Assembly (NCBI GenBank): GCA_002794785.1
Contig: NBBA01000020.1
Coordinates: 310,001 to 374,000 of the forward strand
DNA: 64,000 nucleotides
DNA from: Coniferiporia sulphurascens
Taxonomy: Eukaryota > Basidiomycota > Agaricomycetes > Hymenochaetales > Hymenochaetaceae
Reading direction: 5' to 3'
In this document: positions 1-64,000 of the stretch, one piece after another
How the letters are laid out: each line of letters starts with the position of its first letter
Numbering within the stretch: the first letter of the stretch is position 1
Translations under genes and position numbers: made by a program
Notes under the pieces: model-generated
Told to the model about the DNA's origin: nothing
The model's input: only the letters and a program-made list of their open reading frames with translations
Database searches by the model: none

Positions 1-530
1 GCTTTTTAGCATAACTTTGCCTCTCAAATCTTCTAAAATCACACCATTGCTCTCATTTTTTTTACAGCAAAAAGGTCTCATCATAGTTTACATGCCTGAA
101 TTTAATTGGGTCTATATCTGAAAAAATGATGTAGAAAAACTTGACTGTGCAAAGGAACAGTGGTGTGCAAAGGAGGCAGACTACACTGTATGGCTGCTTA
201 TATGCAAATGTCAAAAAGTGAAAAACAAGTTCCCAGGCCTGGGCTCAATACTGCAATGTCCCTATCGATGTGATTGAAAATGTGTAAACATATGGGTAAG
301 AAGGACAGTATTCATTTTCTCCCCCAGAAGTAGCAGACACAACCGGTGCATGGGTCATTTCTGTCGCCTAGTCACTTAGCCCTGTATCTATTAATCATAA
401 CATACTTTAAATCGAGTCAATAGGGTCAAAATTAGGCTTGGAAAAAATCAAATTTATCATTTGTGAGTAGCAACTTAATCAAGTACAATATAACGAGGGG
501 CTTTATTGGTAGGCATTGCCTCCATTGGAT
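1..530. repeat. Spacer segment paralogous to 49640-50190
   Basis: This non-coding stretch is a diverged copy of the segment at 49640-50190. Shared blocks include the stretch around 218-285 (caaatgtcaaaaagtg, gggctcaatactgc, cctatcgatgtgattgaaa) and the matching stretch around 49775-49840. In both places it lies immediately to the left of an SMC3 3'-end relic followed by a DUF6533-type gene, so it is an optional part of the duplicated unit. I see no gene in it. Confidence 0.6.
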
Positions 531-559
531 TCACTCATTGGGGCTGGGAGACAGCATGC

Positions 560-935
560 GATCGATGGTTTCCAGCTCAACCAGGCAGATGAGCACTGCA
601 CAGAGACAGAGAGACAGAGAGACAGAGGGAAGGAAATGCAGCAGTTGTCTAGAGAACCGTGACGTGATAAGGTATGGATTAGTTTGTAGATGAATAAAGA
701 AGGCAAAAATACGATTAGACACAAGTACATTATGGTGGGGTGGGAATGGGGCGACAGCGGCGAGCTTGAAGAACACCAGGACCGAAAGAGCGGAAGAGAG
801 CGAGAAGTCGAGGAGTCGGATCACGTACGGGGACTGTCTACTGCGCCTCGGCCTCTTGTAAAACGTGCAAACAAAATAATTAGGAACCAGAATCATTTGT
901 GAACCATAACACAAGACGGAAGGTAATATAGAAAT
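560..935 (-). pseudogene. SMC3 last-exon and 3' UTR relic (unit 1)
   Basis: On the minus strand a sequence close to tttacaagaggccgaggcgc followed by agtag occurs at 838-861. It matches the predicted last splice acceptor and last exon of SMC3 at 60490-60510, and would encode EAEAQ and a stop. Here the acceptor CAG has become CAA. Flanking sequence on both sides (the 3' UTR with a GAGACAGA-rich tract, and the 3' half of the last SMC3 intron) also matches 60250-60590. It is a fragment without the rest of SMC3, so it is non-functional. Long minus-strand ORFs here are not conserved in frame between copies. Confidence 0.65.
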
Positions 936-1047
936 ACGATAAGTAATAAAAAAGAAGCTCTCGTCTTACTGGGATGGAGCCAGCCATATACCACCACAGT
1001 GATCCCTTGCATATACCAATCGAATCGGCGGTTACAAGAGCAGAGGA

Positions 1048-3208
1048 TCAAAGAGAATGAGCGGCCGTCCACGTATGAGGTTGAGCCTCAGCTTCATTAC
1101 CATAACGGAAGGGTTGACTCAAACCTCCCGTTCCACCATCACCCTCAGACTGTAAAGTCATGGCAGACAATGAGACTTGAACCTGTCTACGTGCAGCCGT
1201 TTCTCGTAAATTCAAAATAGTTCGAGCTGTAATCACGGAGTGTAGGACTCGTTGTAGTCTGTGAAGGTTGTCAACTTTCAGAGCGTTGAGGACTAGAGCT
1301 TATTATCTCACTCAAAAAGAAGGAAGTAATACCGTCCCTGAGAAACATGTCAGCACCTAGTCACCCAAAAATGTAATAAATGAAGTGCGTAAAGATACCG
1401 ACCTTTGACGACCTTTCTCTGAACCAGACGACAAAGTTCGCTGTAGATAAGGCTGTTTAGGTTTAATCAGATATCCTTAGCAGGCGTCTCGCAAGGACCG
1501 TTTGTCTCAATCACCGAAAAGAAAGAGAAAGTACAGTGCTCCTAGAAATAAGCATCACTTTTCAATATCGGTTTTGGAATAATACTGTTACCCACCGTCT
1601 CTGTAAAACACTGCTATGAGGCCATCTTTAAGCACTTCTTTGCGCCCTTATTAGATGTCAGTTAATGTCACACGAGGTAAAGTAAGCCGCACTTACAATG
1701 TGTAACGCCTTTCCAAAACGTCAGAATCATGATCGCTACGACCAGTACGTCAAAGCGTATAGGGCGGATGATGAAGGGGATGGTTTTACCACATTCGAAA
1801 ATCATTAGAAGGAGAAAATTCAGGTAAATAGGTCTGCTGTGAGCTTGAATCACTGTGCAAAACGGAAAATGTTGTATGGGTGCATCTGAGAGTATTCTCA
1901 GCTCTTACGTTTCAAAGCAGTGCTCCCACTCACCATATATAGGATTATCTGATCTGAGTACAACCAAAATGGTCACTGAAATAGTTAAAATGACCTTCTC
2001 AGAATCAAACGGATCGATAAATAAATCAATAATGATGAGAAATGTAAAAGCTGAATTCTTATGAGGTGCAAAGTCCCCAAAAGGTAGGCTATGCGGCGTG
2101 ATCCTTCCCATAATGCGACTACACGAAGTGACATGATCTTAAAATCTACGCACGTTGTGGTAGACAATGAGGTGCAGTGGTGGTGATCAGGGAAGGTGGG
2201 TTATCAGCGTAAACCAATGTATTTCTAGGGCGAGACCAGCTCCCCTTATATACACGTTCCGTGGGCTAGTACTACTATAACTAACTAGCTCCTGTATCGT
2301 ATGGCGTTATCGTTGCGTTATCGTTCACTTAGTAAGGTGGTTGTTCACATGACCACGTACTGTATTTATATCATTCGTTATATTTATTTAATACATGATC
2401 ACTGTAGGCAAGGGGATATCAGATTGCGAACGTATGGGCAGGATTATTATCAAGTCAAGGAGAAGTCACGGTGTAAAATATACCTTCCGCAATGGTGATG
2501 CTACCCGCAACAGAATCTGGTAGAATTCAATTGCTATATTTTCCATTGTATAAACCATGACCTACATTTATACACTTCACCCAACTGTTTACATAGCTGT
2601 AATTTGTCATCAAGCCGTTAGTCCCGAAGTCGCAAGGAGGATTTGATGGGGTTGCACTCACATGTATATTCAAGGAAGGCGCGAATACAGCTTCAATGGT
2701 AAGTGACCATGAGAAAGTGCCACAGAAGCAACAATGGCGTTAACGGACCAATGAGCATGGGCGAAGAGACCACAAACCCCACATATCTCGTCAAGAAGTA
2801 AAGAACTTTCGTGCTATTCCATCTGGAATGCCAAACAAATTCAATCTAAACGAAATTATCAAAGTTAAGTGCTGACATATATGCAAGGGGAAAGTCTAAG
2901 AGAACCTCATCGCCTATGGTAATCAGCCAATCGTATGTCTGATAAAAGAAATATTAAGGAAAACCTAGAGGAATATGAATCGAAAACCCACTTACAATCA
3001 ATCCGATGCTGGCAGCTGAAGACAGTACATGTTGGTAAGAATCGAGCTATTTGAGGCTGAAATAATCATTCACCTATGGTATACTTAGGGTAAAAGTGTG
3101 AATGACTCAGGACGCTGACTTTCTAAGTCGAGCCTCGACATAGTACAGACTTATGCTCACCTGGACCACCCGAATTTCGTCCGCATAACCTATGACTTCA
3201 TCTGCCAT
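1048..3208 (-). pseudogene. DUF6533-type membrane protein gene, copy 1 (frameshifted)
   Basis: This multi-exon gene belongs to the fungal DUF6533 family of predicted polytopic membrane proteins; no molecular function is known to me. Exon 1 gives MADEVIGYADEIRVVQ, followed by donor gtgagc. A later exon carries the family signature TYDWLITIGDEV. The next starts IEFVWHSRWNSTKVLYFLTR and forms a membrane segment. A further exon has VVALWEGSRRIAYLLGT, and the 3' exons carry LLLMIFECGK, IMILTFWKG and ILNLRETAARRQVQVSL. Compared with the other copies, the IEFVW exon has a 2-nt deletion near 2710 that leads to a TGA, so this copy is probably dead. A TATA box lies about 85 nt upstream of the ATG. An SMC3 3'-end relic follows downstream. 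Confidence 0.7.
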
Positions 3209-3288
3209 CTCACTGTACGTTGCCGAAGGTTCTGAGCCTGCGTTAAACGAGAAGAGGGAGTCGGTGTACAAGATCGAAACATGGACGA

Positions 3289-3300
3289 GCTTTATACAGC
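3289..3300 (-). promoter_or_regulatory. TATA box of DUF6533 copy 1
   Basis: On the minus strand the sequence reads gctgtataaagc, about 80 nt upstream of the MADEV start. The same element occurs at an equivalent place upstream of every other copy, which supports it as a core promoter and supports the chosen ATG. Confidence 0.6.
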
Positions 3301-3309
3301 TTTCGAATT

Positions 3310-4180
3310 GGAATTGGACCATCCTTAGACACCGCCGAGGGGTAGGGGGGAGGGTGACACGTGCTCGTTTTCATCGTAGGGCAGTGATTGAATCAATATG
3401 TGGATGGGAAGCTTGTGTTTCCACTGTAATTACTGGACACTTGAAAAAGTTCGGGTAATCATTGACCACATATCTTCAGGGGACATTCGCAGGGCTCATA
3501 CTAGGGACTCGGAGGCGGCAGGAAGCTGGCTCCCCTCTCTCCTTTTCGTGTACCTTTTTATCCCTACTTTCCGATCTCTAGACTAACGTCCGTCATTGGA
3601 AATCCGGAGCCATTGGACTCCGACTTGAAAACAAGTGCCTGGTTAAAATTTTGTATGATAATCTCGATACAAGTATGATCGAGACGGGTTCGAGCCTTAT
3701 ATGTAGGTAGTCTTGAGACGTGCCGTCACAGCCTTGACTCCTCGTTGATAAGGAACTTCGTCGTGGTCGGCTCCAATCAAGAGCACACATGCAGGTAGCT
3801 ACAGCTATAATCTCACAGAGCATGTGACATAAATATCAAATGAAGTCTATGACGGACCATTGAGAGTCTTTCGAGACTAGTATATTGCGACAGAAGTAGA
3901 TGATGTTGGTTTTCAGCAATTTGCGGCGCTTGCAAATGCTTTCCGTACACCAACGTAGATATTTTGGAACCAGTAGATAATCGCGCGAGGGAAACCGAGC
4001 ACATACAAGCAGTGAAAAAAACTATGAAATTTTTTTCAAACTCCGATGCCGTCTCGGCATCGAGCTCGAACTTCAACAGATGAAATGACGACCTGAGCTC
4101 AGGACTAAGTGCTGGGAGCCCACCGATGACTTATTATTTTTTGTTCCGGACATCTATTATTTCCTTCATACAGAGATAAG
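3310..4180. repeat. Unit 1 upstream spacer, lacks the P450 exon
   Basis: This spacer upstream of the DUF6533 promoter is shared with the other units. Recognisable blocks are the region around 3420-3600 and the end block at 4130-4180 (gttccggacatctattattt ... cttcatacagagat). The cytochrome P450 exon that sits in units 2, 3, 5 and 8 is absent here. I see no gene. Confidence 0.5.
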
Positions 4181-4238
4181 GGGGACACTAGCCCCACTCA
4201 ATTGCAAGTTATCGTAGGATTGTAACTTTTGCTCGGCA

Positions 4239-4870
4239 TCATATGTAATCACAGGGTCCTTCTATATTGGTCTTTGCAATCCCAATAAGAATTGAGACGC
4301 CGATTGCAGTTGCGATTTGTGGCGTTTTTGCATTTGTCCGGCAAGCTGATGCCGTGTTTGTGTAAGCACATCCACAATAAGCAATTTTTGCCACATCTGC
4401 CAGTAAACAAGTCAGCCACTCAAAACAAAACACCCCTTAAATGCAACCATCAGCCAATAAAAAAATAGAGCTGGATCAAGCTCATACTTACAGTACCTTG
4501 CAGACGCTAAGCATCTTTCCCAAACCGTTTCCAAGACATTTGCTTCATTTTTAGACCACACACATATATCTTCCAACCAGCCCAAATAAGGGCGCGTCGA
4601 TCTATTCGTAAGCCTCCAATAAGGAAGGTAAGGATCTACGCAAAACGACACGTAAGACATTTTACAGATCTGTCCATAAAAGGACGAGAAAGTTGTAACT
4701 CCGACGATAAAAATTCGGTACAACTGCTCTTGAGCACTTGTAGCGGATTGCAGGTTTCTTCGCCCAAAAAGGAAACCGCCAAACTCCTGGGTCAGATCGC
4801 CTTTCCCGATATCAAACCAACACAATGGTATGTCCACCTGCCGAACAAAAAATTGTAGGATAACGTGCAA
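4239..4870 (-). CDS. Hypothetical ORF pair, unrecognised
   Basis: A 152-codon open frame (4870 to 4412) overlaps a 64-codon frame (4433 to 4239) in another register. The first has aromatic-rich stretches such as PYLPYWRLTNRSTRPYLGWL and ends in a hydrophobic YWLMVAFKGCFVL. The second has a hydrophobic IATAIGVSILIGIA. I recognise no family and see no clear intron joining them. They may be parts of one decayed membrane-protein gene or chance frames. Confidence 0.2.
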
Positions 4871-7389
4871 TTGAGGAGGGCTACTAGGGTCCGAGGCTCA
4901 ACTCTCGAGCAAGTCTCACGGGAGGTGTGTAGGGCCGAGATTGGTCATGTGATCTTGATGCGGTAACTTTCCCCAAATGGTATTTTATAAGGGACCAGTA
5001 CATTAAATTAAGAGTTTAAATATTCTTGAGTCAATACACGCATATCTCGGTATAGTTATGTACAAGCATGATATTAGCTTAGAGACCCCCAACTGCCAAA
5101 GTGAAGTATGGACAACCGAAACCGTGCAGAATCTCGAGGTTTACATATAAAAAATATAAGTGGAGGTATTGATTATCATAACGGCATCTCGATGAAACAA
5201 GCAAGGATGATCCTCGTCGAGTATTGAATTTTCCCACCGATGGCTCATTTTCAGTAACTTCCACTAATCCCACGATGCAGCCAGAGCCAGCGCTGAGTCT
5301 TGAGCGGGGGTGGATTTTCTTTCTCTTTCACCGGGAGAGGGAGAGAAGCGCAAGAAGTCTTCGAATAATGACAAATGAATTGTGTAATAATTCGTGACAA
5401 GTGACTTTGTTAACCTCTACTAAAATTTCTAATGAACTTGTAATCCCACCAGTGTGACCTCGGTTACGACATGAAACATCCCCGAAGGGAATCAGTAATC
5501 CCATGAAAGGATCTCCATTTCTCCCCTCCCGGGCCGAACCTCCGATACATCAGCATTACTTTTGTGCGACTGAGTGATCTTGCCAAATTCAATAGTATCA
5601 CTGAAGCAGATCGGGGAGGGTCTTCAAATTTGATCTCAAGTGAAGTGTAAATACAAGCTTCTTTCTGTAAGACTTGTATAATTTTCAGCCCTAAAATACA
5701 GTGTGAATAGATCAAATAATGCATCTTTTGGTGATCTAGCTGAGTCGACATAAATAATTCTCATGCCATTCCCATCCCAGACGCCGCCAGTCGTGCATAA
5801 TCCACGTTACACCCCTCGGGGAGAGTGATTACATAAGTATAAAACAACCCCCCAGGAACATCCCACAACCCCGAAGGGATCCCTTCCTCCCTTCCAATAT
5901 ATTTTTCGGAGGGGATACCAGCACTGACTAGGGCCCGTATTTCCCTGTGTCATGGTTTAGAAATATTCAGACCAACATAGTGCCTGCGGGAAGTCACTTA
6001 ATGGCATTCACGTTGAAACAAGCAGGGGTCCCGCCAAGTATTTCTCGCAGCGGGCTTAGTGATATTCCTCTGTTATCGGACCTTTGTTCAAGATGAATGT
6101 TGCTTGGCAAGGAGGAGGGCATTATTCCCGCCTCCGGTTTACTGCGGTGCATTTTATTTTTAAATGGCCTGTGCACATCCGAGTCAGCGGTGTCATTATA
6201 AAACATTCAAACTTTCATCGCGATCCAGGCAGAAAGATTTTCCCAACGTAATTACATGGCTCGTTCCGATCTGTCTGCACACTTTTGGTCTGCCGTATCG
6301 ACAGATAGTGTGGGTCAAGCGAGGAGACATTCATACTGGCGGTGGCTGTGATGCCTGAGGCCTCGCCGTGCTCATCCCGTTCTCATCGCTTGAGGTACAT
6401 TGGAAAGTGGATGGGAGTCCCCCGACTGTCAGACTTGATGCATACTGTGTCACACGCGTGCCGGAAGCGGACCGAAAATTACTAGAACGAGTGAGCCTGA
6501 ACGTCGTTCGACAGATACCAGAAATGCAATGAGCCGACCCAGCTGGGAAGACACCCTTGAGGACTTGCTGATTGTCGACAAGACACGCTTGATGGATATC
6601 TTAGAGACCTTTGCGATGCAGCTGCAGGATCTGGCGTAACTTCGGCTTCGACATTTGGAGGATTCGGACCAACGATTGCCAGACCAAATACGGCCCATGG
6701 CCAACCCGAAGCTTCCGCCTATCCCTCAGCTCCCCTTCTCTTCCAGCCACTCAAGAGACTGAGATGATGTGCTGCGATCCCGTGTTGCCCGCGCACAAGC
6801 AGGAGTCTGTCGCACGCACATGGACGGCATGCGAGAAGAAACTCGGGAAGTGAGTGCTCAACCTTAACGAGATGAGTGTTATCAAGGAAAAGAAACGTCC
6901 ACCGGCGCTGTCCAAGTGGGTGAAGACAACCTCGGTTTTGAAGAGACTCACTTATTCACTTTTTCTCGCATCAGCCTCATTGACATCGAAACTCCAAATT
7001 GTCTGTCTAATAAACGAATTTGTAGGGAATGTCTTGGATGTAGTATGTTTTCATCGTCTCGCGATAAGAGCACCAGCAAATTGCTCACCCTGCAACACCC
7101 ACACCTCGAACAAATTGCGCCATGAAGGCAATGGCGGTGCCGCGCGTAGGTGCATCGACAATGATAACGACGACGTGTATGAGTGAATAAAGTGAGCGCT
7201 GAATTTTCACAACTGCCCCTCTCGCGAACTCTTTGTCACATATCGTCACGCTATTTTCGTACTCCGCCTGATGAGCGGTTAATTGTGATATTCAGCTCCA
7301 TAAAGCTATTTTGTAATCGGAGTTAAAAAAAGTGGACAACATGACAACATGCCGAGCCCTTTTAGAGTGTATACTCTTTCTCTACACGC
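4871..7389. other. Unique spacer between units 1 and 2, mostly without recognisable genes
   Basis: I see no conserved gene here. A block at about 5310-5380 (tttctctttcaccgggagag, then aataatgacaaatgaatt) resembles 24395-24510, so it is a small dispersed repeat. A possible decayed ORF at 6529-6762 is listed separately. The rest holds nothing I can support. Confidence 0.4.
6529..6762 (+). pseudogene. Possible decayed ORF with one internal TAA
   Basis: From ATG at 6529 the frame reads MSRPSWEDTLEDLLIVDKTR and then MDILETFAMQLQDLA before TAA at 6637. It continues in the same frame as LRLRHLEDSDQRLPDQIRPM up to TGA at 6760. The composition (Leu, Asp, Glu and Gln-rich, amphipathic) looks coding-like, but I recognise no family and only one frame supports it. 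Confidence 0.25.
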
Positions 7390-7455
7390 CACAAAATCAT
7401 TAAGAACCAGAACATTTCGCTAACCATAGCACAAAACGGAAAAAGAACCTCTGGT
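7390..7455 (-). pseudogene. Short SMC3 last-intron relic (unit 2)
   Basis: The stretch aaaatcattaagaaccagaa followed by ctaaccatagcacaaaacgg matches the intron part of the SMC3 3'-end relics. The SMC3 last-exon block itself is missing in this unit. Confidence 0.45.
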
Positions 7456-7544
7456 CTTACTGCGATGAAATTAGCAGCCATAAACCATCGCAATGAGCCT
7501 TAGTACTACATACCAGTCGAACCGGCGGTTACAGCAGTAGAGAA

Positions 7545-9417
7545 TCAGGGAGCTTGAGCGTCGGTGCACGTATGGGGTTGAATCGTCTCAGATTCATTAC
7601 CATGACAGGAAGGTTGACTCAAACCTCCTGCCTTACTAGCACCACCAGACTGGAAATTGATAGTAGATAATGAGACCTGAACCTGTCTATGTGCCACCGT
7701 TTTCCGTAAATTCAGAACAATCCGGGATGTAATCACGGATTGCAAGACTCGTTGTAGTCTATAGAGAGCATCAGACATTTCAGAATGTGAGGATTAAAGA
7801 TTGATTGTCTCACTCAAAAAGAAGGGAATGATATGGTACCTGAGAAGTATATCAGCATTTAATCACCTAAAACATGGGGTAAACCAAGTACGTGATGATA
7901 CTAACGCTTGACGACCTTTCTCTGAACCAAACTACAAAGTTCGCCATTGACAAAGCTGTTTAGGTTTGGTCAGGCCTCTTTAACAATTTCTTGAAAGGAC
8001 CGAACGTCTTACTTACCGAAAAGAAAGAGAAAGTATAGCGCTCCTAAAAATAGATATTACTTCTAACCACCGCTCTTGGTATAATAGCAGTACTCACCGT
8101 CTCTGTAAAAAACCGCTATGAGGCCATTTCCAAGCATATTCTCGCGCCCTAACTAGATGTCAATTGGTGTCACACGAGGGAAAGTAAGCCGTGCGTACAA
8201 TGTGTAATGCCTTTCCAAAACGTCAGGACCATAATTCCTACGGTCAGTACGTCAGAGAGCATAGCAGGGCTGGGTTGATGATAAAGGGGCTGATTTTACC
8301 ACATTCGAAAATCATTAAAAGGAGAAAACTTATGTAAACAGGTCCGCCGTTAGTGTAGAGTAACAATGTACATGAAGGAAGGCCTTGTATGGGTGCAACT
8401 GAGAATGTTCTTAGCCTTTTCACGTTCTAAAGCAGTGCTGTCACTCACTGTTTCCAGGATTATCTATAGACACAGTCGAAATTACCACTTGAATAATTAG
8501 ACCTGCCTTCTCAGAATCGAACGTACCGTTAAATAAATCAATTTCGATAAGAAATAGACAAGCTGAATTCTCACAAGGATCACAGTCCCCAAAACGTAGG
8601 CTATGCGACGTGATCCTTCCCATAATGCTATCACACGAAGAGATATGATCACTGTAGGCAACGGGATGTCAGTTTGTGATGGTATGGACAGGATCGTTTA
8701 TAAGTCAAAGAAAAGGGGTAACATATACCTTCGGCAACGATGGCACCACCTATGGCAGGATCTGGCAAAATTTAACTGCTATATTCTCCATTGTACGGAC
8801 CGCGACCTACATATGTATAAGTCGCCTAAGCGTATACATTGCTGTTATCTAACATTAGTCTTGGAAAGATTTGAAGGAGTCGCACTCACATGCATATCAA
8901 AGGAAGACACGAATACATCTTCAATAATATCGCTGTTGATTAGAAAAGGCGGCAGGAACGATAATGACGTTAACGAACTCATGAGTGCTACTGCAGAGAC
9001 AGTAAACCCCATGTATCTCGTCAGGAAGAAAAGAATCTTCATGCTGTTCCAACTGGAATACCAAACGAATTCAATCTAAACGGAAAGTATCCCAGTTGAT
9101 GTCAGCATATACGCAAGGGAAAAAGAATGAGAAAACCTCATCGCCTATGGTAATCATCCAATCATATGTCTAATAAAAGAGGTATTGAGGCAAATCGGGA
9201 AGGAAACGATTTGAAAAATCACTCACAATTAATCCGGCGCTGGCGACTGAAGACAGTACGTGTTGATAGGGATCAAGTCGTTTAAGACGGAAACAATCAT
9301 TCACCTATGGCATACTTTGGGGTCAAGTGTGAGCAGTTGAGCCTCGACGTGGTGCTAGAACAGGCACACCTGGGCCACCTGTATTTCTTCCGCATAACCA
9401 AGGATTTCGACTATCAT
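7545..9417 (-). CDS. DUF6533-type membrane protein gene, copy 2
   Basis: This is one of the two best preserved copies. Exon 1 gives MIVEILGYAEEIQVAQ from ATG at 9417, then donor gtgtgc. A central exon reads IEFVWYSSWNSMKILFFLTR, then MGFTVSAVALMSSLTSLSF and onward to SSFDMH, followed by donor gtgagt. The next membrane exon contains SRRIAYVLGTVILVRIQL without a stop. The 3' exons include FLLLMIFECGK and end in RLQRVLQSVITSRIVLNLRK with a polar tail. The order and motifs match the fungal DUF6533 family; the protein is predicted to be multi-pass. The exon 1-exon 2 junction cannot be placed with confidence (see findings). A TATA box lies upstream at 9501-9510. Confidence 0.65.
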
Positions 9418-9500
9418 CTAACTCTACGCTGCTGAAGGTTTTGAATCTCTGTGAGTCGAGAAGAAGGGGGACGGTGTACGAAGACGAAACGTGGACAAGC

Positions 9501-9510
9501 TTTATATAGC
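9501..9510 (-). promoter_or_regulatory. TATA box of DUF6533 copy 2
   Basis: The minus strand reads gctatataaagc, about 85 nt upstream of the predicted ATG, at the same relative place as in the other copies. Confidence 0.6.
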
Positions 9511-9843
9511 TTTCGAGCCGGATCAATCTTCGACATCAGGGGAATGGCACACGCCCAGGCTGAACACTAAACGTAGGGCGGTGATTGGATCAATGTGTGG
9601 ATGAAGCTTGCGTCTCCACTGTGACTATCGGACACTTGAGGCTCGGGTATTATTTATACGAATCTGGAACCTCCTTCAAGGAACCCTCAGACTCATACGA
9701 AAGAGGCGGCTCTACTAAGCTGAGTCGGATGTAACTCCGCTCGCTTTTTCGCGGACCTTCCCTCCCCTACTTGATGATCTCCGGAGCGAGCCAGACACTA
9801 ATGTCCGTCCTTGGACGCCCGCGGTTATTGATCGCCGACTTAG

Positions 9844-9972
9844 TAAAGCCATGCTTCGTGACCCAAAGGAATACCCGAATCTGAACAAGTTCATGCCCTA
9901 ACGATGGCTGACAGAAAACGGTGGTAGATCTCTGCTGAATCCTAACAAGATAGCGTTGGGGCTTGGAATACG
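9844..9972 (+). pseudogene. Isolated cytochrome P450 exon (unit 2)
   Basis: The exon is bounded by ttag on the left and gtaagt on the right. It reads AMLRDPKEYPNLNKFMP, a stop, then RWLTENGG, then NPNKIALGLGIR. This corresponds to the P450 PERF region (here P-RW) and the start of the heme-binding loop (FGxGxR), just before the cysteine ligand. The stop replaces the codon after the Pro. No other P450 exon is visible around it, so it is a relic. Similar exons lie at 13505-13630, 44496-44624 and 56352-56480. Confidence 0.7.
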
Positions 9973-10321
9973 GTAAGTAAACGAGTCACTTGATTGAAAT
10001 TCTGTGAGTGCGGGAGGAAACACTGGAAACCCACCGGGGACGTAATACTTCCGTTCCGGAATCTATCACTGATGGTGTTTCATACAAAATGCAGAAAGTG
10101 AGTAGGACTGCCGAACAACTTCGAACTTGAGGTTCGCCTGCCAATGTTTTGGAAATTGAGACCAATTTGCATGCTGACAAACGAACGGCACACCGAAAGT
10201 CACTACTAGCATATAATCGTGCATCTAGATATGTGTCCACTGGCAGTCGGTAAGGGAAAGGTGCTGCTGACACTTTGCACCCACAGCATTCAACCGTTTG
10301 TAAGGACTGACCGAAAGTGTC

Positions 10322-10400
10322 TGAATCATGAGGCTATAAGTATTCCAGTCAACCGAAACCGGTATTCGGTTGACTGGAACACTTATAGCCTCATGATTCA
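10322..10400. repeat. 79-bp near-perfect palindrome
   Basis: Two 36-nt arms (10322-10357 and 10365-10400) are inverted repeats with one mismatch, separated by a 7-nt loop (accggta). The outer arm reads tgaatcatgaggctataag. Transcripts in either direction would fold into a strong hairpin. No target-site duplication is evident. It lies just outside the end of unit 2 and may be a tiny foldback element. Confidence 0.85.
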
Positions 10401-10605
10401 GTGACATTGGGAGTTGAATGTCGTAATAAAATTGACATAAAAGGCATGAGTAAGAATATAAGTGAGTGTAAGAGAAATGACAAGGGGTACATCGCGAAAA
10501 ACGCCCCAAAAAGGAAAGCAAAGTATGTAAGAACTGACAAAGATGACCAAGAAGGTAAAAAGAGAGGATGCCGCAATGGGCTTGAATGAAAAACGGGGGC
10601 CGCAA

Positions 10606-10660
10606 GTCCAAACAGGGTCCAGAGTTTTGTGGGTATAGAACCCTCTACCTAAAGGTATCG
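10606..10660. repeat. Dispersed repeat shared with 40355-40420
   Basis: The block around ccctctacctaaaggtatcg (10633-10652) has a close counterpart at 40388-40407 (ccctctacctatcggtatcg), with further similarity on both sides. The nature of the repeat is unknown. Confidence 0.5.
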
Positions 10661-10689
10661 GGAATATTTGCCGATATATGTACATGCTG

Positions 10690-10830
10690 TGAGGTCCACA
10701 AATCATCTCAATGAGTCTTTGCAGGTGCCCGTCAAATCGGTGATCACAGCAGCAGAGGATGAGAGAAATTGAGCGGCCGCTCACGTATGAGGTTGAGCTG
10801 CCCCAGATTCATCACTACAAGCCAGCGGGA
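10690..10830 (-). pseudogene. Fragment of the DUF6533 gene 3' end
   Basis: The stretch containing gagcggccgctcacgtatga and ggttgag matches the 3' end of copy 1 near 1058-1085, preceded by the usual block with aatgagtctttgca. Only this part of a unit is present between units 2 and 3. Confidence 0.6.
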
Positions 10831-10984
10831 GTTCCCGAGCAAGGCGAGGTTAGTCCCTGGCGAAGAGGGTGGGAGCCACAGCTCATGATGACTAAGCGAT
10901 CTTTTTGGCAGCGTACAGGCGTGACGGGGTGAGTTACTTGACTTTATTACGTAATCCCTTCCCATCCATGTATATCCTCCTTAC

Positions 10985-11095
10985 ATTCGCCCCTTGTAAA
11001 ACGGCGCAAACAAAATAATTAGGAACCGGAACCTCGCGCGAACCACAGTACAAGACGGAAGGCGGTATAGAAAAAAAGGTATGTGATAAAGAAGT
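10985..11095 (-). pseudogene. SMC3 last-intron relic (unit 3)
   Basis: The stretch ttgtaaaacggcgcaaacaa followed by aataattaggaaccggaacc matches the 3' part of the last SMC3 intron, including the acceptor region. The EAQAQ exon is not preserved in this unit. Confidence 0.5.
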
Positions 11096-11189
11096 AACAC
11101 TCGTCTTACCGCGATTGAGTCAGAAGAATACCATCGCAGTGAGCCCTTGCACATACCAGTCGAACCAGCGGTTACAGCAGCGGAAAATA

Positions 11190-13071
11190 TTAGGGAAAAT
11201 GAGCGGCCGTGTGCATATGGGGTTGAATCGTCTCGGATTCATCACCATGGCAGGAAGGTTGACTCAAAACCCCCGTTCTATTAGCACCCCTAGACCAGAA
11301 GGTGATGGCAGATAATGAGACCTGAGCCTGTCTACGTGCCACCGTTTCTCGTAAATTCAGAACAATTCGAGTTGTAATCACGGAGCGCAAGCCTCGTTGT
11401 AGTCTGTAGAAGTTATCAGACTTTTCAGACGTCGAAGCTTGTTATCGTTATCTCACTCAAGAAGAAGGGAACGATATTGTCCCTGAGAAATATGTCAGCA
11501 TTTTATCACCTAAAAGATGGAGTAAATCAAATGAGTAAAGATACCAACGCTAGACGACCTTTCTCTGAACCAGACGACAAAGTTCGCCGTTGATAAGGCT
11601 GTTCAGGTATAATCATACATCTTTAGCAAGCGTCTCGAAATGACCGGTTGTCTCAATTACCGAAAAGAAAGAGAAAGTACAGCGCTCCTGAAATGGCTAT
11701 TACTTTTCATTATCAGTTTTAACATGATACCAGTACTTACCGTCTCTGTAAAACACCGCTATGAGGTCACTTGTGTGCACATTTTCGCGCCCTTACTAGA
11801 TGTCAATTTATGTACGAAGAAAAGTAAGCCGAGCTTACAATGTGCAACGCCTTTCCAAAACGTCAGGGCCATAATTACTACGACCAGTAAGTCAATCATG
11901 ATGCGCATAGGGCAGATGATAAGAGGCTAATTTTACCACACTCGTGAATCATTAAAAGGAGAAACGTCATGTAAGCACGTCCACTGTGAGCTTGGATTAA
12001 CGTTGTACAAAACGGAAAGCCTTGTATGGGTGCATCTAAGAGATTTCTCAGTTTTTTTAGTTTCAAGCGGTACTGTTATTTTACCATAGTTAGGGTTATC
12101 CACCGTGAACACAGTCCAAATGGTCACTAAAATAGTTAAACCGACCTTCACAGGATTAAGCTGATCAACAAGTAAATCAATAGCGATGAGGAATAGACTG
12201 TATTCTCACAAGGAGCAGGGACCCCAGAAGGCAGGCTATGCGGCGTGATCTTTCCCATAACGCGATCACACGAAGCGACATGATCACTGTAAACACCGGG
12301 ATATTAAATCGTGGATTTTTAAGTCAAAGAAAAGAGACTTAAAATACCTTCGGTAACAATGATGCCACCTATGGAAGAATCTGAGAGAAATTGGCTGCTG
12401 TACCTTCCATTGTACAGACCATGACTCACATGTGTACACATCGCCCAATAGTTTACATTGCTGTTATTTACCATTAGTCTTAAAGACGCAAGCATTGTTT
12501 GATGGAGTTGCACTCACATATATATCAAAGGAAGACACGAATACATCTTCAATGATATAGCTGTTGATTAGAAAAAGCCGCAGAAGCAATAATGACGTTA
12601 ACAAACTCATGAGCGCTACTATGAGGACAGTAAACCCCATATATCTCGCCAAAAAGAAAAGAATTTTCGTGCTGCTCCAACTGGAATACCAAACGAATTC
12701 AATCTAAACGGGAAGTATTACAGTCAATGCTGACACCTATCCAAGTGGGAAAATCTAAGAAAACCTCATCGCAAATGGTTATAAGCCAATCATATGTCTA
12801 ATAAAAAAAGGTATTGAGGCAAATTCGGAAGGAAACGATTTGAAAGCCACCCACAAGTATTCCGATGCTGACGACTGAAGACAGTACATATCAATATGGA
12901 TTAAGGCATTTTAGACAAAAAAGAGATAACAAATCACCTGCGGCATACTTGGGGTCAAGTGTAAATAATTTGGTATGCCGACTCTCTAGGTCAGACCTCA
13001 ACATGGTGCAGGCTCATGCTCACCTGAACCGCTCGGACCTCGTCTCCATAGGCGAGAATTTCGACTGCCAT
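11190..13071 (-). pseudogene. DUF6533-type membrane protein gene, copy 3
   Basis: Exon 1 reads MAVEILAYGDEVRAVQ from ATG at 13071, with donor gtgagc. The central membrane exon contains LARYMGFTVLIVALMSLLTS and then INSYIIEDVFVSSFDIY with donor gtgagt. The 3' end encodes VITTRIVLNLRETVARRQAQ. Parts of the TM3-TM4 region and of the 5' exons are less well conserved than in copies 2 and 9, so its status is uncertain. The promoter TATA lies at 13153-13160. Unit 3 is broken at 13878-13882 by insertion of the chromovirus. Confidence 0.55.
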
Positions 13072-13150
13072 CTCACTGTATGCTGATGAAGGTTTTGTGT
13101 CTTTGTGGGACAAGAATAGGGAGACAGTGTACGAAGACAAAACATGGGAA

Positions 13151-13162
13151 AGCTTATATAGC
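13151..13162 (-). promoter_or_regulatory. TATA box of DUF6533 copy 3
   Basis: The minus strand reads ggctatataagct at the position conserved in all copies. Confidence 0.55.
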
Positions 13163-13504
13163 CGTCGGGTTGGACTAATCCACGACATCGGGGGGGATGG
13201 GTGACACATATTTTATTTGACACTCACTATAGGGCGGTGATCGGATAGATGTGTGGATGGGAAGCTTGTGTCTCCACCGTGAATCCCGGACACTTGAAGC
13301 TGGGGGTATCATTGACTACGAACCTGAACCCTACTTGAAGGGATCACCAGGCTCATACTAAGGAGACTGTCCTACTAGGCTGTCTTGAATGTAACACCGC
13401 CGACTTTTTCCAGACCTTTCCTCCTACTTGATGTCCTCTAGAGCAAATCAGATGCTGATGCTCGTCCTTGGATGCCCGCGAATATTGGACGCTGAGTTAC
13501 TACT

Positions 13505-13630
13505 AGTAGGGTCATGCTTCATGACCCGAAGGAATACCCGAATCCGCCCGAATGGTGGCTAGCAGAAGACGGTGGGAAATCTCTGCCGAACCCTAACAAG
13601 ATAGTGTCCGGCCTTGGAAAACGACAAGTA
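13505..13630 (+). pseudogene. Isolated cytochrome P450 exon (unit 3)
   Basis: The frame reads VMLHDPKEYPNPPEWWLAED and then GGKSLPNPNKIVSGLGKR, with a small deletion removing the middle of the P-E-R-W region. It matches the P450 PERF and heme-loop segment. The exon lies between ctag and a gt-a-rich donor region, as in unit 2. It is a relic without partner exons. Confidence 0.65.
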
Positions 13631-13882
13631 AACTAGTTACTCGATAGAAATTCTGTATCATGGCAGTCCCAGTACCAAAGTCACGGTGGACGAGACGGGT
13701 CTGAATCCGGACATGAGACAAAAACTGTATCATTGCAAGAAAAGTTAAGGAGAATACGTGAGTGCGAGAGGGCGTGTTAGAGACCCACAGGAGGCATATT
13801 ACGTTTCGTTCTGGACATCTATTTCTGATTGTGTTTCATACAGAAGGTTGAAAGTGAGTAAGGCTGTCGGAATTATGATTTG

Positions 13883-14439
13883 TGTTAAGCTCAACGGTTA
13901 TGCAGTGATCGACGTCAGGGCTTCCTGATCGTCGGAACTGATGGTACGGCAACGGGGCTTCCTAGATGTTGTAAGTCGAGGGGGATCGTCGCGGGGCTTC
14001 CTGATCGGCAATGTGGACACAGTGGGCTTCTATAGCGAGTCGGGTTACGACAAAGCGACTAATGGCCAAGTGGCACACAGTAGACTGGTGGTAGCAGATA
14101 ATGGGCTTGTATGAACAAAGAGCACAAGCTTAGGGCTTGTGCTACTGAAGTTACATGCTTATATGCTACTCTATGTGTTTGCTACTGTAGTGACTTGGTT
14201 AGGTGTGTTTACCAGACTATGGAAGGTCATGGAAACTCAAGGAATGCCTTGGTAATACAAGTACGGTGATCAGTAAGCAAAGCACGTCATGATGGTGCAA
14301 TAAGGCGTCATCATGGTGTCTTATGGCGCAAGGCGAATAAGGATGAGTAAGGAAGAGGAATGGGGGAGTTGCGCTGACTGATGATGACGAAGAGGAAGTG
14401 AGTCAGCGCATAAGGGAAAAGGAAAGGAAAATTGTAACA
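13883..14439 (-). repeat. 3' LTR of the chromovirus
   Basis: A 557-bp LTR with TGTTA/TAACA ends, near-identical in most blocks to 20844-21542. It has one copy of the terminal block that is triplicated in the other LTR. It contains a TATA motif and the agcacaagctt sequence. Confidence 0.93.
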
Positions 14440-14452
14440 TTGCCTCCCATTT
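14440..14452 (-). promoter_or_regulatory. Polypurine tract
   Basis: On the minus strand aaatgggaggcaa lies directly against the start of the 3' LTR, where the plus-strand primer of an LTR element is expected. Confidence 0.7.
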
Positions 14453-14795
14453 AGGATCGACAAGTCACCGAATTGTCAAAATAAAATAAAAATAAAAGCA
14501 AGTAAAAAAAATCCAAGTGTATCAAAATGCCGGCCAGACAGGTCTTTAAGTGTAATGCCTGGTTCACCGCAGAGTTTGTTACCACGCTCTTTGGTACCTA
14601 ATCCTGGTCTTTCACCAATATTAATGGTATGATGTCCGAAGACGGTGAAAAAGCGGAAAATAGATGCAAGAAGAATCCCTAACCCGGATTGCGAGTCATA
14701 GTAGCTAATGGGCCTTTTAAGGTCATACCCAGGAGTAGTAGTTTAGGGTCGTTGCGGACACACGCTAGTTTACTGTCGTTGCGGACTAGGATCCC
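14453..14795. other. Non-coding 3' region of the chromovirus
   Basis: This stretch lies between the third ORF and the polypurine tract. It has no ORF I can support and probably forms the untranslated 3' part of the element. Confidence 0.5.
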
Positions 14796-16110
14796 TTAGT
14801 TGGAGTGTTCGTCGTTGTTAGACCCCATATCGACGTCGTCTATGTTGATACCCGCAGTGATGTCATCCATGTAGGACTGGAGTAGTGCGTGGGCCCCTAG
14901 ATCCGAGAGACGTACCGTGCATCTTCCGTTTGATGCGCTAGGTGGAGATGGAGGTCGATTTTCGTCAGGGGTGGTCGTTTGCTCTTGTCCGTGCTGGGGA
15001 CATTCGCCCGGGGGGTGTCGAGGGGCCGCTTTCTTGCACCAGGGGCATGTGTACTGTACGCAGTACGTGGTGAGGTGTGCTGGTGACAGGCATGCGGAGC
15101 ATTGAGTGCGCGAGGATGACGGGGGTGATTCCTGGGATTGGGGTGGAGCCTGGACTGGGAGCGGTTCAGTCTGGGTGGCTGAGTTGTGTCGAGTGACCAC
15201 GGGTGAGGAGGGGACCGTTGGGACGAGGGGTGGAGCCGGTGTTGGGCGGTACAGATGCGCCTGAGGATGAAGAGGAATGAGTACCTGGTGTATACCTTCT
15301 TCCTCCAATGCCTCGTAGTCCGTGTTGCGCAGAAGTCTGAGGTCGTCGACGAGGTTACTGAGACGGGAGTCTAGCATCTCTGTGATCTCCTGTGCGTGCC
15401 ATGCCAGGCGTTGCATGTCCTCCACTGTCCGTAGGCGTTGTCGCATCCGGTTGACTTGGTGTGCTCGCGGGTGGGATGCGAGAAGCCAGCTGACGTCCGT
15501 ATCCAGGTCTGGAGCTGCCAGTACATGCTGGAGGATGGTATGCGGGAGGAGGGGTGCGGTGTGCCGGTTCGAGTCCTGTGTCGGGTACCGGCGTCGTGTT
15601 GCCAGGTGGTGGCGGTGACGGTACTCTGCGCTGGTTCCGCTGCTCCTGGAGCTGGGCTGCGATTGCGAGTTCATGGAAGATGACTGCCTGGTCGTGTAGA
15701 TTGGCGAGGTGAAGGAGTAGGTCAACCGAAGGTGGGTCGGATTGACTTAGCTGGTTTTCTAGCCCTTCGATCTCGAACTCGATTTCAGTGAGGTCCGAGG
15801 GTTGGATGAAATCCTCAGGGAAGGTGCGCCTGAGTTGTTCGATGATGTCCTGGCGGGTTGGTGCAGATCTACGGGGTTGGAACTCCTGGTGTCGGATTTC
15901 GGCTGGGGGATTCTGGATTGGGATAGTTGGAGAGAGAGGTCGACGGTTGGCGACTGTAGGGTAGCGGATGTGTGATGAGGGTTGTTGTCGGTGGTGGTTG
16001 TGATGGCTAATGGTCGAGGTGATTGTGCAGACGAAGATGAATAGGCCCATGGGTATGGCGATGGCGAGGTACCAGAGGTGTTCGTTGTTGGTTATGTAGG
16101 CAGTGGGCAT
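14796..16110 (-). pseudogene. Third ORF of the chromovirus, with N-terminal membrane segment (frameshifted)
   Basis: Two open frames overlap between 15725 and 15355. The upstream one (from 16110) starts with a short lumenal-type N-terminus and a clear membrane segment, WYLAIAIPMGLFIFVCTI. It then has a helical region around PSDLTEIEFEIEGLENQL. The downstream one (to 14796) carries a helical part (VEDMQRLAWHAQEITEMLDS) and a cysteine-rich part with C-x2-C and C-x2-C pairs (CSAC, CPWC). Coding character moves from the first frame to the second near 15570, which suggests one ~430-residue protein broken by a frameshift. It sits after the integrase, where envelope-like genes lie in some Ty3 elements, but I see no envelope homology. 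Confidence 0.6.
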
Positions 16111-16143
16111 GTGAGTGAAGTAGATAGTGGGGATAAAGAATGT

Positions 16144-19100
16144 TTAGATGATTTTTTTGAGGTTTTTATACGTTTCTAGGGTGTCTGAAGCATGTGAGAG
16201 ATCTTTTTCGGCTAGCCATTGGTTTTCGGAAGACGGGTATCCGCTCCACTTGACTAGGAAACGCCGTCGGTTCCCAGTGCCTTTGTGTGAGACTATTGCC
16301 TCAATTTCGTATTCTTGCTGATCTTCTATCAGGTCAGGCGGTGGTTGACTGAATGGAGGTCCGTGTGCGTCGGTCTCTGAGTATGCCGAAAGAAGCGAGG
16401 TGTGGAAAACGGGGTGAATATGCCATGCCTCGGGTAATTTGAGGCAGTAGTTCAGGGGTGATAGTACCTGAACCATGGGAAATGGTCCCTCCCGTTTAGG
16501 TGATAGTTTGCGGGATCGATTGGGAAAATGCAGATTGGTGGCTTCTAACCAAACCTTATCTCCGAGTTTGAATGGTTTGAAGCCTCGTGCTCCGAAACGT
16601 GCCATATGGGCGCAGGCTAGATCATGGGCGGCGAGCGCTTCTTTTCTGATTGATGAAAGAAGGTGCAGGCGCTGTGATAGAGACGGGAGGTTTGTGTCTT
16701 CTATTACCACGGGAATGGGTATCGGGTTATACCCTAATATGACGGTGAACAGTGAAGTCTTGGTAACTGAATGGGTCTGGATATTGTGTGAGAATTCCAG
16801 GTCGGTGAGTGAATCAGCCCAGGAATGAGGCGATGTGCCACAATAAATGCGCAGATAGGCTTCTACTTCCTGGTTGGCTCTTTCAGTCTGTCCATTGGTT
16901 TGAGGGTGGTAAGCCGTTGACAGTTTAGACTTAATGCCTAGGCATTTGCATAGTGTCTGGAAGACTTGTGATGCGAATTGCAGTCCTCTATCCGATATGA
17001 TCCGTTTGGGCAGTCCGAAGCGCTTGTAGACGTTATCATGGTAGTATTTTGCCGTTCCGAGTGCGTCAATTGTTTTGTGACAGGGAATAAGGACGATTCC
17101 CTTGGAAGAGTCGTGGTCTACAACTACCATGATTGAGTCATAGCCATTTGATGCGGGTAGGTCTGTAATGAAATCCATTGACACCGACTGGAATGGTAAC
17201 ATGGACGCGTCTGCGGGTATCGGAAACATGGGGGGCTTGGTTGGGTGCATGTTGATTTTCATCTGTTGACACGCTGTGCATCCTTTGACGTAGTTCCCTA
17301 CAAAGATGGTTAAACCTGGCCACCAATAGTGTTGTCTCACTAATTGGGAGGTTTTGAATACCCCAGGGTGGCCGAATGACGGGAGATCGTGGAACATCTG
17401 TAGAATTTCCTGTTTGATTTCTGCATTGTCTGGTATGTAGACCTGTTTCTGGTATCGGAGAAGGCCTGAATCAGTAGTCCAGTCTTCAAGCGAGAATCGG
17501 AATGGGGACGGGATCTTTAGTGTTTGTGCGTCCTGGATTGTTTTCGCAAATGAATCCCCTTCTTGGGCATCTCGAATGCGGTTTTGGAGGTCCCTATTAA
17601 TGGTTCCGATAAACAGTGTCTCAGGTAGCATAATGCGTTCTTTGAGTGGTTCTTCACCATGATCAGGGCGTCTAGATAGTGCGTCGGCTCCGGGAATGGA
17701 CTTTCCTGGTCGGTGTGTGATTACGCAGTTGAATTGGGACAAGAATAGATTCCATCGTGATTGTCTCGGGGTTAAGCAACGTTCCGATCTAAAGTATGAT
17801 AGGTTTTTGTGATCGCACCAGATCGTAGTTGTATGCGGGTTGCCGAGAAGATAGTGGCGCCATGCTTCAAGACCTCATATTATCCCTAAGAGTTCTCTGT
17901 TGTAGACTTCGTAATGCTGTTGGGCTGGTCCGAATGTTTCTGAGATATATCCGCAAGGCTGTAGGTCGCCATTGGAGTTTGCCTGGTAGAGTACCGCTCC
18001 TGAAGCTACTTTAGATGCGTCCGTTTCGAGGATAAACGGTTTGGTGGGATCTGGTATGAGTAGCGCTGGTTTGTCCAAGAAGAGCGTTTTGAGTTTTGTA
18101 AACGCCAGATCTCGTTCTGGTGTCCATTTCCACTGTTCGCTAGTTCATGTGAGCTCATTAAGGGGGTATACGATATCCGAGAAGCTGGGGATGAACCGTC
18201 TGTAGTAGTTACAGAATCCCATAAAGCTTCGAAGTTGTTTGACGGTATGTGGGGTAGGCCAATCGGCAATTCCTGCCAATTTGACAGGATCCATGTGAAT
18301 GTTATCCGGGGTGATGATCATTCCCAGAAATTCGATGCGTTGTACTCCAAATAGACATTTCTCTGGTTTGCAATAAAGATCATTGGCTGTGCATATGTCC
18401 AGTACCCGGCAAGTACGCTGGTAAAGTTCTTCCATGGAGTTGGCTGGAATAAGTACGTCGTCCATGTAGATCAGGGTTCCATCTTCCAGAATTACAAAGC
18501 GGAAAGTGTCATCCATGAATGCTTGGAATGTGGCCAGCGAATTGCATAGTCCAAAAAACATAACTGTTGGTTCGAATAGTCCTCGTGGGGTTTTAAATGC
18601 GGCTTTCCATTGATCTCCGTTTTTAATCCAAATATTATTGTATCCTGATCTAAGGTCCAATTTCGTAAAATATTTGGCTCCTTTGAGTTTGTCCATGAGG
18701 TCTGTGATCAATGGGAGTGGGTATGCGTTTTTAATGGTTCCTTCATTAAGTGCGCGATAGTCTTGGCATCCTCGAAGGCTCGTATCTTTCTTCCCGACAA
18801 AGAAGAAAGGAGATGCCATGGGTGATTTGGATGGACGTATGTATCCTTTTCGCAGGTTTTCGTCTAGGAATTTGTCAAGTGCTTCCAGTTCTTTGGGTGC
18901 CAGTGGGTAGACTTTACAGTCGCGTGGTATGAAATCCGGTTTGAGGTTGATAGCGTGATCATATGATCTCGAAATTGGAAATCGTTCCGCAGATTTCTTG
19001 CGAAAGATGTCAAGGTACCTATGATATTCAGGGGGAATCATCTGTTCCACAGGTTTCGTTTCTTTGACCTGTTCCTGAGCTAGCGAAGTAGCCGTGGTGA

Positions 19101-19491
19101 CTTTTGCGATAGCGAGAGTGCCTTTCTGCCAATTAATAACTGGGTTGTGATTTTTTAACCAGGGTAGGCCAAGGATTATGTCTTCCTTGCCTAGTGACGT
19201 TACAAGTAGCTTTAAGGGAAGTGATTTTCCTTCCATGCGAACCAGTCTCCAGGTGTATTTGGTGATGGTTCCATGCTCATTAGTGGATCCGTCCGCATTA
19301 AGAACTGTAATGGGGCGACCAAGTGTTCGCGTGGGTATGCGATGCTTGATGACGAATTTGGCATCAATAAACTGGCCTTCGGTGCCAGAATCGATGAGTG
19401 CATTGGTGGGGACGGTTTTGTCAAAAACAATCATAGAAATTGGGATCTTCATTGCGGGGAGAGAAGGATCGGAATTTACAATTGGAGACAT
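16144..19491 (-). pseudogene. pol of the chromovirus: protease, RT, RNase H, integrase, chromodomain
   Basis: From 19491 the frame shows an aspartic protease (ALIDSGTEGQFID) and a reverse transcriptase with TKLDLRSGYNNIWI and the catalytic IYMDDVLI. RNase H follows with ILETDASKVASGAVLYQ. After RNase H comes the integrase with an HHCC zinc domain (HDLPSFGH and CTAC), a first catalytic Asp in MDFITDLP, a second in SDRGLQF and Glu in ERANQEVEAYL. The C-terminus is a chromodomain (FLVKWSGYPSSENQWL). Two in-frame TGA codons at 18145-18147 and 17875-17877 interrupt it, both where CGA (Arg) would fit the family. It is in a different frame from gag. Confidence 0.93.
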
Positions 19492-19529
19492 AGTAACAGG
19501 AAGACTTAGCGTCCGTCTAAGCTTCCCCT

Positions 19530-20783
19530 TTAAAAACCCTGTTTGTCTAGGATGTCGAAGATTTCGTCTTTCTTCGTCTCGTCAAACTGGTTGAGCAGGT
19601 TACGGATGCTAGCCGCGATGTCCTCGGGGGCTTGGTTCGTCAAGGCTGGTTCTGGTGTTTCGACGATTGGGAACGCGTTGTCGATAGTGCGGACCGTGCA
19701 CTGTTGGCTGGGTGCCTGTTGATACTTGGTGCAATCGTGCACGTTGTGGCCTTTCTCTCTACATGCCAGACAACGTCCTTCGCGCATGCACTTTGCTCGT
19801 TCTTCCTCCGATAAGCGTGGTGGGCGACCTGTGGTAGTCCCCTGAGATATGCGCTGGTTTGGTTGATAAGGCCAGCGTTGTTGATTGTTTCCGAGATTAC
19901 GGAAACAATTTTCTTGTTTAATGGGAGGTTGTCCCGGGCCGCAGAGGGCCTTGAGTCGTTGGTAGACAGTGTCCTGTTTGGAGGCTTCTTGGTACCATTC
20001 CTCGATGGTGGTAGGCGCTTTAGAGCTGGCCAAGACTCGTGATAGAAGGCCATGTTTTAGGCCTTTCTCGTAGATGGGGATGAGGTTGTTGTCTCCCAAC
20101 ATCCCTGCTCGTGTGACGAGAGATTGGAAACGACTATTGTAGTCATCCGCGGATCCCGTTTGTTGGAGAGCCATGATCTCCTGTGATGCCTCAGCAACAT
20201 CATCTGTGGTGATGAACGTGTTGCGAAAGTCGCATTTGAAATCTCCCCAGTTGCCATACCCAACAATGGTGGTTAGTGTCTTGCCATTGGGGTCTTTGGC
20301 GAAGGCGGATGCGAGTGTTTCTCAGTTGATAGCCCAGTCCCCTGCAGTCCCTGTCTGCATGTAGGAGAGAACAAAGTTGATTTTTAACTCATCGGTGGTG
20401 TAGATGTGTTGGTTTATGTGGAGGTACGCTTCGCAACTGGATAGGAAGCGACGAGTGTACTTTCGGTCCCCATCGAAAGTGTTGGGACAAGCAAGGTTGA
20501 TCTCCTTTGGTGCTGGTGTTGATGACATTGGTGGTGGTGTCTGGGTTTTTGGGAAGATTGTGCGGTAGTTGGGTACGTTCTGGAGGAATGTACTACTGGC
20601 ATCTTCAGTGTCGTTGGCTTTGAACCACTGGAAATCTCCGTTGGTGTTTTCTAACCACGAGTAGTAGTCATAGTCGTTCGAGTTGGGTTGCTTTTTCTTA
20701 AAGCACTTGAGGTCGTGGTCCCAGGTTCCTCCGATGAGGGGATAGACTGGCTGTGGGATGGCTAGTTTCGACAGGTTGGGCAA
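19530..20783 (-). pseudogene. gag of the chromovirus, one in-frame TGA
   Basis: The frame runs from 20783 and is stopped by TGA at 20322-20324. It continues in the same frame to 19530. The conserved gag core (FDGDRKYTRRFLSSCEAYLH, later DDYNSRFQSLVTRAG) is followed by a CCHC zinc knuckle, CLACREKGHNVHDC (C-x2-C-x4-H-x4-C), near the C-terminus. The product would form the nucleocapsid particle and bind the element RNA. Confidence 0.9.
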
Positions 20784-20830
20784 AGGGTTGGTGCTTGGAC
20801 GTTGGATACGTCAGCAAAAAAAATTTGGGA

Positions 20831-20841
20831 AAGCTTGTGCT
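20831..20841 (-). promoter_or_regulatory. Primer binding site, self-complementary to the predicted RNA 5' end
   Basis: Two nucleotides inside the 5' LTR edge the minus strand reads agcacaagctt. Its exact complement, aagcttgtgct, lies in the 5' LTR at 21084-21094, about 32 nt downstream of a TATA box. This is the arrangement known from Tf1, where the first 11 nt of the mRNA fold back on the PBS to prime reverse transcription. Confidence 0.75.
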
Positions 20842-21120
20842 AGTGTTAAGCTCAACGGTTACACAGTGATTGACGTTGGGGCTTCCTGATCATCGGAACT
20901 GATGGTACGGCAACGGGGCTTCCTAGATGTCATAAGTCGAGGGAGGATCGTCGATGGGGCTTCCTGATCGGCGATGTGGACGCGGTGGGCTTCTATAGCG
21001 AGTCGGGTTACGACAAAGCGACTAATGGCCAAGTGGCACACAGTAGACTGGTGGTAGCAGATAATGGGCTTGTATGAACAAAGAGCACAAGCTTAGGGCT
21101 TGTGCTACTGAAGTTACATG

Positions 21121-21126
21121 CTTATA
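21121..21126 (-). promoter_or_regulatory. TATA box in the 5' LTR
   Basis: The minus strand reads gcatataagcatg. The distance to the predicted transcript start aagcttgtgct at 21094 is about 32 nt, typical for RNA polymerase II. The same motif is kept in the 3' LTR and in the solo LTR. Confidence 0.65.
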
Positions 21127-21333
21127 TGCTATTCTATGTGTTTGCTACTGTGGCGACTTGGTTAGGTATGTTTACCAGACTATGGTAGGTCATGGAACTC
21201 AAGGGGACGCCTTGGTAATACAAGTTCGGTGATCAGTAAGCAAAGCATGTCATGATGGTGCGATAAGGCGTCATCATGGCGTCTTATGGTGCAAGGCGAA
21301 TAAGGATGAGTAAGGAAGAGGAATGGGGGAGTT

Positions 21334-21542
21334 GCGCTGACTGATGATGACGAAGAGGAAGTGAGTCAGTGCATAAGGGAAAAGGAAAGGAAAATTGTAA
21401 CATGCGCTGACTGATGATGACGAAGAGGAAGTGAGTCAGCGCATAAGGGAAAAGGAAAGGAAAATTGTAACATGCGCTGACTGATGATGACGAAGAGGAA
21501 GTGAGTCAGCGCATTAAGGGAAAGTAAAGGAAAATTGTAACA
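21334..21542. repeat. Three tandem 70-bp copies of the LTR terminus
   Basis: Copies start at 21334, 21404 and 21474, each beginning gcgctgactgatgatgacga and ending in ...attgtaaca(t). The repeat unit therefore contains the LTR end sequence itself. Confidence 0.9.
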
Positions 21543-21547
21543 ATTTG

Positions 21548-22179
21548 GTAATCTCGACCATGCGACTGCATTTGGTATTTGCGTCTCACGCTCTGTGAAG
21601 TTTTACTCCATGTATGCTCTGGGTCGGGATTCGGGAATGGCCACGAATAAATCGTTTATCGACGAGGACCGACCCATGCTGCAACGGCATGCCTCAAGAT
21701 TTCTTACACCCCCAAAGCTTTACTCCCTCCTGTTGTGTGTGGTGTCAAGAACTGACACAAACTGAGTTGAGGGTGGTGGTAACTTTTCATATTGAAAGAC
21801 AAAGTAATAATCCCATGCTCGGAGTTTTTGAAAAGGGGGATTTGTGTACTACTAGCGCCAATCTTTCTTTTGTAAATGGCGGGCTGTGTGAGCTCCTTCA
21901 CATGTGAGCAAGACTTGGAATGACTGATTAATAACAAAGTACGATATTACTAAAGGACCAAATTGTGCTACGTAATTAGCGGATGTAATCGCATGGACGA
22001 ATAAGTACAGGCCCTTGAATACCTTTGGCTTAAGTAGAAGGACAAAGGGAGGATTTAGGAGGGATCCCTTTAATACAGTTGTCAGCAGCGAATTATTTCG
22101 ATGTGCTTAAGCAGTTACCCGTTGAGTCGGTAGTAGGACTGGCAAACGTCCAAGGACGGCGATTAGCTATGTACGGATG
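21548..22179. other. Spacer right of the chromovirus
   Basis: No gene is visible. A block near 22180-22200 (tggctcgtctcaatattact) resembles one near 40910-40925, so part of it is repetitive. Confidence 0.35.
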
Positions 22180-24019
22180 TCAATGGCTCGTCTCAATATT
22201 ACTACCGCTATTGTAAGGCGGACCCAAATCCACCCCATCGCTTATGTCACATGAGGTGAGGACGATCGATGAAACGTGACTCTGTTCACAAGTGACTGTG
22301 TTTCGTAAATTCAAAATGATTTGAGCCGTAATCACACAGTGAAAGGTTCGTTGCAGTCTGTGCAGAAACGTTGTCTGCATTTCTGAAATGGACGTTATTA
22401 ATAAGTTGACTCACTCGACAAGAAGAAAGTAGTAGATAGGCTAAAACATCAGTCAGCCAAAAAGATACCGCGGGATATGCGAAAAGATACGAACAGTCGA
22501 CGATCTGTTTCGGATCCAAATAGCATAGTTTGCTATTGATGAAGCTATTCAACCCAGTTAGACACTTTTATCTAACATTCCAGAACGACTCAAGTACCGA
22601 AAAGAAAGAAGAAATAAAGCGCGCCTAAAAACAACTGTCAGCTTCCGTAACCGGTTTCTGATTAATATCAATACGTACCATCTCTGTAAAACACTGCCAT
22701 AAGCGAGCTTGTGTGTACATTATTGCGCCCTAACTGAGTATCAGCAAATACCGTTTTATGAAAAAGGCTACCGTGCTGACAATGTATGACACCCTTCCAG
22801 AACATTAAGATCACAACAACTATTCTCGGGGTTAAAATCGCATAAGATGGATGATGAAAGAAAAATAAGTACCACACTCAAAGACCATAAAAAGCACGAA
22901 AATCGTGGAAGCTGATCCGCTGTTAAAATGAAAAATCGTACAAGTAGGGAAATCGTCGGGCGAACCTGTATGCGCCGTTAGCCAACTACATCCTGATGCC
23001 TGTCTTGCTGCTTACCGTATACAATGTTGGCCTTGGAGATAGTACTTATTGTTGTAAGTACAAGCGCCTTCTCGAAAACAAAATCATGTTAAAATAATCA
23101 GCGATGGGATAGCGAGGGTGAGCCAAATCCTTACAAGAAACAGGAACCCCAAACAGAAAAGTATACGTCGTGAGTTGTTCCACAATGCAACCACACGAAT
23201 TATCGATATAACTGCAAATTTGAGAGGTTGTTTAGAAGTATGTAAAATATTTTCGCTTAGTCCGTGGTTGTGAGAGGGGGGTGGGGGGTTGAAAGATACC
23301 TTCAGTAATGAAAACAACGCCTAAAGCAGGATCTGGATAAAAATTGGGTATTCTATTTTTCCCGCATATCGAAGTAGAACCTACACAAGTACGCTTTTCC
23401 AAGTTGTTCGCGTTGCTGTCGTTTCGTAGGCCTTGGAGGGGCAAAATAATCGATAAACAAGATACACGCACGTGCGCATCCAAAGTGGAATCAAGCAAGG
23501 CTGTGGGCCATAATGTTAAATTGTTAGTAAAGAACAGAGAGCGAACGATGTTCCGAGTTACTGACTAGTTAGAGCCAGTGCAGAGACAACGAATCCTAAA
23601 TATCTCGTCGAAAGGAATAGTAGTTTTGTGATGCTCCATTTTGAGTGCCAAATAAGGTCAATCTAAACGAAAATTAGCGCATCAGTGCCAGCATAAACGT
23701 CAAGAATGAAGTCAGAAAAACCTCATCGGCGAATGTAATGAGCCAGTCATATATCTGAGATGAAATTTATCAGGACAAGGACAAAATCACATCAGTTGAG
23801 CGAGCTATTCGGTGCTTACCGATAGCCCGGCGGTGGCAACTAAGAAAAATGAACGTTTGCTGAACCCGGCTAGCCATAACATGAAATTCTAACTCACACA
23901 CAACATACTTCGACCGGATAGTATGCGAGTCAGCGCCGTCCCAGTCAGTACTATGGCAAGATCGTGCCCACCTGGATCACTTGTACCTCATCCGCGTAAC
24001 TGAGGATTTCACTCGCCAT
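22180..24019 (-). pseudogene. DUF6533-type membrane protein gene, diverged copy 4
   Basis: Exon 1 reads MASEILSYADEVQVIQ from ATG at 24019 with donor gtgggc. A later exon reads IYDWLITFADEV, followed by IDLIWHSKWSITKLLFLSTR and LGFVVSALALTSQ, then a stop. Further downstream come SLMAVFYRDG and RLQRTFHCVITAQIILNLRN, both family landmarks. Nucleotide identity to the other copies is clearly lower, and the stop in the central exon suggests loss of function. It is the only copy between the chromovirus and the large TIR element, and it has no SMC3 relic next to it. Confidence 0.6.
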
Positions 24020-24105
24020 CTCATTCAATGACAAAGAAGGACGCCTCAGTGAGATGAAAAGAACCCAGGGATACGCACTTTGGATTATTGGGACGACAGC
24101 ATACA

Positions 24106-24116
24106 CTTTATATGCC
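24106..24116 (-). promoter_or_regulatory. TATA box of DUF6533 copy 4
   Basis: The minus strand reads ggcatataaagtg, about 90 nt upstream of the predicted ATG. Confidence 0.5.
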
Positions 24117-24529
24117 AGTTAATCACCCTCCCTCCAGCAACATCCATATTGAAGCGGGCATTGACGTGATCCGCGGATACCGACATTATGGTTGAAACCC
24201 GTAATTGGCAATTTTTTGGCATTTCAATTCACTGTTAGGGCACTGGCACTGAGCATAGTGAAACTCCGGGAGCAAAAAAAGCGCTGAACCGAAGGAGGTA
24301 CCCGCCTCGGGTATCCTGGACCTGGCTGTGCGGATATATCCAAAAAGACAATAATCTATCCATACAGACTCACTACTGTATTCCCGAGGGAAAAATTAGT
24401 TTCTCTTTTGCTCGGGAAGAGGATGTACCGGAGGAGGGGATACCGTCAGGGATATCGGAGAGGGATAATAAGCGAGCCTGAGAGAGCCTTTGAATGGTGA
24501 CAAATAGATAATGACAGGGCCAGCTGCGC

Positions 24530-25161
24530 TGGCAACAGAATGGACCCGGCCCCTTTGTTTTGCATTTTCAGTTGCCACCAATAAAAATGCTCGACAGTTT
24601 GGACCCAGCCCCACCTGGGACCCCGGGGACCCGCTTTGTATGTACACGTGATCTATAAATTGGATATGCAAAAACCAGTTGGCAACACGTGTAAAATCTG
24701 TCTACTGGCTTTGTGACGGTCACAGAGATCGGCACACTTACATTTGGAAATTTCTGTGGCATTAGGCGGGCTACAGATTTATTCTTGCATTTTTCACCAA
24801 GTATTCTGCGGCGCGCACAATTAGGAGGAACTGAGCCGTGGTTGACAAACTTGTAGTACGGCGTGCACACTTTCCCGTTTCCGATGCCGACGCCAGAAAC
24901 TCCAAGGATGCTGTTGCACGGACACTTCGTCTGTGCAACGCCTGGCTATTAAAGATGTGTTTTAAGATTAGATTGGTAATATGCCCGTATGTCACGCTGC
25001 AGTGAGCTGGTAATCTGACTGGCGTATTTCTTTTGGTAGTGAGTGACTTGCCGAAATGCCAAGAAATACACTATGGGGTCCTGGTCATAGCTGATTGGTC
25101 CATCGGCTGGGTCCAAGTCGTAGACGCAAAACAAAGGGGCCGGGTCCATTCTGTTGCCATA
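24530..25161. mobile_element. Short non-autonomous TIR element related to the 12-kb element
   Basis: A perfect 33-nt inverted repeat (24531-24563 against 25126-25158, starting ggcaacagaatggacccggc) bounds 0.63 kb. The right end finishes in gttgccata, like the ends of the large element at 25619-37586. Inside the ends are two motifs shared with the corresponding ends of the large element: left, ttggacccagccccacc; right, ttggacccagccgatgg. No coding capacity is seen, and the left outermost TA and a target duplication are not evident. Confidence 0.7.
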
Positions 25162-25192
25162 GTTCTTTGCATACGATTCCACCTCTTTTTGC

Positions 25193-25605
25193 AGGTCTCG
25201 CGCCGCGATGGTCTATTACTCCTTCTCCCCGCGGTTTTAACTTCCGTCGTTATGGGCTGCGTCGCACCATTCATGACACAACTTATCGGCCAGGCCTTCG
25301 CGGAATTTCCCACTTCAGGTGCGACCACGGCGGATGGAAACAAACACAGGCACTTGCTTGAGTTTGTTGCACTCGCTGTGGCCCGGGGGCGGACACGCTC
25401 AGAAGCATTACGTACGCTCTCTGGATTTCCACCGGTGAACGCAACATCATGCACCTCCGGACGAAGGTCTATGCAGCGGTTAGCGGGCGCGATATGTCGT
25501 GGTTTGACACGAAAATGGGTGCGGAGCGGAGGATGCTGTTGTAAACTCAGTGCAGGTGGTCTTATGGCCAAATTTAATAGGTATGTCGCTTGAAGGGTCA
25601 CTGGA
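25193..25605 (+). pseudogene. STE6/MDR-type ABC transporter gene, left part (decayed)
   Basis: After an acceptor (ctttttgcag) the frame reads VSRRDGLLLLLPAVLTSVVM and GCVAPFMTQLIGQAFAEF, the first membrane part of an ABC exporter. A one-base shift later it continues WISTGERNIMHLRTKVYAAV and SGRDMSWFDTKMGAE, carrying the GERN and WFD motifs typical of P-glycoprotein/STE6 exporters. Another shift leads to GGLMAKFNR at the donor gtatgt. The next exon lies 12 kb away at 37605. Frameshifts show that the gene is dead. Confidence 0.75.
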
Positions 25606-25612
25606 ATAAGAG

Positions 25613-25618
25613 CTAAAC
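25613..25618. repeat. Target-site duplication, left copy (CTAAAC)
   Basis: CTAAAC here and at 37587-37592 flank the TIR element directly. With one copy removed, the host sequence forms a 49-nt intron (gtatgt ... ctaaac ... ttattag). Confidence 0.85.
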
Positions 25619-25644
25619 TATGGCAACAACTTGGCATCAGCTTC
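25619..25644 (+). repeat. Left terminal inverted repeat of the 12-kb element
   Basis: A 26-nt exact match to the reverse complement of 37561-37586. Confidence 0.92.
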
Positions 25645-26405
25645 ACATTTTTCCTTATTTGGGCGCGATGACGGGGTTTGCCGGAAGGTTGGACTCAGCT
25701 CCGCCGTGGACCCCGTGAATCCCTTCGTACGTAACAAGAAAATCATGGATACCAATTAGGTATGTTAGATAGGTCCGCGAAGACACGTATTTGTACTTAA
25801 TTTAGCAAGGGGGCTTATAAGGTATATAGTGTGTTCAACAACATTAATCCTTCTGAACATGGAGGACAATTCTGGGATACAACTGGGGACCTTGTGTGGA
25901 AGAACAAGATTTATGTTATATTCTTTCAGAGTACTAAGTACTAATTACATTATATGAAATCACAATTATACCAAGCCTGCATATAGTACTAGATGTGGAA
26001 TGAATGCAGTACATAATAAAGCATGCTTCCGCCAGGGAAGCTATTATGGTAATTTTGTTATAGAACATGGCATCCTTTACAGTGGGTAAGGAGATCGCCC
26101 TCGTGGGGGGGAGGGGAATGAAATGGTATAGAAAGAGGAGAAAACTTGAAGTCCACTATTAGTTTGAGAATTAATGTCTATAGACTAAATGCTTGAGAAA
26201 AAACTGTCTGGGCTACAAGCCCCCAATCAGTGCAGTGATATGCAACCAAATCCAGAATAAAAAGAAAGGGGAAGCGCAGCAACAACAGCAGCGAAAAAAT
26301 GCATCACTAAGCGACTACGAACTATGAAGTAATTTATGGATGTAGATCTCTCTATTAGCAGCTCCATGCATTGAATCAAGGAATGGTAAAGAAAAAAACA
26401 CTGTT
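25645..26405. other. Left subterminal region of the 12-kb element
   Basis: Contains the subterminal motif ggttggactcagctccgcc at about 25687-25705, similar to 24595-24615. The rest is AT-rich and without a gene I can support. Confidence 0.5.
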
Positions 26406-28918
26406 CTACCTATCCAAAAACTGTTCAGCCATGATTTTAATAGACTTCTGTAGTGGCTTTGATTGCTTTAGCAGCTGCAGAGTCTTCCCCCAACTTGCCT
26501 GGTTTTGAACGTTTGCTTCGCTTTTCCTTATCTTTTCAAGTCTATTGACAAACCACACTTCAGCGGACAAAGACCAAAAACCAGGATTCATTGAGCTATG
26601 TTCCCAAACGTTGCATCTGGGCCACCACGACACATATTCGCACTGCTTGCCATTCCCTGAAGAAAAACGGTAAAAAGAAGGGAATAAGAATATATAATTA
26701 GGAATGAGCTCACTGGTGTACATCTTGTAAACACCGCATATCAGGTCTTCTTCATCCTCGGTGAGTTTGTCATCCCACCAGTCTTGACATTCTTCACCAG
26801 CTGTGTGCGTCTCATATACTACCTCAAGGCGGTCCCCCATTGGACCCGCTAAGACCGCATTGATGGCCTCCTCAAGCCCTATGTGCTCCACAACGAGCCG
26901 CCAGATGATGCCCCCTTTCATTATAGCAGCTTGAATATGAGGATTGCCCTGGACGAAATCAAAGACCTTTTTCGCATATGAAACATAGTCATCTAAGGTA
27001 AGGTCACGCATCTTGTTTCTCCACCCCAGGTCCGTAATGCGCCTTTCCTCGCTGGACGCATTCATTATGGCTGGGGAACTCGTGATCACTGTCCGGAAAC
27101 ATATCCCTTGTAAGACAAGGTAACGACAAATTTCCCATACGTGGTCAACTTCACATCCAAGCCTTAAGCACTGAAGGACGGTGACTGGGTCCATTAGCGC
27201 CATGGACCAACCAAGAGTATGCGTCGACAGCTTCAGTATGTACACGTTAAATGCGATGCAGATTCGCTTGCGACTGTGATGGTCGGTAGTAAGGACTTGA
27301 TGGGAAAGCGTCATAATGCAAACGTTAGAACCACAAAGGTCAGACAACAAATAAATTTTGTTATCCAGGTGTAGGTCGATGAGGTGCTTATAATCATCAC
27401 CAACGGCCCCATTTGAGCTTGCCAGATAGTTAATCAGGACTGTAAGGTTTTCCCGGGCTGAATTTTCCACGTCCTGACCATGTTCGTCACTAATATGAAG
27501 AAGCTTGCAAACCTTCCACCAAGGTGTCTGTGGCATCTTCAATTGTAATGCCTCTATGGCCTGACGATCACATGGACAGGTATAGCCGAACCGCATTCTA
27601 GCTAGCCGTTTGGGGTCATCGAAAACGAGTGACTCTAGCTCGACAGAATCTCTGTCGACTTCAGCCTGCTCACGAATGTCTTTTACGATTTCAGCGGTTT
27701 GTACCAAAGCGAAGGCTTCACCACCATAAACACCGGACTCCAAGATAATACCTGCAGCCCACTTGATGGTGTAGTCATCATCCTCATCGCTCTCCTTGTC
27801 TGACAACAGTGGACCAGCAATCGGCAGAGGGTCGAAAGCGACACATAGATCCCATTCATTATGAAAGCTATTGTAACGTTTTTGGCTGTCCAAATACACT
27901 TCCCATGTTCTTTCAACTTCTGTCCTGCTCACCAGTACTCTCACGAAAATGCCGGTGCGAGGCTCTTCCCATTCGAAAATGCACACGCCTTTCTTCCCCA
28001 GAGGAAGCTTTCATTGTACCTCTCTTTCACGTTGTAAACGAATCGCTTTCCTATCGGAAGCCTCATTCTGCAGTATTTGTTCATTTTCCCTTGCCCTTCT
28101 AATAAAAAATTCTTGCCATGTCTCGCCATCTTGTTGTGAGCTACCAACAGTTGGTACGAGCAACATTTTCCTTTCGCTCTGGGTTCCCTCTGCGGCTTTG
28201 GTGATCAAACCTTCGCCAAGCAACAGTAAAGGCTCGCTCAGTCCCTTGAACCCCCCAGCGCTAAACGCTATTTCTTTGTTGGGAGTTCATATGTCTTCGA
28301 GCTCTTGAGGAGTGGGGCATATTACATTTAACCAGGTGTGCTTTGTGGTATTTACTTGTAAGTCCCATATGAACCAGACAGGGACATCCAGGTCAATAAA
28401 CGTGCAGATGATGTTCAAAAAATGACAGGAGGACAAGCGAACAAATATGCCGTTTCTTGCAACAGTCTTATCCGCAATAGGACTTAGAAGTATATCTTGA
28501 ATCCAAGCCGCAGGAATTTTCCCTGTATCTTGCAGATGGCGGGCCCATATGTCCTCCTCAGGCAACTTCTGTCGGACAGCATAGAGCCTCAGTCGCATAA
28601 TAAGATCTGTCGCGTATGCCATAAGTGGCACGAAAGCGTTGCGAGACTGTTGGGCTGTGTGTCCAGCTTTGACCACATTCGACTGAAATGACGCATAACT
28701 GTAAGTTGACGGCAACCTTGGCTCCTGCATGGTTAGTGGCCAAATGTCAAGCATGGTGTCTGCAAGCTCAGAGACAAGGAATGATATCAACACTTGAAGA
28801 CTAGACTCAAGTGCCTTCCAACTTTCGATAGTGTGCTGCAGAAGGCAAAACCCTTGTGCTCCTCCTCCTTCAATGGGAAACTGTTTTCTGTTAGTAAATT
28901 GATGAAAATCGTGATCGC
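26406..28918 (-). pseudogene. Gene A of the 12-kb element: fungal protein family of unknown function
   Basis: The reading frame continues from about 28918 to 26406 apart from two in-frame TGA codons (28287-28289 and 28011-28013) and an intron at about 26654-26713 (gtgagc ... ttcttcag). Landmarks are MRLRLYAVRQKLPEEDIWAR, then GKIPAAWIQDILLSPIADK, a charged coiled region (FFIRRARENEQILQNEASDR), a central part with CPCDRQAIEAL, and a C-terminal YVSWWPRCNVWEHSSMNPGF with a Trp-rich pattern. I know this pattern from large hypothetical families in Agaricomycetes; no function is assigned. The 5' end is near the AT-rich island and may be incomplete. Confidence 0.6.
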
Positions 28919-28924
28919 CGGATC

Positions 28925-30240
28925 AACAGATTAGCAAGATCGACATGGCAAGACCCGTAAATTTAATCGATACCAGGAACCTGTGCCAATGCTGTAAAGA
29001 TGCAGATCAAGTAGCATGGAAAGCTTTTAATATTGCATGTGCAACAGTAGGACATAATGCAGGATACGACAACTGTCAAATTACATTTGATCATACTACA
29101 AGGGAACAACAAGTGGCAGAAAGGCTAGAAGTAATAATTGAACATAGAGCAACTATGTTCTCATACCAATTGAATAGATATGTAATCAGCGCTTACACAA
29201 GAACCAAGATTTATAATCAGCCACATAATGAATTATGTTATCAAAGGGTGGTTATTACATCAACCAATTATGCAGAAGCGGCACACCAAATAGTACATAC
29301 TATCAATAAACAATTATGAGAACAACTATTTGCATACAAGGCCAACTTCATAGCCAAAGGACACACAACAGTAGATCGAAAGGAACCAAATCAAAGACAG
29401 GAGTTAGTACCAATAGATAAGGAGATTATAATACGATGGTTCAATGATGAACCGTCATATAGAGTCACACCAGGGTATAGCAGGATAACAAACATAAATG
29501 CTATAGGACCTGAAGTGCTCTTTATGCCAATAGATGATAGAACACCAGAACGAACCCCTTTTAACAATATCATGGAAGGAATGACTTAATCTTAGTCTAC
29601 AGTAATAAGTAACAAGCCACAATAAGATAAGATTAAGAAGGCTAGCATAATCGCTGAGCCACACAAATATATCTAAGTGTTTGGCTAAGAATAGCCGATG
29701 GAAGCATGGCAATCAATTGAAGATGTAATTGATGGGAGCCAAGTATAGCGCATTGCACAGTAGAACCAATTAGGAAATAAGGAGAAGCATCATAGATATA
29801 GTAGTATCTGAGAATGGTTAACTTAGGTATTATACTGTATGACTCAATGGAAACTCAGAGAAGGTTCTAGCATAAGATAAAGATAGCATGGTAGGCTGTA
29901 GAACATACTGGAATATATGACTGACTCATAGGAAGTTAAGAATAAGTAAATAGCACATACAGGACTGTACCAGAATATTCCTATGACTTATAAAGCGAGA
30001 GTAGTATGTTGTAGTATCTACCAGAACATAGTAAATAGCATACAACATGTAGGGTATAAAAGCCCAATGTAAAATTGCAGTAAAAAGCAGTTTAATTCAT
30101 CTCTTGTCTCTTACCACCATCATCAGCTCTAACACTCTAGTGAGTGAAGGGTACCAAGCCTACCCTAAACTAACTAGTACTATTGTGTGAATCTGTTATC
30201 ACTTGTTTCTAACCCTTAACCAGGGAGCAAATCTAACACT
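28925..30240 (+). mobile_element. AT-rich island, possible remnant of an LTR retroelement
   Basis: Composition changes abruptly to AT-rich. The right part (about 30007-30238) begins tgttgtag and ends ctaaca, and contains a TATA box (ggtataaaag) followed by a pyrimidine-rich stretch, which looks like an LTR. No target duplication or second LTR is visible and no pol domain is present, so the assignment is weak. It separates the divergent genes A and B and abuts the truncated start of gene B. Confidence 0.35.
28945..29589 (+). pseudogene. Unrecognised AT-rich ORF with one in-frame TGA
   Basis: From ATG at 28945 the frame reads MARPVNLIDTRNLCQCCKDA and continues to TGA at 29317. It then runs on in frame (EQLFAYKANFIAKGHTTVDR) to TAA at 29589, about 214 codons in total. 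Codon use is strongly AT-biased and unlike the neighbours. A Cys-x2-Cys pair lies near the N-terminus. I recognise no family; it could be cargo of the inserted element. Confidence 0.4.
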
Positions 30241-30253
30241 TTTGGCATGCCAA

Positions 30254-31508
30254 AGGTGCTTTTGTTCGCATTGTTGTCACACCACCTGGAAGTCCAGGTC
30301 TTCTTCTCTTATCAATTGTGGCCCAAGGACATGACAACCTTGTTCCTTTTGTCTTCTCCCAACCTGCTGAAATAGACATGGGGGCATTTGCTCGAGATTT
30401 TAAGGACACTTTATGTCTTAATAGGAGTATTACCGACAATCAAAAATGCCTTGATGATATTATCCACCGGTTTGCACCCGGTCTAGGTTCATATATCGAG
30501 CGTAACCTATCACCAAACATTTCCGCTGTATGTCCTACCACTATCGTGTCAAGTCCAAGTCCAAGTCCAAGTCCAAGTCCAAGTCGACAATCATATGCTG
30601 GTGAATCAATTGTGGAGGTAATCCCAGCTAGCCATTGCTTGGAGGAATTCTGGCATTCATTTAAGGCATACCCTAAATGCATGCCCATTAGTTCTGCTGA
30701 ACTTCAATGGGCAAAAGGCAATGAAGACCAACAAATACCATATCAGGAGGAAGCGCTGTCCCGTTGAATGCTCCTCAGTGATGACCTTGGGTCCCCCTCC
30801 CCATTTATATTGCAACGTCTCAATACACAAAGTGGAATGTTCAGTGCAATGGTATCGAGGGGCATCACGTTTAGCTCATCCTTCCTACTGAAATTGGGTA
30901 TGTCTTATCCAATCTATACTGTATTAACAAATGTAATGATAATGATAACATTGGCTCAAGGTCACACATATTTCAATGACTTGGAGGCCTTCCGACAAAA
31001 GATGAAGGGGTTGGGGCAAGGTGCCATGTGCAATCCATCTGCTTATGGGAGCCACTGCATGTACCATTCCCCTGGCAATGCAAGTCAATATTGGCACTTT
31101 GCACAGGCATTCCTGCAGGAGGATGTGTCGGGATTTATAGAGGCTGAACGATGGCTTCGAGGGCAACTTCAGGGATTTGGGAAACTTACCTCTTTACTAT
31201 TCTGCATAGATTTTGTCTACGCAGGATATCTTGAGCACCCTGCAGACAGGGACTTCATACGATCTTTCCTATCCTTGGAGAAAGGAAGTGTGAAGGCTTT
31301 GCGTTTACTAAAGGTCATTCCAAATCATGGAAGGGCAACAGCCATACAAAATATAGAGAAAGTGAGGAGGCTATTTACTGAGATGAAAAACGCCATTTGT
31401 GGACATAATGCCACGGGATCATCGTCTTCAGATATAGTTGCACACTCTTTTGATATCTTTATTTTTGAGCACCTATTGTGCAAGTTTGCGCACTTTCATT
31501 CTAAATGA
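30254..31508 (+). pseudogene. Gene B of the 12-kb element: unknown protein
   Basis: Open from about 30254 (HAKGAFVRIVVTPPGSPGLL) to 31508, apart from one TGA at 30765-30767 in frame. The first part contains VPFVFSQPAEIDMGAFARDF and a Ser-Pro hexanucleotide repeat (SPSPSPSPSPS). The second has an AEL-like helix around FNDLEAFRQKMKGLGQG and YWHFAQAFLQEDVSGFIEAE. I do not recognise the family. The 5' exon(s) appear to be cut off by the AT-rich island: the frame directly upstream has a TAA at the junction. It is convergent with the integrase-like gene. Confidence 0.5.
30550..30588 (+). repeat. Hexanucleotide microsatellite (aagtcc)n in gene B
   Basis: About six tandem aagtcc units encode a Ser-Pro run. 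Copy number is probably variable. Confidence 0.85.
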
Positions 31509-31534
31509 CAAAATTATTGTAATTGGGACAAAAT

Positions 31535-33285
31535 TTAATCATCTTTACCAGTTTCCCAACCTCCATCCTCGTCTTCTCCTGTGTCCTCATCCGAAAAGTC
31601 AACATATGTGTCTGCATACATCCCATCATCCATATCACCCAGACCTTCTCCATCAACATTGGCGTTCTGTTTCCTTTTATTGTACGCTTGCTGTTCTGCA
31701 ACTGCCCGGAGCTCCCTGTAGCCTTGCAAAAGCTCCATTGGTTCTGATGTACCCTCTTCTGCATCTCAGGACAAACTAATCCAGTCTAAATCACTTTGGG
31801 GGTCTTGCACCTCATGTTCATGTCTAAATGCCTGAACCATAGAATTGTATACATTCCAGAAAGAATTGATGTTGACAGCAGGCCGCTGTAAGGCGTTATA
31901 GTGTTGCTCTGCATGCAAATGGAAAGCAGGAGGGACAAGACGAAAGATGGGATGATCTTTGGGTGCCCAGCAGGCTTCTGCGTCCTTCAGTATGTCAGAA
32001 TCTGGTTCAATAAGGATCTGTAGTGGATTAGAACTGAGTCCAAGGGAAATTTGGAGACGCATGCACACCTTAAAGTCATTGTGCTTGATCAGATGGGGGT
32101 GCTGAAAAAGCAGCGAAGGGATTCCTTTCGGCAGGAGTTTTGTCTTTGAAGCATGCCTGGGGGTATTGTTAAAAATCTCAACCCACGAGTCCAGTTGTGC
32201 TTGCATCCATGGTATAGCTAGCCATCGATAGACTAACCTAAAAGAAAAGATTTTAAAAGGATGAAGGCAGATGAAGGGGGCATCCATACTTTTCAATAGG
32301 ATCCTCTGAGTTGTACCAGCCATGGTGGTCGCTGTCCCCCTCTTCAAGCATAGTCTGAAAGCCTGTGGTGGAGTTGCACCTAAAGCTGGACCAAAATATC
32401 TCTGGTTTGATGTTTTGGTGTTTTTGCATCCAGCAGTGCTGAATGGTGTTGGCTAAGTCAGGGTCAAGTGATTGTCTGACGAAAGTCTGTATATTAGCTG
32501 GACCAAAGTTTTCCAACCCCGGATCGCTCTGCATCAGCATAGGAAGGGCTGAGAAAGAATCAGCATTGCGGGCATATGAGCAGGTATGGTAGGCGCACCT
32601 CCCAACTTCTGAACTGCTTCTATGAAAAATCCTCCTGTAAGGCGAGGATTCTTGTTGGTCCACCACACTTTTGCCCATATGACATAACCAGAAAATGGTT
32701 CAACACAAATGTGAAACCACAAATCAAGTTTTCCCATCTTATCGTGCTGATCCATGGTCCACAGTTCATTCACACCCGCACTTATGAACTGCCGTCGTTT
32801 AAACCATCTTGCCTTGCAGTCTTGAACAGCCTGTGGTTCAACCTCACGCAGCAATTCCAAAACTATATCTCTAGTGAATTCAGGTGAGCATATACATCTA
32901 ATGAACATTGGACTAGCATACTCTCTGACCAACTGTCCATGTATAGTTCGCAATCTCTTTTGGATGGATCATGCACCCATGTTGGGGAAGTCTTCTTTGA
33001 TTGCAGCCAGGCTCTCTCTGATGTCCTCTTTAGAAAGTTTCATGGACTTCATTGACAAAACATTGCAGCGCTTTCTATAGTGCTTGATTGTGTTAATGCT
33101 GCCAGAGAACACATGCTATAAGATCAATGCGCAGAGGGCAGAGGGAATCCCAGGACGCACCTGACCCCATACTTCGTCAAGTCTATTCTGTCTCGGATGA
33201 TTGGGAGCATTTTTTGGCTGCTTAGTCCCATGTGAACGTACTTAAGCACCATAGGCCCCAGCACATCGTCTGGCGCTTGAAGGGC
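31535..33285 (-). pseudogene. rva_4-type integrase core gene, candidate transposase
   Basis: An upstream exon reads VLGPMVLKYVHMGLSSQKML. The next reads INTIKHYRKRCNVLSMKSMK, a helix-turn-helix-like region, then FPNMGA and a TGA at 32969-32971. The catalytic part has LWTMDQHDKMG with the first Asp, GYVIWAKVWWTN, then, after a 51-nt intron, LMQSDPGLENFG with the second Asp and HQNIKPEIFWS with the probable Glu. After another short intron come LVYRWLAIPWMQAQLDSWVE and a C-terminal domain. A second TGA at 31766-31768 precedes an acidic tail (DFSDEDTGEDEDGG). This matches the fungal integrase-core (rva_4) family, a DDE-type fold. It is the only recombinase-like gene in the TIR element, hence the proposed transposase. 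The two TGA codons suggest decay. Confidence 0.75.
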
Positions 33286-33577
33286 AGTTTAGTCAAATTA
33301 ATAAAAACCTTTGAGGTATGCAACTAATCACTTATGTGCTGGAAGATATTGATTTCTCCTTGCCTCAGCCATGTGCTGTGGTTGGAGTGCCAGATACTTG
33401 CTCACTCGCAAATGCAGGGCCATCTACCTGCAGTCCGCAAATCTTTCTGAAGTCACGTGGAATGGGGGTTTATAGTTTTAAAAAGGATTTTATTCAAAAT
33501 TTATAAATATAATGCTGTGAAAAACCACTACTTGACCATGGACAAAAAAACACAGCTATTTCTATGCTCCGACAGGA
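33286..33577. other. Spacer between integrase-like and alpha-kinase genes
   Basis: No conserved gene is seen. It probably holds the 3' end of the alpha-kinase transcript and the promoter or first exon of the integrase-like gene. Confidence 0.35.
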
Positions 33578-36500
33578 TTATTTCTTTCCTAGCACCAGGT
33601 TAGAAATACTCATATCCAGTTCTCCCTCATCTTCATTACTTCCTAATTCGGCCAGGCGGTGGATGGATTTACCGTCACTCGTGGAGGCGCTCATAGACGC
33701 AGCAGAAACTTCTGGTAGCTCAAAATAGGCACAATATTTGTTGCATTGATGCTCTGTCTCAAAGCGGTCAAATACACCAGGGATGTTTCCCATCACAAAA
33801 AGCTCCCCAAGGTCACTGAAGGCAGACAGCGTAAGTCAGTGAATTCGGTAAAACTATCCCTTCCTATGCACGGATTTGTCATTATCTGTGGGTCAGTCAA
33901 GAGGGTCATACTCCCTAAATGCATTGTCAGACCAGTATCTAATCCATATCGGTGACGGCTTACCTTGAAAGTCTGATATGAAAGCCAGCTTCTTCATCTT
34001 CAGGTACTGGTAATGCTGTGTGCAGCACAAGAATTCTGCACAATGGATGTGCTCCTCCAATTTCAGCCAAATGGGAATTACAGTGCTACCATTGCTGATG
34101 AACTTGACAAATTGTTCCTCAATTTCCTCTTCGAGTAGAAATGCCTCCCTAGGCTGGTCCTGGCTCCAAATGGTCTCCATGGCCAGGGCTGACTTGACAA
34201 AGTGAGGGCGATAGATCGGAAAGGGGGGAGGCTGGTTCTTGAGAAGATGATGATCAATGAAGGTGTAGAACATCTTCATTAGGGAATCTGCCCAGATGAG
34301 ACACATGACCTCCATTGTCAGAGCCTCCACCTGCTTATCTCCCGCCTCTGGAATACAGTGGCCCTGGTCTGTGATCCTGAACACTTGCTTACAGCAAACT
34401 GTATCCCCAAATAGCATTGAAGGAGTCAATTTTCCAAAGCGGGCCATCTTCACGGCTCCGTACTTGATGGTAGCTGAGCGGATGGGTCTGATCAAAAGAT
34501 CTGCCCCGACTTGCTGCTTCCCAAGATACCGTTTGAGTGTATCGACATGGGGTGTATATGTGAAGGCTAAAAGCTCCTCCATAGTCAGAGAGGGACACAT
34601 GTTCACGGTTAGGGTCTTCTTGTCCAAGTCAACTGTAATAATCCAATTTGTAAGTAGCATCCTGAACTCACTGTTCGATTGAACCTACACAGATTTCTTG
34701 CAGCAGACCCGGAAACCATAGGTTGATGTGAGCGTAGGGCCAATTGTAGTAGAGCATGGTCGGGAGATGCAATAGGCGGTGGGGGTGGCACTCCATCATC
34801 CTGATGCCATTTAGAGGGTGGCGTTACAGGGTCTCTGCTTTGCTGGTAAGAGATACTACCATTGAGACATGAATATGCCACAGACAAACTTCAAGACAAA
34901 CTGGAAGAGGTCTTTTCCCATGAGTGGGAGTAAGGGGCAGGTCATCTTCCACTTCCACTATGGATCTTGCATGATGGTTATAAGCCTTTCCCTTCCCCTT
35001 CACTCTCTTTAAAGTCCAAAGCCCATATCATTAGTGGTATCCAAAAAAGCAGGGAAGTTCTGAAATGCACTTTTGAAGCGGCTCTAGTGGTAGGTCCACT
35101 CCGTCCCTTTGAGCATCCAGAAGACCCTCCATTTGGACTTCCATTCCCACCCACCAGGCCATCACCACCACCACCACCACCTAGGCCATCATCATCCGGG
35201 CCATCATCACCATCATCACCATGCCCATTTTGGGAAAGCTCTTGCTGCTCGCTCCAAACCTTGTATTCACTGTACTTCTGATTGCTGATCACAAAAAAAA
35301 TCCCAAAAGACTTGCTGGGAGGGCACAGGGTGACCAACCCATTATGACCGGAAGTGGCTGTTAAGCTCAACGGTTACGCAGTGATCGACGTCGGGGCTTC
35401 CTGATCGTCGGAACTGATGGTACGGCAATGGGGCTTCCTAGATGTCATAAGTCAAAGGTGATCGTCGATGGGTTCTTCCTGATCGACGATATAGGCATGA
35501 TAGACCTTCTGAGTGGAGTCGGGTTATGACAAAGTGATCTGTGGCACAACAACACACAGTAGACTGGTGGTAGCAGATAATGGGCTTGTATGAACAAAGA
35601 GCACAAGCTTAGGGCTTGTGCTACTGAAGTTTACATGCTTATATGCTACTCTATGTGTTTGCTACTGTAGGGTCATTGTATTAGGTTGTTTACATGGCTA
35701 TGGAAGGTCATGGAAACCCAAGGAAGGTCTTGGTAATACAGGTGAAGGTATCAGTAAGCAAAGCACATCATGATGGTGCAATATGGCGACATCATGGCAT
35801 CTTATGGTGCAAGGCGAATAAGGATGAGTAAGACAGAGAAATGGGGGAGTTGTGCTGACTGATGATGACAAAGAGGAAGTGAGTCAGCGCATTGAGGGAA
35901 AGTAAAGGAAAATTGTAACAGTGGCCCTAAACTCGGATATCAAGCATCCCATGTCTGGGCCTTCAGGTCTGCAGATGATCTCTGCATTATTGGCTTTCTT
36001 CTTCATTGTGAAGTCGTGAATACTGATTTGAGTGAACCCCTTGGAATGTTCAACCCATAAAGGGTAAAGCACCAGGTAGACAATGTTCTTCAATTCATAC
36101 TCCCCTATTTGCATGGGCATGTATTCAATAGTTTTTCGCATCTAAAGGAATTAAATTATTAGCAATCCTGAATGTAATTAATGTCCACAACTACCTCTCC
36201 TATGATGAGCTTTCTGGTCTGGCCAGCTGGTTCCCTTATCCCAAAGGCCTCGATGGTGAAAAGTGAGCTGGTTCTGGCATAGGAGTCCCTAAGCATCTGG
36301 TCCTGGACCTCTTTGTATTCAGAGTGTTCAGGGGTGTAGCCATTGGCGAACACCAGCCTAGACTGCGCCCACCTCATGGATGGACTAGGAGAAGGGCCTT
36401 GGAAACGCACCCCTAGTACATTCAAATCTGGCCCTGTCCCATCCTGATTCTGTAAGGAATATGAGGTAAATAATCTTTAGTGGGCCCTGGTAGAGAAAAA

Positions 36501-37038
36501 TTATGCACTGCATGCACACCATACTGTGAGTGACTTGGTATAGTAACTGGCGGGGGCATGGACATCTGGGAAGACCCTGCTCCAGCCGCCCCTGAAAGGC
36601 CCTGAACCATCGCCCTTGATTCTGAGCATAATAAATTTATTAATTGCATATATGCTGCTAGTATACTTCCAGAAGGTACTGACCTCCACGCTGTCCAGCA
36701 GCAACCTGTTTTCTAACCAGTGCTGTCTGGGGCCCAGGTGCACTCCCTTCCCCTCTTACATCTAAGGGATTGGAATTGCATTAGAAGGTAGGCTAGACAT
36801 AACAGGATTTTACAATGTACCCACCTCTGGTATCTCCTCGCAAGATGGTGGTAGGCTTGCTGCTGTAGTAGTCCATACAAGACCGACACACCATATGCAC
36901 AACATTCACATCATGCTTGTCCCCAAGCCAATGGAACTTGTAAGTAGAGGGAAACTGTACATCACATTTTTCACAAGTCTTTAAACACTGTGTGCTTTTT
37001 GTGAAGGAAGCAGCAATGATTAGGGGAGGCTCAGACAT
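33578..37038 (-). pseudogene. Alpha-kinase gene with N-terminal zinc-finger-like exon, split by a solo LTR
   Basis: Exon 1 (from 37038) has Cys pairs C-x2-C and C-x2-C (CEKC, CRSC), followed by DYYSSKPTT. Low-complexity and conserved middle exons follow, for example VRFQGPSPSPSMRWAQSRLV. The kinase part has NWIITVDLDKKTLTVNM, AFLLEEEIEEQFVKFISNG and then, across a 47-nt intron, DFQG joined to LLTDPQIMTNP. These last two are the hallmark of the alpha-kinase (MHCK/eEF2K) family. The C-terminus has VFDRFETEHQCNKYCAYF, the zinc-binding end of the domain. A chromovirus solo LTR (35359-35920) interrupts a coding exon at its GCCAC site. One exon junction near 34660-34690 is unclear. The gene is probably cargo of the TIR element; its role there is unknown. 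Confidence 0.75.
35354..35925 (-). mobile_element. Solo LTR of the chromovirus with TSD GTGGC
   Basis: The LTR (35359-35920, 562 bp) has TGTTA/TAACA ends and matches the LTRs at 13883 and 20844, with internal differences around 35450-35540. It is flanked by GTGGC at 35354-35358 and 35921-35925. Removing it and one GTGGC copy keeps the alpha-kinase reading frame open across the site, so it is a late insertion that lost its internal part by LTR-LTR recombination. Confidence 0.93.
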
Positions 37039-37560
37039 TGCCCCAGGTAGAACTTTTTGGCTGACTCGGAGACGAGACGCTCATCCCATTCCACTCCTTC
37101 AGTCTATTTGTACCCAATATACTAAGCGATTTATATTGATTGGTCCCCTGCATTCTTATTGATTTCTCCCTCATGCATGTTTTCTCGTTAACCCTCAACT
37201 TAAGAGTCACTCAGGCCATATGTTTATGCTTTTGTTGGTCCAAAAGATTGCCCATCATAGAAGCAAAGTGGCTTGCCATCAAGAAGCTCTATTCATTTTC
37301 GGCTTCCCATACATATACATATTATATATATAGAAGTATAATACAAAATTGTCTTGGTAATCTGTGCTTATGGCATATAGGTACTGTACAGTTGCTTGCC
37401 TTTCACGTGACCTATGCAGCACCCCAGTTACTGTGACCAACGGTGACAGATTAACTGAGAGCGTTTTTATACTATTTATATTTATTGTCCTCCATTCCTC
37501 CGGGGTCCCGCTCAATTTGATTGGCCCCATCAGCGGGCTCCAATTCGACACAGCCATAAC
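37039..37560. other. Right subterminal region of the 12-kb element
   Basis: Contains the right subterminal motif (on the minus strand ttggagcccgctgatggggc, about 37520-37540) shared with the 24530-25161 element. It probably also holds the promoter of the alpha-kinase gene. No other gene is seen. Confidence 0.5.
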
Positions 37561-37586
37561 GAAGCTGATGCCAAGTTGTTGCCATA
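37561..37586 (-). repeat. Right terminal inverted repeat of the 12-kb element
   Basis: An exact inverted copy of 25619-25644, followed by the CTAAAC duplication at 37587-37592. Confidence 0.92.
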
Positions 37587-37604
37587 CTAAACTGGATTAT
37601 TAGG

Positions 37605-37845
37605 GATACCGATGACGTTCGCATGGCTTCCTCACTTGCAACTGGAATGCTTGTACAATATATTACGAATTGCGTCGCTTGCCTCGTACTTGCCTTCATA
37701 CGCTCCTGGGCCTTAATGCAAAGTTCCGGCCCTCATGATCATTCAGACATTCTCACATATCGCACCGGGCCACTTGTGAACGCAGAGCGTGAACAAACTG
37801 CAGTCGCTGCGACACTTGACGGCCACACATTGCGCAGTGTGGCTG
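37605..37845 (+). pseudogene. STE6/MDR-type ABC transporter gene, next exon (decayed)
   Basis: After the acceptor ttattag the frame continues the left part directly: DTDDVRMASSLATGMLVQYI, then VACLVLAFIRSWAL. This is the expected next membrane segment after GGLMAKFNR at 25605. Further on GPLVNAEREQTAVAAT is also a conserved exporter stretch. Homology fades after about 37840 and the frame is disturbed, so the gene is truncated as well as interrupted. Confidence 0.7.
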
Positions 37846-38181
37846 GAGCACTTGTCATCTCACGTGCAATGCTAACGAGCGCAGTAGACGGCGGGAGGGT
37901 ATCGTTCGTAAGTGGGAAGGTTAGATGCGGAGTGCGTGTGAGGCGAGGCGAGCCGTTGCCGCGTCGTTAGTCACTGCGCGATCGAGTGCGCGATTGTGGC
38001 TCACGCGTTTTCATTGCGACGGCGACCACGACGGCGAGGGAGCACAAGCACGAAAAGGTCCCGGTAACCGACATCTCTGAGACATACATGCGGTCATTCA
38101 GTGCCAGGAAACCAGTATTTTTACTCATCATACCGGAATACATTGACGCTTACAAAGTCACTTTCACGCACTACAGTCGTT

Positions 38182-39790
38182 TCAAATCTTCAATAACAAT
38201 TCAAACTCAGTGTGAAAAGGAATATAATGAGTATCTGTAAACGCGAGTTGGATCTCTCCGAGGTCGACTTTTTGAAGGATCAGCTCGCCGCAGCCTCGAC
38301 CGCCCACAGACCCGGAAACCTAAGAAAGAAAATAACGGTCAGAAAACTCGCGAAACATCTGCTCTGGTACTTCTCGTCTCCTCTCCTCCCCGACACCATC
38401 CACGATCCCCTACACCTGCACGCGTGCGTTGACGTCCTCCAGGTCCAGTCCGAAACCACCGTCGGTCGCTTTACCTTCGCTCGGGCCGCACGAGGATGCA
38501 CCAATCGGCGTCACAGGGCCGGTCGTCGGGGCCAGCGTCGACCTGGACACCGCGAGCGACGGGACGATCTGAACGACGTCCCGCGCTCGTGGTGTCAAAC
38601 CCTGTGACGCATCCTCGAGCGCCCGCGTGAGGGCGAGCGATACATTGGAGGCGGATGGCGACGTGGGTGACGACATTGACGGCCGACAGACGGGGAGCGC
38701 GGTCGAGATGCGTGGGGGGTTCGGTCGGGTGCGCTTGGACTTGGCCACTGACGCTGCCATGGGATACGTTGCAGCGCGTCGGGTGTTCGGACGCACGGCG
38801 GGTCGGGCGTCGGGGCAGACGGCGGAGAGGCTTGACTCGGGCTGCGGCTCGGTGCGCGTGTCAATCTGCGGGCGAGGCGGAATCCGAGACTCAGGCAAGA
38901 CCGGCTCCTGGACGACCGTAGGCACGTACTCCTCAGGCGTGGCATTCACCCACCTCCACCCTCTCCACTGCCTGCACCTCCCTCACGTTCAAACGAGCTG
39001 CGCCTGTGGCGGATACGTCAGCCTTCTTGTTCGTCACGAATGTCTTACTGAGGCTGGGCCAATCCTTCCTCCGGGAACCACCTTCCCGGCCCGTGGCGCG
39101 GTCCAGGCAAGCAGAGAGCACCGCGTCGACGAGGCCAATCGCCACAAGGGATACTACCCTGCTCACCCGACTACGCCACGAGCGCGGGTTCGCCGGGCGC
39201 GACACGAGCTTGCGGCTGGGCTTCACCGTGAAGACGGCGTCGATGCCCCCCACGACAGGGTGCACGGACGCGTCCCACTCGTCCGGGACAACTGCGGTCG
39301 GGTCGAGGAGGATGTTCTTGTCGATCTCGGCGACCTTGGTCATCGGGCGGAGGAAGGGCGCGTGGTGGCTCGGGAGTTTGTAGGTGCGTGCGGCGATGGC
39401 GGACCAGTCGACAGTGCTGAAGAACGGGTGTGCCCTGATTCCGTCGAGGCCAATCCTGTCGTCCGGGTGCAAGTCGAGGAGCCTTCGCAAAAGGTGCTTC
39501 GCGGTGCGGTCGACGTCGAACCCTGTGGGTACATACCATTCGCCATCGCACACGGCGAGTGTTAGCTCCCTGAGATCACGCTGAGGGAAAGGACGTCTCC
39601 CGAAGAGCAACTCATAGAAGATGACACCGACAGAGTAGATGTCAACTCCAAATGAGTAATACTCTCCACGATGCACCTCCGGTGCAACGTAACCTACCGT
39701 CCCGCATGTGGACCTTGTCATAGGCGAGTCGATTGTCGCCGTCCGGAGTCCTCGCCTGCCCACAGGTTCGGCGTCGCGACCAAGGTAATT
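38182..39790 (-). pseudogene. Serine/threonine protein kinase gene, only C-lobe and tail visible
   Basis: The main frame (39763 to 38933) starts in the activation segment: STCGTVGYVAPEVHRGEYYS with the APE motif, then DIYSVGVIFYELLFGRRPF. Next come the later C-lobe helices (LLDLHPDDRIGLDGIRAHPF) and a basic, Ser-rich tail. A Pro/Ser/Thr-rich stretch follows in another frame (38949 to 38416), and a last exon (38319 to 38182) after a 96-nt intron. The N-lobe, HRD loop and DFG motif are not visible upstream. A hinge-like [11 protein letters not shown] lies at about 39815-39850 in another frame. High GC content resembles SMC3. Either a decayed kinase or one with introns I cannot resolve. Confidence 0.6.
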
Positions 39791-39934
39791 GTTGACGCTG
39801 CATTAAAGTAGTGCCCCGCCGTTGAGCATGTACTCGTGCTGATGCGCACCGGAAAGCCTGTCTCGTGGACGCAAGGACGCGACAAATGGTGGCATGAAGA
39901 GGCGGCCCGCGTGCAGGCGTACTGTCCGGCCAAA

Positions 39935-41860
39935 AATCTTATCTCAGAAACGAAACTAAGATAACATTACGAGAGAGAATACGACATCCAATTAGCACAC
40001 GTGCAGCGAGAGATGACAAGTCCATGAAGGATGGCAATTAATGTCAAAAGCATGTACGTAAGAAGAATGAAGAGCGAATGACATCGTGCGTAGCGAGGGA
40101 CGACAAAGGAATTCAAGAGTGTAAAAGTCAGCGTCTATTAGCAAGACGAGTCTCAGCGAATCAGAAAACGAGAACGTCAGCGCATCACGTAGAAACTATT
40201 ACACACTACAGCTGAGCCGAATTCCGGCACGAAATAGAACATCTAAACAGAAGCGGAGCGGCAAGTTCCGATGACAAAAACTAACTATAAAAGGAAGGTT
40301 AGGACAAACGTAGTAAAAAGGGGTTGAGATTTGGTTTATACTTTATTAGTAATGCTACTTTAGACCCTGAATTTTGTCCCCATAGGACCCTCTACCTATC
40401 GGTATCGGGAATTATGCAGCAACACGCGACAGAATTTGTGTCTCAGTCGGTCGTTGCTGAGCCCGACACCAAATAGGCAGCTGGATTGTGCAAGCGTGTG
40501 AGTATTCACTACATATCCAGTATCAAATCAAGGGTTGGGCAGGTCAGAACACCGTGTTTCGAAAAAAAATGAACGGCAGTTCATAAGAAAATTTGTGATA
40601 ATTATACACGATCAAGTCACCAGGGCACATTCTTAGCGGACTTTTCACTACGGCACTGTTCAGGGCTTCGCTAGCAAAGTGGCCCACGAGAAGTAGCTTT
40701 GGGTCATCCATTTTTAGCAGCCTCTACGTTTCACAGGAGCTGCGAAGCACACATACGGATTATATTTACAGGCTCAACATAGCTTTTAACCACCACTAGT
40801 ACGGTTAAGTCAGCGGCAGGGCATTGTGATGTGCTTTATCGTTTGCTGCAAGTTGATAGGATAGGTAGCAGATATCCGGGAGCGACGCCTTGTGCGCTTG
40901 GTGGAGGCTCATCTCGATATTACTAAATTTTCGATGTCACTACCGCGATTTGAGCGTTCTATCATATTTCATCTTACAGTATGATGAAACATGATCGAAC
41001 GTCTGATAACAAGGAACGAATCCAACCAACGCAGTCCCGTACTAGCTCCGAGTCGGAGGACACTGCCATAGTAGAGTAGTGATTTATATCAACGCTGCTT
41101 GGGAAGCCAGACTCGGACAAGCAATGGATGCTCCACTATTCGGCTGTGCTTTAAGGGGTCCGGCGGAACTTCCAGTCTTCAAATGAAACGCAGTGCACTC
41201 ATATATCTCAATGACTTGATTAGCAATGTACATGATATTAGTACAAAAGGGATGCCATTAATGATAGGGCCAGCTGCGCTGGCGGGGCCCAATGCCTTTC
41301 TTAATGGTGACCTTATAGCTGTATATCCCCATACCCACCTGTAGGTGTAAATGTTGCAAAACCTTGATATTGACCGGTCCTTGCTCTTTATTTACCTGTC
41401 CTTGACGTCTGGTCCTCGAAGTTTGACCCCGCACTCAGCTCCTTGGTCCGGCCTGCCATGGTTAACTCATGCTCCCCGTCGTTTATGACATTCGTACAGA
41501 GCTACGCTATTGCGTACGAATACCCCCCCCCGGATGGGCGCGATCGTCCGTGCTGGAAAGGGAACTTGCAATGTAAAGAAAGGGATGCGCCCAGATAAGA
41601 ATTGCGTATCACCGCTCCGTGATGTAAATCTTATCCCCAGTATTATCTACACATCTATTTACATTATGTTTGATTAAGCCAAAAATTTACAGAGTGTAGC
41701 AAGTGCATACCATGACTATCATCTTGCTTATTCTTTGCAAAGCAGATGTGCTCAGATGCCCAGCAGGCTCAGAGACAGAGACTGAAGTGAGAACTGATGT
41801 AATCAATATTCTCCAGCCTATACACTATGAGGGGCTATGCATTATGAGAGTGATACATTA
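39935..41860. other. Spacer without recognisable genes
   Basis: No gene is supported. A block at 40355-40420 is shared with 10606-10660. A short motif at 41267-41283 (gggccagctgcgctggc) is shared with 24517-24532. The rest shows nothing I can name. Confidence 0.4.
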
Positions 41861-41869
41861 TGAGAGGTT

Positions 41870-42095
41870 TGACTGTATATCATGGTGAGGTGAGAATGGG
41901 GCGACAGCGGCGAATACTCTCCCTGAAAATGACGGAAGACAGCGAGAAGCTGAGAAGTCGGATCGCGCACGGAGACCGTCTATTGCGCCTCGGTCTCCTC
42001 TAAACCGAGCAAACAAAACAATTCGGAACCGGAACCTCGCGCAAACAATAGCACAAGACAGAAGGTAATATAGAATAAAATTGTGGTAAAAAGGA
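41870..42095 (-). pseudogene. SMC3 last-exon and 3' UTR relic (unit 5)
   Basis: The predicted last SMC3 exon is represented at 41980-41997 and would read ETEAQ and a stop on the minus strand. The 3' UTR and the 3' part of the last intron flank it. Confidence 0.65.
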
Positions 42096-42261
42096 AGCTC
42101 TCGTCTTACTGTGACGAAACTAGCCATAAATCGTCGCAATGAGCCTTTGCACATACCGGTCGAACTGGCAGTTACAGCAGCAGAGAAACAGGGAAAATGA
42201 GCGGCGGTGTGTGTATGGGGTTGTACCGTCTAAGATTCATCACCATGGCAGGAAGGTTGAC

Positions 42262-44069
42262 TCAAACCTCCTGCCCCACTAGCACCCCAGATTGGAAATT
42301 GATAGTAGATAATGAGACCTGAACCTGCCTATGTGCCGCCGTTTTCCGTAAGTTCAGAACAATCCGGACTGTAATCACGGATTGCAGGATTCGTTGTAGT
42401 CTGTAGAAATCATCAGACTTTTCAGAATGTCAAGGATTAGAACATAATTATCTCACTCAAAAAGAAGGGAATGATATTGTCCCTGAGAAGTATGTCAGCA
42501 ATTGAGCACCTAAAAGATGGGGTAAATCAAGTATGTAAAGATACTAACGCTTGACGACCTTTCTTTGAACCAAACTACAAAGTTCGCCGTTGACAAAGCT
42601 GTTTAGGTTTCGTCAGGCAACTTTAGCAAACTTCTCGAAAGAACCGAACGTCTCAGTTACCGAAAAGAAAGAGGAAGTACAGCGCTCCTAAAAATAGCTA
42701 TTACTTCTAACCACCGGCCTTGGTACAATACCAGTACTCACCGTCTCTGTAAAACACCGCCATGAGGCCATATCCAAGCATATTTTCGCGCCCTTACTAG
42801 ATGTCAGTTAATGACACACGAAGGAACGTAAGCCGTACGTACAATGCGTAATACCCTTCCAAAACGTCAGGATCATAATTACTACGGCCAGTACGTCAGA
42901 GCGAATAGTAGGGCTGATGATAAAGGAGCTGATTTTACCACACTCAAAAATCATTTGAAGGAGAAATTCCATATAGGCAGAACCGGGTTCAGCATGGAGT
43001 AACATTGTACATGAAGGAAGGCCTTGTATGGGTACAACTGAGAATATTCTTAGTTTTTCACGTTTTAAGACAGTGCTGTCACTCACCGTTTTCAGGATTA
43101 TCAACGAACATAATCGTAGTTGTCACTTGAATAGTTAAACCTACCTTTTCGGAATTAAATGTATCGATAAATATATCAATTTTGATAAGAAATAGACAAG
43201 CTTAGTTCTCACAAAAAGCAAGGTCCCCAAAAGGTAGGCTATGCGGCGTGATCCGTTCCATAATGCTATCACACGAAGCGATACGATCACTGTAGGCAAC
43301 AGGATGTCAGATTGTGAACGTATAGACGGGATCGTTTTGAAGTCAAGGAAAAGGCGTAAAATATACCTTCGGCAACGATGGCACCACCTATGGCAGCATC
43401 TAACAAAAGTTAGCTGCTATTCCTTCCATTGAACAGATTGTGACACACATATGTACGATTCGCTCAACTGTTTACATTGCTGTATTTACCATTAGTCTTG
43501 AAGACGCAAGGATTGTTTGATGGAGTTGCACTCACATGTATATCCAAGGAATACCCGAAGACATCTTCAATGGTAACGCAGCCAATTAGAAAAGGCCTCA
43601 GAAGCAATGATGATGTTAACAAACTAATAATGAGCGTCAGTGCAGAGACTATAAGCCCTATATATCTCGTCAAAAAGAAAAGAATTTTCGTGCTATTCCA
43701 ACCAGAACACCAAACGAATTCAATCTAAACGAAAAGTATCTCAGTTAATGTCAGCATATACGCAAGGGAAAAAGAATGAGAAAACCTCATCGCCTATGGT
43801 AATCAGCCAATCATATGTCTAATAAAAGAGGTATTAAGGCAAACCTGGAAGTAACGGTTTGAAACCCACTCACAGTTAATCCGATGCCGGCTACTGAAGA
43901 TAGCATGCGTTGATAGGGATCAAGTCATTTGAGGCAGAAATGACCATTCACCTGCGGCATACTTGGAGTCAACTGTGAACGGTCGAGCCTCGATATAGTG
44001 CGGGAAAATGCTCACCTGCCAGTGGGCCTCCCAGACTTCGCCTGCATAACTAAGAGTTTCGACTACCAT
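42262..44069 (-). pseudogene. DUF6533-type membrane protein gene, copy 5
   Basis: Exon 1 reads MVVETLSYAGEVWEAHWQ with a two-codon expansion. The central exon has TRYIGLIVSALTLIISLLTS and then CVTIEDVFGYSLDIH. The 3' end encodes VITVRIVLNLRKTAAHRQVQ. A one-base deletion near 42286 shifts the tail to an early TGA at 42262. The TM3-TM4 part (GTLLFVRTKLVYFLS) is open. The tail defect may be mild because the lost part is polar and variable. TATA at 44151-44160. Confidence 0.6.
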
Positions 44070-44150
44070 CTCACTGTACGCTGCTGAAGGTTTTGAGTCT
44101 TTGCGAGAGGAGAAGAGGGGGACGATGTACGGAGACGAAACATGAGAAAG

Positions 44151-44160
44151 CTTATATAGC
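44151..44160 (-). promoter_or_regulatory. TATA box of DUF6533 copy 5
   Basis: The minus strand reads gctatataag at the conserved position. Confidence 0.55.
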
Positions 44161-44495
44161 CGTCGAGTTGGACTATTCTTCGACATCAAGGGGGCGACAC
44201 ATATTTGTCACTCACTATAGGGCAGTGATTAGATCAATGTGTGAATGTGAAACCGGGAATCTTTTGTCCTCACCATGACTTCCGGAAACTTGAAGCTCAT
44301 GTATCATTGACTACGAACCTTAAAACCCTTAAAAGGTCCCTCAGGCTCATACTAGGAAGGCTGCCCTACTAAGCTGACTTGGATGTAACCCCGCCCACTT
44401 TTTCGCGGGCCTTTCCCACTACTTGATGATCTATAGGGCAAGCCAGACACTTATTCCTATCCTCGGACACCCGCAGTTATGGAGCGCTGGGTTAG

Positions 44496-44624
44496 TGGGG
44501 CTATGCTTCGTGACCCGAAGGAATACCCGAATCCGGATGAAATCATCCCCGAACGATGGTTGGCAGAGAAGGTGGCAAATCTCCGCTGAACCCTACCAAG
44601 ATAGCATTCGAGGTTGGAATATGA
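44496..44624 (+). pseudogene. Isolated cytochrome P450 exon (unit 5)
   Basis: Reads AMLRDPKEYPNPDEIIPERW and then LAEK before a deletion shifts the frame. The P-E-R-W motif is intact here, the best match to the P450 PERF signature in the window. No partner exons are seen. Confidence 0.72.
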
Positions 44625-44639
44625 TAAGTAAAAGAGTTG

Positions 44640-45600
44640 CTTGATTAAGATTTTGTATGGCAGTCCCACTACCAGAGTGGACGAGACGAGTCTAAATCTG
44701 GACATGAGACAGAATGTCACAGAAATGATTGCAACAGAAGTTAAGGAGAAGGCATGAGTGCAGGAGGAAACACTGGAAACCCACCGGGGACGTAATACTT
44801 TCGTTCCGGAATCTATCACTGATGGTGTTTCATACAACTTGAAAATGTCGAAAGTGAGTAAGAGCTGTCGAAGTTCGGCAAACTTCGACGTTCCCGATTT
44901 GCATGCTGACAAACGAACGGCACACCGGAAGTCACTGCTGTCATGTGACCCCCGTTACCGACTTTCAGTCTTTTTGTTTCTACAACTGACCACTCTCATT
45001 TTTTGCTGAATAACTTATACGTATACACTAAAAACAGCTTATAATCAGCTTTGAATTTTCAGACATCATCTTATTTGTGAAAACGGTAGGGGTGGGTGTT
45101 TTTGGTGGTTTTGGTCACGAGATGTCACTGACAAATTTGCACTCCGATTAAATTTTAGGTTAAGCGAGAAGCAAATGCATTCATCTAATCGGAGTTTCAG
45201 ACGGCATTGCATGCCGAGGCGCATTTAGTCACCCTCTGTCACCCTTTGGAAAGATTGCTCCCTAGTAATTCACAACGTCCTATTTTCTGTCTCGCTGGAG
45301 TGTACAGTATACAACATTGTATTAATTAGAATGAAATATGAGCATACCACGCAAACTGGAAGGCACAAATGTAGTCGCTGACAAAACCCAGTGTTTTGCT
45401 TCCAAGTCCACAACACAATATTTCGGGCAAAATAAATTGTGGAGCAAAGAGAGTGTACTACACTATAGTCTACTTGAAAAACTCTGATACCAGTTATGAG
45501 GTGTGGAGGCCAGGAATAACAAGGGGACCTCCTGTTGCAAAGTTTGTAAGTGGGGTCACTGGCATGCAACAGTAACAAGTAAGTAGCACTCGGAGGAATT
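44640..45600. other. Spacer between units 5 and 6
   Basis: The first part (to about 44960) is the shared unit end. The rest shows no gene. A small inverted repeat (ctccgatta at 45141 and taatcggag at 45193) is present. Confidence 0.35.
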
Positions 45601-45945
45601 GAGATCCGACACTCGGCTCGAGCAGGCAAAGGGCTCTGTACAGAAATGGAAAGGCAGAGGAAAGGAGAGACAGTAGGAGTCTAAAGTAACTAATAATACG
45701 ATGAGTAATGTAAAATGCGATTATAGACAAATACATCATTGGCAAGGCGGAACGGTAATGGGGAGACAGCGACGAATACTATAAAGACTGAAACGAACGA
45801 AAGAGATCGACGGCCCAAGAAGTCGGATCGTGCACGGAGACTGTATATTGCACCTGGGCCCTCCAGTATGGCGAAGAAACAAAATAATTAGGAATCAGAA
45901 CCGCAGCACAAGCATGAGACGGAAGGTGATATAGAAAAACGAAGC
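45600..45945 (-). pseudogene. SMC3 3'-end relic (unit 6)
   Basis: The 3' UTR and last-intron blocks match 60250-60590. The last-exon block near 45850-45865 has small changes that remove the stop. Confidence 0.5.
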
Positions 45946-46058
45946 TCTCGTCAATGCGATGAAGTTGCACATATCTGTCCAGTAGAATTGGCGAATACAA
46001 CGGCAATGAATCAGAGAAAACGAGCAGCCGTGCGCGTATGAGGTTGAGTTGTATCAGA

Positions 46059-47725
46059 TTAGTTTCCATGACAGGAAGGTTGACTCAATCCTTCTGTCCT
46101 ACTAGCACCCCCAAATCCGAAAGTAATGGCTGATAATGAGACCTGAACCTGTCTACGTGGCGCTGTTTCTCGTAAATTTAGAATAATACGAGATGTAATC
46201 ACGGGGCGCAGGACTCGTTGTAGTCTGTAGAGATTATCGGACTTCTCAGACGTCGAGGACTAGAACTTAAATATCTCACTCAAGAAGAAAGGAATGATAT
46301 TGTCCCTGAGAAGTATGTCAGCATGTAATCACCTTAAAGATAGAGTAAAGATGCTGACGTTTGACGACCTTTCTCTGAACCAGACGACGAAGTTCGCTGT
46401 AGATAAAGCTGTTTAGGTTTAGTCAAGCTTCTTTAACAGGCAGCTTTAAGAGATCGATTGTATAATTTACCGAGAAGAAAGATGAGGTACAGCGCTCCTA
46501 GAAATAGCCATGACTTCTCACCATCGGTTTTAGAATAATAGCAGTACTCACCATCTCTGTAAAACACTGCTATGAGGTCACCCGTATGCAGATTTTCGCG
46601 CCCTTACTAGATGTCAGCTGTCATCACACGAAGTAATGTAAGCCGTGCGTACAGTGTGTAATGCCTTTCCAGAAAGTCAGGGCCATAATTACTACGACCA
46701 GTCAGTGCACATAGGGCAGATGACAACGGGATAATTTTACCACACTCGTGAATCATTAAAAGGAGAAATGTCATGTAGGCAGATCCGCCGTGATCTTCAA
46801 GTCGAATTAACGTTGTACAAAACGGAAAGTCTTGTATGGGTGCATCTGAGAGATTTCTCAGTTTATTTAGTTTCAAGCGGTACTGTTATTTCACCATAAT
46901 TAGGGTTATCCACCATGGACACAGTCCAAATGGTCACTAAAACGGTTAAATCGACCTTCTCAGAATCAAAGGGAATGGTAAGTCAATCCATAGCGATGAG
47001 AAATAGACTGGGTCCTCACAAGGAGCAGGGACCCCAGAAAACAGGCTATCCGACGTGATCCTTCCCATAGTGCGACCACACGAAGTGACATGATCACTGT
47101 AGGCAACAGGATATTAGATTGTGAATGCATCTGCAGGATTGTTTTTGAGTCAAGGGAAAAGGGTTAAAAAATACCTTCGGCAACAATGATGGCACCTATG
47201 GAAGAATCTGGGGGAATTGGCTCAGACTGCTGTACTTTCCAGCGTCTGGACCGCGACCCACATATGTACACATCGCCCAAAAGTTTACATCGCTGTTATT
47301 TATCATTAGCCTTGTGGACGCAAGGAATATTTGATGGAGTTGCACTCACATACATATCAAGGGAAGGCCCAAATGCAGCTTTAATGATAACGCTGCCGAT
47401 TAGAAAGGCCGCAGAAAAAATAATAAAGTTAACGAACTAATGAGCAGGGGTGTAGAGACTATAAACCCTATATATCTCGTCAGGAAGTAAAGAATTTTTG
47501 CGCTATTCCAACTAGAATTCCAAACGAATTCAATCTAAACGAAAGGATCCCGGTCAATGTTAGCTTATACTCAAGGGGGGGAAAAGTCTAAGAGAACCTC
47601 ATCCCCTATGGCAATTAGCCAATCATATGTCTAATAAAGGAGGTATTAAGGCGAATGTAGAAGGAAACTATTTGAAAACCTCTCACGATTAATCCGATGC
47701 TGGCAACTGAAGACAGTACGCATTA
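46059..47725 (-). pseudogene. DUF6533-type membrane protein gene, copy 6 (5' end lost)
   Basis: The central exon reads EFVWNSSWNSAKILYFLTRY, then IGFIVSTPLLISSLTLLFFL, and is stopped by TAA after a one-base loss near 47398. The 3' part encodes VITSRIILNLRETAPRRQVQ. Exon 1 with its ATG is missing: the region 47765-47860 has been replaced or deleted, although the TATA block at 47901-47910 survives. Confidence 0.65.
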
Positions 47726-48530
47726 GTAGGGATCTAGTCGTTTGAGACGGAAATAATCATTCACCTGAGACATAGAATCAAGTGAGCGTCGATCATATGG
47801 TCAGAATATGCTACGACGACTGATTATCGCATAATAAATTTGATACATTCATTTACTTTTTTATCTTTGTGAGACGAAAGAAACTGCAGAACATAGACAA
47901 GCTTTATATGGCTCTCGAGTTGGACCACATCTCGAAACCAGAAGGAGGGGGAGATAACACATGCTCGACTCTCACGGTGATCGTAGGGTAGCAATCGGAC
48001 CAATGTGTGGATGGGAAGCTGGGAAGCTTGTGTCTCCACCGTGACTACCGGAAACTTAAAACTCAATGACTAAGAAATTGGGAAGCTCCTTCGAGGGACA
48101 CTCAGGCTCATACTGGAGAGGCAACCCCATGAAGCTGGCCTGGATGTACTAGTAACCCGGGCCCGCTCACCTTTTCGCGTACCTTTTCCCCCTACTTGCT
48201 AGTCTCCAGAGTAAACTAGACACTGAGGACAGTCCTTGGACGCCCGCGGCTATCTATCGAATGCCAAGTTAAACGAGTTACTTAATTAAAATCATGCATG
48301 GTAGTCACACTACTATAGTGGACGAGACGAGTCACGGCGAGTTAAACCTGGTAGACATGAAACAAAACTGTATCATTGCGACAGAACTTAGGGAGAAGGC
48401 GTGAGTGCAGGAGTAGACACCCATCGGGGATGTAATACTTGCGTTCCGCACATCTATCGCTGATGGAGTTTCAAGCAAAAAGTTGAAAGTGGCAATTTCG
48501 GCTGCAAATATTTACGATCGGCTCCGAGTC

Positions 48531-49555
48531 TTCCTCTCTGAGTATGATGATGATGATGAAGGTTTATTAGGCGCCGTGTAAATACAACTCTACTTAAGCG
48601 CCCCGGCCCCCGAAGGGGCTGGAACTAGATGTCGCAATGGTAAATTTAAAAAGAGAGGGGTGCTGGTCCTCGCCAGTGAAAATCCTGCATCCCCGCTTCT
48701 TCTCTCAACCCCGTGTTACCGAAGCCGTGAGCATCTGACAACAACGATTCTTCTCTCCATTGTAAACCCTTCCCTCCCAAAAAGATCCTGAAGTCATGCA
48801 GGCGGCCTATTGAATTGCTGATCAAGGGCCTTGGAGGGGTGTGGCTGTGGCCCATTGTCGACCTCAGCTCGTCATCATGGTATGTGGATCCATTTCGGCA
48901 AACCTCTGCATATGATTGCTATGGAGAGCCGGAATCGGCCTGGCCTGTTAGGGTGGGTCACCTGCTGGTGTCCCAAGTCTGGGTGTGGGAAAACCCCGCT
49001 GCAGTAGCGAGGGTCCTGTTGCGAAGTGGCAAACTGAATGGCCATGCGAGTCGTGTGGGAATAAGAGTCATGAGGGGCCAGGTTAAAAATAAACAGTGGG
49101 AACGTCATCGGTCATCGTGAATATTCCTTCGGCATCAGCAATGAAGGGACTGTCCCCTTACTCAATTTTTCAGAGTTTGCCAGCTTGTGGTCACCACGCT
49201 CAAGCGGGTCGTCATTCTTGGTGTTGATTTCATTGCTGGCCCAGTCGTGACCCCTCCATGGGCAGTCAGTAGTTCTGGTGCGAGAGGCGAGCCACTCACA
49301 CTTCCAACTGCCGACCCCTTATTAGGGGGTCCGTCAGGGTAGGCATTGGGGGGGTGGCGAGTCCCCGCGCAACGAAGTCGACATCTACCCCAGGACATTA
49401 ACATCATAGCCCCCCCGGGTGACCCCAGGGTATGGTCGGGGTAGTGCCTGCAAACCACTCAGGCCCCCTTCCTTAGATGGATCCCCCCTTGCAGCACGTA
49501 CTCCAAAGGAGATGGTGGTGGTAAGAGGTCAAGAAGGGATGTTCCTCTCTGAGTA
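48531..49555 (-). mobile_element. Non-LTR retroelement copy with 14-bp target duplication
   Basis: Position 48545-49541 is flanked by ttcctctctgagta at 48531-48544 and 49542-49555. On the minus strand the element ends with a GC hairpin (cccttcgggggccgg), cctaataaacc, and a short (atc)n tail, as expected for target-primed reverse transcription. About 1.0 kb long, GC-rich at the 5' end. I see no reverse transcriptase, so it is a 5'-truncated LINE or a non-autonomous derivative. Confidence 0.8.
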
Positions 49556-49639
49556 ATTTGGGCTGCTTAGCCTGTCCATGTACGTAAGGCATGTCACTAT
49601 GTGACATACGTGACTGATAGTGTGGCTTAGGAGACCAGA

Positions 49640-50190
49640 ACTTCGCTGAATCATTGGAATCGAGCTGGCTTTTTTATACAGCACTTTTAAGACATTTATT
49701 TTCCTTCTCAATAATTTCCAAAAGTGGAGAACTTAGTGAAAGAAGCCGGATTGTATTGACCGTGGCTACTTTTAAGCAAATGTCAAAAGGTGATAACTGG
49801 ATTTCCGGGCTCAATATTGCCCCTATCGACACGATTGAAAGTATGTTATTATTATGGCTAGGAAGAGGCAGAATTTAAGTTATGTTTTTTCCAAAAATAC
49901 CAGACACGGACGTGCAGCTACTTCTGGTACTTCTTAGGCACAAATAAATTTGGCCTGTAGTCACCAAACCTCATATCTACTAATCATAACATACCTTTGA
50001 TCAAATCGAAAGGGTCAGAAGTGAGCCCGGAAGTTTTTTTTAAGTTCTCTCCGACTTTTGTGTATCAAAGTTGTCATTTACAGTGGCAACGTATTCGAGT
50101 ACAATATAATGAGAGAATTGTTTGGCAGGTGTTGCCCCCAGTGGATTAACTCATTGGAGCTGAGTCGACATGCAATTGACGATCTCTGGC
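49640..50190. repeat. Spacer segment paralogous to 1-530
   Basis: Matches the start of the window (for example caaatgtcaaaaggtg and gggctcaatattgc). It lies left of the unit 7 SMC3 relic just as 1-530 lies left of the unit 1 relic. Confidence 0.6.
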
Positions 50191-50199
50191 TCGACTGGA

Positions 50200-50560
50200 C
50201 TGGGGAACACTGTTTCGAAACTGAGAGACGGAGATACAAAGGAAGGAAAGATATCAGTTGCTTAGAGAACTAGATAATACATGAACATGAACGAGCTCGT
50301 AGATAAATAGGTATGGTAAAATGCGATTATACAAAAGTACATCACTGGCAAGGGCGGAATGGTAATACGGTGGGGCGCAAGCGGCGAATAATATTAGGAC
50401 TAAAAATAATGGGAGAGATCGATGATCCAAGTAGTCGAATCGTGCACGGAGATTGTCCATTGCACATGAGCCTCCTGTAAAACGAGAAAACAAAACAATT
50501 AGGAACCAGAACCTCACGCGAACCATAGCACAAGATGGAAGATAATATAGAAAAATGACA
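50200..50560 (-). pseudogene. SMC3 last-exon and 3' UTR relic (unit 7)
   Basis: Acceptor ttttacag and the exon block (reading EAHVQW) lie near 50457-50485. The stop codon has mutated to TGG. Flanks match 60250-60590. Confidence 0.6.
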
Positions 50561-50660
50561 TACAGTATGATAGGAGAATGAGCTCTCGTCCCACTGCGGT
50601 GAAGTCAGCCATAAACCGTCGCATTGAGACTTTGCACATACCTGTCGAATTGGCGGCTAA

Positions 50661-52514
50661 TCAGAGAAAATGAGCGGCCGTGTGCGTATAGGGTTGAATC
50701 GTCTCAGGTTCATTACCATGACAGGAAGGTTGACCCAAACCTCCTGCCCTACTGGCACCTCCAGACTGGAAATTGATAGTAGATAATGAGACCTGAACCT
50801 GTCTATGTGCCACCGTTTCCCGTAAATTCAGAATAATTCGAGATGTAATCACGGAGCGCAGGACTCGTTGTAGTCTGTAGAGATCATCAGAACTTTCAGA
50901 AGGTCGAGGATTAGAACATGATTATCTCGCTCAAAAAGAAGAGGGTGATACATATATAATCCCTGAGAAATACGTCCGCATTTAATCACCTGAAAGATAA
51001 ATCAAGTGCGTAAAGATACTAACGTTTGACGAGCTTTCTCTGTGCCAGACAACAAAGTTCGCTGTGGATAAAGCTGTTTAGGTACGGTCAGGCTTATCTA
51101 GCAGGCTTCTTAAAAGGACAGATTGTCTCAGTTACCGAAAAGAAAGACGAAGTACAGCGCCCCTAGAAATAGCCATTACTTGTCACCATCGGTTTTGGAA
51201 TAATAGTACCAGTACTCACCATCCCTGTAAAACACCGCTATGAGGTCACTTGTATGCACATTTTCGCGCCCTTATTAGATGTCAATTAGTGTCACACGAG
51301 GGAAAGTAAGCTATACATACAATGCGTAATTCCTTTCCAAAGTGTCAGGATCATAATTACTACGACCGGTACGTCAGAGCGCATAGGGCGGTATTAAGGG
51401 CTATTTTTACCACATTCAAATATCATTAAAAGGAGAAAACCCATGTATGTGGATCCGCCGTAACCTTGAATTGATGTTGTACAAAACGGAAAATCTTTTA
51501 TGGGTACATCTAAGAGTATTCTCAGTTTTTTACGTTTCAAAGCAGTGATGTTACTCACCGAATTTAGGGCCAGCCACTGTCGACGCAGACCAAATGGCCA
51601 CTAAAACAATTAGAGCGACCTTCTCAGAATCAAACGAATCGATAAATAAATAAATACCGATGAGCAACAGACTGTATTCTCACAAGGAGCAGGGATCCCA
51701 AAAGGTAGACTATGCGGCGCGATCCCCCCCATAATGCGACTACGCGAAGCGACATGATAACTGTAGTCAACGGCGTACCAGATTGTGAATTTTTAAATCA
51801 AGGAAAAGGGGGAAAATATACCTCCGGCAACGATGATGCAACCCACGGAAGAATCTGGAAGAAATTGGCTGCTGTACTTTCCATTGTACAGACCGTGACC
51901 CACATGTATACACTTCTCCTAACTGTTTACATTGCTATAATTTACTATTAGTCTTGAAGATGCAAGGAATAGTTAATGGATTTAACTCACAAGTATGTCC
52001 AAGGATTTCCCGAATACATCTTCAATAGTAACGCTGCCAATTAGAAAAAGCAGTAGAAGCAATACCGACGCTAACAAACTTATGAGCGCCAGTGCGGAGA
52101 CTATAAACCCCATATATCTCGTCAGGAAGAAGAGAATTTTCGTGCTGTTCCAACTAGAATACCAAACGAATTCGATCTAATCGGAAAGTATTTCAGTCAA
52201 TGCTAGCGTATAAGCAAGGGGGAAAGTCTAAGGGAACCTCATCGCCTATAGTAATCAGCCAATCATATGCCTAGTAAAAGAGGTTTTAAGGCAAATGTGG
52301 AAGGAAACTATTTGAAAAACCACTCGCAAGTGATCCGGTGCAGGCGACTGAAGACAGTACGCGTTGGTAGGGATCGAGTCGTTTGAGACAGAAATAATAA
52401 TTCACCTATGACATACTTGGGGTCAAGTGTGAGCGGTTGAGCCTCGACATGGTGCTGGAACATACTCACCTGGGCCGACAGGATGTCCTCATAACCAAGG
52501 ATTTCGACTACCAT
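50661..52514 (-). CDS. DUF6533-type membrane protein gene, copy 7
   Basis: Exon 1 reads MVVEILGYEDILSAQ from ATG at 52514, one codon shorter than the others, with donor gtgagt. The central exon reads IEFVWYSSWNSTKILFFLTR, then YMGFIVSALALISLLASVLL and onward without a stop to SLDIL. A later exon reads SSVGCIIVAG. The 3' end gives VITSRIILNLRETVAHRQVQ. Reading frames I checked are mostly open, but not all exons could be verified. TATA at 52596-52604. Confidence 0.5.
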
Positions 52515-52593
52515 CTAGCTCTAAGCTGCTGAAGGTTTCGAGTATTTGTGTGACGAGAAGAGGGAGATGGCGTACGAAGACGAAGCATGGGCA

Positions 52594-52604
52594 GGCTTTA
52601 TATA
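52594..52604 (-). promoter_or_regulatory. TATA box of DUF6533 copy 7
   Basis: The minus strand reads gggtatataaagcc, conserved in position with the other copies. Confidence 0.55.
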
Positions 52605-53369
52605 CCCGTTGAGATGGACCAATCTTCGATAGCAGTGGGGGTGACACATACTCGATAATCACTGTGGGGCAGTGAGTGGACCAATGAGTGGATGGGAAAT
52701 TGGGAAGCCTGTGTCTCCACCGTGAATCCCGGACACTTAAAGCTCGGGTATCATTGACTGCGAATCCGGATTCCCCTCCAAGGGATCCTCAGGCTCGTAC
52801 TATTAGTAGGAAGGCGGCTCGATTAAGCCGACTTGGATGTAACTCCGCTCGTTTTTCCGAGAACCCTTTTCCCCCTTACTCGCTGTTCTAGAGACCAAGC
52901 CAGACACTAACGCCCATCCTTGGACAGCCACGCTTATTGCACGCCGATTTAAACAAGCTACTTGATTAAAAATCTGCATGGCAGACCCGGTACCAAAGTT
53001 GACGAGACAAGTCTGAATCCAGAAACTATATCATTGCAACAGAAGTTAAGGTGAAAACGTGAGTGCAAGAGGTAACGCTGAAAACCTGCTGGTGGCGTAC
53101 TGCGTTTCGTCCTGGATATCTATCACCGATGGTGTTTCATGCGAAAGGTTGAAAGTGAGCAGGGCAACTTCGCCTGCAAACATTTTATAAATTGGGACCG
53201 ATTTGCATGCTGACAAACGAACGGCACGGAAGTTGTCAGATTTGTGTGACATAAGCGGCCGGGTACAAACGGTAGTAGGCGTATTCCTCTTTAGGATAGC
53301 GCATATAGTCCGAAGTTAAAATTTCATGTACACACCAGTCCCATTCTTACAGAAGTCACGTAAGTAACA

Positions 53370-53740
53370 CTCGGAGAAACAGAGATCCGAGATTCGGCTC
53401 AAGCAAGCAAAGAGCACTGCACCGAAACAGAAAGGCACAGGAAAGGAGCGGCGACAGCAAGAGCTTAGAGTAGCCTTTAACATTACAGGGACGGGTCAGT
53501 GGACGAGGAAGTTAAATGCGATTATACATAAATACATCGAGGCGGAGCGGTAATGGAGCGACAGCAGCGAAGAGTACTAGGACTGAAAAGAACGGAAGAG
53601 AGCGAGAAACTGAAAAGTAGGATCGCGCACGGAGGCCGTCTATTGCACCTCGGCCTCCTCTAAAACAAGCGAACAAAACAATCAGGAACCAGAACCTCTC
53701 GCTAATCATAGCACAAAACGGTGGTAATGTAGAAAAAAGA
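53370..53740 (-). pseudogene. SMC3 last-exon and 3' UTR relic (unit 8)
   Basis: The exon block at 53640-53657 would read EAEVQ and a stop. The 3' UTR and last-intron sequence flank it as in the true SMC3 locus. Confidence 0.65.
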
Positions 53741-53894
53741 AATATGATGATAATAAAAAGAACCTCTAGTCCTACTGCGACGAAATCAGCCATAAACCAT
53801 TGCAATGAGCCTTTGAACATACCAGTCGAACCGGCGTTACAGCTGCAGAGAATCAGGGAAAATGAGCGGCGGTGTGTGTATGGGGTTGTACCGT

Positions 53895-55736
53895 CTAAGA
53901 TTCATTACCATGACAGGAAGGTTGACTCAAACCTCCTTCCCCACTAGCACCCTCATGCTGGAAATTGATAGTAGATAGTGAGACCTGAACATGTCTACGC
54001 GCCGCTGTTTTCCGTAGATTCAAAATAATTCGAGCTGTAATCACGGAGTGTAGGACTCGTTGTAGTCTGTAGTGATTATCAGACTTTTCGGGACGTCGAA
54101 GGCTAGGACTTGCTATCTTACTCAAGGAGAAGAAAAGAATGAAATTGTCCCTGAGAAATATGTCAGAATTTTATCGTTTAGAAGTAGGGTAAATGAAGTG
54201 CGTAAAGATACTAACGTTTGACGATCTTTCCCTGAACCAGACGACAAAGTTCGCTGTAGATAAGGCTGTTTAGGTTTAGTCAGGCTTTTTTTATCAGGCT
54301 CCTTGAAAGGACCGATTATCTCAATCACCGAAAAGAATGATAAAGTACAGCGCTCCTGGAAATGGCTGTTACTTCTCATTATCGGCTTTAGAGTGATACC
54401 AGTACTCACCGTCTCTGTAAAACACTGCTATGAAGTCACTTGTATGTACCATTTCACGCCCTTATTAGATCTTAGTTTATGTTACACGAAGGAAAGTAAG
54501 CCGTGCTTACAATGTGTAATGCCTTTCCAAAACGTCAGGATCATGATTACTACGATCAGTCGACCACTACGTTAAAGTGCATAGAGCAAATGATAAAGGG
54601 CTGTTTTTACCAATCTCGAAAATCATTAACAAGAGATAAGCCACGTAAACCGATCCGCCTCCATCCTGAATTAACGATGTACAATGCGGAAAATTTTGTA
54701 TGGATGAATCTGAGAGTATTCTCAGATTTTTACATTTCAAAGCAGTGCTGTCGTCACTTACCATATCCAGGGTTGACAATGGACAGAGACGAAATGGTCA
54801 CTGAAACAGTTGAACTAACCTAATCAGAATCAAACAGATCGATAAATACGTATATCAATGACGATGAGAATTAGACTGGATTCTCACAAGGAGAAGGGAC
54901 CCCAAAAGGTAGGCTATGCGGCGTGATCCTTCCCATAGTGCGACCACACGAAGCGACATGATCACTGTAGGCAACGGGATGTCAGACTCTGAACGTATAT
55001 GCAGGATTGTTCTTGAGTCAAGTCAAGAAATAAATATACCTTCGGAAACAATGATGCCAATCACGGCAGAATCTAGAAAAAATTAGCTGCTGTACTTTTC
55101 ATTATACAGACCGTGACCCACATGTGTACACATCGTCCGACTGTATACATTGCTATAATTTACTATTAGTCCCTGAAGACGCAAGGAAAACTTGATGGAG
55201 TTGCACTCACATTTATATCCAGGGAAGATTCGAATAAATCTTCAATGATAACGTTGTCGATTAGAAAAGGCCGAAAAAGCAATAATGACATTAACGAACT
55301 AATGAGCGCCGGTGCGGAGACAAAAAAAGCTATATATCTCGTCAGGAAGAAGAGAATTTTCGTGCTGTTCCATCTAGAATGCCAAACGAATTCGATCTAA
55401 TCGGAAAGTATCTCAGTTAATGCTAGCATATTTAAGGGGAAAAGTCTAAGAAAACCTCATCGCCTAAAGTAATTAGCCAATCATATGTCTAATAAAAGAA
55501 GTATTGAAGCAAGTCTAGAAGGGAACAGTTTGGAAAACCACTCACAATTAATCCGATGCTGGTGACTGAAGACGGTACGTGTTTGTGGGGATCGAGTCAT
55601 TTGAGACGGAAATAATCATTCACCTGAGACATACTTTGAGGTCAAGTGTGAGCGGTCGAGCCTCGACATAGTGTTGGAACAGGCTCACCTGGGCCACCTG
55701 GATTTCGTCCGCATAACCAAGGATTTCGACTACCAT
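53895..55736 (-). pseudogene. DUF6533-type membrane protein gene, copy 8
   Basis: Exon 1 reads MVVEILGYADEIQVAQ from ATG at 55736, donor gtgagc. The central exon is open: IEFVWHSRWNSTKILFFLTR, then YIAFFVSAPALISSLMSLLL to SSLDIN. The TM3 part reads VIMSLRVVALWEGSRRIAYL, but the following TM4 part has local changes and a TGA near 54855. The 3' end is VITARIILNLRKTAARRHVQ. TATA at 55817-55825. Confidence 0.6.
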
Positions 55737-55814
55737 CTTACTGTACACTGTTGAAGGTTTTGAGTCTTTGTGAGACAAAAAGACAGAGACAGTATTCAAA
55801 GGCGAAACATAGGA

Positions 55815-55826
55815 AGCTTTATATAC
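55815..55826 (-). promoter_or_regulatory. TATA box of DUF6533 copy 8
   Basis: The minus strand reads tgtatataaagctt at the conserved position. Confidence 0.55.
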
Positions 55827-56034
55827 ATAGCTGTGGAGCTGGACCAATCTTCGACATCACGGGTTTGACACATGTACACTCACGTAGGGCAGTGGTTGAA
55901 TCAATGTGTGGATGAACTTTGTGTCTCCACCGTGACTATCGGACAATTGAGGCTCAGGTCTTAATAACTACGAATCCGGGACTCCCATCAAGGGACCCTC
56001 AGACTCGAGGCGGACCTACAGTACCAGAAGTGTT

Positions 56035-56325
56035 GCATGCCCGTATTTGGAGGACCTTCAATTTATCAGGCATTAATATTACCCACATAAGCCACCTCTG
56101 TAATTTTTCTGATAAAGTGTACAAAGTGTTGAATTGTTAGAGCAGAGCATTGAGATATTAGCAATGAATAAACGATTAGTCATAGCTTTTGATCTCAAGC
56201 ATCTGTGTATGACCTTGTATATGCACAAGGCATTAATGAATCGAATGGACTACACATTAGAAAATATGAACAGCAGCAAGCTTGAGTTACAGAATAATAT
56301 TTGGCCTTAACCATACTGCTGAGGT
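56035..56325. other. AT-rich insertion in the unit 8 upstream spacer
   Basis: The shared spacer is interrupted here by about 290 bp of AT-rich sequence absent from the other units. The spacer resumes at about 56326 just before the P450 exon. No ORF or terminal repeat is evident. Confidence 0.4.
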
Positions 56326-56351
56326 ACGCCCACTGTTATTGATCGCCGAGT

Positions 56352-56480
56352 TAGTGGAGCCTTTCACGACTCGAAGGAATACCTGAATCCGGCTCGGGAT
56401 AAGTTTATGCCCGGACGATGGCTGTCAGAGAACGGTAGTAGATCCCTTGCCGAATCCTAACTAGATAGCATTCGGGCTTA
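56352..56480 (+). pseudogene. Isolated cytochrome P450 exon (unit 8)
   Basis: Degenerate version of the exon seen in units 2, 3 and 5: HDSKEYLNPA, then DKFMPGRWLSENGSRSLAES, with small indels and stops. The PERF-type P-x-R-W is still visible. Confidence 0.6.
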
Positions 56481-57069
56481 AAAGACAGCAAGTAAACGAG
56501 TTACTTGACTAAAATTCTGTATGGTACTAAGTCCCTCTACGAGGCAAGTCTGAATCTAGATATGAGACGGGGACCTCCGAATCATTGCAACATAGGTTAC
56601 GGAGAAGGCGTGAGTGCGGGAGGAAACACTGCAGTGGAAACCCACCAGGTACGTAATCCTATCTATCACTGATGGTGTTTCATACGAAATGTTGAAAGTG
56701 AGTGGGGCTGCCGAACAACATCGAAGTTCGCCCGCAAATGTTTTGGAAATGGGACCGATCTGACAAGCGAACGGCCGTTGGAATTATATGACATAAACAG
56801 CTAAATGCGGACATTAGAAAGCTGTTCTTCTTTAGGATAGCGCATATATATAGTCTGAAGTTACCAGCACCTCCGAGTCGGTCCCATTTTTCTCATTAAT
56901 ACTGTGGACTGAGGTGAGAATCTCACGGTCTTTCTTATATATATTATATGTATTATATCTGTTTAGGAGAAGCATCATTTTTACAAGTAGCTTTGAATAA
57001 ATGAGTCCCATTCTTATTGTGGAATACAGCGTCATTCTTACAGAGGTTCAAGTTGTAACAGAAGGTACT

Positions 57070-57430
57070 AACGAATAAGTAGCACTCGTAGGAACCGAGA
57101 GCCGAGATCCGGCTCGAGAAGGTAAAGAGCACTGCATTGAAACGGAAAGGCAGAGGAAAGGAGTGACAGCAGGAGTTTAGAGTATTTAACAGTACAGGGA
57201 CGGGTCAGTAGACGAGTAAGGTGAAATGCGATTATACACAAGTACAGTACATCGAGGCGGAGCGGTAATACTTGGACTGAAAAAAACGGAAGAGAGCGAA
57301 AAGCTGCCAGTGGGAAGTTGGATCGCGCACGGAGGCTGTCCATTGCACATGGGAACCCAGTAAAACGGAGAATCAAAATAGTCGGCAACTTCTCGAGAAC
57401 CATACTTGATACGGGAAGTATACACTATAT
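57070..57430 (-). pseudogene. SMC3 3'-end relic (unit 9)
   Basis: The 3' UTR and last-intron blocks match the true locus. The exon block near 57343-57365 is altered (acceptor CTG, stop changed). Confidence 0.55.
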
Positions 57431-57535
57431 GTGATAAAGAAGAAGCACTCGTCTTACCGCGATTGAGTCAGAAGAATATCATCGCAGTGAGCCTTTGCAC
57501 ATACCAGTCGAACCTGCGGCTACAGCAGCAGAGAG

Positions 57536-59423
57536 TCAGGGAAAATGAGCGGATGTGTGCGTATGGAGTTGAACCGTCCTAGATTCACTAATATGACAGG
57601 AAGGTTGACTCAAACCTCCTGCCCTACTAGCACCCTCAACCTGAAAATTGATAGTAGATAATGAGATCTGAAGCCGTCTATGTGCCGCCGTTTTCCGTAA
57701 ATTTAAAATAATCCGGACCGTAATCACAGATTGCAGAACTCGCTGTAGTCTGTAGATATCATCAGACTTTTCAGAACGTGAGGTTTATAGCTTAATTATT
57801 ATCTCACTCAAAAAGGAGGGAATGATATGGTCCCTGAGAAATATATCAGCAATTAATTACCGAAAAGATGGGGTAAATCAAGTACGTAAAAACACTAACG
57901 CTTGACGATCTTTCTTTGAACCAAACTACAAAGTTCGCCATTGACAAAGCTGTTTAGGTTTCGTCAGGCAACTTTAGCAGACTTCTCGAAAGAACCGAAC
58001 GTCTCAGTTACCGAAAAGAAAGAGAAAGTACAGCGCTCCTAAAAATAGCTGTTACTTCTAACCACCGGCCTTGGTACAATACCAGTACTCACCGTCTCTG
58101 TAAAACACCGCCATAAGACCATTTCCAAGCATATTTCCGCGCCCTTACCAGATGTCAATTGATGTCATACGAGGGAAAGTAAAACGTACTTACAGTGTGA
58201 AATGCCTTTCCAAAACGTCAGGACCATAATTACTACGGCCAGTACGTCAGAGCGTATAATAGGGCTGATGATAAAGGAGCTGATTTTACCACACTCGAAA
58301 ATCATTAAAAGAAGAAATTCTATGTAAGCAGATCCACCGTCAGTTTGGAGTAGCCTTGTACATGAAGGAAGGCCTTGTATAGGTGCAACTGAGAATATTC
58401 TTAGCTTTCCACGTTTTAAAGCAGTGCTAGTGCTGTAACTAACTGTTTTCAGGATTATCTATCATGGTTACAGTCGCAACTGTCACTTGAATAGTTAAAC
58501 CTACCTTTTCAGAATCAAATGTATCGATAAGTAAATCAATTTCGATAAGAAATAGATAAGCTTAGTTCTCACAAGGAGCAAAGTCCCCAAAAGGTAGGCT
58601 ATGCGGCGTGATCCATCCCATAATGCTATCACACGAAGCGACATGATCACTGTAGGCAACGGGATGTCAGTTTGTGAACGTACGGGCAGGATCGTTTTTA
58701 AGTAAAGGAAAGGGGTAGTAGAGTATACCTTCGGCAACGATGGCACCACCTATGGCAGGATCTGGCAGAAGTTAGCTGCTATTCCTTCCATCGTACAGAC
58801 CGTGACCCACATATGTACGATTCGCTCAATTGTTTACATTGCTGTACTTCCATTAGTCTTGAAGACGCAAGGATTGTTCGATGGAGTTGCACTCACATGC
58901 ATATCCAAGGAAGTCCCGAAGACATCTTCAACGTTAACGTTGTCGGTTAGAAAAGGCCTCAGACGCAAAGATGATGTTGACGAACTAATGAGCGCCAGAG
59001 CGGAGACAATAAACCCCATGTATCTCGTCAGGAAGAAAAGAATTTTCGTGGTGTTCCAACTAGAATACCAAACGAATTCAATCTAAACGGAAAGTATCCC
59101 AGTTGGTGCCAGCATATACGCAGGGGGAAAAGAATAAGAAAACCTCATCGCCTATGGTAATTAGCCAGTCGTATGTCTAATAAAAGAGGTAATAAGGTAA
59201 TCCCAGAAGGAAACGATTTGAAAACCCACTCACAGTTAATCCGATGCCGGCGACTGAAGATAACATGCGTTAATAGGGATCAAGTCGTTTGAGGCAGAAA
59301 TAACCATTCACCTGTGGCGTACTTGGGGTCAAGCGTGAACGGTCGAGCCTCGATATGGTGCGGGAGCATGCTCACCTGGGCCAACCGGGCTTTGTTCGCA
59401 TAACCAAGGATGTCATCTGCCAT
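57536..59423 (-). CDS. DUF6533-type membrane protein gene, copy 9
   Basis: One of the best preserved copies and the one next to SMC3. Exon 1 reads MADDILGYANKARLAQ from ATG at 59423. The central exon reads IEFVWYSSWNTTKILFFLTR, then YMGFIVSALALISSSTSSLR to SLDMH. A short exon encodes DPAIGGAIVAEV, continuing as IMSLRVIALWDGSRRIAYLL and LLVRTKLIYFLSKLIYLSIH. Later come FLLLMIFECGKISSFIISPI, VVIMVLTFWKGISH and VITVRIILNLRKTAAHRRLQ. All these frames are open. Several membrane segments are predicted. The upstream element at 59505-59513 reads gcataaag on the minus strand, a weaker TATA than in other copies. Confidence 0.65.
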
Positions 59424-60249
59424 CTCACTTTACGCTGCTGAAGGTTTCGAGTATATGTGGGACGAGAAGGGGGAAACAGTGTACTAGGAGGAAATATGGA
59501 CGAGCTTTATGCAGCTATCAAGTTGTACCAATACTCAACAGCAGTGGAGGTGACACGACAATCACCGTGGGGCAGTGATTGCACAATGTGTAAATGGGAA
59601 AGCGGGAAGCTTATGTCTCACCGTGACTGCCGGACACTAGAAGCCCGGGTATCACTAACTATAAGTATAGATACCTTTTCAAGGGATCCAAAGGCTTGTA
59701 CTAACGAGACAGCTCGACTAATCCGACTTGGGTGTAACCCCGCTTGCTTTTTCGCGTACCTTTCTTACCCCTAATTGCTGATCTCCGGAGCAAGTCAGAC
59801 ACTTAACGTCCCTGGATGCCCGCGGTTATTATTAAACACTGAACCAAACGAGTCATTGTTATTTGATTAACATTCCGCACAGTAGTCCCAGTACCAAACT
59901 GGACGAGACGAGTCCAAATTTAGACACGAGACAGAAACTATATCATTGCAACAGACGTTAAGAGAGGGCGGGAAAGCGGGGAAAAAGTTGGAAACCCACC
60001 GGAGACGTATTACTCTTTGTTCCGGACACCTGCCAGTGATGATGTTTCATACAAAAGATTGAAGGTGAAGTGAATGGGAGAGGGCAATTCCGTCTGCAAC
60101 TTTGAAATGTCTTCCGACGCACAATCCTCGCTTAGTAAGTTGGGTACGTAAAACATGTCACGAAGTGACAAATGCAACCGATTGTGTGGCTTGCCAGTGG
60201 GCAGCGGCCAAATTGAAGCTGGGAGCCGACATTCCATCCCCAACTCGGC

Positions 60250-64000
<3,751 letters not shown>

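Follow-up and report, generated by a model that had tools for sequence, protein, structure and literature searches.

A decayed, alpha-kinase-bearing DNA transposon of probable IS3EU type in Coniferiporia sulphurascens

Published IS3EU transposons and the ends of the element

IS3EU/GingerRoot transposons are described, in the available text of one paper, as having TA..TA termini, usually 6-bp target duplications and a DDE transposase related to those of IS3 and IS481 (PMC10045372). For fungi, the accessible portion of a recent account lists 6-bp duplications, TAYGG..CCRTA ends (stated for rusts) and a transposase accompanied by an alpha-kinase gene, and reports IS3EU elements bearing both a TET/JBP gene and an alpha-kinase gene in Pucciniales and Tuber indicum (Kojima 2025; PMC12730594). 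Since IS3EU has also been annotated in Ganoderma leucocontextum (PMC8955403) and Phlebopus portentosus (PMC12411881), the superfamily is already known in mushroom-forming fungi; in the excerpts of both reports, repeat counts are given without gene content. A search of the literature for transposable elements combining an alpha-kinase with an integrase in Agaricomycetes gave no match.

The window analysed here is a stretch of 64,000 nucleotides of the Coniferiporia sulphurascens genome (C20:310001-374000), and the assembly searched comprises 39.3 Mb in 31 contigs. Within the window, an element of 11,968 bp extends from 25619 to 37586. The initial annotation had claimed exact inverted ends of 26 nt flanked by CTAAAC, and both features are present. 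The left terminal inverted repeat, TATGGCAACAACTTGGCATCAGCTTC, lies on the plus strand at 25619..25644 and its exact counterpart on the minus strand at 37561..37586, with CTAAAC immediately outside at 25613..25618 and 37587..37592. When up to three mismatches are allowed, an inner stretch of 20 nt of the ends has no third match in the window, and 0 of 100 shuffles contain a match. Two full-length copies of the element were found in the assembly; both have TATGG..CCATA termini and both are flanked by a 6-bp target duplication, CTAAAC in the window and CAATTG at the second copy. A host gene reading on across the insertion site, also proposed initially, was not supported: with the flanks joined in silico, the best open frame over the junction covers 136 nt on its shorter side, and 75 of 300 dinucleotide shuffles match or beat it. 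The subterminal sequence TTGGACCCAGC, considered as a binding motif, occurs 22 times in the window against 14.9 expected, an excess too weak to claim.

The window element is, with high confidence, a decayed autonomous-type member of IS3EU (IS3EU/GingerRoot), placed there by published descriptions of that superfamily. The assignment is made because its TATGG..CCATA ends, 6-bp duplication, IS481/IS3-like DDE transposase and alpha-kinase gene fit what has been published. Its likeness to IS3EU/GingerRoot in TA..TA ends, duplication length and IS3/IS481-like DDE transposase is one of description rather than of reference sequence, and the description is available in part. The earlier view that the recombinase type was known from no fungal family does not hold, as the accessible text on IS3EU already describes both this type of transposase and its occurrence together with an alpha-kinase (PMC12730594, PMC10045372). 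The element is a real transposon whose superfamily and passenger gene have both been described before, and what it contributes is a further member with another arrangement, not another kind of element.

Gene content of the element

For the transposase and alpha-kinase genes, models were built manually on the basis of reading frames, splice-like boundaries and what the window element shares with the second copy. The transposase gene, of the DDE integrase type and with introns, occupies approximately 31703..33252 on the minus strand. Its initial description as an rva_4-type DDE integrase-like gene is confirmed by way of its relatives: the window's own integrase exon scores 17.5 bits against rva_4, under the Pfam cut-off of 26, while the closest relative, P0001, reaches 39.3 bits and 11 of 14 relatives match at E <= 0.1. 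Relatives come from, among others, Hygrophoropsis, Suillus, Schizopora, Psilocybe and Phellinidium, and by its relatives the element would probably belong to an agaricomycete. A search of the fungus's own genome for the rva_4 family gave no match, and the control genomes likewise gave none. The residues D, D and E are invariant in all ten aligned transposase rows (10/10), and P0001 shows an integrase fold of the retroviral type. The IS481 profile matches weakly in 6/14 relatives and the IS3 profile in 1/14; P0001 itself scores 24.3 bits against the IS481 profile, for which the cut-off is 224. Compared with bacterial IS481 and IS3, then, the profile matches are weak, and here the genes are eukaryotic, contain introns and travel with passengers. 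Starships, another class of large fungal element, are mobilized by a tyrosine recombinase captain (DUF3435). No Pfam match to such a captain was obtained in the ten scanned frames of the 48 listed, and a DDE transposase is found instead.

Upstream of the transposase gene on the same strand, at approximately 33579..37038, lies an intron-containing alpha-kinase gene that is split by a solo LTR (35359-35920). The Alpha_kinase domain of the window copy scores 34.7 bits against a Pfam cut-off of 21.3; the cut-off is exceeded in both element copies, although that of the second has one TGA inside. A zinc-finger-like Cx2C...Cx2C N-terminus is common to both, so that the kinase gene is as first described. 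Comparison of the window kinase with PDB sequences gave no meaningful match. A scan of the own genome with the kinase recovered one further locus at 57% identity, and protein searches with the kinase and with the transposase returned the two element copies only, counts that are lower bounds. As the alpha-kinase family was found in this genome just in these two copies (again a lower bound), a tally of alpha-kinases in genomes of this sort may in part be a tally of transposons.

Two further genes complete the set. Gene A, of unknown family, lies at 26406..28888 on the minus strand, with its 5' end cut off at an LTR that begins at 28889; gene B lies at 30239..31508 on the plus strand and has lost its N-terminal part. 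Both had been called unrecognised, and indeed neither matches a Pfam family above cut-off. Gene A has five relatives among 7997 scored candidates, one of which, P0015, gave a structure model with a mean pLDDT of 35.3, and gene B has a colinear relative within the second copy. A and B offer two uncharacterised accessory genes for study.

In operation, the transposase, a DDE enzyme of IS481/IS3-like type, would recognize and bind the TATGG..CCATA ends, excise the element by a cut-and-paste route and join the ends to the target across a 6-bp stagger, the repair of which would produce the 6-bp duplication. Genes A and B and the alpha-kinase, with its zinc-finger-like N-terminus, would be passenger or accessory genes, and they could conceivably help to regulate the transposase or host silencing.

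The second copy and competing explanations

The initial annotation had proposed looking for further copies and for recurrence of the genes between such ends. In the same assembly, a second full-length and much diverged copy lies at C10:475906-497589. Its ends, TATGGCAACAGA..., are related to those of the window element and form an inverted repeat of about 35 nt with two mismatches (judged by eye), with CAATTG on both flanks. Gene A, gene B, transposase and kinase follow in the window order, and DNA identity to the window element is 66-75% over five blocks of 126-738 nt. In this copy gene A is truncated, and the sequence is broken by a non-LTR retrotransposon and by several LTR fragments. With related ends, its own 6-bp duplication and the same gene order, it indicates that the unit is real and has moved. 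The genes recur together in that all four are colinear here, but gene A also has paralogues at about nine other loci in the genome that have neither this transposase nor this kinase (for example C2:480646, C1:334166, C14:992390, C6:1468891, C18:596210 and C19:186925). Gene A is thus not exclusive to the element and may be a shared passenger. The C2 locus was considered as a further element and rejected, since the 18 kb around it showed LTR pieces, and the best of the listed matches included neither a transposase nor a kinase. Across the gene A paralogues and both element copies, 24 of the 33 in-frame stops listed are TGA, a pattern as from CGA -> TGA, and some of the stops may fall within introns.

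Between its genes A and B, about 10.3-11.7 kb from the left end, the second copy has a frame that is weakly TET/JBP-like and of unproven identity, broken up by the non-LTR retrotransposon and solo LTRs. It contains an HxD...H-like motif that we take to resemble that of TET/JBP dioxygenases. Against the Pfam family Tet_JBP it scores 12 bits (E 0.13; cut-off 34.9); no relative was found at E <= 0.001 among 7201 candidates, and PDB sequences gave no meaningful match. Neither PF12851 nor PF20515 was matched when the genome was scanned for them, and in one of the scans the control genomes were silent too. Between transposase and kinase, no TET/JBP frame was seen in either copy.

As far as the accessible text of PMC12730594 describes them, the TET-bearing IS3EU elements resemble those studied here in their alpha-kinase gene and, as stated for rusts, in their 6-bp duplications and TAYGG..CCRTA ends. 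However, their transposase and kinase genes are opposite in orientation and both are on the minus strand here; their TET/JBP gene lies between transposase and kinase, whereas the window copy has no TET/JBP-like frame and the weak one of the second copy is between A and B instead. The terminal inverted repeats of rust IS3EU exceed 30 nt, as against 26 nt in the window, and the presence of A and B in the elements here can be set against Kojima's families by partial description only. The locus therefore adds an alpha-kinase-bearing IS3EU with a gene order other than that of the rust and truffle elements in the available part of PMC12730594. It is possible, though rather doubtful, that the two copies form a separate agaricomycete lineage of IS3EU, with A on the minus strand, a dioxygenase-like gene and B on the plus strand and transposase and kinase on the minus strand, which gained a dioxygenase of TET/JBP type separately from the lineages of rusts and the truffle and used it to counter the CpG methylation that seems to have worn down both copies.

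These differences could also be read as marking a new superfamily of large fungal transposons apart from IS3EU, in which the 6-bp duplication and the alpha-kinase arose by convergence. Such a reading would accommodate the shared strand of transposase and kinase, genes A and B, and the weak matches to the IS481 and IS3 models. Nevertheless, it is quite improbable, given that the terminal pentanucleotide, the duplication length and the unusual passenger gene are all as in IS3EU so far as the published description is available.

Polintons (Mavericks) also use an integrase and generate 6-bp duplications, and they encode polymerase B, a packaging ATPase, a protease and capsid proteins. A degenerate Polinton would account for the duplication, the retroviral-type integrase fold and the presence of several genes; yet the terminal inverted repeats are short, an alpha-kinase is present, and none of the DNA polymerase B, packaging ATPase, protease or capsid families appeared in the ten Pfam-scanned frames of the 48 listed, which leaves this origin with very little probability. 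Just as remote is the notion of chance inverted repeats around ordinary host genes, in favour of which nothing was found and which is refuted by the absence of the end sequence from all 100 shuffles and by the colinear second copy with a 6-bp duplication of its own.

Decay, nested LTRs and remnants

Returning to the IS3EU element of the window, this copy is dead, as evidenced by nonsense codons in the transposase, A and B, a solo LTR within the kinase gene and the region between A and B that is missing at a second LTR. In-frame TGA codons occur at 32969-32971 and 31766-31768, within transposase frame conserved with relatives, at 28287-28289 and 28011-28013 in gene A, and at 30765-30767 in gene B. 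The LTR within the kinase gene (35359..35920) is 562 nt long and flanked by the 5-bp duplication GTGGC. The other, of 1350 bp (28889..30238; TGTTAG..CTAACA), sits in place of the lost 5' parts of A and B and has no 5-bp duplication. Exact 5-bp duplications flank 18 of the 30 copies of the 1350-bp LTR that were fetched. The lack of a duplication in the window, and the loss of 5' sequence from both A and B, suggest that the region between them was deleted by recombination between two LTRs. The large cargo-bearing transposon of 12 kb recognized at the outset is real and does carry cargo genes; about 1.9 kb of its length is made up of the two nested solo LTRs.

The 1350-bp LTR has at least 39 near-full matches in the genome at an identity of at least 91%, and it contains an open frame, of 134 codons in the window and 212 in the second copy of the element. 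In two copies of the LTR, L003 (C7:394487) and L005 (C7:398914), the 5-mers on the flanks (GTCAC/CTCCC) are exchanged reciprocally, the trace that recombination between the two would leave.

The two full-length copies have observed/expected CpG ratios of 0.47 (window) and 0.41 (second copy), compared with 0.89 and 1.02 in the flanks; the nested LTRs are likewise low, at 0.38 and 0.60. The low values in both copies seem to be what loss of methylated CpG would produce.

A separate, internally deleted element of 634 bp (24528..25161), with the second copy's type of end and exact inverted repeats of 34 nt, lies 457 bp upstream of the main element. Its CpG ratio is 0.80, and its outer 115 and 108 nt are 88% and 85% identical to the second copy. 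No 6-bp duplication flanks it, and its left end reads GC rather than TA. Elsewhere, a right end like that of the window element stands alone at C7:620021-620159, and there is a single end-like match with two mismatches at C8:260874. With up to two mismatches, a genome scan for the end pattern recovered both ends of the window element, both ends of the second copy and a single end of the 634-bp element only; at three mismatches it added seven more, including the lone C7 right end, against three matches for the reversed-pattern control.
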